64,000 bases of DNA from Trichobilharzia szidati (lineage: Eukaryota > Platyhelminthes > Trematoda > Strigeidida > Schistosomatidae). The stretch's first letter is position 1; each line of letters begins with the position of its first letter. Under the pieces are notes generated by a model. The model was not told the origin of the DNA. It worked only from the letters and a program-made list of their open reading frames with translations, and made no database searches. Location: contig OX235273.1 of assembly GCA_944472155.2 (NCBI GenBank), positions 81,028,793 to 81,092,792 on the forward strand, given 5' to 3'. Both the position numbers and the translations under genes were made by a program. Positions 1 through 64,000 of the stretch are shown in pieces.

Positions 1-175
1 AGCAAACCCACAAAACAACTTCTCAGTTATCTACACAATACCTGGGAATCTTGCCAAAAGAGTACGAATTAAACTTCTTCAAACTGCAGAAGCAATGGCA
101 ATTCACATATTGAATCCTGAGCTCAGCATACAAAAGAAGTTTGTTCAGTCACTAAATCTACAATGGTCCTGATCT
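1..175 (+). pseudogene. Penelope-like element, C-terminal tail fragment
   Basis: Reading the plus strand gives a run containing RIKLLQTAEAMAIHI and SIQKKFVQSLNLQWS before a stop near base 174. This matches the C-terminal end of the PLE protein seen elsewhere in the window (the 9.6-10.4 kb copy has LLQTAEAMGIHL and KKFVQPLSLPW). In intact PLEs this segment lies after the GIY-YIG endonuclease. The upstream part is outside the window, so nothing can be said about the reverse transcriptase. The downstream AT-rich stretch to about 417 is probably its 3' UTR. Confidence 0.7.
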
Positions 176-417
176 ATCTCAACACCAAATACGTAATTTT
201 GTCTTACCTCTTTCTTCTTTGTTTGTCTGTTTCTTAATTGCATTATTTTCTACCCCCACCCTCTATTAAATCTCTACCCTCATGACGACTGTTGCTAACT
301 CCATTTTCGTTTATTTTTAAGTGAATTCTACTCAGATTACTTACTTGACTCTCATTCATTTTTCATTTAATCCTAGCAATTAGATTACGTCACCCAACCT
401 ACTTTTGTAACTTTATT

Positions 418-710
418 TTCGGGCTTACGACTGACCTCCTGTAGGACTGTATTGGATATTTTTCTTTGCACGCTAGTCAGTAACTAGTGTAATGTGTCTA
501 GTCCTATCTTTGGTGCAGACTGAATTCTATCAGTCAGTCAGGTTTGCAATGTGGCCACCATGCTAGGTGGCTCGCCATTATGGTGCACTGTGAACTGTTG
601 GTATTAGATGGTTGGAGGCAATCGGCAGGAAGCCTTACTTGACCTAGTTTTCTTGCTAGTTGGCACTTATCAGCGAGGCGCATCTGCAACTTTGAAGGAA
701 CTGATGTCTC
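418..710 (-). repeat. SINE-C monomer (tRNA-derived, hammerhead relic)
   Basis: Minus-strand copy of the family best seen at 5.9-6.5 kb and 39.9-40.45 kb. It includes the block GCACCATAATGGCGAGCC, the block ending in CCAACCATCTAATACC, and on the far side the ribozyme-like region. On the minus strand CTGATAA (667-673) is followed by GTGC, a 6-nt loop, GCAA, then GAAA (649-652) and GTC (641-643). This is the window's least rearranged version of the SINE-C hammerhead core, although G8 is changed to A. Confidence 0.7.
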
Positions 711-780
711 GTAAAGGTAATAAATTTCTCTGTTAGACTGACAAGTTTCCATGACCACTTTATACACATATTATTCAACT

Positions 781-1690
781 CACGCTTCGTCCTATGTTAT
801 TCTCATCAGCTAGGTTTAGCGGCATCTTAAGCAGTGATAGCGTTCTAAAATCAAAACTGAACAAAGCCCCTGTATACTTCAAACTTGAAAACGTTACCTA
901 CTAGGCAGTAAATACTTTTTTATGCAGTTCGTATCACTTACAAAAGAGCCTTTACTAAGATTTCTCATCTCTTCTAGGTAACTAACTATTATGCCATCAA
1001 GTGCTAAGATGACGAATATTTTTTTTGGTTAAAGAATCAACTAATTAATTAATGCGGTTTGTATACCTCACGGATAACACCTGGTCAATGAGAAATAGCT
1101 GATAGGTCATTAAGAGAATATACACTATTCACTGGAATATGCATTGATTAGCTATATGAAATAATTATACATGGTCGATTTAGTAGAAAAAAACACAACA
1201 AAACAAAAAACAGAACAGACCACATAACATTAATACAAACTCATCTAATGTAATTAGGGCATTTTATTTCAGACTAACCGGTAGATAATCAACCGATATT
1301 ATTAGTCTATCAGTAACAGCCAAAGGTGAAAAGATTCAGAATTTTGTTTTTCTTTTCTTTGTTTTATACCGGTTTATTAATAACTTCCTTCCATTTATAA
1401 AAATAATGTTGTTATATGAAATAATTCATTAAAAATCCATTATATTGATTTTAACTAAATTAAGAATTAATTTTAATTAAGAATAATCAATCATTCAGTT
1501 GACTTGATATGAATATATGAATGAAAATGTTTAATTGAACGTGTTAAACTTTTATTTACATGAAACGAATCCCTTTTCTCAGTTGTGTGTAAACAGGGAT
1601 GATTGAAGGATGAAGTTGAAATCTGGGTTGTGGAGAAATTCAAGCTGACATTCTCCAGATTACTAGCCTGGAGAGAGACCTACTGAGCTA
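781..1690. other. No gene recognised
   Basis: AT-rich sequence with short homopolymer runs and no long reading frame. I see no SINE, LINE or LTR signature. It may contain very old repeat debris. Confidence 0.5.
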
Positions 1691-1699
1691 TTTATTCTT

Positions 1700-3260
1700 A
1701 TTATTATTGTTCCCCTGGGTTCCATGTGGAACATATGGCTTCAAAAACACATTTCCACTTCCTTCTATTTTCTGTCATCCTCTTCAGCTGGATCCACGTT
1801 GACCATAATCTCTCATCTCTTCTTCCAACTCACACGACCCCCTCCATGTCACACTAACACAAAAGACCCACCTGTCGCTTCCAGTTCACCTTCCACTCAA
1901 CCAATGCCGTGCATTCCGTGCGATGTCATTCGATGGCCTCCTCAACGTACGTCTGATCCATCTCCATTATCTCCTACATATTTTTTGAGTAACACACTCT
2001 TGGATGGTTTGTTCCCAGCTAGCCAGAGTTTCTTGTTGCTAATTCTTTGTGACCGGCCTGGCAACCATCTGATCTTCAGCCTGGAGCCAGCCAGTGAAGG
2101 TGGCAGCTGTTGACTAAAGTCTGTAACTTGTTAAGAATCCTTTTTGTGACGTGCCAAGTTTCTCCTTCTATAAAGAACTGACTTCCCATTTGTGTTGAAA
2201 ATAAGAATCTTGTTCCTTATGCTGAGTTAGTGCAGAAGATTTTCAAACTGGTTTCAGAATGATGAAGCCGTATCTTGCCTTTCCGATTCTCGCTGCCTTT
2301 GACATCCTCGTTCGTTCCGCTGGCCTGTGGTTGAAACAATGCTGCCTAGATAAGGGAAGGCATAAAGTGATCTCTTTCAAATTTTCCCCATTGATGGTGA
2401 TTGGTGCTGGCTGTTGTTGAAATTGGTAAGTTATCTTCATCACTTATGTCTTATTGATGTACACTTGAAATCCCGTCTTCGCTGCACTGCTTCTTCTGAC
2501 AACTTGTTGGTTTTCGCCTGCAATTCTTCCAGTCTGTGTGAAATTAGACATAAATCATCCACACGTGAAATCCAGATCTTCTAGAGTGTTCTAATCGGTC
2601 CAGCGTATTCCTGTTTCCTCGCTCCCATCGCACAGACTGACGCATAATCCAGTATACGACAACTAAGAATGTCATCGGTGATAACAGACAGCCAGCACTA
2701 TCTTACTCCTGTATTCACTACACTTCACGCCTCACTGAGTTTTCCATTGTGGAACACTTGACACGTTGCACTGTCATATGGCCAACTGTTGAATGAGTTT
2801 GATAAAGATTTGGACACTGCATGCCGTATTGTTGAAGTGGTTTCCAAATTACTTCTCGGTCAACGCTGTCTGTCGAAGGCGTTTCCAAAGTCGAGTAAGG
2901 TGAGGCGGAGAGAGGTTTGACTACCATTCTATGTTTTGTTCGATGATTGTAATGCGTAGAGTAGCTATTGATCAGCACACGATTTGCCTTTTCTGAATCC
3001 ACACTGTTCCGGTAGGTGGTGGAGTTCTGTATCCAGTGCATCTTTTATTCTCTCCAGAATGATGCGACTCAGTATTTTACTTGGCATGGGTGAACAAGAA
3101 CATCATTCCACGTCAGTTCTTGCAGATTGAGGCGTAAGTCGCCCCCCCCCTTTGGTAGCTTGATAGTCTTCCTTCCAATCGGTAGGTACATTGCCTTTCT
3201 TCCAAACCATTTGCCCTAATGATGTGAGCAGCTGAGCTCTATGAGTCATCTACTAACTAG
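1700..3260 (-). pseudogene. RTE-clade retrotransposon, 3' half, degenerate
   Basis: Minus-strand RTE relic. Its 3' end is at the left, where a TTATTATTATT run precedes the reverse complement of the conserved terminal coding block (GAAGCC-TATGTTCCA in diverged form). Going rightwards the minus strand shows the C-terminal LYG.ETW/IRWP region, the diverged FADD box around 2553-2573, then TDSVDREVIWKPLQQYG (minus-strand frame 2718-3041) and finally the PSKILSRIILERIKDALDTEL region near 3060. It is 5' truncated in the RT domain, with many stops and frameshifts. It is a clear relative of the full-length copy at 28-31.3 kb. Confidence 0.85.
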
Positions 3261-3540
3261 GTCGTTATTTCACAGCATCTCTAGAAATATTCTCCACTAG
3301 GAATGACCTGCACACATGACAGGTTGATAATAAATGAAATAAAATGTAAATTATGTCGGATGAATCTGTATCCAAGTAACTTAGTGTATCCTTACCTTAT
3401 CGTTATATGACAATCAGCCGAAAGAAAAACAATTACGCGAAGATGCGTCAGACTTATTTATCCAAGTGGTATTATGATAAATTAATGATTGAGAGAAAAA
3501 TGCCTAACATACAGTATAAGTATACATAGGAATCTGAACT

Positions 3541-4733
3541 AATAATAATAATTTGCTTTATTCCAGAAACAGTACTAGTGGTACAGTGTGGAATTTTCAG
3601 CACATATCTACAATATTTGCATCTAATTTTATCCAACATTTAGAAGAAGTATTTCAAAAAATATATATAAAGACACCAACAGCAAAAAAACAGGAAAAAC
3701 ACAAAATGATTTTTTAAAAATGCGAAAAAATATCAAAAAGTAGAAAGGAAAATAAACAGCATATAATAATAACTCAATACTGGGTAGTGGAAGCTATGAT
3801 ATGATTATGCATGGTGACAGTAAAGCTACAGTCATACAAGAAGTTATGAAATGATATTTAAGAAAGTTTATTGCCAAGTTGATCAGATAATTTGGTTGAA
3901 ACAACTCTAAACAATTAAAAAAATATAATTTCAGGGTTTTTTTATCAGGTCTAATGCAGTGTTTGTAGTGGTAGTGTGAGTAATCCTGCATAATACAAAA
4001 TTTTTAAGATGGTGACAATAGCGTTCACAACCAATGATTGTCAGTTAATATTGCAGAAAAAAATATAAAATAAGAAAAAACAACCACAAAACTAATAATT
4101 ACATGATGATTAGTGACAGGACAATTTTGTACTACTCATAGAGCTAATATAGCCGGAACCAGTAGATACACAAAAGAAGGAATACCATAAAGTACAAAAG
4201 TAAGCCAATGTTAATAATTTAGGTGGCTAAGTATGTTTAAGAAGGAGTTCATTATAGAATACAAAATAAGAGAGAAATAAAAGAGCCTAAAATTATGTTA
4301 TTAACAACAAAGCAAGTCATAGGTTTCGCGCTTAACGTTGTCTCTGTCAATTAGAACACGGGTCAAGTATGGTATCGTTGAGTTCCTGTACTTGGTTGTA
4401 CGAGCATAAATTATTTTATACTGATTTCTGGTTTTACTTGATGAGATACAAGGCGAGAGTTGGGAATAGAGGGGGTGTTGGGGGTCTGAGAGTATGGTTT
4501 TTGACCATTTTTCACATGGATTCAGATACCTTTCAACTTGTGTTGTGACGAGCTGGCTGAGATTTACACCACTAGTCCTACTAACTACCTTCAACATCCT
4601 TCTCAGGATGATGTAGTCCTTTTTCAGTAGCCCAGGAAAGATTAACGCGGAGCAGTAAAGTAGAATAGGTAAGATACAAGAGTTGACAAATTGTGAAAGT
4701 AGAGGTTGGGTGATTCCAGATTGTCTAACTAGA
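3541..4733 (-). pseudogene. CR1/SR1-like LINE, 3' end (copy a)
   Basis: 5'-truncated non-LTR element. The 3' tail is at 3541 (AATAATAATAATTTGCTTTATTCC, reverse complement of GGAATAAAGCAAATTATT). The open part of the minus strand (4301-4597) encodes the RT C-terminal region: LKVVSRTSGVNLSQLV, ILSDPQHPLYSQLSPCIS, IIYARTTKYRNSTIPYL, ending DLLCC. A roughly 760-nt 3' UTR follows. The truncation point is near 4733, at the residues RQSGITQP. The same subfamily recurs at 55.4-56.6 kb. Assignment to the CR1/SR1 group rests on the KYLG-LSWSSHI style RT end seen in the longer copies. Confidence 0.8.
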
Positions 4734-4974
4734 TACTATCGGAAAAAGTGTGCGAAAATTATGCATTGAAGACCCTGGTTTGAATGTTATCCTAGAAAGA
4801 TATCCACATATTGACTTCTAAAGTTACAGTTTGTTGTATTACTTCAACCAAGGTTTGACTCCTCTCCTACTGAAAGTCTTCTGAATATGTTTTTGGTAAC
4901 ACAGTAATAATGTTCGGACTATATCTAACACGTGTTCTATGCAAGTTTTTTACTGGATAACCAATCCAATTCAT

Positions 4975-5125
4975 CATTGGTATTAGGTCGTTGGATGCAA
5001 TGATCAGAGAACCCTGGACCTAGGTTTTGCAAATATCAGCACTTTCTTGAAAAGTGTATCTTCAATCTCCGTGAAATCGATGCTCTCTCAGGCATTCGAC
5101 CCAGAGATATTACTACTGAGCTATT
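4975..5125 (-). repeat. SINE-C, strongly diverged copy
   Basis: Minus-strand remnants of SINE-C: TTGGTATTAGGTCGTTGGATG, GACCTAGGTTTTG and CTACTGAGCTATTC appear in the right order and orientation, but most of the unit is mutated. It is probably an old insertion. Confidence 0.5.
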
Positions 5126-5911
5126 CAGTTTCCAGAGTAGGTATAAAATAAGGCAGTTGCTTTAACCAACTCATTGATAAGAAGAATCAAGTCAGTTCAT
5201 TTAACTGCGAAGTAACCGAAGTCTCTTAGAACAAAATTCAAAGTCTTCAGAAAGAGGACAGCGGTATTCCCATGTATTCATCCAGTGAATTTTAAACGTC
5301 ACTGTCTATCTTTCATTAACTCGATTATATTGTGTCTTTCGTCCTCCGCCTTCCTTTACGTAAGTTTCATACCTTGATTTCCTCTTTTTCTATCTCTCTC
5401 TTGTCTAATTAATTTGATATATTTGTGTTATGTAAAATTTATAACTCTTATCAATCAATATACAGTCAAGCCTATTCCTTTCTGCTCTACTGCAGGGTGA
5501 TTGAATTAAATGTCATCTGTTAGTTCAGTGAACAAGACAATAACCATCCACTGGAGTTAATGATAATCTACCACAGATATTTAGACCATGTCTCTTTCAC
5601 AGTATACGTAGTTGAGAGAAAATATCGCAAGGTGAAATTCCATTGAAATCATTTTTTGTTTAAATAACAATTTTAAGGCCAAGTTTGTAGAAATTTCTGA
5701 CTAGCTTTATAAAATAGATTACGTCACTAATTGACTTCACTGAGAACTACTGAGAAATGAAGAATATTGAAAAGAAATACTCATTCTCTAGTTAGGAGTT
5801 TTTCATTGCTATATATATATATATCTTCATACCTGCTCAGAAGTCATTCTATGACCGCCAGTTTAACAGGCAACCACGTTACTATTTCGCCATTCAGTGG
5901 AAATCCAATAC
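5126..5911. other. No gene; short (AT)n at 5811-5824
   Basis: AT-rich sequence without a supported gene. A short TATATATATATATA microsatellite lies at about 5811-5824. Confidence 0.5.
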
Positions 5912-5926
5912 ATTAACAGTGTAGAT

Positions 5927-6501
5927 GATACTAGATGGTTAGAGGCGATCGGCAGGAAGCCTTGCTTCGTGCTACCTGGCACTCACCAGTCAGAAAGGCG
6001 TATCTGCAACCTTGAAGGAACTCATGTCCATCCTGAGATTCGAACCCGCGTCACCCAGTGAGTACTGCAGTCAGAGTTGTTATCACTGAGCTATTCGGGC
6101 TTGCGGTTGACCTCCTGACACATCACACTAGTTACTAGTGTCCAATCAAAGTATCCAATACAGTCCTACAAGAGGTCAATCGCGAGCCTGAATAGCTCAG
6201 TGGTAACGTCTCTGATTGCAGTACTCAGTGGTTGACGCGGGTTTGAATCTTAGAAGGGACATGAGTTCCTTCAAGGTGATTGCGGATACGCCTTTCTGAC
6301 TGGTGAGTGCCAGCTAGCACGAGACCTAGGTGAAGCAAGGCTTCCCGGTGATTGCTTCCAACCATCTAATATCATCAAATCAATGTGCACCGTGATGGCG
6401 GGCTACCTAGTGGCATGGTGGTCACATTGCGAACCTGACTGACAGAATTCAGTCTGCACCAAACAGAGGACTTGACACATCACAGTAGTTACTGGCGTCC
6501 A
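5927..6501. mobile_element. SINE-C inverted dimer with target duplication
   Basis: Left arm (about 5927-6117) is SINE-C in minus orientation. The right arm (about 6118-6501) is plus and contains the tail of one unit, a unit-to-unit junction (TCGCGAGCCTGAATAGCTCA) and then a nearly complete unit. The tRNA-like head has an A box (TAGCTCAGTGG, near 6191) and a B box (GGGTTTGAATC). The dimer is flanked by ATTAACAGTGTAGAT (5912-5926) and ATTAACAGTGTGGAT (6502-6516), a 15-nt duplication with one mismatch. This supports one insertion event for the whole inverted structure. Confidence 0.8.
6290..6341 (+). ncRNA. Hammerhead-like fold in SINE-C
   Basis: GCCTTTCT (6290-6297) faces AGCAAGGC (6334-6341) as stem I with one mismatch. 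The core CTGGTGA (6300-6306) precedes stem II GTGC/GCAC (6307-6310 with 6317-6320). GAGA (6321-6324) sits where GAAA is expected, and ACCTAGGT forms the palindromic stem III. Core changes (A6 to G, GAAA to GAGA, cleavage-site H17 = G) suggest this copy no longer cleaves. Confidence 0.5.
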
Positions 6502-6617
6502 ATTAACAGTGTGGATTTTCAAGTATTGGTTTTGTAGGGATTTTCTTTGTTTGATTGCATGGAGGATTTCATCATGAACTGACATCAGTTAAAGAACCAT
6601 TGGAAAACCTGCAAGGA

Positions 6618-6667
6618 GTACTGGACAGCTGTTTCATCAGCCTAGTTTTGGGACTCTTCAGCAGTAC
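6618..6667 (-). ncRNA. Hammerhead ribozyme, SINE-B left arm
   Basis: On the minus strand: GTACTG (stem I, 6667-6662), CTGAAGA (6661-6655), a short stem II beginning GTCC, GAAA (6635-6632), CAGCTG as a minimal stem III, GTC (cleavage triplet, 6626-6624), then CAGTAC (6623-6618) closing stem I with six perfect pairs. All invariant core positions of a hammerhead (CUGANGA, GAAA, NUH) are present. Stem II is weak in this copy because of an extra CTG before GAT-GAAA. Confidence 0.7.
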
Positions 6668-7125
6668 GCACCCACCGACAGGGTTAGAACCCAGGACCTT
6701 CTGGTTACAAGGCGAGCTAGCTCATAGACCATTGAGCCACTGGGACCCGATCCAATGGTCCTTCAATTCTAACTTCTGCCAATTCAAGACATAGTGCGAC
6801 CATTTCGCAATGTCTTCTTCGATGAGTTACTGCCTCATCTTCAACCTGCTGCACCCTACTGGTCACGGCTCACTAGTGACTGGTCCTATTCAGGCAGTTA
6901 ACCTGGGGTTCTAGTGCGAAGTCGTGACCAGTAGGGTACAGCAGGTTGAAGATGAGGCAGTAACTCATCGAAGAAGACATTGAGAATTGGTCGCGCTATG
7001 TCTTGAATTGACAGAAGTAAGAATTCAAGGACCATTGGATCGGCGAGTCCCAGTGGTTCAATGGTCTACGAGCTAGCTCGCCTTGTAAGCAGAAGGTCCT
7101 GGTTTCTAACCCTGTCGGTGGGTGC

Positions 7126-7175
7126 GTACTGCTGAAGAGTCCCAAAACTAGGCTGATGAAACAGCTGTCCAGTAC
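7126..7175 (+). ncRNA. Hammerhead ribozyme, SINE-B right arm
   Basis: GTACTG (7126-7131), CTGAAGA (7132-7138), stem II region, GAAA (7158-7161), a two-pair stem III (AC/GT around AGCT), GTC (7167-7169) with predicted cleavage after 7169, then CAGTAC (7170-7175), a perfect six-pair partner of the first strand. Sm-alpha repeats of schistosomes are known to encode active hammerheads with the same order of elements. Stem II can form three pairs (GTC with GAT), so activity may be lower than in Sm-alpha itself. Confidence 0.72.
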
Positions 7176-7256
7176 TCCTTGCAGGTTTTCCAATGGTTCT
7201 TTAACTGATGTCAGCTCAAGATGAAATCCTCTATGCAATCTAACAGTGTGGACTTT

Positions 7257-7930
7257 GAAAAGAAAAACTGCGAATTATTGACTGTTTTGCTAGAAATAAA
7301 CTGATGATGGAGCAAACTATTACACTTTGAGCAGTCTGAAAGCCTTCATTTTAGATATGTAGGATACAAAATTATCTGACATTTAAGTCAAATATATATA
7401 TTGACTTTTATACAATAGAGACGTTTTTTTGTGGACTTACTGACTGACTAACGAAAATTCATTAATTGTTCGGTTGCCTTTGTATTATTATTCTTAACCA
7501 TATGGTTTTGTCATCTGATGAATATTACATAGTTATATTGTATTGATTATACATCTGTCGTTTATAATTAAAACCTTTGTGATAATTGTATGTTCTTACA
7601 CTGATCAATATGAGCTCTCCATAGACAATCAGTGAACACCTAAAGGGTAAAGTCAGTGTAAAACTTGATCGCTTCTTCCTGTCTACCACCTAATGAAACA
7701 CAAGCCCTATGTTGTACAAAAAAATCAGTCATTAGGGTCGCAGATCATTTTAAAGTGACAGTCTCATCTTTTACAGTTCAAAGCAATCCATGCTGATTTG
7801 TGGAGAATATATACAAGTCTGACTGAACATATTTTAATTGTAAATAATAATAGGTCGCTTCATTCACTAATTTCTGTTTACCTTCAAATCCAACTTGATT
7901 TAACCAGAAAGAAAGTCTAACCACATAAAA
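7257..7930. other. No gene recognised
   Basis: AT-rich sequence between the SINE-B dimer and the next RTE relic. I see no coding or repeat signature that I can name. Confidence 0.5.
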
Positions 7931-7937
7931 GTTATTA

Positions 7938-8710
7938 TTATTATTAATATTACTGTTTCCTTTAATTCCTAGAGGAACATAGAGCTTCAGCCGTGCGTAT
8001 CCATTGCGTTCGGTTCTCTGCTAGAGTCTTCATCTGGCTCCAAGTCTGTCCACACGTTTTCATATCCTCCTCACATCACCTCCTCCAAGTCACCCTCACC
8101 CTCACACTGACGACCAACTCGCCGCTTCCCTTTCAGTCGAGTTCCACTCGAGCAATGGCTTGTCTAGTGATGTCACTCACTTGATGCATTGTTTCCTCAG
8201 AGTATGGCCAGCCAATCCATCTCCATTTATTCCTGCCTATTTCTTTCACAATCGGTTCCTTCTGGGTTGGTTCGCTTATTCCCAGAGATCTCTGTTGCTG
8301 ATCTTTTCTGGCCGGCCATCTGGTCTTGAGTAGTATTGAGTGAAGACAACTGTTAATGAAGTTCTGTAGTTTGTTTGAGATGCTCTTCATGACGCGCAGT
8401 GCAAGTCTCTGATCCGTATAGTGAGTTGCACTGACTGACTTCACATTGGAGTTGAAAATCCGGATTTTATCTTCGTTTTCATGCTGAGTGTTGTTGGTCT
8501 CCACACAGACTTGAGAGTAGTGAAAGCTTGCGTTGATTTTCCGATTCTTGCTTTGATATCCTCGTCAGTCCTGTCCGCCTGTAGTTGAAACGATGCTTCC
8601 CAGGTGGGTAGGTAGGTAAAAGAGGTTGCTTCTTTCAGATTTATCCCTTTTATGCTGATTGTTGTCTGTTGTTGTTGTTGTTCTTGTCCACATAACAGTT
8701 GCTGAATATT
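7938..8710 (-). pseudogene. RTE-clade relic, C-terminal part (subfamily 2)
   Basis: Minus-strand copy with tail TTATTATTATTAATATTA at 7938 and the terminal block TTTCCTTTAATTCCTAGAGG. The translated minus strand (8133-8504) shows DKIRIFNSNVKSV, LALRVMKSISNKLQNFINS, TRWPARKDQQQRSL and KWRWIGWPYSEETMHQV, the finger-like C-terminal region of RTE reverse transcriptases. It ends near 8710 in a CAA/GTT-rich stretch. This subfamily ends in GGAACATAG-type rather than GGAACCCAAGG-type sequence and is shared with the copies at 11.7, 12.8 and 63.4 kb. Confidence 0.8.
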
Positions 8711-8924
8711 ATTTTTGGTTTACCTATTAACACGATCAAAAAGTAAGAAATGTGGGAAATAAATGCAACTGCATTACCCTGTGCATTATTTTCCCTGTTA
8801 GAATGACTATTAGAAAAAACAAACCGTGCCTTTTCCTCTTTCCTGGCTTTTGTACTTTAAGGAAAATTTACTATCAGCCTTGAACCACCGTGTCAAGTTG
8901 TTTATTTTTTTAGGCTCTCGTTGC

Positions 8925-9095
8925 ACTTGGTCTGCTATTTGATCCCCAACCGACGCACTCCTAAACCTCATTTAGCAGGTAGTAATCCTGGCTAAGAGGG
9001 AAGGTTGGGCGTGAGGCTAGTAAAAACAAAAATGACACCACCGCTACTAAGACTTCTAGGCTCAAGCTTGAAACCCTGTGTTCCAGATTAAACGC
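8925..9095 (+). repeat. SINE-A, diverged copy
   Basis: The tail of a tRNA-like head (GATCCCCAACCGACGCACTCC) is followed by the SINE-A body (CTAAGAGGGAAGGTTGGGCG, GAGGCTAG) and the terminal block (CAAGCTTGAAACCCTGTG). The first half of the tRNA head is unrecognisable. Confidence 0.65.
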
Positions 9096-9326
9096 AATGG
9101 AATGAAATTTAAAATATAACTTATTCTACTGTATCACCCACCATGTTTAATTAAATTCCCCCCCCCCAGTTCACACTTTTGGTGTTCTGAGTTCTCACCT
9201 TATTGAATTGCGTCTTCTGATTATTACGAAGTCGCCAACTTACTTTTGAATTCTTCCTTTCTCAGACTCCGCACAATTCATCCTGTTATCTTCAACAAAT
9301 TCCATATTATGAGAAACAGAAAGATT

Positions 9327-10410
9327 GAGCGAAGAAATATTTACTTTTCAATTAGATCCTCATCTCTGGCTCTACTCTAATATATAGTTTATAGTATTTT
9401 TATTACAATACACAACAGTTTACCAAACAAGTGGCTATATGTTTGTCAACAATAATTAGTCAGTGTCAAAATGTCAATCGGTTGATAATTAATACACACA
9501 TTTAAAAGGTAGAAATGGTTAGAATAAATTAATTTTACAAGGATAACACGTAATTAAAGATGAAGTGGTCAGAAGAAATAATTTAGACAATTATGATTTC
9601 TATAATTTTAAAGGTTTAGGGGGAGGGGGGCGAGGTAGTCCGGTTTATACATTAATAACGGTGGCCACGGTAAGGAAAGTGGCTGTACAAATTTCTTCTG
9701 AGCACATAGGCTTAGCTTCTTCAGGTGGATTCCCATTGCTTCAGCTGTCTGTAGAAGACGAACTATTAGAGCAAAATTAAGGTTAGTAGGAATGCGATAG
9801 ATAATTTTAAATGCAGTATTAACGTCAATCTTATGCTCACTATCTACAAGGTGTGCTACAATATAGCTACGAATAGATCTTTTTTGTCCCTTACTTAACC
9901 ATGTTGGATGATGTTCGGAAATACGATGATGAACCTGCCTAATTGTACTTCCGATGTAGCTGGCTCCGCAGCTGCAGTCAAATGGTAGATACACATAGAA
10001 GAGGCAAATTTATCCTCATTTCTCGAAAGTAGAATAGGGGTGGTTGTGAAGAGACAACGTACCTCTGCTACATAATAATCTCTTTTAATTGCATTCTTCA
10101 GGTGCAATGTTATTATTTCGCTGATGTTGTCACCGAGGAACTGCAATTTTATGAACATTGGCTTTTTCGAAACTGTAGCAATACTGACTCTCTTTGGTGC
10201 TGAATTCACATTTTTCTCAATGAATTTATCTGGATAACCATTTTTTTCTAAGTAATTCTCTAATAATCTTAAGCTCCTCATTGAGGCAGTCGTCTGAACA
10301 GATTAACCTAGCCCTTTGAACCAGACACTTTACCAGATTACGTTTATATTTCAAAGGTACAAAACTCAAAAAATGAGTGTACTGACCTGTTGTTTTAGGT
10401 TTCCTAATGG
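9327..10410 (-). pseudogene. Penelope-like element, GIY-YIG half, with 3' hammerhead relic
   Basis: The minus strand carries (in overlapping frames 9608-9994 and 9895-10281) the segment GYPDKFIEKNVNSAPKRV, KPMFIKLQFLGDNISEI, a CSCGASYIGSTIRQV zinc/GIY-YIG region and HKIDVNTAFKIIYRIP, ending KKFVQPLSLPWPP. This is the PLE linker plus endonuclease. One frameshift separates the two frames and the RT domain is missing. About 280 nt past the stop (9327-9372, minus) GAGC and TTC-GCTC flank a mutated CUGAUGA-like core and GAAA, matching the intact hammerhead at 46,301-46,339 in arrangement. Confidence 0.8.
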
Positions 10411-10439
10411 GTTTTTGACATTGTAATATAACTTATCAA

Positions 10440-10870
10440 TTTTAGGCTCTGTTAGATGGTTCAGAGACTTGGTATGCGCGTCACTGAAAGCATTTCCACC
10501 AGACTGCAGACTGGCATCTGCAGCTACCTTAACCGGAGGACATACCGAATATCAGATGACCTACCGGAAAGGATAAGCAACAAGGACCTCAGTCAACAAA
10601 CTGACCAAAATTCCATCGCCCAAAGAATATACAGTAAGTAATGGAGATGTATTGGACATACGTTGTGGACACCGTTTTTAATGACATCGAGTGCAAAGCA
10701 GGCCGTCGAGTGAAACCCTCTTGGGAAACGATGAGCTGGACATGATTGACATTGGAGGAGGAAGTGAAAGTTTGTGAGCAATCATATAGTCAACTAAGGA
10801 GAACTGCAGAGAACACGATGACATGGAGATGTGCTTCTGAAGCATTATGACACTTCTGTAAAGTAAACCC
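10440..10870 (+). pseudogene. RTE-clade relic, strongly diverged C-terminus
   Basis: Plus-strand remains of the RTE C-terminal region: GSETWYARH at the start, then the equivalents of RLQTFIN, the R-WPERIS motif (CTACCGGAAAGGATAAGCAA), and the WT-LTLEEEVKVCEQSYSQL block with A-NTMTWRCASEAL at the end. Frames are interrupted. It directly abuts the PLE fragment on its left, so one of the two probably inserted beside or into the other. Confidence 0.65.
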
Positions 10871-10919
10871 AAGTATACTGATTAAACATTATGGAAAAAG
10901 AAATTGCATATGTTTAGTC

Positions 10920-11165
10920 TTTACCAGTGGTGCTGACTGAATACTATCAGTTAAGTTTGAACTGTCGTCAGTAAGGTGCACCTTTAAATGCTGTTAGATG
11001 GATAAATGCAATCAGAAGAAAACTGCACAACTTTATTACATTCCTAGTCCACATCTTCAGGTGTAGAACTAACGACATCTTAAAGGCCTAAATGCATGTC
11101 GCCTAGTATTGTTATCAGAAACTTTGACACTGAGCTATTCGAGCTGTGTGGCCGACCTTTGTCAA
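10920..11165 (-). repeat. SINE-C, diverged copy
   Basis: Minus-strand SINE-C landmarks survive in order: GAATACTATCAGTTAAG, GCTGTTAGATGGATAAATGC and, at the tRNA-like end, CACTGAGCTATTCGAGCTG. A plus-strand scrap CCAACCATCTAATATCA at about 11,396-11,412 may be the other arm of an old inverted dimer. Confidence 0.55.
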
Positions 11166-11717
11166 AGAATTAAGGAAGTTGTGTTGCCTAATACTCAGTT
11201 CCAGCCTAGAGTTACAAAGCTTAATGTTCATAATATTAACTCTGATGGCAGAATTCGGTCAGAAGTTTGGACTACATAGTATAAGACATTGGTCATTCTC
11301 TAATGTCCAATAAACATGCCCTGTTCATTTTGCGAACTATAACCTTCTACCAAGAAGCATAAAAACTTGGTCCTGGATATTTTGCCGATTACCTCCAACC
11401 ATCTAATATCAACTGAAGTGAAATGACTCCAACAGGTTATTCTAATATGATGCAATAACAACTAATATTGATTGTACTAAGGTTTAATGACATAAAACCA
11501 ATCTGTGATTCGTTACTGGTTCCACTGCTTACTTTAGCCTCGTCTCTTTTTCTTTTTTTTTGAAAATTAAATTAATGAAACTTCAAATATATTTCAGTAT
11601 GTTACCTACTTTCTATTTATTTATTTATTTAAAAACAATTTTAAATTAATTAAAGAAATCAAAAAGAGGTGAAAATGAAGTCACATGTAGAAATAAGAAA
11701 TAATCAAAGCGAAGTTA
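11166..11717. other. No gene recognised
   Basis: Contains a possible SINE-C scrap at 11,370-11,412 and AT-rich sequence (TTTATTTATTTATTT near 11,615). There is no supported coding region. Confidence 0.4.
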
Positions 11718-12117
11718 ACAGTTTTCTTCGCTCAATACTCAAGATCAGATGGCCAGCCAGAAAAGATCAGCAACAGAGATCTGTGGCAATAAGCAAACCA
11801 ACCCAGGAGGAACCGATTGTGAAACAAATAGGCAGGAAGAAATGGAGATGGATTGGCTGGACATACTCTGAGGAAACTATCAAGTGACATCACACGCCAA
11901 GCCATTACTCGAGTGGAACCCAACCGAATGGGAAGCGGCGAGTTGGTCGTCAGTGCGTGGGTGGGTGACTTGGAGGAGGTGATGTGAAGAGGAGATGAAA
12001 GCGTGTGGGTAGACTTGGAGCCAGGTGAAGACTGTAGCAGAGAACCGAATGCAATGGAGACGCACGGCTGAAGCCCTATGTTGCTCTAGGAATTAAAGGA
12101 AACAATAATAATAATAC
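11718..12117 (+). pseudogene. RTE-clade copy, 5'-truncated (subfamily 2)
   Basis: It starts inside the RT C-terminus (NSFLRSILKIRWPARKDQQQR), continues through EEPIVKQIGRKKWRWIGWTYSEE and ends with an AACAATAATAATAAT tail near 12,117. A stop follows TYSEETIK. Severe 5' truncation with an intact 3' tail is typical of target-primed reverse transcription. Confidence 0.8.
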
Positions 12118-12745
12118 GATTGCTCACAAGCTCTATTCTCCTTCATATCGCCCTCAGATGCCCGACTCGTCGTTTCCCATTCTGGTTCCACTCAAGGGTC
12201 TGGCAAGCGATGTCACTCAACCGTCTCCTAGGCATACTTCCAATCTGTCTAATTTCTTTCAGCATATTTGTTGAGCAATAAGTTCTTGATTAGTTTTATT
12301 TTCAGAGTTCCTTGTTGAGAATTATTTCTCCCTTGCCATCTGACCTTCAATATGGAGCCAGAGAAGGCAGCTGTTGATAAAAGTTTGCCGCTAGCTGTTG
12401 GAAATGCTCTTTGTGATACACCAACTTTTTAACCCATATATAGAAAAACTGACTGACTTAACATTGGTTTCAACACCAATCCGAATCTTGTTCTTAACTC
12501 CACGGGGTGTAGTAGATTTCCCAACTGATATCAGAATGATGAAGGTCTGCTCTGCCCCCTCCGATGCTGCTTTTGACATCCTAATCTGAGTTGCCTTTGG
12601 TTGAAACACGATACTTCCTAGATAAGTGTGAAGGAGGTGACCACCTCGTTCATACTTCTTCCATTGATGATGATGATGATGCTTGTTGTTGTTTGTTATT
12701 GCTGTTGGTGGTTTGTTATCTTCATCGCTTCCATCGCTATCATTC
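12118..12745 (-). pseudogene. RTE-clade relic lacking its 3' end
   Basis: Minus-strand RTE sequence equivalent to the region from the KDQQ/KWRW motif back to the ITING-ELK motif. It keeps TNVKSVSFSIYGLKSW and the diverged form of VGKS. The last part of the 3' terminal region is absent because this copy meets the tail of the preceding plus-strand copy almost base to base. Confidence 0.7.
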
Positions 12746-12754
12746 TCTCTCTAT

Positions 12755-13836
12755 TATTTATTATTATTGTTTCCTTTAATTCCTAGAGGAACATAGGGCT
12801 TCAGCCGTGCGTCTCCATTGCATTCGGTTCTCTGCTACAGTCTTCACCTGGCTCCATGTCTGCCCACACGTTTTCATCTCCTCTTCACATCACCTCCTCC
12901 AAGTCACCCACCCTTGCACTGACGACCAACTCGCCGCTTCCCTTTCGATCGGGTTCCACTCGAGAAATGGCTTGTCTGGTGATCTCACTTGATGCATTGT
13001 TTCCTCAGAGTATGACCAGCCAATCCATCTCCATTTCTTCCTAACTATTTGTTTCACAATCGGTTCCTGCTGTGTTGGTTCGCTCATTGCCACAGATCTC
13101 TGTTGCTGATCTTTTCTGGCCAGCCGTCTGATATTGAGCGAAGTATCGAGCGAAGACAACTGTTAATGAATGTCTGTAGTTTGTTTGAGATGCTCTTCAT
13201 GACGCGCAAAGTCTCTGATCTGTATAGTGAGTAGCACTGATTTCACATTGGAGTTGAAAATCCGGATCTTATATTCATTTTCATGCTGAGTGTTGTTGGT
13301 CTCCACACAGACTTGAGAGTAGTGAAAGCTTGTCTTGCTTTCCTGATTCTTGCTTTGATATCCTCGTCAGTTCCGTTCTCCTGTAGTTGTGACGACGCTT
13401 CCCAGTTAGGTAGGTGAAGGAGGTTGTTTCTTTCAGGTTCCTTCCATTTATGCTGATTGTTGTCTGTTGTTGTTGTTGTTGCTATTGGTGATGTTGCCCA
13501 GGAATCTTCATCACCTCTGTTTTCTCTATGTTCACCTGAACGCCCCCCTATTTTGATGCTTCTTCTGCCAACTTGTTGCTTTTCGCTTGCATATCTTCCA
13601 GTGTGTGGGAAATCAAACATATATCAGCATGGGCGAAGTCCAGATCCTCCAAGTCTCTTTTTGTGTGAGTCCATTTTATGCCTGTTTCCTCATTGCCCGC
13701 CGCTGTTTGTTGCATTATCCAATCTACTGCAATCAGGAAAATCATTGGCGATAGTAGGCAGCCAGCTTGTTTTACTCCTGTCCTCACTTCGAAGGATTCC
13801 GTAAGTTTTCCGTTGTGGATTACTTGGCATGCAGCA
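12755..13836 (-). pseudogene. RTE-clade relic, RT half (subfamily 2)
   Basis: Tail TTATTTATTATTATTG at 12,755, then the terminal block. Translated minus-strand segments include FNTNVKS-like and IRWPARKDQ-like regions, DEDIKARIRKARQAF, MKM-I (13,243-13,620), and GCLLSPMIFLIAVDWIMQQT with RDLEDLDFAHADICLIS (13,548-13,787). FAHADI is the site of the catalytic FADD-type box with one Asp codon lost. The copy ends 5' in a (TA)n run at about 13,836. Confidence 0.8.
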
Positions 13837-14235
13837 TATATATATATATATATGTCTAGAAGATTTCTATTATTTTGTTGTCTTAATTACATATTTTCAT
13901 GCTTAACAGATCAATAAAACACTAATAAATCTATATATTATTATTTTATTTCTTTATTATTTTAAAATATCTAAATGCATACTGTTGTTTGTAGAATATC
14001 AAATAAGTATGTGAACAGATCAGATAAGATGTATTAAAAGGTATGCAAAATTAGTACAATTCTCTAATGTAGGTCTTTGTGTGTGTGTGTGTGTATGAGG
14101 GAGATAGATCGAGATAGAGAGAGAGAGAGTTAGAAGGCGAAAGAGAAAGAGGAATGCATCATTAGAAGTTTCATAAAATCAGTTAGAAATGATATATATA
14201 TATATATACTTTTAGTGAATATTTGTTCGAAAATG
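13833..14235. repeat. Microsatellite cluster
   Basis: (TA)n at about 13,833-13,853, (GT)n at about 14,077-14,093, GA-rich tract at about 14,098-14,132 and (TA)n at about 14,191-14,208. Confidence 0.85.
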
Positions 14236-14449
14236 TAAACAACATTGAATTGTCCTATTTCCAACAGTCAACTGTGGTTCAATGTTAGAGTAAGAAAACT
14301 TGAAGAGATTGAATGTCTGTTACACTTTCGTTTTTCAGCTATCTCTTCTGTTATTTTTGTTGAACTGATTGTCTTAAAGTACCAGATTATAGAAGCAGAG
14401 CTGCTTACTATCATCATAATGAATAATCAGCTATAAGCGGCGATTAGTA

Positions 14450-15530
14450 AGGACACTGTATGACAGGGCCAGGAAGTTATGTTCGCCTACCTAACAAGGT
14501 AGAAGAAGAATTAAGCTTTGTTGAAAAATGCCTTAAGGAAAACGGGTATCCAAAAGGATTTATCCTAAAGTACAGCAAAGAAAGAGAAGTATCCAACAGT
14601 TGAAAACAAGAAAGTGTTCATTTGCCTCCCATACAAAGGAGAAACAGTATTGCAAAAGATTGAAAAAAAGATGAAAGGAGCAATAAAGAGATGCTTCCCT
14701 AACACTAAACAGTACTACATGCTCTATAAGCCAATCGAAACTGGATAAGTACCCTGCTGATGTTACCTCCAACTGCATTTATAAATTTACTTGCACCTGT
14801 GGCAGCAAGTACATTGGAAGGACAGAAAGAAGGGCTTCTATCCGGTTTTCAGAGCATATTTCAAGAAACTTATGCTTAAAAGGAAGCAGATATTTACAAA
14901 GTGCAATTACTAGACAGACACCTTGTGGATACGGGTCATTTTGTCGAGATTTCCAGCTCTTTCAAAATACTAAACATACAAAGGACAGCGAATCTACTAC
15001 GATTTACTGTTGAATCAATTGCAATCAAAAGTCTCAGACCAAACTTATGCACACAGAAAGAGAGTGTAGTCAATCTCTCACTCCCTTGGTAACCATATCA
15101 CTTTCATTACACTGATTACTCACTCATACACACTAGTGAGCTCAACTCACTAAGCAAGTTTTCAAATTGATGAACTTTGACCTTGTTGAGTTGCCATGTT
15201 GACACTGTTTATTAGATTTTTCTGTTTTCTGTCTTCTTTCAACCCCCCCCCCTGTTTTTCTTTTTCCATTGTTTGATGGTATATAAATTTATGGTAACTT
15301 AAACTATAAAATTGTAATCCTTATATTCCGGAGGCGTTCATCTTGCAGTGTTTTCTCTATTGCCTTTCAAACATTGAAGTATGAAATGTTATTATTTATA
15401 ACCATTGTAATTTCAGGTAGTTTGCAGTTAGCTGATGAGAACCTGTGAAATAGAATGATGATATCACATTTTATACTGCAAATCTGGTCTTTCTTTCTCT
15501 ATCGAAATTTATCAAGGGAACCAAATGTAT
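14450..15530 (+). pseudogene. Penelope-like element subfamily 2, GIY-YIG half
   Basis: Plus-strand PLE remnant. Early region reads as EEELSFVEKCLKENGYPK, then IYKFTCTCGSKYIGRTERR with SIRFSEHIS (GIY-YIG core with the upstream Cys pair), ending in EFCTQKESVVNLSLPW-like sequence and a TAA near 15,090. Two or more frameshifts break the frame. The 3' UTR runs to about 15,530 (AAATGTATGAAATAATG), with the same terminal words as the copy at 24.5 kb. Confidence 0.8.
15421..15482 (+). ncRNA. PLE 3'-end hammerhead-like motif
   Basis: TTTGCAG (15,421-15,427) can pair with CTGCAAA (15,476-15,482) as stem I, with a few unpaired bases next to the core. CTGATGA is at 15,432-15,438, GAAA at 15,447-15,450, and TAGAATG pairs with CATTTTA as a seven-pair stem III including one GU. 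Cleavage would follow A15475. Stem II (GAACCTGT) hardly pairs. Minimal hammerheads are known in PLE termini. Confidence 0.55.
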
Positions 15531-15784
15531 GAAATAATGATTGTATTACATACATTGGTGGTTGTTCAGTTCATGTTATTTCACAAATGAAAATCACAAG
15601 TACTTTGACAATGGACTCATCATTAGACCGAATAGTGCAAAGTTCAGTGAACAGTCATAAAAAGTAGAGTAGTAGGGAAACAAGTGGTCAAAAATCGTTC
15701 AAATTCTCAGTAATTCTCTGTCACATGTAGACTCATAGTTAAAATTAACCAAAGCTATTATTCAGATGTATATATAAAGTTTTT

Positions 15785-16310
15785 CGGATTCGCCCATGGA
15801 TTGATATCACTTAGAGAACCATTGAAAACCAAGGAGTACTGGATAGCGCCAACTGGGGTTCGAACCCAGGGCCTTCGTGTACCATTCAGCCACTAGGACC
15901 CGATTCCTCAATGGCCAGCCAGCCCATGAATTCTCACTTCTACCAATTCGTGATGATTAGCGCGACCCCAACCAATGTTGTCAGTAGGACATCCATCCTC
16001 ATATGGGACTGGATGGACCTCACTGGTTACAACTTCTCACTAGAACTCCAGGAACCTGAGTCTTGTAGCAAGTCACTAGCGAGCATCAGATTAATTTTTA
16101 AGTTGATTTATAAGGATTATATCTCTTTTTTTAAGAGTTTGACCATGGATTGATATCAGTTACAGAACCATTGAAAACCAGGGAGTACTGAACAGTTGTT
16201 TGGTTGTAGTTTTGAGCTTTTCAGTACTACACACTCATACATGACCTTGCTTGAGGTCGCACCTATAACCTTCAGGTTACAGTCAAAGTTACTAGGTTGG
16301 AATTCAAGTT
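15785..16310 (-). repeat. SINE-B, tandem partial dimer
   Basis: Two minus-strand units of the B-prime variety in head-to-tail order: CCCATGGATTGATATCA near 15,796 and again near 16,142, a period of about 348 bp. The tRNA-like head is visible in the first unit (GGGTTCGAACCCAGGGC). The hammerhead core is partly deleted in the first unit and mutated in the second. Confidence 0.7.
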
Positions 16311-16317
16311 TTTTTTT

Positions 16318-16550
16318 CATTTTGTGCTTTCCGAGTGGAACATAGGACTTTCAGTTTCAGATGAAGTTTCAGTAGCAGTGGGATTGTGTTTTACAAGGTG
16401 AGATTTCTATTATAACGCCCAACTTATCCTCTTTACCCGATTTACTACCAGCTGGTGAACTGAGCGGTGCTTAGGAATGATGAGCGGGTTGGGAAAAGAA
16501 CTCCGCATGAATATGAGCATTCTACCTGTGAACGACTAGTGTACCACGAA
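16318..16550 (-). repeat. SINE-A, diverged copy
   Basis: Minus-strand terminal block (TTTCCGAGTGGAACATAGGA) followed by the body (CAGTAGCAGTGGGATTG, CCCAACTTATCCTC, TTTACTACCAGCTG). The tRNA head (about 16,480-16,550) is barely recognisable. Confidence 0.55.
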
Positions 16551-16827
16551 TACCAATACCTTACGAATTTTGATTTCGCCAAGTTACTGACAAATCACTT
16601 GAAAATAAGACAATTCGTTGAGTTTTTCTTCACTTATTGATTTCATCAACACAAAAGTAATAATAATTGAAACCGTAAAATTTATCATTCGCCCAGTTTG
16701 TCTGCATGATTAAATATTTAATAATGAATTTCTTTTTTATCGTTATTTATCAATTTAAACTTTTTTTAGACTAAGAATTCTTTTCTTTCTATATCCTTTG
16801 CTCAGAGTAGCTTTTGAACCATAGCTC

Positions 16828-16846
16828 TGTAGTGGTTCAAATTTGA
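16828..16846 (+). repeat. 19-nt stub of the gypsy 5' LTR start
   Basis: TGTAGTGGTTCAAATTTGA is identical to the first 19 bases of the 3' LTR (from 17,804). It is fused directly to the integrase sequence, so the rest of the 5' LTR and all upstream coding regions were deleted at this point. Confidence 0.75.
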
Positions 16847-17803
16847 TATCATTGGACCTTTACGGGAGACCCCACGGGGGAACAAGTATATCTTGGTCAT
16901 GATTGATTACTTTACGAAATGGTGTGAAGCTGTTTCCCTACAGCGTATTGATGCCTCTACAGTAGCTAAAGCTATATTTGATTGTTGGATTGCCCGTTGG
17001 GGCTCACCCGAGCAATTGCATTCGGACCAAGGAACTAACTTCGAAAGTATCTTGGTTAGAGAGTTGTGCCATCTATTTGGGATTAAGAAGTTTAGAACCA
17101 CAGCGTACCATCCTGAAGTCAATAGGTTAGTCGAACGTACCAATCGAACCTTAAAATCATTACTACGCCTATTCTTAGAGAGAGAATCACATTCAGCCTG
17201 GGATATGATGTTACCAAGATGCTTGTTGGCCTACCGAGGAAGCACACACATGTCTACGGAGAAGACTCCACACCTTTTATGGACCGTCCGCGAGTTACGA
17301 CTGCCCAGTGATACCTTGGTTATGCCCCAATGGGATGACCCGCTAACTACGTCGCAAATGGTGATAAGGTTGCGAGGGGACATAGCCAGATATCATAGCT
17401 ATGCACGCGAAGAACTTCAAAGGGCACAAGAGCGACAGAAACACTATTACGATAGGAAGCAGTGGGGCACACCATTCAAGATAGGGGATAAGGTGTGGCT
17501 ACGTCAACCACCGACTGCCAACTTGAGTCGTCATAAAGCCCCAGTACAGTGGATAGGCCCATATGTGGTATACCGCGGAGTAACGGACAACACCTACGAA
17601 ATCCAAGAGGACAACGACAACCCCCAAAGAATGACAGTGCAATTCAACCGTCTGAAACCGTCCAGACCAAACCGACAGGCACCGCCTAATCTTGATAACC
17701 ATAATAACCATGTGTTTCTTTCTCTTGCAGGGACGATGCCGAGGGGTGGGGAGAAAGAAAGACTGAAGTCGCTGGGGACAGCTTTTTGGAAGCGAGGGGG
17801 TCT
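16828..17803 (+). pseudogene. Ty3/gypsy integrase, internally deleted element
   Basis: The open frame (about 16,893-17,822; the domain is already open upstream from DIIGPL near 16,847) encodes the integrase core and C-terminus. DDE residues are D5 in MIDYFTKW, D45 in HSDQGTNF and E81 in LVERTNRTL, with 35 residues between the last two. It continues with LLAYRGSTH, YYDRK, FKIGDKVWLR and a chromodomain-free C-terminal barrel (GPYVVYRGVTDNTYEI). The N-terminal zinc-binding part, RT, RNase H, protease and gag are missing. A purine-rich tract (about 17,788-17,800) precedes the 3' LTR. The long uninterrupted frame suggests a fairly recent element, but it cannot move by itself. Confidence 0.85.
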
Positions 17804-18032
17804 TGTAGTGGTTCAAATTTGAAAGGAAGCGTCAGTTTAAAAACCGGTGGACACTGAACTGTAAAAGCCTATCTCTTTGTATCTACATGTATATATATAT
17901 ATATATATTTTTTGCACTTCTGCTGGTGTAATACAGTGTCAATTATAAAGTGCTTTTCCTCAAGTCGTGTTCTGCTTCGTCGCTCTATCCTGCCTGCTTG
18001 ACCTGTATAATTGTTTGTGTTGTTCTATTACT
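17804..18032 (+). repeat. 3' LTR of the gypsy element
   Basis: It begins TGTAGTGGTTC immediately after the polypurine tract. It contains a (TA)n tract at about 17,888-17,909 and the segment AATTATAAAGTGC. The right edge is uncertain: CTATTACT at 18,025-18,032 resembles the complement of the TGTAGTGG start, and GCTC after it (18,033) equals GCTC before the 5' stub (16,824-16,827), a possible 4-bp target duplication. Confidence 0.6.
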
Positions 18033-18708
18033 GCTCAAATGAAAACAATTACTCCTAATAGGCCATCAATCATCCAATGTGTCTAGCTATGCCACATAGA
18101 TAAGCGTTCAGTTGCATACAAATATTCAATTTTTCATTCTTCTTGTCATGTTAAAAGATTCGTGGAATATATACATATACACATATGTATGTATAATACT
18201 TCAGTCAAGCATAAGTGACTATTATAATCACCATAGCAACAATATATAAGTGTAAGTATGCTGTACACCACACATGTTGATACTGCAGTGAACGTGACTA
18301 TATTGAATACATATATATTTCTACATGAATAATCAAAGCTCCTTTTAAGCATTTTATTGGAAAAACAATAAATAGTAGGCATATTATATATATGGATACT
18401 TAAGATTACTTTATAATAAGTGGCCCTTTGTATAATTGTAATTCAATAAAGCACTAAAAATGTCATGTGTGTGTTCAACTAATTCCCATGATAGCTGTTT
18501 GATTGGTTGTTAATATGCTGAGTTGGTGGGTATTCATCAAAATGAAAAAGTAGTCTCTCTTGCTTTTATTTTAAAGGTTATCAATGAAAGTTGTTAGGAT
18601 GAGAATAATATTAGGTTACGGTTTGCAAGATAGTAGTCACTCTATAATCTGGATGACTAAATCTCTTCAAATCGACGTCGAGGTCAAGTCTGTAACCAAT
18701 AGTCTGAA

Positions 18709-18912
18709 TGTGGTGAGAGCTGTCTACTAGCCAAATTGGTAGACAGTAATTTACGTCAATATTTACGTTCCCAAGATTTGTCGTGAGAAACAACCAATCG
18801 GAAGACTGTGTTTGTTTACATATCCATGGTAATGTACACGAAAACATATATAAATATGCGTTGATTTCCTTAATAAATGATCTGTGGCTGAGTCTTGCCT
18901 TCTGTCGGTACA
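18709..18912 (+). repeat. LTR-like repeat F, copy 1
   Basis: It starts TGTGGTGAGAGCTGTCTAC and ends CGGTACA. It shares several blocks with the reverse complement of 51,572-51,909: GGTAGACAGT, CCAATCGGAAGACTGTG, ATATAAATATGCGTTGATTTC and AATAAATGATCTG. It has TG...CA ends. No clear target duplication is visible, so it may be a fragment. Confidence 0.6.
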
Positions 18913-19079
18913 TCAATATGATGCATCTAGAAATATAGTTTAACAGTCCAGTGACTAATCTTGTCCACCTTAAAACTACCAGTAGAATGTCACAATAAAT
19001 CACTCTATCAGATATTACAAAACCACTTCTGATAATAATTATATATATATATATATATATATGTATACATATTATATAA

Positions 19080-19299
19080 GCGTCGGTGGCATAGCCGTTA
19101 GGACGCTCACTGACCATGCAAATGGTCCGGCGTTCGATCCCCGGCCAACACACTCCTCCCTTACCTCACTAAGCCAGAAATAATGCTGGTGAAGAGGGAA
19201 GGTTGGGCATGAGGCTAGCAACCCCATCCTGTAAAATAAACACTGCTACAGAAACTTCAAGCCACTAGCTTGAAGCCCTATGTTCCACTGGGGAACGTG

Positions 19300-19302
<3 letters not shown>
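19080..19302 (+). mobile_element. SINE-A, full copy
   Basis: The tRNA-like head (19,080 to about 19,152) has an A box (TGGCATAGCCGTTAGG) and B box (CGTTCGATCCC). The body has AAGAGGGAAGGTTGGGCATG and GAGGCTAGCAACCCCA, and the 3' block is GAAGCCCTATGTTCCACTGG. The head resembles tRNA-Gly/Glu genes in outline, but the anticodon arm is replaced by a self-complementary GACCATGCAAATGGTC, so it is not a functional tRNA. A long (AT)n tract follows. Confidence 0.8.

Positions 19303-19355
<53 letters not shown>
19303..19355. repeat. (AT)n microsatellite
   Basis: About 52 bases of uninterrupted TA dinucleotides between the SINE-A 3' end and a CR1 relic. Another (AT)n lies at about 19,037-19,062, just upstream of the SINE. 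Confidence 0.9.
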
Positions 19356-19360
<5 letters not shown>

Positions 19361-20297
19361 TATCCAGTTAGTACATTATCAATAAATAGAATTCTACATA
19401 GATCAAGGAAATCTCAGTTCATTATGACAACAACATATTGGCATGTCGGTAGCAAAGCCAAAGCTGAACAGTGTTTGAAGGTGTTAGAAAAGTAGGTGCT
19501 ATCATATTTACTGGCGTAAGCGGAAGAAAGAAACAAAGCAGCACATAACGGAAAAAAAAGAAAAAAGAGAGAGAAAAGGAAAAGAAAGAAAGATAATGTT
19601 GTACCTATAAATGATATGAGTTAGAAAGACGAGGTCCAGTTATTCTACTGCCATTTTAACGAATTATAGGTGTCACGCCTAATGCTTTCTTTATCACACA
19701 GAACACGAGCTAAGTAGGGTATGGTTGAGTTTTTGTACTTGCTGGTGCGAGCATATAGTTTTCTATATAGGCTTCTGGTCTCCTGACTGATGAGATGCAA
19801 GGGGAGAGTTGTGAGTGAAGAGGGTGTTGTGAGTTAGATAAAATGGATTTAGCCCATTTTTCACATGAGTCCATGTGCCTATGGACTAGAATATTAACAA
19901 GCTGGTTAAGTGACACGTTGCTTACCCTGCTGACAACCTTTAACATCCTGCGTAATATGTTATAGTCTTTCTTCAGTAGCCCTGGAAAAACTAAGGGGGA
20001 ACAATAGAGAATAATAGGCAGAATGAGAGAGTTAACGAATTGTAGGAGTAAGGGTTGGGTTGGGTTATACCAGAATGTTTTAACTTCTTGATGTAGAAGG
20101 TAAGGCGGAATATTTTGTTAGAAATCATCAAGATAAGAGACGACCAGGAGAGATCAGCAGATAGAATGACGCCTAGGTATTTAATTTCCGACTTGGTTTC
20201 TATTTCAGTGCCATCAATGTTGCACACTTCATGAGAGTCGACCAGTTTGTTTAGGTCGGATTTATGCCTAAAGGTGAAATTGACTGTTTGGAAGAGA
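19356..20297 (-). pseudogene. CR1/SR1-like LINE, 3' end (copy b)
   Basis: Minus-strand frames at 19,710-19,946 (LKVVSRVSNVSLNQLVNIL, HPLHSQLSPCIS) and 19,991-20,227 (VCNIDGTEIE-type sequence, KSEIKYLGVILSADLSWSS, KIFRLTFYIKKLKHSGITQP) encode the end of the RT. The last part of the 3' UTR is missing: the copy starts abruptly at the (AT)n tract. It is the same subfamily as 58.9-59.6 kb, with a matching AGTACATTATCAATAAATAG segment. Confidence 0.8.
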
Positions 20298-20299
20298 AA

Positions 20300-21160
20300 A
20301 TATTCAGACTTCTCTCAGGCAACTTATCGACTGCTGAGACATTCAAATGTTAGAATACACAATCGACACTAAGGATAAACTGTTTTACAATCAATCAGGT
20401 GTAAGCAAAACTGAAGGTAGTCTTCCTCAGCCTTCTATTTTTCATAATGGATAGATGAAATACTTCAATTCATAGGATATTTACAAGACAGAAATCCTTC
20501 CCACCAGCAATAATTCAAATTATTACCCATCTGACCGAATGGTTATTCTTGAATTTTGTTTCATCCACCGATGAAGTCCACTGGCGGTGGTTATTCCTTA
20601 AGCTACGTTCTATCGAGATTATGCGGAAACCCTTGCGGTTACATCCTAAGCGAAGGGACTGTGTAGTGTACTACATTTTTATAAATATTTCCATACATTT
20701 CCCTTCATCTTAAAAATCAATGCAGAACTACTCAGTCAACGCATATATTCCGTCAAATTGTTATGCAGCTCAGTGTAGGGATTTCAACACATTGGACTGT
20801 CAGTAGGAAAAGTGTTTCGTGTATGTGTGTGTGCATGTGTTTGAGTCTCCATGACGAAATTTTGATCTCATCTTGTTGGAAATATTCTCTTTGATTCTCA
20901 GGTCTCCCCTTCGCTTGTATGTTGGTTAACTAATTTTATTGTAAAGTACTTATTTTGTAATTGGGCTGCATAGATGCCTAACGGTATTGTTGGAGTAATT
21001 TTGTGTTTTTGATATGTTATTATCGTTTAATAGTAATGCAGATTTTATCACGTATAACAGTCATTTTGTTACCATCAAGACATTTCGGAACTGTTAGTCA
21101 CTCGAGGAAGTTTGGTTAGCTCTACAGAAGAACGCGTCAGTTGGTTCCCTGTGTTCAGAC
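20300..21160. other. No gene recognised
   Basis: Sequence without a supported reading frame. Only short GT-rich stretches (near 20,822) stand out. Confidence 0.5.
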
Positions 21161-21172
21161 AAAAACACTTGG

Positions 21173-21766
21173 AAGAGTTGGTGTGTGAGGATTAAATCTG
21201 TTTTTCACGAGTTCGCCCACGGAATGATATAAGTTAGAGTACCACTGAAAACCAGCACTGGAGTACTACCAGACAGCTGTTTCATCCTAGTTTTGAGAAT
21301 CATCGGCAGTACGCACCCACTGGGATTCGAATCCGTGGTCAAACTCGTAAAAATCAAATCTAATCCTCACAAACCAACTCTTGAAAGTTAATTTGATGCT
21401 CGTTAGTGACTGGCTATAGGACGTAGTTTCCTGGAGTTCTAGTGGGAATTAGTGACCAGTGAGGTCCATCCAGTCACGTGTGAGGATGGATGTCCTACCA
21501 ACGACATTGGTTGGGATCGCGCTAATATAACGAATTGGTAGAAGTTAGAATTCATGGGCTGGCTGGCCATTGAGCAATCATGTCCCAGTGACTGAATGGT
21601 ATACGAGATTGCTTGCCTTGTAACCGGAAGGTCTTGGGTTGGAACCTCTGTGGTGGGTGCGTACTGCCAATGATTCTCAAACTAGGATAAAACAGCTGTC
21701 TGTCAGTACTCGGTGGTTTTCAGTGGTTCTCTAACTTATATCAGTCCGTGGTCAGACTCGTAAACG
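21173..21766. mobile_element. SINE-B inverted dimer (B-prime variety)
   Basis: The left arm (21,173 to about 21,333) is minus. The right arm (to 21,766) is plus and begins with the tail of one unit (TCAAACTCGTAAAAATCA), passes a unit junction and then contains a complete second unit with tRNA head (GTCCCAGTGACTGAATGG, GGAAGGTCTTGGGTTGG). ACACTTGG flanks it on both sides (21,165 and 21,767), an 8-nt candidate duplication. The hammerhead core is mutated (CCAATGA in place of CUGANGA), but the stem II region and AAAACAGCTGTC remain. Confidence 0.72.
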
Positions 21767-21774
21767 ACACTTGG

Positions 21775-22560
21775 GCTTCGGTGTTTCCATACTCATCCAT
21801 GGAAGACCAGATTAATTTAGTGAAGTGTTGTTAGTGCTCCACAGTGTGTCAGCACTTTCAGATCAAATTGTGGTTAAATAATCTGAGATTCAACCATTAT
21901 CTAACAATTTCATACATCCACACACTGACCCTGCTATGCATCATTTTCCAGTGCAAATAAACACCAGTCATCACAATATTCTCTAATAAACTTAGATCCT
22001 CAAGATTCTCATTTCCCTCCCTTAAAAAACAACTCTCATAGTGAGTGAGAAAGCTTTTAGCACACTCATCACACTTTCACCTTTTGTCAACTTCATTTCA
22101 CAACGCTGAATTATAGTCATTGTGAAAAGGTTGAAACACGTGACCTATCAAATTCTGATCTACTCAATGAGTGGTGGTGATAATGACAATATTAATACTA
22201 CTAGTAATAATAGTAATCGCTTTATTCCTAATAATCAATCCATAGAAAATATAGTTTTTACGATTGTCACGTTACAACAAAATCACTCCTTTGACAAATA
22301 AAATTAGAAGAGATAACCACGAAATCTATTCACACACTAATTCACCGACAGGCATTTAATTTATGTCACTGTACGCTTCACTGCTTCATTGCCACCCATT
22401 ATGGTATTTTCACTGAAAATGATGAGAGGACATGAAAAATGACAGGTTGAAATGGGTTTTCTCTCTCTTTTAATGTTCGAATGAAATTAATGACACTCGA
22501 CGACATCTTTGATTGATTGAAATAAAAAGCAGAAGGTATATTTCAAAGCAAAGTGTGTGT
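21775..22560. other. No gene recognised
   Basis: AT-rich sequence with no supported gene or repeat family. A GTGTGTGTGTG run lies near 22,552. Confidence 0.5.
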
Positions 22561-22584
22561 GTGTAGATGGATGAAGGTATTTTT

Positions 22585-23345
22585 AGAATCTATGACGGAG
22601 GTTATGAAAATAACCAACCTACAACAACAACAGCAACATCCAGCGCCAATCACCATCAACCGGAGGGATTTGAAAGAGGTTACTTCATTCACTTCACTGA
22701 TCTAGGGAGCATTGTCTCAACTACAAGAGACAGGAACGGACGAGGATGTCAAATCGAAAATCGGGAAGGCGAGAAACACATTCATCAACCTGAAACCAAT
22801 CTGGAAATCTTCCACTGTCACTCAGCCTGCATCAACAACAAAATTCGGATTTTCAATACAAACGTCAAGCCAGTCAGTTCTTCAATACGGATGGATCAGA
22901 AACTTGGCGGTGGGTCACAAAGAACATTTCCAACAGCCTGTTGCAGACCTTTATCAACAACTGTCTTCGCTGGCTCTATATTGAAGATCAGATGGCCGGA
23001 AAGAACAAGAAGCAACAAGAAACTATGGGAACAAACAAACGAAACAAGAACCAATCGCTCAACAATTATGCAGGAGAAATTGGAGATGGATTGATTAGAT
23101 ACTCGCTGAGGAGGAGGCCACTGGGTGACATCGCGCGTCAGGCCATTGCTTGAGTGTAATCCGAAAGGGAAGCGGCGAATGGGACGTCAGTGCAAGGGTG
23201 ACATGGAGGAGATCGTGTGAAGAGGAGTTGAAGCAGTATGGACTAACATGGATGCAGGTGGAAAGTATATCAGAAGACAGAAACGAGTGGAGGCGTGCAG
23301 TTGAAGCTCTATGTTCCACTAGGAACCCAAGGGAACAATAATAAT
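22585..23345 (+). pseudogene. RTE-clade copy, C-terminal third (subfamily 1)
   Basis: It begins at the KTEVMKITNQ position, then runs through a CAA-rich segment, TDEDVKSKIGKARNTFINL, FNTNVK-type sequence, LKIRWPE and the KWRW-type region, ending GAAGCTCTATGTTCCACTAGG, CCAAGGGAACAATAATAATA. Several frameshifts are present. Its 3' terminus is the same as that of the full-length element at 31,289. Confidence 0.8.
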
Positions 23346-23529
23346 AAAAGTTTAACCAAGTCTTATATGATAAAATCTAACCGAAATATGTCCATTCTAT
23401 CTTCCTACACATAGCCCATGAATACCTCAAAGAAACGTTCATCCAACAGACATGAGTTGTTATAGATTCTCAGATCAACATTAATATATATAATCTGAAA
23501 GAAAATACTCTTGAAAAAACTAAAAGAAA

Positions 23530-24279
23530 AACTCTGTACTATAGAGCGAGAAGAATATGCTCTATAGAGAAATTAGAGGAAGAATTTGAGTTTCTTGAAA
23601 GGATGTTGAAGAGCATTGGGTACCCTCAAAAGTTCATCAACAAGTATGGAAGATCTGAAGTCACAAATGTAAAACAAATCACAGTGGGTAAAATGCCAAT
23701 CTACATTCAACGTAATTTTAAAGGTGGAAACATTGCAGCAATGACCAACAGAAGGCTGAGTACATCACTAGCTATAGCCTATCCTGCAGCTAAGGTTGTT
23801 CCCATCTATCGAACAACTTTCTCTTTGGTGCAGTCAAAAGTCGATAGATACCCTTCTCATGTTAACTCCAACTGTATATACAAATTTACATGTATCTACG
23901 GGAGCAGTAACATTGGAAGAACAGAAAGAAGGGCATATGTACGATTTTCTGAACATGTACCAAAAAGCTTACGTATCCAGTGGGGAACAAATGCTTTAAA
24001 CAGTGCAATGGCCAGGCATCTCCTCAACACGGGTCATGAGGTGGACGTCGAAAAGTCGTTCAAAATTATCAATAAGCAAAAGAGATCAATTCTCCTCAAG
24101 TTTGCTGAAGCCATTTCCATCAAGCGCCTGAAACCTGATTTTTGCGTCCAGAAAGAAGCGGTTATCAGTCTTTCTTTGCCCTGGTAGCAGGATATTTTCA
24201 TCTCTCTTTCATCTGAATGCGTAATGTCAAAAAGTTTCCATTGTGTATGATTATTATTGTTCGGAATTGTGTTTAATAT

Positions 24280-24342
<63 letters not shown>

Positions 24343-24545
24343 CATATATTGTTCGACTGACTTTTGTTTAAAATGAACTCTGTGCAAGTATGTTAAAATT
24401 GTTTTGTAGATATACTTAATAATGTCTTTGCCCTGTAAGCAGCTGACGAGAAGGCAACGAAATAAAACATGGTACCACTTTATTCTGCAAAAACTGTAGT
24501 TCTTGCATTGTTCAAATTCATTAAGGGGAATAAATGTATGAAAAA
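23530..24545 (+). pseudogene. Penelope-like element subfamily 2, near-intact C-terminus
   Basis: The open frame 23,603-24,187 (194 residues) reads MLKSIGYPQKFINKYG, then GKMPIYIQRNFKGGNIAAM, CIYKFTCIYGSSNIGRTERR with VRFSEHVPK (the GIY-YIG site with YIG altered to NIG), GHEVDVEKSFKIINKQ and CVQKEAVISLSLPW. The segment just upstream (RARRICSIEKLEEEFEFLE) is also open. This is the linker plus endonuclease; the RT is absent. The Y to N change would probably weaken the nuclease. The 3' UTR to 24,545 contains an (AT)n tract (24,281-24,340) and a hammerhead. Confidence 0.82.
24439..24488 (+). ncRNA. PLE 3'-end hammerhead motif
   Basis: GCAG (24,439-24,442) abuts CTGACGA (24,443-24,449). A very short stem II (G24450 with C24458) precedes GAAA (24,459-24,462). 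TAAA pairs with TTTA in stem III, the triplet ATT places cleavage after 24,484, and CTGC (24,485-24,488) closes stem I perfectly. All invariant core bases are present. The 1-bp stem II makes it a minimal motif that may need a dimer to act. Confidence 0.62.
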
Positions 24546-25140
24546 ACTAGTTACTTGCTGACAAACCTTCTAACTAAATACCTAAGGAATACTTGAGACA
24601 TGTTTTTACTGTTGTTGTTGTTGTTGTCTTTTCTAAAAAAAATAAACACTCATAGAAAGATGTTCATCTCTTTTACACAGATCATTCGTCTACAGCGTTT
24701 GTGTTTTCTTTTCTACTTCTTCTTCTTTCGATAAACACTTAACACTTGACATCCTTTCTTCATGAAAACAACATAACAACAAGGTGAAATAAATTGCCTC
24801 ATTCCCTGTGATTTATTTCTCTCCCTAAATTGACTATAAACAAGTTTCAACTTGAATTAACTAACCATAAACCTTGTAGATAATCATATCACAGTAATAA
24901 TTCATATTTAAATTTATCAGGGAAAACGGTTAATAGGGAGAGGAAAAACATTGTTAAGATAGGACCACCTAGATCATTCTTTAACTGAACCAGGTGAAAT
25001 GGGAGTGTCCATCATAGTGCGCTTCGAAAGACTGCCTTCCTCCAAACCTGAAATAATAATCTGGATTTACACTTCAGTTAACTCCAGTTATCATGCACAA
25101 CACAGATAGCATGAATGTCTGCATTTTTGACATCAAGAGA
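24545..25140. other. No gene recognised
   Basis: AT-rich with a TTGTTGTTGTTGTTGTT tract near 24,612. Nothing coding is supported. Confidence 0.5.
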
Positions 25141-25149
25141 ATTCAGTGA

Positions 25150-25735
25150 ACGTCAAGACCATGAAATGACCTCAATTGGATAACCACTGAAAAAAAACAG
25201 AGAACACTGGAAAGTTGTTTCGTCTCAGTCTGGAACATTTCAATAGCACACACCCATCGCCCCACCAAGGATCGAAATCACTACTTTCAGGTTACGATTC
25301 TAGCTCGCTGACTATTCACCAACTGAGATGTAATCCAATAGCTCATCAATTCCAAGTTTTTACCACTTTTTTTGTGTGTTGCAGTCGTCAGCCAATTACA
25401 TCGGTGAGTATTTGTTCTCAAACCCGAAATGGTTATGGCCTGTCATTAGATTTCTGGGCAAATTCATCTTTTAACCAGTTATTACTGAATATTAGATTAA
25501 TTTTGAAGTGTTGTTCAACAGGGATTTGATTGACTTCAAGTTAAATCATGAAGTGACTGCGGTTAGAGCACCATCGGGGAGTTCAAGAAATCTGTTTCGC
25601 CTTGATTTGAGGTCCGACGCTTGATGGGATAATGGGTACGCACTGCTGAAGAGCCCTAAGCCATAAAGAGATAGCTGTACAGCTGATTTTCAATGACTCT
25701 CTTACTGATTTCATTTTGTAACCTTAATGGACTCA
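25150..25735. repeat. SINE-B relics, old
   Basis: Minus-strand remains at 25,180-25,350 (GAACACTGGAAAGTTGTTTCG, TTTCAGGTTACGATTCTAGC). At 25,515-25,735 there is an apparent inverted pair: a minus piece, then plus GGGTACGCACTGCTGAAGAG and TAGCTGTACAGCTGATTTTC. In the second piece CTGAAGA still stands in hammerhead position but the rest is degraded. Confidence 0.5.
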
Positions 25736-25814
25736 GTCAACCCTTGAAGGTTAATGGATTGGTTATATTGAGTTACGAACTGTAAGGGAACTTTAAGGGT
25801 CGACAAACATTCAG

Positions 25815-26010
25815 ATTTTCTCTTTTGAGTCCCGAGTGAAACAAATAACTTCAAGCTTTGAAGTCTCACTAACGATGGTCTCGCCTTTACTAGGTGGTGT
25901 TGTTGGCCTCATACCCAACCTTCTCTTTTCTCCAGGTTTGAATACCGGCTAGACGAGATGAAATCAGCCCCGTACCTTCATCGCGGCCGGAGAGTGTTCC
26001 ACCGATGAAA
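25815..26010 (-). repeat. SINE-A, old copy
   Basis: Minus-strand terminal block in degraded form (AACTTCAAGCTTTGAAG), then GGCCTCATACCCAACCTTCTC and GCGGCCGGAGAGTG where the tRNA head should be. Confidence 0.5.
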
Positions 26011-26179
26011 CACCAACCCAATTTGAACTCTAAGTTTAAAATATTATTAAATCATCTATTTCAGTGTCAATCTGTTTAGAAATTTAAAATACGATTCTTT
26101 TGGATATCTGATAGCATGACAAATACTTAAAAGGCTTTTGTTTACATTGCAAAGTGTTCATATTGATTTTCTAATTATT

Positions 26180-26495
26180 AATATTATTATTTTTTATTAT
26201 TGTTCCCTCGGGTTCCTAGTGGAACATAGGGCTTCAACTGCACGTCTCCACTTGCTTCTGTCTTCTGCTCTACTTTTCACCTGCATCCATATTGGTCCAT
26301 ACTGTTCCAACTCCTCTTCATACGATCTCCTCCATGTCACCCTTGGACGTCCCACTACTCTCCTCTTCCCTTCCGGGTTCCACTCGAGCACTGACCTGAC
26401 GCGTGATGTCACCCAGTGGCCTCCTCAGCGAGTGTCCAATCCATCTCCACATTCTCCTGCATATTTGTTGGGCAATTGGTTCTTGTTTCGATTTT
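26180..26495 (-). pseudogene. RTE-clade copy, 3' terminal 300 bp (subfamily 1)
   Basis: Minus strand. The 3' block TTGTTCCCTCGGGTTCCTAG is at the left. The translated minus strand (26,197-26,412) reads PRVTWRRSYEEELEQYGPI, SRAEDRSKWRRAVEALCS, TRNPREQ, the C-terminus of the RTE protein. It is strongly 5' truncated near 26,495. Confidence 0.82.
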
Positions 26496-26499
26496 CTAA

Positions 26500-27450
26500 T
26501 TAAATTACAATTAAATTAAACAAGTTTTGTAGAAATGATTAGATTAGAATTGATGCTCAATTTCTCTAAATACCTAAAGATTTCTTAAAATTGAAATGAT
26601 GGTATGAAGGAATCTATGTCATCCTGTTTGTGTTCTTTGTGCACGAAAAGATGAAGCCTACGTTGTTTTTTTTAGCAACTATTATGCTTTTCACAGTTGA
26701 TGAAAACAGCGCAGTGACGAAAGAAGACAAACAACAACATTATCTATAAGATAGATTGTCTAAATTACCAATAACATTGTATCATACCATTTATCTTCAC
26801 AGGCATAAGCATATACTACCAGTCAAAAAAATCTGACATACACACCTTTTGTATAGATGAACAATGAAAACTACAGACAACAGTTCGAGTGAGAAGTGCT
26901 CAAACAGTGGATACATGAAAAATGCCAAGGAAGTTCTAGAAACCAAGTATTCGGGTCATTTCTCAGCTAAAACAGATGTTAATCAAAATCCATCAATGAG
27001 TAAAGAACATGTCACACAATCGAAAGGTCAAATATTAGGTTAACTAGACGATCAATGCAATGATAAGAAATTCTTTTGAAAATGGCCAATCACAATCAAT
27101 TTCATCAAGAAGGACCATTATTCCATTAATGAAAAATTAAAAAGGCGAACTTCCTCTTAAAGTAAGCACTTCCTAGTTCAGCTATCTCCACTAAAAGAAC
27201 ACAACACAATTTCTAAAGTGATTGAAACAGGTCAGTGGGAAGTTATTGTTCGTTGCCTAGTGATTTATACTAACTAAACTCTCCTCTCTCTATATGTTCA
27301 CTAATCTCGAAAACTCGCAATTGCGGTGTATTGTAATTGATGTTACATCCCTCGATGCCAACATGAGTTCTAGTCACTTGTTATCCCGCAACTTTCACTA
27401 TTGTCAAATGACTCATGTATTTTTCAATCCACTCACTAAATTGAGCATCA
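26500..27450. other. No gene recognised
   Basis: AT-rich sequence with no supported coding region or nameable repeat. Confidence 0.5.
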
Positions 27451-27454
27451 TTTT

Positions 27455-27628
27455 TTATTACTGAGTTCAGAGTGGAACAGAGGACTTCAACAACACATCT
27501 CCACTCTGTTCTGCTTTCTACTGTCCTCTTCATCTGGGTCTAAAATTGCCCATAATCTCTCTTCTCCTTTTCGCATGATTTCCTCTATGTCACCTTTGCA
27601 CCAACTACCTGCTCGTCGCTTTTACTCA
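27455..27628 (-). repeat. RTE-clade 3' end, old fragment
   Basis: Minus-strand terminal block in diverged form (CAGAGTGGAACAGAGGACTTC), followed by CATAATCTCTCTTCTCC and ATGATTTCCTCTATGTCACC, corresponding to the last ~170 bp of RTE elements. No coding capacity remains. Confidence 0.65.
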
Positions 27629-28232
27629 TGAACGATAGTGAAGAAAAGTTGAGCGTAAGAATTTACAAGTGTTAATGGGGCAGGGATTCGGTTGGTTTCA
27701 AACTTGAATTTGTTCAGTGTCAAGTTCTACAGATAACCACTACTCCACTGAATTTATTCTCATGTCATAAATAATCAATCACCTTGTCGTCTTTTTTCAG
27801 TGTGACCATTAGTAATGAATGCATAGTTAAACAATATTGATTCATGTCATAGCCGAGTCAATCTGTCGTGTAACTGTCGAGAACTGATTAGACTATTTGT
27901 TGTGAATTGATCGATTAAACTAGACTGATCTTAGCTAATTGATTTATCGATAGTGCTGGTTGATAGTATGACTGAATGAGTAGTGCTGACTAATTACTAT
28001 TTGATTTGTACAAGCTCTCACTCTCTCTCTCTCAACCTCGCCTAGATTACTAGCTCACTAGTATTCTGGCCGGTCCCAAGCCCGGATAAAGAGGGAGGGT
28101 TGGGGCGTGGTGCTAGCAACTCCACCCCCAAAACTTAACCAAATTGCTACTAAAACTTCAACGCACAAATATATTCAAAATTCTAAAAATACTAACAATA
28201 ACCTTATTTTTCGCTGGAATCGGGGAAGTGAA

Positions 28233-29858
28233 ATGACGCGGGCTGGTGAAAGCCTTCTGGAAGCCAGTCAGCCGATGTGCCTTCTTTCGATGAAAGCAAA
28301 AATAAGGATGGGGACGTGGAATGTTCGTACAATGTACGAAGCTGGGAAGGCTGCTCAGGTAGCCGCAGAAATGAGGAGATATAAAATAGAAGTGTTGGGA
28401 ATCTGCGAGAGCAGATGGAACGGATGTGGAAGGAGCCAACTATCAACTGGAGAGACAATAATCTACTCCGGTCACCCAGAGGACAATCACGAGCACACCG
28501 AGGGAGTAGCCATCATGATGTCACCAACAGCAGCCAAAGCTCTCATGCAGTGGGAACCAATCTCCTCCAGGATAATGACAGCCAGGTTCAACTCAAAAGG
28601 AAAAAAGGTTACAATCATTCAGTGCTACGCGCCTACAAACGCCTCAGAACATGAGAAGAAGGAGGATTTCTACAGTCAACTACAAACAGTAATGGACAAC
28701 GTCCCAAAGAGCGATATCAAAATCCTGATGGGCGACATGAATGCGAAACTTGGAGGAGACAATACAGAAAGAGAACTCACCATGGGTCGTGAGGCCCTCG
28801 GTGAAAGGAACGAAAATGGCGAACTCTTCTCAGACTTCTGCGCCTTCAATGATTTGGTGATTGGTGGCAGTGTGTTCAAACACAGGGATATACACAAGGC
28901 AACATGGATTTCACCAGATGGACACACCAAAAACCAGATAGACTTCATTTCAATCTCAAGGAAATGGAGACGGAGCCTACTGGACACAAGATCGAGGAGA
29001 GGAGCAGATGTGGGTTCAGACCACTATCTAGTACAAGGGACTTTCAAGGTGAAGCTGAAAGCCTCGAGGATAGCTGGGGATAGGCCACAATGCAAGTTCA
29101 ATACTCACAAACTGAAGGACACAATCACACAGGACATTTTCACTGCAACTGTCAGAGCAAAGCAGGAAACACTACGTGGCACCACTGAGGAATCATCCGT
29201 GGAAGACCATTGGAACTCTCTGAAGGTAATTTTCAACGAAACGTGCTCAACGGTTTTAGGAAGAAAGAAGAAACAAGACAAGGAATGGCTCTCAACAGAC
29301 ACTTGGAAACTAATAGAGGAGAGGAGAATGGTGATAGAGAAAATGATTCAATGCAAAGATGGACAAGAGAAAGAGACGCTGAACTCAACTTACACAGCAC
29401 TGGACAAAGAAGTGAAGAAGAGTGCCAGGAAGGACAAAAGACAATTCTACGACAACCTGGCTACTGAAGCTGAGAAGGCAGCAGGCAAAAGGGACATAAG
29501 GACACTATATCAGATAACCAAGTCTCTATCTGGGAAGAGATCAACACAAGTGACACCTATAAAAGACAGCCAAGGGAACCCAATTACCAAGGAAGAAAGA
29601 CAGATTAAACAATGGGCGGACCACTTCAAAGGACTCTTGAATCGACCACCACCTACAACCCGTCCAGTAATACCAACAACAGCACGTACACAACTGCAAG
29701 CTGACACCAATCCTCCAACGAAAACTGAAGTCATGAATGCAATCAAGCTTCTGAAAGCTGGAAAAGCAGCTGGACCAGATGGAATACCCCCGGAAGCACT
29801 GAAAGCGGACCCAGAGACGACGGCAGATATGCTGACTCCATTATTGCAAAAGATCTAG
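28233..29858 (+). pseudogene. RTE endonuclease and RT N-terminal region
   Basis: The first in-frame ATG of the coding region is at 28,233; the frame is open from 28,107 without an earlier ATG. The endonuclease shows the family signatures in order: KIRMGTWNVRTMYEAGK, LGICESRWNG, ILMGDMNAKLGG, KNQIDFISISRKW and DVGSDHYLVQG. A linker rich in charged residues follows, then the start of the RT (MNAIKLLKAGKAAGPDGIP). A TAG at 29,856 follows QKI; other copies and the continuing frame (KEGKVPTDWRKGYLVKLPKK) suggest an ancestral Trp codon. The endonuclease part looks undamaged. Confidence 0.9.
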
Positions 29859-31282
29859 AAAGAGGGAAAGGTGCCTACTGACTGGAGGAAAGGTTACCTG
29901 GTGAAACTACCAAAGAAGGGCGACCTGGGACTATGCAAGAACTGGCGAGGAATCATGCTCCTGTCGACGCCAAGTAAAATCCTGAGTCGCATCATCCTGG
30001 AAAGAATCAAGGACGCGCTGGATACAGAACTCCGACCAGAACAAGCTGGATTCAGGAAAGGCAAATCATGTTCTGACCAAATTGCAACCCTACGCATTAT
30101 CATCGAACAAAGCATGGAATGGCAATCAAATCTCTACCTCAACTTCATAGACTTTGAGAAGGCCTTCACCAGACAGCGTTGACCGCGAAGTAATTTGGAA
30201 ACTACTCGAGTACTACGGTGTACCCCAAATATTCATCAACCTTATTCAACAGCTGTACGACAACGGCACATGTCAAGTGATCCACAACGGAAAATTCAGC
30301 GAAGCGTTTGGAGTAAACACAGGAGTCAGACAAGGGTGCTTATTATCACCAATGATATTCTTAATTGTGGTGGACTGGATTATGCGTCAGACAGTGGGAA
30401 ACGAGAAGACAGGGATATCCTGGACCGACGTGAAGAACCTAGAAGACCTGGATTTCGCGCGTGGATGATTTATGTTTGATGTCACACAAAATCGAAGACT
30501 TACAAGCGAAAACTGACAAACTGGTCGAAGAAGCAGCCAGAGAAGACAGGACTGCAGGTGAACATGGACAAGACGGAGGTCATGAAAATAACCAACCAAC
30601 CAACAACAACAGCAGCAGCAACATCCAGCACCAATCACCATCAACGGGAGGGATTTGAAAGAGGTTACTTCATTCACTTCACTTATCTAGGGAGCATTGT
30701 CTCAACTACACGAGGAACGGACGAGGATGTCAAATCGAGCGATAATCGGGAATGCGAGAAACACATTCACCAACCTGAAACCAATCTGGAAATCTTCGTC
30801 ACTCACCATCAACAACAAAATTCGGATTTTCAATACAAACGTGAAGTCAATTTTGCTTTACGGATCAGAAACTTGGCGAGTCATAAAGAATATTATCAAC
30901 AGGTTGCAGACCTTTATCAACAACTGTCTTCGCTCCATACTGAAGATTAGATGGCCAGAAAGAATCACAAACAAGAAGCTATGGGAACAAACGAAACAGG
31001 AACCAATCGCCCAACAAATATGCAGGAGGAAGTGGAGATGGATTGGACACTCGCTGAGGAGGCCGTTGAGTGACATCGCGCGTCAAGCCCTCGAGTGGAA
31101 CCCGAAAGGGAAGCGGCGAGTGGGACGTCAGTGGAAGGGTGACATGGAGGAGATCATGTGAGGAGGAGATGAAACAGTATGGAATAACATGGACGCAAGT
31201 GAAAAGTAGAGCAGAAGACAGAAGCAAGTGGAGACGTGCAGTTGAAGCCCTATGTTCCACTAGGAACCCAAGGGAACAATAA
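29859..31282 (+). pseudogene. RTE reverse transcriptase and C-terminal domain, frameshifted
   Basis: It continues the previous entry after the stop. Blocks: LSRIILERIKDAL, LRPEQAGFRKGKSC, NFIDFEKAF (motif A Asp), then a 4-nt insertion at 30,168-30,171. SVDREVIWKLLEYYGVP and VRQGCLLSPMIFLIVVDWI follow, then LEDLDFA and a second frame break at about 30,460-30,463 just before the DD of the catalytic box (DDLCLMSH). Later frames give LLYGSETWRV, RLQTFINNCLRSILKIRWPE, KWRWIGHSLRRPLS and, after one more shift near 31,160, SRAEDRSKWRRAVEALCS. The final codons of the protein (TRNPREQ-stop) are also the conserved 3' end of the element. Confidence 0.88.
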
Positions 31283-31412
31283 TAATAATAAGCTCTCACT
31301 GAGATGATATCAAAATACACAACAACTACTCATGTATTATGAATCATATATTCTGTAGTTAATAAACTGTCCTTCCTTTACCAAAATATGATGCATTTAA
31401 TTTAAATATGGT

Positions 31413-31637
31413 GCGTTGGTGGTATAGCGGTTAGGACGCTCGCCGACCATGCACATGGTCCGGGCTTCGATCCCCGGCCGACACACTCCTTCACCTTGCT
31501 AAGCCAGAAATAACGCTGGTGAAGAGGAAAGGTTGGGCATGAGGCTAGCAACCCCATCCTGTAAAAATAACCATCACTGCTACAGAAACTTCAAGCCACT
31601 AGCTTGAGGCCCTATGTTCCACTGGGGACGAGAAAAG
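31413..31637 (+). mobile_element. SINE-A, full copy
   Basis: Head GCGTTGGTGGTATAGCGG with B box GGGCTTCGATCCCC, body AAGAGGAAAGGTTGGGCATG, 3' block GAGGCCCTATGTTCCACTGG. It lies about 120 bp downstream of the full-length RTE element that probably mobilises this family. Confidence 0.8.
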
Positions 31638-31740
31638 CAAACCGTGACCAATTCAAAAGGTCATCAGGTAGCCATTGAATTCTTATCAGTAGATATGAGC
31701 CTGCGTCTATGTTCCCTGTGATAAAGACCCATTTTATAGT

Positions 31741-31828
31741 ATTATGATTATTAATCCTATGGGTCTCAAGTGGGACTTAGCGCTTCACCAATAAATTTCG
31801 ACTTCACTCTGTTCTCTGCAGCGCTTTT
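31741..31828 (-). repeat. RTE-clade 3' end, short old fragment
   Basis: TTATTAATCCTATGGGTCTC and GTGGGACTTAGCGCTTCACC are a diverged minus-strand terminal block. It is cut off at 31,829 by a CR1 insertion. Confidence 0.5.
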
Positions 31829-31830
31829 TT

Positions 31831-32880
31831 TAAATAATAATAATAATAGCTTTATTCCAAACAGTATTTGTGGTACAGGTATGGAATTTTCAGCGTGCAT
31901 TACAATATTGCATCTAATTACCTCATAAATTTTATAAGATTTTAAAAACAAAAAGCAACAACAACAAAAAGAAAAAAGATAAATAAAAGAAATAAAAAAG
32001 AACAGCATTGCATTCACATATTTAAACAATGCACCACAGGATATGAAATATAAAATTAGTGTGTAATAGAATATGTGAGCAACAATATAATAGTAACAAA
32101 GAAAGGAGAACAAAAGCTAATGGGAACTATTTGTTAGAGTGCCACAGTAAGTTGATCGTGTCATACCTAACGGATTTCTCATCACATAACAGCTGTGCCA
32201 GATAAGGTATTGTGGAGTTTTGTACTTGGTAGTCCTAGCATATAGCCTCCTATAGTTGCTTCTAGTTCTACCAGATGAAATGCAAGGAGAGAGCTGCGTA
32301 TAGAGAGGGTGTTCGGGGTCTGACAATATAGTATTCGCTAGTTTCTTACATGACATTATATGTCTATCCACAATGGTGTTAACCAGTTGGTTTAACGAAA
32401 TCCCACTTCCCCTACTAACAGCTTTTAGTGCCCTACGCAGCAAAGCAAAGTCTTTCTTAAGTAGTCCAGGAAAGATTAATGGGGAGCAGTAAAGAGGGAT
32501 GGTTAGAATACAAGAGTTGACAAACTGAGAAAGCAAAGACTGCTTTATACCAGACTGCCTTAACTTCCTAACGTAGAACGTTAAGCGAAACATCTTTCTA
32601 GTAACTAGCAAGATGTGAGAGGACCAGGAAAGATCGGAGGAAATACTCAGTCCAAGGTACTTGACATTAGATGTAGTTTCAACCTCTATGCCGTCAATGA
32701 TAGTGGGACCATGTGAGCTAGCTAGTTGTTGTAGGTCACTTTTTCGTCTGAAAGTGAAATTTACTACCTGACATTTAGACGGATTCAGCTTAAGACCGTT
32801 TGAAGAGGACCACTGACTAATTTCCGAGAGAAAGTTATTTAATTTGGAACAGTCTGACTGAGATTCCATGACTGTATATA
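31831..32880 (-). pseudogene. CR1/SR1-like LINE, longest copy (copy c)
   Basis: Tail TAATAATAATAATAGC at 31,831. The minus-strand frame 32,117-32,869 (250 residues) covers the RT after the catalytic box: SNGLKLNPSKCQVVNFTFRR, KYLGLSISSDLSWSSHIL, MFRLTFYVRKLRQSGIKQ, LLSQFVNSCILTIPLYCSPL, FPGLLKKDFALLRRALKAV, YTQLSPCISSGRTRSNY. The catalytic YADD region lies beyond the 5' truncation near 32,880. It is the only copy with this part of the frame uninterrupted, and is presumably the youngest of the five CR1 relics. Confidence 0.85.
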
Positions 32881-33045
32881 AGCTTTCATTTCCTCCTCCT
32901 CACACGATTTCTTCGCCTAGTTTACGAGCTGGTCCTAAACCAGGAAAAGAGGGAAGGCTGGGTATGGGGCCAGCTGTGGTACCGCGGAAATGCAGTCTGG
33001 CTGCTACAGAAACTTCAAAATACAAAAAGTCGGTAAGCAAAAAGA
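32881..33045 (+). repeat. RTE-like 5' UTR fragment
   Basis: CACGATTTCTTCGCCTAG, GAGCTGGTCCTAAACCAGG, AAAAGAGGGAAGGCTGGGTA and GCTACAGAAACTTCAAAATA follow the order of the 5' UTR of the full-length RTE element (28,040-28,165) and of the SINE-A body. No tRNA head precedes it. Confidence 0.5.
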
Positions 33046-33404
33046 TTTGACTTTAACTTCAATCCCTACTTTATATTACTCTGGCATTAGAAGTCCACTG
33101 GAAATAATGATTAGCCCTAATAGGCAATTAGTGGGATGCCTTGGACTTAAGTTTCGAGTTTGTTGGCTCTCGTCAGGAAGAGACCTCGCACCCAGGATCT
33201 CCTACTGATTGACCTCAGTGATGAGCCATCTAACTCGGTGACTGCATGCATAACTTTACCAATAAAATAAAATCAGAACCAATACTAAGAGCTAGACACA
33301 AGGCATCGATTACACCCCAATAACCAATCAATGAATATGAATAATATTCTTGGAGTCAGCAAAGAGATCATTTCTCGTAACTTCTCTTCCCAGCTGAGAA
33401 CTTA

Positions 33405-34145
33405 TTTATTATTATCATTATTGTTCCCTTGGGTTCCTAGTGGAACATAGGGCTTCAACTACACGTCTCCACTTGCTTCTGTCTTCTGCTCCACTTTTCA
33501 CCTCCATCCATGTTAGTCCATACTATTTCAACTCCTCTTCACACGATCTCCTCCATGTCACCCTTCCACTGACGTCCCACCCGCCGCTTGCCTCCAGGGT
33601 TCCACTCGAGCTATGGACTGACGCGTGATGTCACCCAGCGGCCTCCTCAGCGAGTGTCCAATCCCATCTCCAATTTCTCCTGCATATTCGTTGGGTGATT
33701 GGTTCGTGTTTTGTTTGTTCCCATAGTTTCTTGTTGGTGATTCTTTCCGACCATCTGATCTTCAGTAGTATAGAGCCAGCGAAGACAGTTGTTGATAAAG
33801 GTCTGCAACAGGCTGTTGGAAATATTCTTTGTGATCCGCCAAGTTTCTGATCCATCCGTATAGAAGAACTGACTGACTTGACGTTTGTATTGAAAATCCG
33901 AATCATTTTGTTGTTGATGCAGGCTGAGTGACAGTGGAAGATTTCCAGATTGGTTTCAGGTTGATGAATGTGTTTCTCGCCTTCCCGATTCTCGATTTGA
34001 CATCTTCGTTCGTCCGTTCTTGTCTCCTGTAGTTGAGACAATGCTCCCTAGATAAGTGAAGTGAATGAAGTAACCTCTTTCAAATCCCTCCCGTTGATGG
34101 TGATTGGCGCTTGATGTTGCTGCTGTTGTTGTTGGTTGGTTGGTT
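33405..34145 (-). pseudogene. RTE-clade copy, C-terminal third (subfamily 1)
   Basis: Minus strand, 3' block TTGTTCCCTTGGGTTCCTAG at the left. It encodes remnants of the C-terminal region; in one frame (33,631-34,041) SQLQETRTDE and the antisense-frame equivalents of FNTNVKS and IRWSERITNKKLWEQTKH. It ends in the GTTGTTGTTGGTTGG stretch near 34,145, the same place where the 22.6-kb copy begins. Confidence 0.8.
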
Positions 34146-34462
34146 ATTTATATTCACAGTGTTATCTGACAAAAAAGGTCAAAGGTCATCGTCACTCGGC
34201 ATCAAAACACTATCAAACGGTATGACAAGTAAGAATGTATGAAGCATAGTAAATAATCTTACACAATCAACAGAGTTGATAACTAATTAGATAAGAGATG
34301 ACTAATAATTTGGAAATAACTGATTTGAAACAACTGTTTTAAAAAAAAAGTTGAAAATAGGTTACCGAAAAAATACTAATAATAAACAAAAATGAATGGA
34401 CTACATAGAGTTTTTTGAAATAATAGAGAAGATTTGTAACTCAAATAGATGATTTGGAATTA

Positions 34463-35035
34463 CATGGAGGATTTCTTCATGAGCTGACATCAGTTAGAGA
34501 ACCACTGGAAAACCTGGACAACTGGACAACTATTTCCTCAGTCCTAGTTTGGACTCTTCACAGCACGCATTCACCACAGGAGGTTCGAACCCACGACCTT
34601 CTGGTTACAAGGCGAGCTAGCTCGTAGACCATTGAGCTACTCGGACCCACCGATCCAATGGCCAGTCCATGAATTCTAACTTATGCCAATTCACTACATA
34701 ACGCTACCATTTAGCAATATCTTCTTCGATGAGTTACTGCCCCATCTTCAACCTGCTGTACCCTACTGGTCACGACTTCCCACTAGAACCCCAGGTTAAC
34801 TGCCTGAATAGGGCCAGTCACTAGTGAGCATCATATTAATTTTCAAGTATTGGTTTTGTAGGGAATTTTTGTTTTTGTTTGATTGCATGGAGGATTTCAT
34901 CATGAGCTGACATCAGTTAGAGAACCACTGTCCAGTACTCCCAGGTGTTCCAGTGGTTCTCTAACTGATGTCAGCTCATGATGAAATCCTCCATGCAGTC
35001 AAACAAAAATAATCCCTACAAAATCAATACTTGAA
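34463..35035. mobile_element. SINE-B inverted dimer with tandem left arm
   Basis: Flanked by GATTTGGAATTA on both sides (34,451-34,462 and 35,036-35,047), a perfect 12-bp duplication. The left arm is minus and longer than one unit: CATGGAGGATTTC at 34,463 recurs at 34,886, a 423-bp period, so a unit-to-unit junction is included. The right arm (about 34,933-35,035) is plus and starts at CAGTACTCC, within two bases of the hammerhead cleavage position. The head contains GAGGTTCGAACCC (B box, minus copy). The hammerhead in the left arm is diverged. Confidence 0.85.
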
Positions 35036-35049
35036 GATTTGGAATTAGT

Positions 35050-36030
35050 TGTGTTCTCTGAGCCCAGTTACCCCACAAAAGAAACTGTGTGTGCAGACAT
35101 TGTTTTTAAAAGAGTTCAAACACACTGTAGCACTCCAGTGTTGAAGAGAATGGAGAAGAAAAATACCTATTAACCGTCTTCAAAAAAGGAATGCATATCC
35201 TCCTCACAATTTCATCAAAAAGTGTTTGAAGTCGAATCAAAACACCAACAGAGAACCATCATCAAAGACCACAAGAAAATTCATCCTACCATACATGAGA
35301 AATATCTCTGAAATAACAGCTAGAATATTACAACCATTTGAAACAGATATAGCACACAGGCCAGCATAAACATTTCATTCAATATTGTGCTGACCACTCA
35401 CAAAATAAATTGTATGAACTGTAACAAACATTACATCAGCCAGAGTGGGCGTCCGCTTAGAATCCGAATCCAAGAACACAAAATGGCTGTGAAAAGACAT
35501 GATATATATTCTTTCATATCAATGCATGTAGATAATTATGGACACCAATTTGATGATTGGGATAATGCAGAAATTTTAAATAGAGGAAACAGCGAAAATG
35601 CAGTCAGAGAATTTCTAGAAGCCTGGTCAGTACTCAAGTGAATCAGCCAGCGATTAACCAACATATTAATTATTATATACCAAATTTACCAGCTAATAAA
35701 AAGTAAATCACATGACAAGAAAGTTCAAATTCCAAGTCAATAAAAAAAATGATCAGTTCAGATGTAAATCGACTACCAGTGAGGAATATGATTGCCAGGA
35801 GACAGACACAATTACATCATTCATGGAGAATTTAAGTAAGTCCATTTTATACTAAAAAGCTGGGCTGAAGATGTTGTCCAGAAGGACAAGAAAAGCTTCA
35901 CCATTAAATCAATGAGCTCAGAGAACACGACTAATTCCACATAGAGTTTATTTTGCAACAAATCAGAAGAATAAAGCTGATGTTTAGGCCATGGTAGCAA
36001 AAGAGGCTAAATCAAATGCTTCCAGGCACA
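35050..36030 (+). pseudogene. Penelope-like element subfamily 3, GIY-YIG region
   Basis: Frame 35,387-35,641 reads KINCMNCNKHYISQSGRPLR, IRIQEHKMAVKRHD, SISMHVDNYGHQFD and ends EFLEAWSVLK. A CxxC pair followed by HYI-Q-GR and R-EH is the GIY-YIG pattern of PLE endonucleases. Just upstream, RKFILPYMRNISEITARIL and PFETDIAHRPA match the PLE linker. Catalytic YIG is altered to YIS. This lineage is clearly different from the other PLEs in the window (short C-terminus, N-C-x-x-C at the zinc site). The 3' UTR runs to about 36,030. Confidence 0.72.
35865..35900 (+). ncRNA. Hammerhead-like motif in PLE subfamily 3 3' UTR
   Basis: CTGAAGA (35,865-35,871) is followed after two bases by TTGTCC-AGAA-GGACAA, a perfect six-pair stem II, then GAAA (35,890-35,893) and a palindromic AAGCTT as stem III. 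The extra bases next to the core and the poor stem I make activity doubtful, but position (about 220 nt past the stop) and order fit the PLE pattern. Confidence 0.45.
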
Positions 36031-36059
36031 AAGTTCAGCCTTCCCTTTATTCATCGTTA

Positions 36060-37590
36060 AAGCTTAAATATTATTATTTTTAATTAAGAGATAGAATCCA
36101 AGTACCTGGCATAGCAACATCCTCAGACAATTAAGTAATGCAAATACACAAAGTTAAAGTGAAAGTTAACTCTGTTGAACCCTCCGGGATGACATTTAAC
36201 AGCCTTGACCGAAAGGGTTGCAGTTCAAGCCCTGAATAGCTGTATGGTGCCACGAAGAGTAAATGCTTTTATCAGGTTTATTCTAAAGCTACCCTTAGTG
36301 AGGTCTGAGGCTCCGTTCATGTATCACATTCATTTGATGAAAGAATGAATATAAAAATAACAGAATTAAATTACCCTTCAACAAAATATTCATAAGAATT
36401 TACGTAATCTGAAAGCAACAGTTACATGAAAATCTATAATAACTTAGGGAAAATTACGTGATTAGGTTTGGTGGTACAATCAAGTCAAATTAATTGAGTG
36501 CAATAAAATAAATAGAAATTAGAAGTGCATAGTAGGAGAGATGTGATTAGAACAGAAGACCAATAATCAGAATGCATCTTCAAGTTTTGAATGCAACTGA
36601 TGTCCAGAATCAATTAGATGTTCTAAGACTGAAGTACAATTAGAGTTTACTCCACCACCCACCCCCCACTCTCTGTGAAACAGGAAGACACATGTTCAAT
36701 GATTAGTCTGGTTGCCTTCTATGGGCTGGGTAGTTTAATTATGAAGCCAATGTTCGACATACTTTACTCCAAAAAGAAGGTGAAATGATGGAGAGGTCTG
36801 TCTGTTTTCAACATAGAACTTTGCACCGATATGCAGTAGTTCAAGTCGCCACACTCCCTGTAGCACACAAACCAAGAGAAGAAAGTAGAAGAAATGCATA
36901 ACAGAGACAGTAGACAGGGATATGAGACAAAAGGAATAATAATAATAACGAAGAACAATATAGTTTCATTGGAAATTATAAGTCACAAGGAGTGGATGCA
37001 TCTGCGCCAGCCATTGAGAACGATTTTGACCCACATCACCGATTGTCGCCAGCAGTTGGTGTTTACCGTTCCGAGGACCCCAGTCAAGAATTCAACACCT
37101 TCCTACGCGACTGGCTTAAACTAACTGTTGTGGATTTCATTGACTGGTGCCATGTTTTCGTTTGACAGCCCCTGGCTCTTTTCTAACCTTAACCTATGTC
37201 AACTAACACTGCCTGTCGAGGAAGGCGATGACTAGGCATACGTAAAACATGTCCTAACCATCTCAATCGATGCAGCTTCACAGCTTCGTCTATTGATTTC
37301 CCCTCCTCACCCTATTATACCACATCACATAGGAGATAGGAGAGGTAGGCAGTAATACCTTGTCCTTTACACATAATCGAACCATTGTCAGATGAGTTAT
37401 AGCTTAGTTGTATAAAAAGGTTTCTCACTGCACAAGATAAGCGACTTCTTACTGTGGCACTCGATAAGTTCCCATTAAATTATAGATTTAGTTAAGAAAA
37501 GCTGTTCTGGACAAGCTATCGTTTACATTGTTTTATCTGATGTCAGCTTTATAGTCGTGCAGAATACTTGTTTTCCATAAGAACATGTTT
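36060..37590. other. No gene recognised
   Basis: AT-rich sequence. Short reading frames exist on both strands but show no recognisable domain or codon pattern. No clear repeat family is present. Confidence 0.45.
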
Positions 37591-37679
37591 AAGGGTATTT
37601 TGTTCCACAGTGATGGCATGCTGACTTCCAATATTGTGAATTATATAAGGGGAGAGACTATCATAGAATGACTCCATTT

Positions 37680-38312
37680 AATAATAACGCAATGATACAT
37701 TATTATTCACTGATAACGTTTTGAGAACAATTTATCACTCATAATCAAATCATAATCCTGTTTTTTTGTTTTTTATTCCTTGACGTTCCCAGTGAAACAT
37801 AGGGCTTCAAGCTAGAGGCTTGAAGTTTCGATAGCCCAAACTTCCCTCCTTATCAGTCTTATTACTGGCTTAGTGAGGTAAAGGAGTGCGTCAGCCGGGG
37901 ATCGAACCGCTGACCATGTACATGGTCAGTGAGTGTCCTAGCCGCTGTGCTACAGACGCACTAAACATTATCAGGGCGATGCGCATGCATATAGCACACA
38001 GCCTTCCTCAAACCTTACACACAATCATTAGGTCGCATACTATCCCATAGCCCTTGGCGGATCTGGCAACAAAAGTCACGAGAACACCATCAGAGCATAT
38101 GACAGGTTAGGTACCCCAGTTACAATAAGTAAAATGACATTAACAGATGAACATGTCCTTTTAGAGCCTTGATATGATTATCAACAATAAATTGTGCTCT
38201 AAGCATCATTAGTAAATAATACTGTATCACATTATGTACCTTCATCAAATAAAATTACTTGATAGTGGAATTTTACTCTACCATAGTGATCGAATCTTAT
38301 TCTTATATCAGA
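37680..38312. repeat. Repeat D inverted pair around a SINE-A
   Basis: Repeat D appears in minus orientation at about 37,680-37,770 (ACTGATAACGTTTTGAG, CTCATAATCAAATCATAATC) and plus at about 38,165-38,312 (CTTGATATGATTATCAAC, AATAAATTGTGCTC). The same family occurs at 53.3-54.1 kb. A minus-strand SINE-A (37,776-37,961) sits between the arms. Confidence 0.6.
37776..37961 (-). mobile_element. SINE-A copy
   Basis: Terminal block ACATAGGGCTTCAAGCTAG, body CTTCCCTCCTTATCAGTC (shortened), and tRNA-like head GCCGGGGATCGAACCGCTGA. The gap in the body removes about 40 bp compared with full copies. Confidence 0.75.
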
Positions 38313-38533
38313 GAAAAGATTAAATTCCACTGTGTTCCTATAGGCACCGAGTTTTGAAGGTTCTATTTAGGTCTTTTTAGTGTTCCATTATCAAATCTAG
38401 TTAAATATATATCAACTTCTCAAAGGTGAATTGAATTACAGTATAACAGCTATTGGAATAATATAGAACTTCTCCTAAACTATCGGTGTCTTTAAGTGTA
38501 GTAAAGCTGCCATTTAAAAGTTTAAAATAATTG

Positions 38534-39064
38534 TTCTTACGAGTTGATCACGGATGGATATCAGTTAGAGAACCATTGAAAACCACCACTGGAGTACTAC
38601 CAGACAGCTGTTTCATCCTAGTTTGGGAATCATCGGCAGTACGCACCCACTGGGATTCGAACCCAGGACCTTCCGGTTACAAGGTAAGCTCGTATACCAT
38701 TCTTGGAGTTCTAGTGAGAAGTCGTGACCAGTGAGGTCCAATTAGATGTCACGTGTGTGGATGGATGTCCCACCTACGACAATGGTTTGGGTCACGCTAA
38801 ATCACGAATCGGTAGAAGTTAGAATTCATGAGCTATTGAATCGGGTCCCAGTGGCTGAATGGTATACGAGATTGCCTTGTAACCGGAAGGTCCTGGGTTC
38901 GAACCCCCTACGGTGGGTGCGTACTGCCTATGATTCCCAAACTAGGATGAAACAGCAGCTGTCCAGTACTCCAGTACTGGTTTTCAATGGTTCTCTAACT
39001 GATATCAATCCCTGATCAACTCATAAAAACATAACTAACCCTTACAAACCAAACTATAGAAAAT
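38534..39064. mobile_element. SINE-B inverted dimer (B-prime variety)
   Basis: TTAAAATAATTG flanks it at 38,522-38,533 and 39,065-39,076, a perfect 12-bp duplication. The left arm (to about 38,704) is minus, the right arm plus. The right arm head has GGGTCCCAGTGGCTGAATGG and CCTGGGTTCGAACCCCC. The left-arm ribozyme (minus, about 38,600-38,645) reads CCGATGA, TTCC/GGAT, GAAAC, GTC: every element in place but U4 changed to C. The right-arm core is CCTATGA. Both are probably inactive. Confidence 0.85.
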
Positions 39065-39079
39065 TAAAATAATTGATTT

Positions 39080-39840
39080 TTTTCTCTCAAGTAGACTTTT
39101 CCAAGTTTCGACAGTAAAAAATCCAGAAACAGATGACTTGATGTTGGATATTATTGTGTTTGAAGATTTCATTTTTCATCGGAAACTAGACATTTAAGGT
39201 ACATTTCAAAATAACAGCTGCTTTAGATAATGAATGGACATGCTAGTATTTAATTTTATAAAAATCAATATATATTAACATATGTATCATTATTGTCGGA
39301 GTAATTAATATGATTAATGCAAATGATAAAATCGAAAGAATGATAGAGTGAATGAAAAAAGAAACTCGCCTCCTAATCGCCTCCAGACGTTCAACTGACA
39401 AATGGACAGTCCACTGGTGAGATGATTCACATATGGCGAAGTTAAAATTTAAGTACTGAATAGCAGGAATGCACCAGTTACGTGAAAAAGGCGACTTTTA
39501 CGTATAAAATACACATATATATAAAAATTAATGAATAAAAGGCATGAAACTGTTACAAAGGATAATTTTCTTGGACGTGTGACAAAAATGTCTCCCAGTT
39601 TTTCAGGGGAGTATCAATAGAGTAATTAGACCACAGTCTAGACATTCTATTCGTCTAGGTGTGTTCTAACCCTAATTTTCCTTTAACTTAACTCTTATGT
39701 GAAACTATCCATAAACTAACCCTAATCTAACTGAAATCAACCCTGATATCTCCCTTATCAGGTTAGCCTAACCCTTACCTGTCCTTAGATTAAACCTAAC
39801 CTAAAACTTACTAGATATCCCGTCTGATGTTACTCTTTTC
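39080..39840. other. No gene; degenerate TAACCC-rich stretch
   Basis: At about 39,667-39,830 words such as CTAACCCTAA, CTAACCCTTACC and AACCTAACC recur irregularly, reminiscent of decayed CCCTAA telomere-type repeats. Otherwise AT-rich and featureless. Confidence 0.45.
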
Positions 39841-39928
39841 TAAATTTACTTTATTCCTTTACCTTCCGAGTGGAACACTGGGTTTCAAGCTTTAGCTTTG
39901 AAGTTTCAGTAGCAGTAATGTCATACTT

Positions 39929-40451
39929 TTGATGATATTAGATGGCTGGAGGCAATCAGCAGGAAGCCTTGCTTCACCTAGGTTTCGCGCTAGTTGGCTC
40001 TGACCAGTCAGCAAGGCGTATCTGCAACCTTGAAGGAACTCATATCCCTGCTGAGATTCGAACCCGCGTCACCCAGTGAGTACTGCAGTCAGAAAGAGGC
40101 GTTACCACTGAGCTATTCGTGCTCGCGATTGATTTCGTATAGTACTGTAGTGGGTACTTTGATTGAACACTAGTAACTAGTGTGATATGTCTAGTTTCTC
40201 TGAAGGGACATGAGTTCCTTCAAGGTTGCAGATACGCCTTGCTGACTGGTGAGTGTCAACTAGCACGAAACCTAGGTGAAGCAAGCTTTCCTGCCGATTG
40301 CCTCCAACCATCTAGTATCAGCAATTCAAAGTGCACCGTGATGGCTAGTTACCTTGTGGCGTGGTGGCCACATTGTAGAGCTGACTGATAGAATTCAGTC
40401 TGCACCAAAGAGAGGACTAGACACATCACACTAGTTGCTAGTGTCCAATCG
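39929..40451. mobile_element. SINE-C inverted dimer inserted into SINE-A
   Basis: The left arm (39,929 to about 40,200) is minus and crosses a unit junction (GAGCTATTCGTGCTCGCG then ACACTAGTAACTAGTGTG). The right arm (about 40,202-40,451) is plus and ends ACTAGTTGCTAGTGTCCAAT, the usual SINE-C 3' end. Flanking duplication is 11 nt with one mismatch. The left breakpoint (GATATTAGATGG) matches the breakpoint of the 5.9-kb dimer. Confidence 0.82.
40236..40287 (+). ncRNA. Best SINE-C hammerhead-like fold
   Basis: Stem I: GCCTTGCT (40,236-40,243) with AGCAAGC (40,280-40,286). Core CTGGTGA at 40,246-40,252. Stem II GTGT/GCAC (40,253-40,256 with 40,263-40,266) around CAACTA. GAAA at 40,267-40,270. 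Stem III ACCTAGGT. This is the same order as a type I hammerhead, with A6 changed to G and G at the cleavage site. Confidence 0.55.
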
Positions 40452-40639
40452 ATGTCATTCTTATTTACGCGGTGAGGCTACTAACCTCACGTCAAGCCTT
40501 CCCTGTTTGTCTGGCTTACTACCAACTTAGTAAAGTTCAGGAGTGTGTAGGCCGGAGATCCAACCCTTGACCAAGTGCATGGTTGGTGAGTGTTCTTACA
40601 ACTAAGCCAATGACGCGGAATATCATAACATTTCATTAT

Positions 40640-41030
40640 TCCTTTTTTATTCATGATTGCAGCCATGACCAATGGGGTACAGTAGGTCAGCTGTAAGGAA
40701 AAATACGCACCACCAATGAAACTGGCTAATTGTCGCGCCATATCATGAATTGGCAAAAGTTGGAATTCATGCACTGGCCATTGGATCGGGTCCCAGTGGC
40801 TTAATAGTCTACGACCTCTCTGGCCTTGTAGCTGGAAGGTCCTGGATTCGGACCTCCTGTGATGGGTGCGTACTGTTGAGGAGCCAGTCCCAAACTAGGC
40901 TGACGAAATAGCTGTCCAGTACTCCCTCCAGATTTTCCAATGGTTCTCTAGACGATATCAGTTCATGATGAATTCATGTGAGCATTCAAGTCCCTGCAAC
41001 CTAACACTTGACTATATATCATTATTGATG
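40640..41030 (+). repeat. SINE-B copy with extended stem II (third variety)
   Basis: Head GGTCCCAGTGGCTTAATAG, B box TGGATTCGGACC, then the ribozyme region at 40,879-40,933: GTACTG, TTGAGGA, GCCAGTCC paired with GGCTGAC (six of seven pairs), GAAA, TAGCTGTC, CAGTAC. It extends the stem II of the family by about four pairs. C3 of the core is changed to T. Confidence 0.7.
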
Positions 41031-41284
41031 TTTTCACCAACTTGCCGACTGCTTGTTACAAGGGTATTTCTACTGCTGCACTCCTTGGGCGCTCAAAGTT
41101 TAACGTGGCCCCTAATATTTTGAAAAATGATCAGTTATAATGTACTTTCAGTTGTCTGGTTAATCAAGGAATATTTGATCCAGACAGATAAACTGATGTA
41201 TTCACTTGATAACACAGTATATAAGATAAAATCTCAATTGTCTGAAATCCTGCTACAAACCACTTTCCTTGCTCTCTTACATAT

Positions 41285-41660
41285 CCAGTTAACCTGGGGT
41301 TCTAGTGGGAAGTCGTGACCAGTAGGATACAGCAGGTTGAAGATGAGGCAGTAACTCAACAAAGAAGACATTGCGAAATGGTCGCTCTATGTCGTAAATT
41401 GGGAGAAGTTAGAATTCAAGGACCATTGGATCGGTGGGTGCCAGTGGCTCAATGGTCTACGAGCTCGCTTGCCTTGTAACCAGAAGGTCCTGGGTTCAAA
41501 CCTCTTGTGGTGGGTGCGTGCTGTGAAGAGTGCCAAACTAGGACTGATGAAACAGCTTTCCAGTACTCCTTGCAGGTTTTCCAATGGTTCTCTAGCTGGT
41601 ATCAGCTCATGATGAAATCCTCCATGCAATCAAACAAAAACAAAAAATCCCTACAAAATT
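41285..41660 (+). repeat. SINE-B monomer
   Basis: Full unit: CCAGTTAACCTGGGGTTC at the 5' side, tRNA-like head (GTGCCAGTGGCTCAATGG, GGTCCTGGGTTCAAACC), a ribozyme region with GAAGAGTGCC and GATGAAACAGC, and the 3' part GATGAAATCCTCCATGCAA. One base of the core (C3) is lost and the cleavage triplet is TTC. Confidence 0.75.
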
Positions 41661-42475
41661 CTAGAAATCTTGATTGTTATTCTTCTTCTTAGTTTTCTTA
41701 TTATAAATGAACACTTATACACTACAAGACTAATAAAACTTATTAACGGAATATATGGAAATAATTGATTTAAAAAGAAAATTGATTTCTGACTTATTGA
41801 TTCAGTAGTTAGTTCAGTGAGTGAATTTCAAATTAAAATGAACTAAACATACTTGACTGGTATGTACCACGTCAGCATTCATAGTAATCAGATGATGATA
41901 GAGAAGTCGAAAAACAGTTGATGAATACCATATGAATCAGGAGAACAACTGAACTTCTCAAGTGGCTCTAAACTATGCGGATGAAAATAGCAGGTTTGAT
42001 CTGAGAAATAAAAGTGAGTTGATTGTGAAGTTATCTAAGATCGACACGAACTGGCAGACTGCTATTGATGTCATGTGGAATGATACGAAAATCTGAGTTG
42101 TGACACGTTTCGAATCAGAGGCCATTGAATTACCACTCTGATGGTCTACCAACTGGACAACTCGACCTGAATACTAACCAGGTCATCATTTCACTGAAAT
42201 CACCACAAGTAATATCCAGATGTCATCGGCTGGCTCGAATAGTTCAGCTAGTAGAACACCAGACTAATAATCCAGGTTTTCATTTCACCTTTAGTCACCA
42301 CCACTCAGTTAATATAAGTCACATCTTGAATTTCTCTATAAGGGTTTAAAATACGTGGAAATGTACAATTTCTACTCCGGCGGATGAACAAATTGCATTT
42401 TTTTCAACAAAACTCAACTAGGTAACAAATATGAAGGAAACAGAATTGAAAAAACACATTGACTTCAATCTAGAT
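41660..42475. other. No gene; possible tRNA-like scrap
   Basis: GGCTCGAATAGTTCAGCTAG followed by AATCCAGGTTTT near 42,228-42,280 looks like a decayed tRNA head of a SINE. Nothing else is supported. Confidence 0.35.
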
Positions 42476-42479
42476 TTCG

Positions 42480-42770
42480 TTGTGAACCAACATTAGTTGG
42501 AGAATCATTGAAGAGGTGTTTCGTCCTAGGTATGGACTCTTCAAGAGATTGTTCAAAGGATCTAACATTCACAAGCCATTGAATTCTGACCCACTGGCTG
42601 AATAACCAGCTAGCTGGCTTCGTAACCTGAACGTCCTAGGTTTGATCCGTGGTAGGATCATGGGTGCGCATGACTAAGACGAAACAACTGTTAAGTGCCT
42701 CCCTAATTTTCAATGGTTCTCTAACCGATGTTAGTTCATGAGAAAATCCATCCCCACCTCACACCTACTA
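42480..42770. repeat. SINE-B inverted dimer, old
   Basis: Minus piece to about 42,560 (AACCAACATTAGTTGGAGA, GTGTTTCGTCCTAGG), then plus piece with TGACCCACTGGCTGAATAAC, CGTCCTAGGTTTGATCCG and GACGAAACAACTGTTAAG. Head-to-head arrangement again, but strongly diverged and without a recognisable duplication. Confidence 0.55.
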
Positions 42771-43344
42771 AATCCATAATCTGCAGTTCATCAACTTTTC
42801 TAGACTTTTTCATCTGTATACTCCAAATGCATAAATTGTGATGTAATAAAGGATGAATACAGATGATAAACTAAAACAAAGAATATTATACTGTTTTTAA
42901 AACGTTGCTATGTCAACATATGGAAAAGATGGGAATTAGTGTCAACGTAGCATAGCAATGTTTAACTGGCTAGAATGTTTAACCGCAGGTTAACAACAGT
43001 TTACGGGACAAGCACTTATCAGTGAAAAATCTGTTCAATAAATGAGAAGAGTTGAAAAGACAACAGGTCAGTCAAGCGCATTGTTTTCGTAAGGTCATGG
43101 AAAATCACATTAAGGGTCAAATATTATTGTCAGTAGCTATATATGGATAAGAAAGGAAACTGACAAATTGGTTAAATAATCTAACATAATCTACAAAATT
43201 AAGTGATGAATAGAGTTCGGAAATGTTTACTAGTTAAACACAGAACTTGAGCGAAAACCACACACACATACACACACATAAATTTGTGCACAACACTTTT
43301 AATATAAATAATAATAATTGAAGGTAAAAAAGAGAATTAACAAG

Positions 43345-44344
43345 TCACATTACACTCTTAATTGTTCTGGACTGGATTATGCGTCATACTGTTGGAGGAG
43401 GGGGGGGGAGGAATCAAGAATATTCTGGACGACCGATAAGAAGACTCTAGATGATCTGGATTTCGCGTGTGGATGATATATGTCTAATGTCACACAAACT
43501 CGAAGACTTACAGGCAGGCGAAAACCAACAAACTGGCTGAAGAAGCTAGCAGGTAGCGAAGACAGGAATGCAGGTGAACATAGAGAAGACGGAGGTGATG
43601 AAGATAACCAACCACCACAAACAGCAACAACAACCAGAACCAATCACCATCAATAGGAAAGATTTAACATAGGTTGCCTTCTTCACTTATACAGCCAGGA
43701 AGCATCGTTTCAACTATAGGCCAGTGGAACGGATGAGGATATCAAACCCAGTCAGAATCCGGAAGGCAAGATACGCACGCCTTCATTAACTTGAAACCAG
43801 TTTGGAAATCTTCCGCTGTCACTCAGAATAAGGAACAAGATTCGCATTTCCAACACCAATATGTAGTCGGTGCTTCCATACGGGTCAGAAACTTGCACTG
43901 CGTGTGAGTCACGAAAAGGATCTCCAACAGGATACTACAGACTTTCATTAACAGCTGCCCGCTTCTCTGGCTGGCTCCATACTGAAGATCAAATGTCAGG
44001 CCAGAAAGAATAAGCAACAAGAAACTCTGCAGTAGAACAAACCAACAGGCAAGAAGCGATCGCTCAACAAATATGTAGGAGAAAGTGGAGATGGACTGAT
44101 CGGGCGTACATTCAGGAGGCCGTCGAATGACATCGCACGCCAGGCCATCGCTCGAATAGGATCCAAATGGGTCGTCAGTGGGAGGGTGACATGGAGGAGA
44201 TCATGTGGCGAAGAGGAGCAGAAGATGAGAGATTATGGTCAATCGTGGACCCAGCTGAAGAGGATGGCAGAAAATAGAAGAAAGTGGAGATGTTTTGTTG
44301 AAGCCCTATTTTTCACTCAGAACGCAAGGGAATAATAATAATTA
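43345..44344 (+). pseudogene. RTE-clade copy, RT to 3' end, degenerate
   Basis: It begins at the LIVxDWIM motif (CTTAATTGTTCTGGACTGG), then LDDLDFA with the same 4-nt step before GATGAT (43,457-43,476) as in the full-length copy, a CAA-rich ITING region, and the C-terminal block ending GAAGCCCTATTTTTCACTC, GCAAGGGAATAATAATAATT. Many frameshifts. Confidence 0.78.
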
Positions 44345-44499
44345 AACTCTACAAATATTTTAATCCTCTTATTGATGACGGTTAGCGAAGAAATCCACTG
44401 TGAAATTAATCAAATCCCATAAACCAAACATTCAAAAAATCCGAATGATGCTTACCAATAACTGCCTACCCGAAAATTACTTATGAATTAATTAATTAA

Positions 44500-44735
44500 T
44501 TTATTATTTTGTTCCTCAGCGCTTCAACCTTCAGCTCTGAATTTTCAATAGCGATGGTGTCATTCTTCTTTTCTACTGGGTCAGGTTGCTAGCCTCACGT
44601 CCAAGCTTCCCTCTTTGCCAGGCTTACCATCAGCTAAGCGAGGTTTAGGAATGCTTTGAAGGAGGCTCGAAACGCGGGACCACTTGAGGTATAGTTGGCA
44701 AGTATTCTACCACTGCATCACCAACTCGGCTACCA
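44500..44735 (-). repeat. SINE-A, diverged full copy
   Basis: Minus-strand terminal block (GCGCTTCAACCTTCAGCTC), uninterrupted body containing GGTGTCATTCTTC (the pre-insertion version of the site hit at 39,918), GGTTGCTAGCCTCACGTCC, and a degraded tRNA head (GGCTCGAAACGCGGGACC). Confidence 0.65.
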
Positions 44736-44744
44736 GAAGAATTT

Positions 44745-45010
44745 CCTTCAATTCTGGTGAGAAGCCATGGTCGACGGGGTCAGTCAAACAGAGTGTAACA
44801 ATAAATACTCACAGATGACACTTGTTGACAGTGGTAATGTATTGCGAAATGATAGAGGTTAAAATTCAATGAAGAGTAACATGGTCTACTCGTAACCTGA
44901 AAGTCCTCGATTCGGTCCCTGACAGTGCGTACTAATGAAGGATCCTAAACTAAAAAGAAAAACAACTGTCCAGTGTTATTGTAATTAACTTCAGTTCGTT
45001 AAGAAACCTA
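44745..45010 (+). repeat. SINE-B, old copy
   Basis: TTCTGGTGAGAAGCCATGG, GGTCTACTCGTAACCTG, AAAGTCCTCGATTCGGTCCC and AACAACTGTCCAGTG are recognisable in order. The ribozyme core is mostly lost (CTAATGAAGGATCC). Confidence 0.5.
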
Positions 45011-45206
45011 CCTTGAAAACATTTAACCATCGAACATAGTTTTAATTCCACATAATAATTTTCAACTTAAATATACCTTTTAGGCGATTTCTTCGTCAAA
45101 AGCTGTACAATCCTATTTATATATGTAAATTGATATAATTATCATAATAATTAGATAATAATAATTATAGTTATTCGCCTTTAGTCTCCTTCGTTATTAT
45201 GTGGAA

Positions 45207-45830
45207 TTAAACTAATAACCATATGTATATAACTCTGAAAGCTGTGTTGACATCGATATGATGTCCAGTACTGACCAAGTATGACAGGAAGGAGCTTTTT
45301 ATGCATTTGATTTCCCCCCCCCTGCTGAACCAAGCTGGAAAAAAATGTTCTCGACCCCGTAGACGAACCTGCCTAATCGTGTGCCCTATATAACTTGAAC
45401 CACAGGAACAGTTGAAATGGTATATGCATGAGGAAGAGCTAAGGTTAGGTAAGACATCTTTGAGTTGCTGGGTGAACATTGGATGGCTACTGAAGGACAG
45501 ATACAGTTTTCTTTATCGCCCTGGTTAAACATTGCGATAGAATCCCCGCAGGAGTACCTCCCTTGAATTGGAGACGTAAAAACATAGGCTTTTTCTCCAC
45601 CGTTGCCAGTTCATGTTTACGACTATTGTAACCTATGTTGGCTTTAATGAACTTCTCTGGATATCCGTTCTCGCTTAGAATGTTTCGGATGACCTGGAAT
45701 TCTTTCTCTACACAGTCTTCGGAACAAATGGACCTCGCTGTAAACGCTAAGCACCTGATCAGATTACGTTTGTATTTCATCGGTACGAAGCTAAGGAAGT
45801 GTGTATACTGAGCTTTCTAAATATGGTTCT
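45207..45830 (-). pseudogene. Penelope-like element, GIY-YIG half
   Basis: Minus-strand frames 45,487-45,780 (MKYKRNLIRCLAFTARSICS, GYPEKFIKANIGYN, FLRLQFKGGTPAGIL) and 45,207-45,479 (CIYHFNCSCGSSYIGHTIRQ, LRGREHFFPAWFS, GHHIDVNTAFRVIY). The GIY-YIG core YIG and the R/E residues are kept. A frameshift near 45,482 separates the two frames, and the C-terminal ~50 residues are missing. It is the same lineage as the 9.6-kb copy. Confidence 0.82.
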
Positions 45831-45889
45831 TTATATGTATATAAATGCGATTGTACAGAGCTTCAGGATGAAGTCGCTGAAAGGATATC

Positions 45890-46185
45890 TTTAAAGATTT
45901 TATCATGAACTGACATCGGTTAGCGGAACAATATAATAAATATAACTAATCAGGATAATTTGAAATGAGAGAATAGGGAGTCAATGTGTGTTTTCTGATC
46001 TGTTCAGCCTAAAAAGAAAAGTCTAGAAAAGCTCAGGAATTAACTCTTGACAAGACTGCATAATAATTGTCTAGTACTGTCTCAAATTTTCCAACAGTTC
46101 TCTAACCAATGTCAGTGCATGATGAAATCCTGAAACCAATCAAATCCCTGAAAACCAACCAACACTTGGATACCTTAAAGTTGAA
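45890..46185. repeat. SINE-B inverted relics
   Basis: Minus scrap at 45,893-45,935 (TTTATCATGAACTGACATCGG) and plus scrap at 46,035-46,185 (GTCTAGTACTGTC, TTTTCCAACAGTTCTCTAAC, GATGAAATCCTG). The tRNA head is gone. Confidence 0.5.
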
Positions 46186-46300
46186 TATAATTCTCAATCC
46201 TTACTTTTCCATTTTTCAAATATTTAGATAATTATGGAACTATGCAAGTAGATAGGCGCACTTTAATTTGAATTACATATTTAAATCAAAACAAGATTTT

Positions 46301-46339
46301 GAGCGAACAATTGTTTTCGATAACTTCTTCTTCAGGCTC
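46301..46339 (-). ncRNA. Minimal hammerhead ribozyme of the PLE
   Basis: On the minus strand: GAGC (46,339-46,336), CTGAAGA (46,335-46,329), a weak 10-nt stem II segment, GAAA, the self-complementary ACAATTGT as stem III, TTC with cleavage after C46305, and GCTC (46,304-46,301) closing stem I with four perfect pairs next to the core. One base (A) separates CUGAAGA from the stem II pair. It lies about 470 nt downstream of the PLE stop codon on the same strand. Confidence 0.65.
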
Positions 46340-46809
46340 TACAGTTATAAATCCATGAACAATAGAGTACATATAGCCAACAAAGGCAAATGTTGAGATG
46401 ATAGTCCATTAGTTAACAAAGTCAATCAAGTGTGTATAGAGTGTATAGTCACAAAACATGTGATGAAGTGTGAATGAACAGTTGGGTGATATAGTGCTGT
46501 TTTATAGTCAACAGAATACAGGTGTCATTGGGGTGAGAGAAATGCGATAACCACAAATACATACAAATACACATTAACAAAAGGGACATTGAATGTGAGG
46601 GCTGACCGATAATGTCTAATGATAAAATAAAGAAGCTAAATTGTAAATTGAAATAAGATGTTACAGAGTTGGTAGGCTTAGTATAAAATGACAAAGGTTG
46701 ACAAAAAATTAATGGTAACGATGAGGTGAAATAAACTGGGTGGAGGAGTGGATAATAAAGACATGATATCACAAAGTGATAATAATGGTAGTAATAATAA
46801 TACGGAAAA

Positions 46810-48243
46810 TTATGATCCTGGTGACCATATAGTGGGCCAGGGTAGAAAGAGAGAGTGAATAAGTTTTTTCTGTACACATAAGTCTCGTCTTTCTCTATTA
46901 ACCTCTAAAGCCTCAGCTATGGACAGGAGGCGTAATCCTGTGCCTTTGGGGAGATTGTTCGGTACTCGATACACAACTGTAAACGACTCATCTACTTTGA
47001 TTCTGTGTTCGCTATCCACTAGATGGGATAGAATTGCACTATTTAATGGTTTGGTTGCTCTTTTCCCAAGCCAAACAGGAATATGTTCACGAGTGCGTAA
47101 AGATAAATTCCTTTGGGTACGACCTATATAACTAGCTCCACAGGAGCGGTTGAATTTATATACACACATTGATGTCGTCATTTTGGGTAATCTATCTTTA
47201 ATGCACAGTGTCAGTATCGGTTTGGTTGAGAAAGTGACATGCAGTTTTGCGGTACTGAAAGTTCTTTCAATTGATCTTGTTAACCTACGGTTTAATATGT
47301 CGCTGGATATATCACCTTTGAATTGTAAATTTAAGTAGAGCTTTTTCTTACTTACTGTGTCTCGCTTAATTTTGTGTGTAGTTTCACAGATATACTTCTT
47401 TACAAAGTTGGTAGGATAGTCGTTTTGTAGCAAGGCGTTCGTAAGATTTCTTATTTCATCTTCAATGCAGTCGTCGGTACATATGCGTCTAATTCTATGG
47501 CTGAGACAACGAATTAGGTTGCGCTTATATTGTATAGGTATGAAGCTATGGAAGTGGGTGTATTGTCCATTCCACGTCGCTTTCCTATAGATGTTTCTCT
47601 TTAAGGTACCGTCTGTTCCTTTTGTAAGAAGAACATTCAGAAATGGAATACTACCTTGGAGTTCCTCTTCACAAGTGAATTTAATAGCTGGGTGTACCTT
47701 ATTGAAGACTTGAAGCAGGTATTGTCTATCCAGATTATTGTTGCAAATGATAAAGGTATTGTCAACATATCGACAATAATAATTGAGTTTGTTTAGTATC
47801 TCTTTTAAAGGACCATTTTCCAATTTAGATAGAAATATGTCAGCTAATAAGGAACCAAGGGAAGAACCCATTTGGAGGTAATACTCCTTATCAAATATAA
47901 ACTGAACGTTCATGGTGCATTTTAGTAGTAATTCTTTCAATTTTCTTGGTGTGATCCCAATTTCTATTTTCTTATCTACGAGTTGCTCGCATATGTAGTC
48001 GACAGTTTCTACAAGGGGGACGTTGGTAAATAATGATGTTACGTCCAACGATAACATAGTTTTGTCTGCCAGGTTCATATCTTTAATGTTTTCAACAAAG
48101 TCAAAGACATCTTTTACACTATATTTAACCAACTGGCGATGTAGTGGTTCTAACAGATTTACTAACCATTTGGCAGGTAAATGGAAGTTAATAAAACTAT
48201 CAATGTGAAGATAATTCTTTTTCCTTCTTAGATTACTTATCAA
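46810..48243 (-). pseudogene. PLE reverse transcriptase plus GIY-YIG endonuclease
   Basis: 477-residue open frame. RT: motif A LSLDVTSLFTNVPL (D67), then LLLKCTMNVQFIF, MGSSLGSLLADIFLSKLE (residues 125-142; the Pro usual after MGS is Ser), and YCRYVDNTF (residues 156-164), where the second catalytic Asp is Asn162. Thumb and linker: FLNVLLTKGTDGTL, QYKRNLIRCLSHRIRRIC, LNLQFKGDISSDIL. Endonuclease: VYKF (361-364), SYIG (371-374), LRTREH (382-387). It ends LPWPTIWSPGS. The start is arbitrary: similarity to PLE RTs begins only near AKWLVNLLEPL. The long open frame implies recent activity, but the D to N change should abolish polymerisation. Confidence 0.88.
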
Positions 48244-48689
48244 TGAGCCTTTTTTCGATATTCCCTTATAAACAGGATAGTCACTTTTGCAGTCTTTAGA
48301 TCACATATTTGACAGTATTATCAGAAGTAAGCTCATGAAATTATTTCAGACACCTTTTCTACACATTTTTCCTCTAATTTTAATTTCAGTATTAATAATG
48401 TTATTCAAAAGTCATGGGATTGTAGACAGACACAAAGTGATTTCAATACAATCAACTTGACTGTCCGTCTACAGACTGTGTGTTTACTTAGTGAAGACAA
48501 AAAAAAGAAAAGAAAGGAAATTTAAAACCACTTGAAATTCGTAAAACAAAAATTTGTTTCATTATTCCGGAAAGGTTGTTTATTAAGTAGTGTGCTTCGT
48601 TAGAGTGATAAAGCTTTGAATGAGAAAAAGGAAGAGACTTCCCTCCATCAAGTGAATATTCACAGAAGAACAAAGACCTAACAACTGGC

Positions 48690-49095
48690 CCTATTCAGGT
48701 AGGTAGTAGTTACCTGGGTTCTAGTGGGAAGTCATGACCAGTGGCGTACAGCAGGTTGGGTGTGAGGATAAATACTTGCCACTATTAATGACACTGGCTA
48801 ATGGTCGTGCCAAATTATGAACTGGCAGAAGTTGGAATTAATGCACTGGCCATTGGATCGGGTCCCAGTGGCTTAATGGTCTACTAGCCCGCTGACCTTG
48901 TAACCAGAAGTTCCTGGATCCGAACCTTTTGTGTTTGGTGCGTACTGATGAGGATCCAGTCCCAAAATAGGCTGACGGAATAGCTATCCATTACTCCTTG
49001 AATGTTTTCCAATGATTCTCACACCGATGTCATCTCAAGATGAAATCCTGTAACCAGTCAATCAAATCCCTGCAAACCAATACTTGAATACCTTT
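48690..49095 (+). repeat. SINE-B, third variety
   Basis: Full unit: CCCTATTCAGGTAGG and TTACCTGGGTTCTAGTGG at the 5' side, head GGGTCCCAGTGGCTTAATGG, ribozyme region with GATCCAGTCCC and GGCTGACGGAAT, 3' part GAAATCCTG and CCTGCAAACCAATACTTGAA. The GAAA is mutated to GGAA. Confidence 0.7.
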
Positions 49096-49240
49096 GAACA
49101 CTGTTTATTCAAGAAGCTTGTTGTTTGTAAAAACACTTTGAAACCAGCTGAGATTGTTGTGTTTTTTTCTCAAGAACAGTAATTAAAGTTCATTCTAAAT
49201 TATTTAAATTAATCCCAGCTTGTTAAGAAAATCAAAACAA

Positions 49241-49283
49241 GACTTTTCTGAATGTTTCGCTGTGTAAGCCACAGCTTCTTCAG
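49241..49283 (-). ncRNA. PLE-type hammerhead-like motif
   Basis: On the minus strand CTGAAGA (49,283-49,277) and one extra A precede GCTGTG-GCTTA-CACAGC, a perfect six-pair stem II, then GAAA, C...G pairing and GTC (49,243-49,241). It is followed by TTGTTTTGATTT, the same sequence that follows the 46,301 ribozyme. Stem I next to the core is poor. Confidence 0.5.
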
Positions 49284-49789
49284 CAGATTTCAATTAAAGT
49301 TGACAAGAAATATGATTAATTGTGCATATTTTAAGCTCAGACTTTTATTTTCTAGCCTCATACTGTACTGAATAGGGGAATAAATTCCAAATGAAATCTC
49401 AGAGGATTTATGAAAGAGTGTTGTGTAACTACTGATCCTTCTTTTTGATCCGTTTCTTGGTTACTTTATAAAGCGATAGTTGTAGTTGATAATAAACAGA
49501 TCGTGATGTGTTACTAGGTGACGATTAAGTTGATAGGGTCCTAAGTTCCATTATCATTCTAATCTACACCCTCTACTTTTCTGTTACACTCTTTTATCTA
49601 CAAATTGAACTGATAAGCACAAAATTAAACTTTATTTTGAATATTAAAAATAAAGGAAATTATAATGAATATTAGTAGTCAGGCCTTCTGAATTCCAACA
49701 GTAACTGAGAAAATACAATTATGGTTGGTTTTCATGACCAGGAGAATTACAGAAATGGTCAGATCAGTGGAAACAATTTAGTATGCACA

Positions 49790-50680
49790 TGCCAGGTTTT
49801 CGCGGATGATTTATGTTTGATGTCACACAAAATCGAAGACTTACAAGCGAAAACCGACAAACTGTTCGAAGAAGCAGCAAAGACAGGACTCCAGATTAAC
49901 ATAGACAAGACGGAGGTTATGAAAATAACCAACAAACAACAACGACAGCAGCAGCAGCAACATCCAACGCCAATCACCATCAATGGGAGGGATTTGAAAG
50001 AGGTTACTTCATTCACTTCACTTATCTAGGGAGTATTGTCTCAACTACAGGCACATGGAACGGATGAGGATGTCATGTCGAGAATCAGGAAGGCGAGAAA
50101 CACATTCATCAACCTCAAACCAATCTGGAAATCTTCCACTGTCACTCAGCCTGCATCAACAACAAAATGATTCGGATTTTCAATACAAACGTCAAGTCAG
50201 TCAGTTATTCTATACGGATGGATCAGAAACTTGACGGCGGGTCACAAAGAATGAGTATTTCCAACAGCCTGTTGCAGACCGTTATCAACAACAACTGTCT
50301 TCGTCGCTCTATACTGAAGATCAGATGGCCGTAACGAATCACCAACAACAAGAAACTATGGGAACAGACAAAATAAGAATCAATCGCCCAACAAATATGC
50401 AGGAGAAAGTGGAGATGGATTGGACACTCGCTGAGGAGGCCGTTGGGTGACGTCGCGCATCAGGCCAGTGCTCGAGTGGAGCCCGAAAGGGAAGCGGCGA
50501 GTAGTGGGACGTCAGTGCAAGAGTGACATGGAGGAGATCGTGTGAAGAGGAGTTGAAACAGTATGGACTATTATGGAGGCAGGTGAAAAGTACAGCAGAA
50601 GAGAGAATCAAGTGGAGACGTGCAGTTGAAGCCCTATGTTCCACTAGGAACCCAAGGGAACGATAATAATAATAATACCA
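49790..50680 (+). pseudogene. RTE-clade copy with intact catalytic box (subfamily 1)
   Basis: Starts just before the catalytic box: QVFADDLCLMSHKIEDLQAK is in frame and undamaged (frame 49,721-50,029), continuing TGLQINIDKTEVMKITN and the PITINGRDLKEVTSF motif. Later parts are frameshifted, but the C-terminal blocks and the tail (CCCAAGGGAACGATAATAAT) are present. Confidence 0.85.
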
Positions 50681-50744
50681 GGTTTTATAATCACCCTCTG
50701 AATGAGTGTTTTGTCGAAATGAAAGTATGTAAACATTATTATTA

Positions 50745-51215
50745 CTATTGATTTTTAATAATATTGTTCCGTTGGGTTCCGAGTAGAACATATGGCTTCA
50801 ACAACGCATCTCCACCTTCTTCTGTTTTCTGAGGTCCTCTTTAGCTAGGGGCCCATGTTTGCCCATAAACTCTCATCTCCTCCTCTTCACACTACCTCCT
50901 CGATATCACCCTTGGACACAGGCGCATTCGGGTTCCACTTGAGTGACAGCTTGACGCGCGATGCCATTCCTTAGAGTATGTATGCCCAATCTATCTCCAC
51001 TTTCTTGCACATATTTGTTGAGCAATAGATTGTTTGTTGGTTGGTTCGTCCGTAGAGTTCCTTGTTGCTAATTCTTTCTGGATGGCTATTTGATCTTCAG
51101 TATGAAGCCAGAGAAGGCAGCTGTTGACGAAAGTCCGTAACTTGTTTGAAATCCTTTTCCTTTACACGCAGTGCAAGTTCCTGACCCATATAGAAGAACT
51201 AACTGACTTAACATT
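50745..51215 (-). pseudogene. RTE-clade relic, C-terminal third
   Basis: Minus strand, tail and block TTGTTCCGTTGGGTTCCGAG at the left, then CATCTCCTCCTCTTCAC, GGAGTATG-type sequence and GAAGAACTAACTGACTTAAC at the right edge. No frame survives. It lies tail to tail with the preceding plus-strand copy, 65 bp apart. Confidence 0.75.
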
Positions 51216-51571
51216 ATTATTTACAAAGTACTAAAGCCTTAACCAGACATTATGTCTAACTGTCACGCTTAGATTAACTTCTTAAGTGGATTAAGATTAA
51301 CATTTGACCCTAAAAAGTTTTTGTCAGTGGCCTACAGTTGATTAACTGAGATTTATTTTTGAAAGGTATACTGTTCCGTATTTATCCTCGTTATTACTGA
51401 CATGCATATAAACCAAATCAGCTAGAGGTGGTGATTGTTTTAAGTGAGTCTAACTACTCTAAATCAAGTTATTAATTGGTCTTTTAAGTGTCTTGCTCCT
51501 ACATCTGAAAAATTGGCAGGTGAACGCTTGGATATACTCATTTGATTTTCCTTATCATTCTTCAGTAAAAT

Positions 51572-51909
51572 TGTAACAACAGAAGACAAGGACCAGGCAA
51601 CAGATCGTTTATTAAGGAAATCAACGCATATTTATATATTTCCATGTACATTATTATAATTTAGTTAAGCAAACAAACACAGTCTTCTGATTGGTTGTTT
51701 CTCACTTAAAGTTAATCTTTCATCTCTTAGTGACTGTTTCTTGAATGTCAGATCCTCTATATGTTAACTGCATCCGCCTACGCAAAGTCTGCTGTGGTCG
51801 GTTTTGAATCAGTCTTTGTTCATAGTTTCTCACGACAAATCTTGAGAACGTAAGCATTGACGTAAATTATACTGTCTACCAATTTGGCTAGTAGACAGCT
51901 CTCACCACA
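51572..51909 (-). repeat. Solo LTR-like repeat F, copy 2
   Basis: Plus-strand termini TGTAACAACAG...CTCACCACA, thus TG...CA, with AAAT on both sides (51,568-51,571 and 51,910-51,913), consistent with the short duplications of Ty3/gypsy integrases. It shares blocks with 18,709-18,912 in the opposite orientation but is about 130 bp longer. No internal retroelement sequence accompanies it, so it is probably a solo LTR. Confidence 0.65.
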
Positions 51910-51994
51910 AAATGACTCCCTGGAATTCTTGAAGCATTGAGTAAATTCAGAGTTATTTTTTTTTAATTATTTGGTACTATACTTTAGGAATTGA

Positions 51995-52050
51995 TATGAT
52001 TATGAACAATAAATTGTGTGCAAAACGTCATCCAATAAGATGAAAGAAAT
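51995..52050 (+). repeat. Repeat D fragment
   Basis: GATATGATTATGAACAATAAATTGTG then CAAAACGTCATCC, a short plus-strand copy of repeat D. Confidence 0.5.
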
Positions 52051-52417
52051 TGGACAGATTACAGACTTTATCTGTACTCTTTACTAAAAAAAAACCACAT
52101 TTATTTCATGATATAAGATCATACTGTTGTATTTTATTGATGGTGGCCATTAGTAGAATCTATGATATGTGTTTCGTCGGATCCGTGACTCCTCAACCAA
52201 ACACCACCGGGTTGACTTCACTGCCTCATCACTGAAACATCTACACCAGGAACCGATATGCCAATGGACACTGACAAATTTCTATTTAGTAAAAGCAGCC
52301 AACGGGAAATACAAAAGTGTAAAAGTTAAAAACTTCATCATTTACACTGAAGTAATCAAACTAACTGGTGAATAACTCACTCATCGGTTTTATACTACCT
52401 GTGTTTTGCCTCTTTTT

Positions 52418-52641
52418 TTCTTCCTTCAAGTTCCCAGTGGAACATAGGGCTTAAAGCTACAGGCTTGAAGTTTCGGTAGCAGTGTTTATTTTATGTTTAC
52501 AGGATGGGGTTGCTAGCCTCATGCCCAACCTTTCCTCTTTACCAGTTTTTATTACTGGCTTAGACAGTGCGTCGGCCGGGGATCGAACCCCGGACTATGT
52601 GCATGGTCGGTGAGCGTCCTAACCGCTGTGCAACCGACGCA
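52418..52641 (-). mobile_element. SINE-A, full copy
   Basis: Terminal block GTTCCCAGTGGAACATAGGG, body GGATGGGGTTGCTAGCCTCA and CCCAACCTTTCCTC, tRNA-like head with GATCGAACCCCGG (B box) and CCTAACCGCTGTGC (A box), minus strand. It is among the better preserved copies. Confidence 0.82.
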
Positions 52642-52978
52642 TATTCCCACAGTGATACACCCATTGACTGGGTATTGGTTTTCAGGAGAACCAAACACAC
52701 CCATCCCTGCCTCCTGCGAGACGAGACCGGCCAGCAGGATCATCCTGTAGCGCAACCACTCGATAGCCCTCTCCCTCGGTAGACCAGTTTTGCCTATGAA
52801 ATCAATAAAGTAGATAATCCTTAACATCCAAATCCACAGAACATATTTTATTCGATCCCAGACTAGTTTGTTGACTGTGTGTCTTTTCAAAGAATGATGT
52901 CAGCATTTGTATCTGAAAACTAAGAAATTCTATACAACAAGCTATTGTGTTAAAATATATTTACTAATGATGCACTAT

Positions 52979-53051
52979 GCGTTGGTGGCACAGCGGTTAG
53001 GACTCTCACCGACCATGCATATAGTCCGGGGTTCGATCCCTGGCCGACACT
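52979..53051 (+). repeat. SINE-A tRNA-like head only
   Basis: GCGTTGGTGGCACAGCGG to CCTGGCCGACACT, a 73-nt tRNA-sized segment with good A and B boxes but no SINE-A body after it. The anticodon arm is the self-complementary GACCATGCATATAGTC, so it is not a normal tRNA gene. It could be a truncated SINE or a relative of its tRNA ancestor. Confidence 0.6.
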
Positions 53052-53336
53052 CACCTGATATCAATGGTCAGTCTGCAAAACTTTGGCTACCGATATCAAA
53101 TGCTGGAAATTGCATACTTGTACCAAAACTACGGTGTGGAATCAAGCCGTAATCACAACAACAAAAAATCTTTAACCCGAAATGATTATCACAAAAGAGT
53201 GACTCATGCCTGAATACCGGAAATTAGATTCCCAGTAACATTAAAAAAACTAGACAAATACTAAGAAATATAATTGTGTTTGCCTACTCTGAAGAGACAA
53301 AAAAGTTTTCATATATTTATTGCAACCATCCCTACC

Positions 53337-53922
53337 AGTCCCATTATGGGTAAAATTTGTTTTGATAAAGTCTCACATTGTTATACAGTAATATTTACTG
53401 ATGACGTTTCGAGCACAATTTACTGCTCATAATCATATCAAGGTTGTAATTAGGGTTAGGATTACCGTTAGGGTTAGTGGTTATTCTAGGGTTAGGGTCA
53501 GGATTCAGGATTCGGTTTAGAGTTGATGTCATTTATTTTAATTTGGTTTCTTGTCCATTTTTTCCTGGTAAGTATTTGTCGATCCTACAACTAGAAACCG
53601 TAGTAATTCAACCGAGGGTTTTTTGGGAAGACTGTGCAATAGCATAAGAGAGACAAACAATTCACAAAAACAGCTCGTCTTTAGTCACCTCGGTGAATGC
53701 ATGTACAGTAAGTAGTCTAACTTAGCAACTGATACTCCTCATTATAACTGGAACGTATTTTTAAGTCATGTCAGAGAAAAATACCCTGTTTAATGTGTTT
53801 TCATGCATTTCCTTGTATAAATACGTCAGTTTTTGTGCAAAAGTCACTTATTTTTATGAATGGTCAACTGAAGGTCACTAGAGCGTTCGCATCTCTTGGG
53901 ACGCTGTTGTTGAACTTTGCCG

Positions 53923-53958
<36 letters not shown>

Positions 53959-54087
53959 GAATTCAGGAAGTCGTGTGATTACCTTGATATGGTTATGAGC
54001 AATAAATTGTACTCGAAATGTCACCAGTAAACATTACTGTATAACAGTGTGAGACTTTATCAAAACAAAATTTACCCATAATTGAAT
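53337..54087. repeat. Repeat D inverted pair with TTAGGG-like core
   Basis: About 100-bp arms at 53,337-53,445 (minus) and 53,985-54,087 (plus) share AAAATTTGTTTTGATAAAG, CTCACATTGTTATACAGTAA and CTCATAATCATATCAAGG. Between them, next to the left arm, lies a degenerate telomere-type stretch (53,452-53,510: TTAGGGTTAGG, GTTAGGGTTAG, TAGGGTTAGGG). An (AT)n tract is at about 53,923-53,955. Confidence 0.65.
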
Positions 54088-54281
54088 TACACTCTACCAC
54101 AATGCACAAGTTTTATTCTTATATCAATCCCTACCAGTCCCCGGAACTATTACTAACTGAAGAAATTACAATTTAATTGATATACCATTAGATGGCTAAC
54201 TAAATACACAAAGAATTACAGGGGAACAGATTGAAAAGGAGATCAATTCTAAGCATTAAAAGTGTTATTTAATTTTTATTT

Positions 54282-54459
54282 CTTTGCGCCTTCCGAGGGG
54301 AATATGCGATTTCAAGGTTGAGTTTTGAAGTGGGGCTGCTAACCTCTTTATTAGACTTACAACTGGCTAGAGGAGGTAAAGGTGTACGCCAGCCAGGAAT
54401 TGAACGCCGGAGCACTTGCATGGTTTGCGAGCATTCTACCGCTGAACCACAGATGCACC
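54282..54459 (-). repeat. SINE-A, diverged copy
   Basis: Minus strand: GCCTTCCGAGGGGAATATG, GGGGCTGCTAACCTC, AGCCAGGAATTGAACGCCGG (B box region) and CTACCGCTGAACCACAG. Part of the body is deleted. Confidence 0.65.
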
Positions 54460-54587
54460 TGATGATTTTTATGCAACAATCTAAATATCTTCAAATGTCA
54501 TATATGGCTTTATTGACTATATATTTTTATTACACTACGAACTAACAATGATCTCAGTATATTGTAACAGTCTACAGTCTCTGTTGT

Positions 54588-54815
54588 GCGTTGGTGGCAT
54601 AGCGGTTAAGACGCTTGCCGACCATGCATATGGTCCGGGGTTCGATCCTCGACCGACGCACTCCTTTACCTCGCTAAGTCAGAAATAATACTGGTGAAGA
54701 GGAGAGGTTGGGCATGAGGCTAGCAACCCCATCCTGTAAAATAAACACTGCTACCGAAACTTCAAGCCTGTAGCTTTAAGCCCTATGTTCCACTGGGAAC
54801 AGGAAGGAATAAATA
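54588..54815 (+). mobile_element. SINE-A with clear target-site duplication
   Basis: 228-bp reference copy. The head runs from GCGTTGGTGGCATAGCGG to CCGACGCACTCC, the body contains GAGAGGTTGGGCATGAGG and CTAGCAACCCCATCC, and the end is AAGCCCTATGTTCCACTGGG. It is bounded by TACAGTCTCTGTTGT (54,573-54,587) and TACAGTCTCTGTGGT (54,816-54,830), a 15-bp duplication with one mismatch, proving retroposition of the composite unit. Confidence 0.9.
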
Positions 54816-55049
54816 TACAGTCTCTGTGGTAGATGCACTGGTTTTAAGTATTTATGAAAGATCGACGTTTTAAATATGTACAAAAATGAATTCAACTGTT
54901 TTCCTCTCAACATTTTATATGGATTACTTAATCAATGAACATTACTCATCTATCAGTCTTGCATATTGTATAAACAGTAGATATCGAAGTATTAGCAAAT
55001 ATTTGCTAAACTGCTTATTCTTATAAAGTATAATTATTATATTTCAATA

Positions 55050-55145
55050 GTTTACACACAATGATAAGTTTCGTTATTGGTAATATTTCGAGCAAAATTA
55101 CTGCCCGTGTGTTCACACCACTGTTGAAATTGTTTTGCTCCTCTC
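55050..55145 (-). repeat. Repeat E copy
   Basis: TTTCAATAGTTTACACACAA, GATAAGTTTCGTTATTGG and GAGCAAAATTACTGCCCG. The same sequence recurs at 56,917. On the minus strand GGGCAGTAA...TTGCTCGAAA resembles the stem-loop plus GAAA of repeat D. Confidence 0.6.
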
Positions 55146-55431
55146 TTTAGAATTTCCTTATCATCACAATGACAATACACATGATACAATAATACATAGA
55201 ATCTTGGACTTAAAAATAAATGCTTATGAAGTAAAGCTTTTTCAAAAATTAACTTCCTAATTATCAGGAATTTTCAGGAAAAACACAAATGAACACAAGT
55301 AAATAACTTCGAAATATAAAAAATTCTCTTTAAATGACATAGTAGAATAAGGTTGGTAGGTAACTATACTACCCACTTCACCTTAACCATGCACCCATAA
55401 ACCAATGAGCAAATCTACTCATATGGCCTAC

Positions 55432-56632
55432 TAACTTTGCCAGACTATTGACTTCTCCCTTAGGCATAAACGAGATCTACAAACACTAGTAAGTTCTCAT
55501 GAAGACTGTTGCATTGAGGGGACTAAAACTGAAACCAAGTCTAATGCAAAATACCTCGGTCTAGTTCTATCTTCCAACCTTACTTGGTCATCTCATATCC
55601 TAACGATTTCTAAGAAAGTGTTCTGTCTTACCTACTACATTAAGAAACTTAGACATTCTGGAATCACCCAACCTCTACTTTCACAGTTTGTCAACTCTCG
55701 CCTTGTATCTCATCAGGTAGAACCAGAAATCAGTATAAAATAATCTATGCTCGTACAACCAAGTACAGGAACTCAACGATACCGTACTTGGCCCGTGTTC
55801 TAAGTGACAGAGACAATGTTAAGCGTGAAACCTATGACTTGCTTTGTTGTTAACAACATAATTTTAGGCTCTTTTATTTCTCTCTTATTTTGTATTCTAT
55901 AGTGAACTCCTTCTCAAGCATACTTAGCTACCGAAATGATTAACATTGGCTTCCTTTTTTGTACTTAACTATACTCCTTCTATTGTGTATCCACTGGTTC
56001 CGACTATATTAGCACTATGAGTATTAGAAAATTGTCCTGACATTAACCATCATGTAATTATTAGTTTTGTGGTTGTTTTTTCTTATTTTCTATACTTTTT
56101 AGCAATATTAAACTGACAATATTGGCTGTGGAAGCCATTATCACCATCTTAAAATTTTGTATTATGCAGGATTACTCACACTACCACTACAAACACCGCA
56201 TTAGACCTGACAATAAAAACAAAACAACAACCCCGAAATGTTATTTTATGATTGTTTAGAGTTGTTTCAACCAAATTAACTGACCATCTTGGCGATAAAC
56301 ATTCTTAAATATCATTTGATAACTTCTTGTATGACTAAAGCTTTACTGTCACTATGCATAATCATATCATAGCTTCCACTACCGAATACTGAGTTATTAT
56401 TATATGATGTTTATTTTCCTTTCTAGTTCTCGGTATTTTTTCGCACTTATAATTATTTTTGTGTTTATCCTGTTTGTTCTTTTTGCTGTTGGTGTCTTTA
56501 GATTTTTTTTTGTTAAATACTCCTTTTAAATATTTGTAAAATTAGATGCAAATATTGTAGATATGTGCTGAAAATTCCACACTGTACCACTAGTACTGTT
56601 TCTGGAATAAAGCAAATTGTTATTATTATTAT
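55432..56632 (+). pseudogene. CR1/SR1-like LINE, 3' end with internal deletion (copy d)
   Basis: Plus-strand fragment in several frames: KRDLQTLVSSHEDCC, NAKYLGLVLSSNLTWSSHIL, VFCLTYYIKKLRHSGITQP, LLSQFVNS, then directly LSPCISSGRTRNQYKIIYAR and RETYDLLCC. About 250 bp between QFVNS and LSPC are missing. The 3' UTR ends GGAATAAAGCAAATTGTTAT followed by ATT repeats. Close relative of copy a. Confidence 0.82.
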
Positions 56633-56916
56633 TCATCTCATCACTGAGAAAAAGTTTGATCACAAACGCATTCAAATATACTAAAGATTTATCCGATGCA
56701 ACACACTGTTTCTACCTTGCAACAATCCATCTGGATATACTGCTACTTTCTTGAAGATGTAATTCTTCAATGATTTCATTTAACCACATGAAATAACGAA
56801 TCTCAACTTCTTCTTTTTTTTCCAATCTACTTATAATTACGTGCGCGATTCATGATTACGCAATCTCTGTGCATTTTTAAAAGGTTAATCTCCTAATAAA
56901 GTATTATTATTATTAT

Positions 56917-57090
56917 ATTTCAATAGTTTACTCACAATGATAAGTTTTGTTATTGGTAATATTTCGAGCAAAAAATTACTGCCCGTGTGTTCACACCACT
57001 GTTGGAATTGTTTTGTTCACACATTTATGATTTGTATTACCAATAACAAAACTTATCATTGTGTGTAAACTATTGAAATATAATTATAAT
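56917..57090. repeat. Repeat E inverted pair (hairpin)
   Basis: Left arm from ATTTCAATAGTTTACTCACA to TATTGGTAATATTTCGAGC, right arm from ATTACCAATAACAAAACTTA to GTGTGTAAACTATTGAAATA: about 47-bp inverted arms around a 70-nt spacer. Confidence 0.75.
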
Positions 57091-57412
57091 TTATTTGGTC
57101 GAATCTACAATGCTCAAACTTTTTACTGATATTAATGCTTATTCTTACTCCATTTTTGCTTCACTCACTTCTTTTTTTTCTATTACAAAGATAGACTTCA
57201 GACACAATTACAAGGTTTATGCAGTCAGTAAGCAGTTAACTACTACAAGCAGCTGATCAATAGTCTCACAGGTTAATCCGAAGGTCTACGGAACAAATCC
57301 TTCTGTAAACCAAATGTTCACTTCATATTCAGTCATCACCCAACAGGCTAATGCAAGACTTTTTCAGACAGTTTTACCACACACCCCCATATGAAACAAT
57401 TAGAGGTGTAAT

Positions 57413-58660
57413 TAGCTTGTCATGTAACTGTACATGTAGTCGAAGACTTAGATCCAGAACTACGCCAACCCTTCGAAGAATATGCCAAAGAAGTAACAGA
57501 GAAACAATGCGACAACATCAAATCTGACCTCCTTAAGAGCCTAAAGCCTTCAGTTAATACCGAACGTCCGTTCCCGAGCAATCCAGAAAAGTATGTTTTC
57601 AACCTCTCAAACATCATACTATCCACAGCTCAACTAGAGGTGTTATCTGTTGGTCCGAAATTCTGTGTAAAACCACGAAGTGTTCACAAGCTTCAATGCC
57701 TGGTTCAATTTGAAAACCTGATAAATCAAACCTATGAATTGATATCAACGTCTGATGAGAACCTACAACAATTCAAATCAACTGTCCTCGACTGTTACCA
57801 CAAATTTATAAATGGTAATCCAAACGGAAGATCCGTACTAACGAAGAAACACTACAAAGAGCTGAAAAAATTGATGAACAATGAAGAGATTATGCTGATA
57901 CGTCCTGATAAAGGTGGAGGAACCGTAAGGATTATATCAGTAAAATGTTGACCATTCTATCTGGTGAATCTAAATTCGCCAAACCGGCCAACGAGAAAAA
58001 CATGACGGAGCAGATTGAACAAAAACTAACAGACATCCTGCGTAAACTAAAGAACGAATCATTCATTACCAACGAAATGTTTGAATCCCTGAGACCATCT
58101 GGTTCAAATATACCAAGACTCTACGGACTTCCTAAAGTACACAAGATGGGCACTCCACTTCGACCGATCCTCGACATGACTAATTCACCCTACCACCGCA
58201 CTGCCCAATGGCTAGGAGACTTACTTGAACCAATCAGAAAACAAGTCTTCCGTCACTCAGTGCGAGATTCATTTGAATTCGTCAACTGCATCGAAAACGT
58301 CAATGTTTCTAATCAAATGATGATCTCACTAGATGCTGTCTCATTGTTTACAAATGTTCCACTAACTGAAACATTTTGTCACATATGCGAGCTCATCCAC
58401 TAAAAAGGAGTAAACATCGGCATACCCACCGACTATATAAAAAAAAATTTAACAATTGAAGTGTTTGTAGTATGCCAAATGGGTTAAATACCTTCACAAC
58501 AAACTCTTTTATAGGATTTGTTCTCCCTACAGTTAAAAATATATATATCATACAGATCTTTATTTCGCGACTAGAGATACCTACTAACTCAACTATCATT
58601 GAAATTCCACTATATACTAACGAATCCTACAAAAGTGGACTTCGTAATGAAAGCTAAATC
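57413..58660 (+). pseudogene. Penelope-like element, N-terminal and RT fingers/palm part
   Basis: Open from about 57,413: EDLDPELRQPFEEYAKEVTE, LSNIILSTAQLEVLSVGPKF, CVKPRSVHKLQCLVQFENLI, SVLTKKHYKELKKLMNNEEI, LIRPDKGGGTV. A frameshift near 57,930 leads to LTILSGESKFAKP, then PRLYGLPKVHKMGTPLRPIL, WLGDLLEPIRKQVFRHSVRD and SLDAVSLFTNVPLTET (motif A Asp present), with a TAA at 58,401. After that the sequence is degraded, so motifs B and C and the endonuclease are absent. This supplies the N-terminal half that the 46-48 kb copy lacks, but it is a different subfamily. Confidence 0.85.
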
Positions 58661-58889
58661 ATCTAAAGTAGGTTTGTAAATGCAAATACAGTCATTTGAC
58701 AGTCATTTTGGTTTAGTTCACCATTAGTCAGTAGTGAATCACTTGTTAAACTAACCAACAAGCTGTAGACACTGTTTCTACTCATCTTAGCTGATTTACT
58801 TTGAAGTCACTGCGAAACATGGTGTCTGGATTAGGTGATTTCGCATTCAAACTATCCATTTCAGACAACACAACTAATCTCAGGGATAA

Positions 58890-59596
58890 ATAATGATAAT
58901 AATCCTAATAATTTGCTTTATTCCAAAACAGTACTTGTGATACAGCATTTTTACTACAGTATTGCATCCAGTTAGTACATTATCAATAAATAGAATTCTA
59001 CATAGATTAAGGAAATCTCAGTTCATTATGACAACAACATATTGGCATGTCGGTACCAAAGCCAAAGTTGAACAGTGTTTGAAGGTGTTAGAAAAGTAGG
59101 AGCTGTCATATTTACTGGTGTAAGCGGAAGAAAGAAACAAAGCAGCACAAAAAGGAAAAAAACAGGGAGAGAGAGAAAAGGAAAAGAAAATGTTGTACGT
59201 ATAAATGATATGACTTGGAAAGACGAGATCCAGTCGTTCTACTGACTATTTAATGAATTATAGGTGTCACTCCTAATGCTTTCTTTATCTCACAGAACAC
59301 GAACTAAGTAAGGTATGGTTCAGTTTTTGTACTTGCTTGCTGGTGCGAGCATATAGTTTTCTATATAAGCTTCTGGTCTCCTGACTGATGAGATGCAAGG
59401 GGAGAGTTGTGAGTGAAGAGGGTGGCGTGAGTTGTTAGATAAATTGGATTTGGCCCATTTTTCACATGAGTCCATGTGCCTGTCGACCAGAATATTAACA
59501 AGCTGGTTAAGTGGCACTTTGCTTACCCTGCTGACAACCTTTAACATCCTACGTAATATGTTATAGTCTTTCTTCAGTAGCCCGGGAAAAACTAAA
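58890..59596 (-). pseudogene. CR1/SR1-like LINE, 3' end (copy e)
   Basis: Tail TAATAATTTGCTTTATTCC at the left (minus orientation). The frame at 59,320-59,547 gives LKVVSRVSKVPLNQLVNILV, DRHMDSCEKWAKSNL and HPLHSQLSPCISS. 5' truncated near 59,596. Same subfamily as copy b, and keeps the 3' terminus that copy b lost. Confidence 0.82.
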
Positions 59597-59599
59597 GTC

Positions 59600-61708
59600 T
59601 CTTCTATCGTTAGCAGTCATGTTAAACAACCGTGTATGCTGTGAATACGAAGCGCTTCACCACTGACTGACACAAAGTACTTAATGAAAATTTACTGAAA
59701 GCTGACACGAAATATAAGTCACCATTGGCTTAGAATCGATTCTGTATGGAATATCTAACAATGTAAACTTAATTTTCAATCAGCATTGTATTTAGTGTAT
59801 TTAGTAATTAAGATTCCCCTTAAGTTTCAATTTTAGCTCTATACTTATTTGGAGTGTCATCTTTACTTCCAAGACATTTTTCATAAAAATAAATGATACC
59901 AATTATATATTAAAAAAAATTATTCTTAACCTCAACTTCTGTACTTGATTATTTAAAAAAAACACTTTGTTTTCATGTTAAAGAGAGATGAGTTTACTCT
60001 TAAAATTAACACATGTCTACATTTAATATTCTCTCTCATGTTATATAGCCCTTAATTAGTGATTTCTATTCAGCGACCGCCTAATATGACTTGAGTTGGC
60101 CAAAAAGAGTGACAATCATCAAATCAGTCCCCCACCTCCACCATCACTGCCACCACCACCAACCTCCTATATCACCCCCTTCACTGTTGGTCAAATAAAT
60201 CAGCCCATGGCCTGTGCTGAATTTAAGTGTGAAGGGGGTGAATTCTTTTTTGCATTAGATGTGTCCAACCAATTGATTGGAGGCATTTCATGCATACACA
60301 CATACATACATACATACAGACATACATACACATACAGCCTATTTGGTCTATAACTGGCTAGCATTGCTATAGATATAGTAGAGCTAGCAAACAGCTAACC
60401 AGCTAGCTAACTAACTGACTTGCTGTGAATAGATAGATAGACAGACAGGCTAGATTCTGACCCAAACTAGTAGAAAACATAAGCTCGCGGCATGAAAAAT
60501 TGCGACCTCTTAATAAAAAATATAAACTTTGTTAGGTTAAAACCTAACAGAAAGAAATGGCTGTACGCACACAGAATTGTTTGTCTCTGATGAACTAACG
60601 TTGGCCAAGAAAAAACAACAGCAGCAGCAGCAATATAAAAGTTAGTTTATGCCATTACTACTATTATTATTATTTATTATTTTTTTTAAATATAACTTGT
60701 TTTACAATAATTCTAAAGTATTTTCATAAACACTTTAAATAAATATATACACACATGCATAATTTTCTTCCCAAACTTCTTCAACTGTTTCGTACGTAAA
60801 TGCTTATTACAATTATAATTGTTCTCACAATAGTAGTTTAATATTTTACTGTTTTTTATGATCATATATTGTCATATGGATGTGCTCATTGTAGCTAGTT
60901 TGAGTTAATTTTTGAAGCATTATCAAGATGATAATGTGTATATCATCAAGTTGTGTTGTACAAAATAATATACGCAGTATCATCATAGTGATTTGATATA
61001 TTTGTGCACAGAAATATTAACGCACAGGTATACACAGTTTAAATAAATCAGCATTGTTATGCATCTTTGCTGGCTGAGTGATCGATCGATCGCGTTAGCC
61101 ATACACACACGCACACACACGCCTATCTACATACACGAATACACACATACAGATACACAGACGCATACACACTAACATTCAGTTTAGAAAGCATACACGT
61201 AGACTAATGCGTACAAACATATTTGACTATGAATACATGCACATTGTTAATGCATATATATACGTATGTGGTATATTTTACAAGAATATATTATACACAC
61301 ATCATAATGTGTGAAGTAGTAGTTTAGGTATATTCAAATGAATGATGCATTTGTGCTTCATTTTTATTTAATACTTTTCTATACATGGTATATATATTTT
61401 GGCGTTTTTGATTATTACATAAATGATCAACTGATAATACGATTACTACTGTGATCTACCTACCCTTTATCATTTTTTTTTTATTTTCATGTTTTCTTTA
61501 TACTAATTATTAGTGGAAGTATACATATCATCGGATATTATATATTGAAGAGGTGAAATTTTCGTTGAAAAGGAGGATCTTTACTATATGATTATTATTA
61601 TCAGTATTTTTGTTTAAAATCGGAAGGAATTACCCCCCAAAGGAATATTCATCAGCTACATACACCTTTATTTATTTATTTATTTGGAAAAATATAATCA
61701 AAAGTCAG
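59600..61708. other. Repeat-poor upstream region of a putative host gene
   Basis: No transposon copies recognised. CCACCACC-type tracts near 60,130-60,165, ACATACATACAT near 60,300, CAGCAGCAGCAG near 60,622, ACACACGCACACACACGC near 61,103 and TTTATTTATTTATTTA near 61,668. The absence of LINE/SINE insertions contrasts with the rest of the window and fits intron or 5' flank of a gene. Confidence 0.5.
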
Positions 61709-62345
61709 TATGTTAATCAAAAGTGAATTATCTCAATATAAAATTGAATTGATCGATTGTTTTGGTGAACATCAGTCGCAGCTATTCTATGGTCGTATTC
61801 GTATTTATAATCCATGCTGGAATAATAATAGTAATAAGTGTTCGAGATCACTATTGGATATTAAATTAGGACAGACAATACCATTGGATATAAGTGATGG
61901 GAATAATCAGCCTGTTCTATGCATTCCTATACATTTCTTTCAACGTCTTAATGATAAACACAATGAAAAGAATAGAGAAACAACCGGTGGATATACTACT
62001 AATAATACTACTACTAATAATAATGGATGTATACAATTGAAAAATGGTTTTCATAAGTCTTCTTCAGACAATGTGGATTATAATAAGATCAATAATGACA
62101 ATACTAATAATAATTCAGGATTATCTATACTATCCTATGACTCTTTGAATGAATTCACACATCAATCGTCTTCATCAAATGAAATTGATACAATAATGGA
62201 ATGGAATAATAAAATAATAAGTAATATTTGTCAAGCTAATAGTGCTTTAGCTACAATCCGAGTATACTTTCCAGTGAAATTAATGAATTCCGCGAATGAG
62301 TTAAAAATTAGCACAGATCTTAAAAAAAGATTTCACCTCCCTCCG
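61709..62345 (+). CDS. Putative host coding exon, unrecognised protein
   Basis: An ATG at 61,710 opens 212 codons that end in phase 0 at a consensus donor (CTCCG|GTAGGTTAG, exon end 62,345); without splicing the frame would stop after three more codons at 62,354. A possible acceptor (AAAAGTCAG|T) lies immediately before the ATG, and the preceding in-frame stop is at 61,695, so this may be the first coding exon. The protein begins MLIKSELSQYKIELIDCFGE, then FYGRIRIYNPCW, a conserved-looking block DIKLGQTIPLDISDGNNQPV, an Asn/Thr/Ser-rich low-complexity middle (residues ~90-145, typical of schistosome proteins), and ICQANSALATIRVYFPVKLM at the end. No signal peptide or membrane segment. I do not recognise the family. 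Confidence 0.55.
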
Positions 62346-63389
62346 GTAGGTTAGAAAATGTTTTCTTTCTATAGTTTCTTTCGTTTTTATTTATTTATTT
62401 ACTTATTTTTTCTCTCAGTTTAACAATACTCCAATTTATTACTAGAAATTTGGTTAATATATAATGCGTTGTTTAGAGAGATTTTTCGGTTTGTGTGTGT
62501 GTTTAACGTGTATGCAGTGATTATGGAGTTGCTGTTAAATATGGTCACATATTTAGCATTGCCAGTGTTGTGTGTATTGAGTGTGTCTCATTTTCCCTAC
62601 AACACTCTCCACCCTCCATTTTCCTTCACTTTTCTCTCTCTCTCTCTCCCTCTTATAATGAGATTAAACATCTGGTCTTATGGAAAATCATTTGTATTTT
62701 CCACAAACACACACACACACGCACATAAAGACCTACATACAATTATCTACTGTATTCCCTGTGAGACAAGGATAGGTGTAGGTGTGTACGTGTGTGTGTA
62801 GATGCTAGAAGTGGTTGTTAACGTGACTAGAGTAATTTCTACATTTTTCATTGAAAACTTTTATCGGGTGGATGTGTAACTGTCTCTATCTCTGCGTCTC
62901 CCTCTCCCCCCTCTCTCTATCTCTCTCTCGCTCGCTCCATGCTACATACACATACAAACACTTGTATCAACATAAAGACTATGCATTATTGTCAGCTGTA
63001 TGTTGAACAAACATACAAACACACAACACATTGATACACACACACACGCGGAGACGTAGAAACCATCTTCATCATTCCTCCTTCATTCTTTGTCTAAAAA
63101 TGAAACTAATTTCGAATAGCACTTGACCTCTTCAGAACACACAATAAATGAATAAATAGACAACGAATTTATGCCCGTATATGCATCACTCATGTCTCAT
63201 GTTTGCAATGAATATTAACACTACTTATTGTTCACCTTCAACGTATTATATGTGAGATGTTGATGATGACGATAATGGTGAGATGTGTATGTATGTACAC
63301 AATGGAGGATGAAGTGACTTTCTTTCTGTCTAGTAGTCTTTTCAATTCACAACAGTATAAATAACTACCGTGTGATAAAAAAAAATTTA
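62346..63389. other. Putative intron start with microsatellites
   Basis: (TC)n near 62,634-62,652, (CA)n near 62,705-62,722, CTCTCTATCTCTCTCTC near 62,912 and (CA)n near 63,034-63,050. No convincing further exon. Open frames here are low-complexity. Confidence 0.5.
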
Positions 63390-64000
63390 AATTATTATTA
63401 TTATTTCCTTTACTTCCTAGAGCAACATAGGGCTTCAGCTTCTCTGCTAGAGTCTTCACCTGGCTCCAAGTCTGCCCACACACTTTCATCTCCTCTTCAC
63501 ATGATCTCCTCCAAGTCACTCACCCTCTCACTGACGACCAACTCGCCGCTTCCCATTCGGTCGGGTTCCACTCGAGCAATGTCTTGTCTAGTGATGTCAC
63601 TTGATGTGTTGTTTTTTCCTCAGAGTATGGCCAGCCAATCCATCTCCATTTCTTCCTGCATATTTGTTTCACAATCGGTTGCTGGTTGGTTCGCTCCCAG
63701 AGATCCCTCTCTGTTGCTGATCTTTTCTGGCTGGCCATCTGATCTCGAGAGGAGTATTGAGCGAAGACAACTGTTAATGAAGGTCTGTAGTTTGTTTGAG
63801 ATGCTCTTTATGACGCGCAGTGCAAGTCTCTGATCCGTATACAGTAACACTGACTGACTTCACATTGGAGTTGAAAATCCGGATGTTATTTTTGATAGTG
63901 GGTGCTGTTGACCTCCACACAGACTTGAGGGTAGTGGAAGCTTGTCTTGCTTTTCCGATTCTTGCTTTGATATCCTCGTCAGTTCCGTCCGCCTATAGTT
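63390..64000 (-). pseudogene. RTE-clade relic (subfamily 2), runs off the window
   Basis: Minus strand. Tail TTATTATTATTATTTCC and block TTTACTTCCTAGAGCAACATAG at the left. Minus-strand frames give KWRWIGWPYSEEKTTHQV, LALRVIKSISNKLQTFINS and CLRSILLSRSDGQPEKISN. It continues past 64,000 at the DEDIKARI region. Confidence 0.8.

Follow-up and report, generated by a model that had tools for sequence, protein, structure and literature searches.

The element at positions 6504-7252 of the window (the whole 64,000-nucleotide stretch of DNA that was analysed) is an inverted dimer of a non-coding hammerhead SINE, and it was probably produced in one retrotransposition event by the enzyme of a Penelope-like element (PLE). 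The dimer, D1, consists of a minus-strand arm followed by a plus-strand arm of the same family, SINE-B, with the two 5' ends together at the centre. Its features are listed below, the arm limits being those obtained with the duplications as bounds.

6504-6515, plus strand: left 12-nt target-site duplication TAACAGTGTGGA, which doubles as the right duplication of the neighbouring SINE X1
6516-6876, minus strand: left arm, SINE-B, with complete 3' tail, 5'-truncated
6516-6552, minus strand: 37-nt A/C-rich tail (81% A+C), in the left arm only
6618-6667, minus strand: type I hammerhead of the left arm (Rfam RF00163, 37.1 bits)
6866-7240, plus strand: right arm, SINE-B, including the unit start GCTCACTAGTGA, without the 37-nt tail
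7053-7111, plus strand: tRNA-like stretch, presumed Pol III promoter (box A-like word at 7053-7064, box B-like word at about 7101-7111)
7126-7175, plus strand: type I hammerhead of the right arm (RF00163, 37.1 bits), predicted cut after 7169
7241-7252, plus strand: right 12-nt target-site duplication, an exact copy of TAACAGTGTGGA

The arms, their orientation, the duplications and the unequal tail are read directly from D1, as are the recurrence of the arrangement and the unit junctions described below. The inverted arms match in two blocks, 6548-6749 with 7044-7245 (96% complementary) and 6747-6870 with 6920-7043 (94%); aligned arm to arm they show 93.4% identity over 335 alignment columns, and overall they are 93-96% identical. 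Alignment to other SINE-B copies sets their limits at 6530-6876 (minus) and 6868-7239 (plus). An earlier note on this DNA had described an inverted head-to-head SINE dimer within one duplication, with arms of 348 and 373 bp; the description is confirmed, and the lengths are near those found here. Both arms are enclosed by exact copies of TAACAGTGTGGA, a word expected 0.004 times on one strand of 64 kb from the base composition. In 4,000 random flank pairs of similar size, the best 12-mer reached 12/12 in three cases (P = 0.00075). The single insertion event proposed earlier is upheld by this one pair of duplications around both arms and by the grouping of the arms as sisters in the tree (ultrafast bootstrap 94). 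The spacing of about 12 nt between arms that had been expected is not seen in D1, where the arms abut with no duplication between them; TTAATNTGATGC separates head-to-tail units elsewhere. A palindrome, TCACTAGTGA, lies at the junction, and the central 49 nt continue the right arm in other SINE-B copies. The 3' end of SINE-B is CTTGAAAA, with no poly(A) tail. D1 contains no ORF of at least 150 aa.

To the left of D1 lies an element of a second SINE family, termed X:

5914-5925, plus strand: third copy of the duplication word, TAACAGTGTAGA, with one mismatch; left duplication of X1
5926-6503, unstranded: X1, head-to-head dimer of the second SINE family, adjoining D1

The order across 5914-7252 is word, X1, word, D1, word. 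Since the word occurs beyond X1 as well as at 6504, the left duplication of D1 is common to two insertions. X1 and D1 are read as having inserted one after the other at a single 12-bp cut site, a target for which the enzyme that cuts it may have a preference. Family X forms head-to-head dimers at two places, X1 (5911-6515) and X2 (39917-40462), with flanking repeats matching at 11/12 and 10/12 positions. Mapped on the unit, the short ends of X1 and X2 are no more than about 4 nt apart, and the difference between long and short tails is 129 nt (X1) and 126 nt (X2), compared with 33-40 nt in SINE-B. A sub-threshold hammerhead match with intact core words (33138-33182, minus strand, 24.4 bits) overlaps a match to the X profile at 33122-33180; family X may also bear a hammerhead.

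Ten pieces of SINE-B from the window were combined into a profile, which detected 22 segments in it at E<=1. Neighbours no more than 150 nt apart form ten pairs, seven of them minus-plus (head to head) and three minus-minus (tandem); plus-minus (tail-to-tail) or plus-plus pairs at this distance number zero in the window. All seven opposite-strand neighbours are therefore head to head, where 20,000 random placements gave four at most, and the earlier suggestion that inverted dimers recur is borne out. Besides D1, the following loci belong here.

34451-35047, unstranded: inverted dimer D2, with exact 12-nt repeats GATTTGGAATTA at 34451-34462 and 35036-35047
34816-34839, within the minus arm of D2: unit border, through which the arm runs
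38522-39075, unstranded: inverted dimer D3, with exact 12-nt repeats TTAAAATAATTG
21161-21774, unstranded: inverted dimer D4, with flanking repeats of 10/12 (8 contiguous) and a unit border at 21388-21411
45883-46179, unstranded: degraded inverted dimer D5, with flanking repeats of 10/12
42463-42775, unstranded: degraded inverted dimer D6, left arm with a profile E of 0.011, repeats not above chance
25150-25740, unstranded: degraded inverted dimer D7, with a tandem minus arm, repeats not above chance
16071-16094, minus strand: head-to-tail unit border TTAATCTGATGCTCGCTAGTGACT in the tandem SINE-B copy at 15784-16281

The SINE-B copies that are not inverted comprise four single copies (M40, M41, M44 and M48) and one tandem (T16k). 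Flanking repeats were tested at 12 SINE-B loci, the outer ends being judged once exact flanking repeats had already been seen. The match was 12/12 at D1, D2 and D3 (P = 0.00075 each), 10/12 at D5 (P = 0.022) and at M40, a single copy with a flanking repeat of its own, 9 at T16k, 8/12 at D4 (with its first ends), D6, D7, M44 and M48, and 7/12 at M41. D4 rose from 8/12 to 10/12 (P = 0.022) on a retest in which the right end was moved 8 nt to the profile match and the left end 3 nt. Flanking repeats around both arms are thus exact for D1-D3, match at 10/12 for D4 and D5, and do not exceed chance for D6 and D7 (8/12). Dimers with clear repeats differ in the repeat word, save D1 and X1, which have it in common. 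Viral contigs contained no match to exact patterns taken from the hammerhead, from the 3' part or from the unit border, and a genome-contig collection none to one exact hammerhead-to-3' pattern; both sets are non-eukaryote, and such patterns miss diverged copies.

The two outer ends of a dimer are unequal. One arm is longer at the 3' end by 37 nt in D1, 40 nt in D2, 34 nt in D3, 33 nt in D4 and 37 nt in D5, and the A+C content of this additional stretch is 73-81%. In each of the five dimers (D1-D5) a single end is long and the other is short. For this measure the ends were taken as the inner limits of the flanking repeats and the arms were then aligned; D6 and D7, with unclear ends, were left out, and the tail ends of D4 and D5 rest on the 10/12 repeat matches. 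The second start site thus clusters 33-40 nt inside the tail in 5/5 dimers measured, and scattered starts were not seen. From the predicted hammerhead cut, the distance is 71 nt to the short start site and 108 nt to the long one. Five tail or 3' stretches were folded alongside their shuffles, and in no case was the real sequence significantly better (z from -0.42 to 1.76).

At three loci a further unit, beginning with TTAATNTGATGCTCNNTAGTGACT, comes after the end of a unit tail, with TTAATNTGATGC as the border word; the unit, as the sum of its parts, is about 422 nt long. A search of the window with the border pattern returned these three loci and no others (0.01 expected in shuffles); the pattern was written from the same three loci, so the result shows conservation among them and is not an independent test. 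In D2 and D4 the border lies inside one arm of the dimer. Unit borders inside SINE-B copies mean that DNA was copied through the borders of repeating units. The multimeric template of the earlier note accordingly stands insofar as the template was longer than one unit, the junction being kept at three loci; the multimeric RNA itself is still a deduction.

In the tree, the sister arms of D1 have near-equal branches (0.032 and 0.034). The arms of D3 are not sisters, and the groupings of D2 and D4 have 50-80% support. The arms of D1 differ by 15 substitutions, counted without the columns before 60, where the junction region is unsure; 11 are private to one arm, four show a state that also occurs in copies further away in the tree, and the two nearest copies (the D2a arm and M41) do not differ at any of these sites. 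A 3-nt gap in the left arm recurs in more distant copies. These patterns fit arms that were near-identical at insertion and source units that were near-identical too; slightly different units are also possible.

The two D1 hammerheads exceed the RF00163 cut-off of 34 bits, and the cut after 7169 is placed from the motif. At E<=1 the left arm of D3 matches the hammerhead below the gathering score, and another sub-threshold match overlaps the left arm of D6. In the Rfam alignment, stem II of the D1 hammerhead has two non-standard pairs, and folding the stretch on its own by minimum energy gives the stem II hairpin but no hammerhead. Because of this irregular stem and fold, self-cleavage of the D1 RNA is not to be assumed. 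Read by eye, the closely related SINE-B copies at 6624-6661 (minus), 7132-7169 (plus), 34458-34824 (minus) and 41286-41650 (plus) have either a stem II that is paired anew or additional bases (TGAT or TGAG) that part stem II from the GAAA word; it is doubtful whether hammerheads of this subfamily are active. In a single case, also seen by eye, the plus arm of D2 starts at 34928-34940, a few nucleotides from the predicted hammerhead cut, and this start is possibly the 5' end of a cleaved RNA. Elsewhere in the window, a match resembling the type-P1 twister ribozyme (28029-28103, plus strand, 53 bits, below the cut-off of 67.2) corresponds to the start of an RTE-like ORF with an endonuclease domain (28062-29858).

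The box A-like and box B-like words were read by eye against the Pol III box consensus. ARAGORN found no tRNA genes in the 64-kb window, and the tRNA-like promoter therefore rests on those words. In a head-to-head dimer the presumed promoters would both face outward, so that such a copy by itself could not yield RNA of a whole unit, and the loci that supply it would be the tandem copies.

The structure of the SINE-B dimers resembles that of PLE insertions. PLEs form inverted copies, most often head to head, with duplications of 8-10 bp; a 31-bp tail is optional on one inverted copy, and one inverted copy is 37 bp shorter (PMC3846280). In A. vaga the copies of some PLE families are all in direct orientation, and a duplication is missing from some copies (PMC3846280). 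A PLE protein, once purified, could cut the two target strands and extend each of them; cDNA synthesis started from two internal positions within an AC-rich stem-loop, and the tail corresponds to the 30-40 bp that separate these positions (PMC11167929). According to the same work, a multi-copy transcript is the proposed template, hammerhead mutants kept insertion activity, and the hammerhead cut lies 85-92 nt from the commonest start (111-118 minus 26). The SINE-B distances of 71 and 108 nt bracket this value. SINE-B is thus like PLEs in its head-to-head copies, short duplication, A/C-rich tail of 30-40 nt on one end, read-through of units, and hammerhead upstream of the start site. It differs in that its duplication, at 12 nt, is longer than the 8-10 bp of PLEs (PMC3846280), no stem-loop is demonstrable at its tail, and D1 has no ORF of at least 150 aa, so that it is not a PLE and only inserts like one. 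Family X departs from PLEs in its start-site difference of 126-129 nt instead of 30-40.

PLE remnants occur at seven places in the window, and PLEs of Trichobilharzia were already known (PMC4465651). The remnant that represents a candidate class of helper is:

46813-48282, minus strand: PLE remnant with reverse transcriptase, by homology (Pfam RVT_1, 28.5 bits, just under the cut-off of 29.6)

Its named relatives are mostly from Schistosoma, Trichobilharzia and other flukes among the best 120 of 154 matches, and two stretches of the window are 96% and 92% identical to T. regenti proteins, which makes T. regenti or a close relative the probable source of the DNA. A domain search did not show GIY-YIG in the PLEs of the window, for which this domain was judged by eye and from the literature. 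A low-stringency comparison of the SINE-B 3' end with these PLEs returned SINE-B copies and weak matches at chance level only, and a PLE terminal repeat carrying the SINE start-site sequence gave no clear match in the window, where the PLE copies are fragmentary. An inverted pair (56582-56649 and 58878-58945) surrounds the PLE remnant at 57376-58484. Inverted repeats are also present upstream of that remnant at 56905-57085, with a related stretch at 55020-55140. The repeats at 56905-57085 and the pair 56582-56649/58878-58945 are possibly PLE inverted terminal repeats. Another inverted pair, 8267-8415/10458-10608, lies near a further PLE remnant. Same-strand SINE-B pieces at 46087-46176 and 49005-49094 flank the 46813-48282 remnant, by chance or as a composite insertion. 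Among database entries, PLE reverse transcriptases filed under a metagenome-assembled genome of Lactococcus garvieae (P0032, P0038) look like eukaryote contamination.

On the reading preferred here SINE-B would be moved by a PLE, and the steps of the insertion, together with the kind of RNA that entered it, may be reconstructed as follows. The SINE RNA would offer the unit more than once, whether in a linear multimer, in a circle or through several identical RNAs next to one another. The duplication suggests that a PLE endonuclease would cut both target strands 12 bp apart at TAACAGTGTGGA. The ends suggest that each 3' end would prime reverse transcription inside the A/C-rich tail, one of them starting at the outer site, which preserves the tail, and its partner 37 nt deeper, which leaves the tail out. 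Both cDNAs would then proceed in the direction of the unit's 5' end and terminate at unequal positions; joining them would produce arms that lie head to head and have their 3' ends on the outside. The wider proposal is that blood-fluke hammerhead SINEs use PLE helpers, that they insert as a rule as head-to-head dimers owing to two-sided internal initiation on an RNA that is circular or made of repeats, and that SINE-B and X share machinery and the 12-bp target; for this the chances appear evenly balanced.

LINE-1 twin priming leaves scattered second starts along the RNA and a poly(A) 3' end. The earlier note had invoked twin priming, and a LINE-type form of it, acting by chance annealing on a multimeric SINE transcript with an enzyme such as that of the RTE-like element at 28062-29858, would account for an inverted pair inside one duplication, the respect in which LINE-1 inversions and D1 are alike, and for a template that runs through unit borders. 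An ORF with a LINE-type endonuclease/exonuclease domain is present in the window, and AACA, read by eye against the RNA sequence AAACAAAG, supplies four matching bases beside the second primer of D1. In the LINE-1 sense the claim is not supported: the second start is fixed near the tail, 33-40 nt inside it in all five dimers and unscattered, one end is tailed, there is no poly(A), the 3' end being as given above, and the two arms are both nearly full length and together require more than one unit. The PLE-like signature of the SINE-B dimers favours PLE-type two-sided priming, and the LINE-type route is considered unlikely.

Other ways of making an inverted pair are far less probable. Snap-back copying, in which one cDNA primes itself, would suit the palindrome at the D1 junction; palindromes occur at PLE inverted junctions, and snap-back copying is discussed for the Penelope elements of A. 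vaga (PMC3846280). The left arm, however, has 37 nt absent from the right one, and the 49-nt centre continues the right arm in other copies, so the left arm was not simply copied from the right; the outer ends are also unequal in 5/5 dimers measured. These points make self-priming very improbable. Slightly more remote is the chance that two elements inserted independently at one position, each facing the other way. With three occurrences of the word, bounding X1 and D1, this site appears to have been used twice, and repeated use of it does happen; but no duplication lies between the D1 arms, these arms are sisters with branches of 0.032 and 0.034, and six further loci show the same head-to-head layout. 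Assembly artefacts are known to include inverted copies. An artefact or a foldback DNA transposon is the least probable source of D1, as the arms differ by about 6%, the bounding repeats are direct and not inverted, and different dimers have different repeats, save D1 and X1.

With PLE-type insertion as the preferred reading, insertion ends become a possible fingerprint of the mobilizing enzyme for hammerhead SINEs and animal retrozymes, and the question of the enzyme can be put to the test in any genome by mapping start sites and orientation. A short non-coding passenger displays both primed ends with no ORF between them, and in this way bears on how PLE insertions are completed. The proposal of a PLE helper is itself already in print. 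For the evidence from insertion structure, namely head-to-head dimers and the Penelope tail signature as features of hammerhead SINEs, no earlier account was found in the full-text literature, a body that leaves most subscription journals outside.

The known schistosome relatives are the hammerhead SINE-like elements SMalpha and Sjalpha (Ferbeyre 1998 and Laha 2000, cited in PMC8490949 and PMC2770079). By their description in the available portions of these sources, SINE-B is like them: short, non-coding, with a type I hammerhead and tRNA-like words, and at high copy number in schistosome genomes; those portions contain no mention of inverted head-to-head dimers or of a tail with two start sites. 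Metazoan non-LTR retrozymes have units of 150-450 bp, tandem copies and duplications of more than 4 bp, and PLEs are regarded as a strong candidate helper for them on the grounds of common type I hammerheads, tandem copies and genomes (PMC7229834). Both these retrozymes and the PLE-helper proposal were already known (PMC7229834 and PMC7761336). SINE-B is unlike the retrozymes in that head-to-head pairs outnumber other arrangements in the window and that the D1 hammerhead has a non-standard stem II. It is like them in its type I hammerhead, unit of about 422 nt, tandem copies and 12-nt duplication, and in the presence of PLEs in the same genome.
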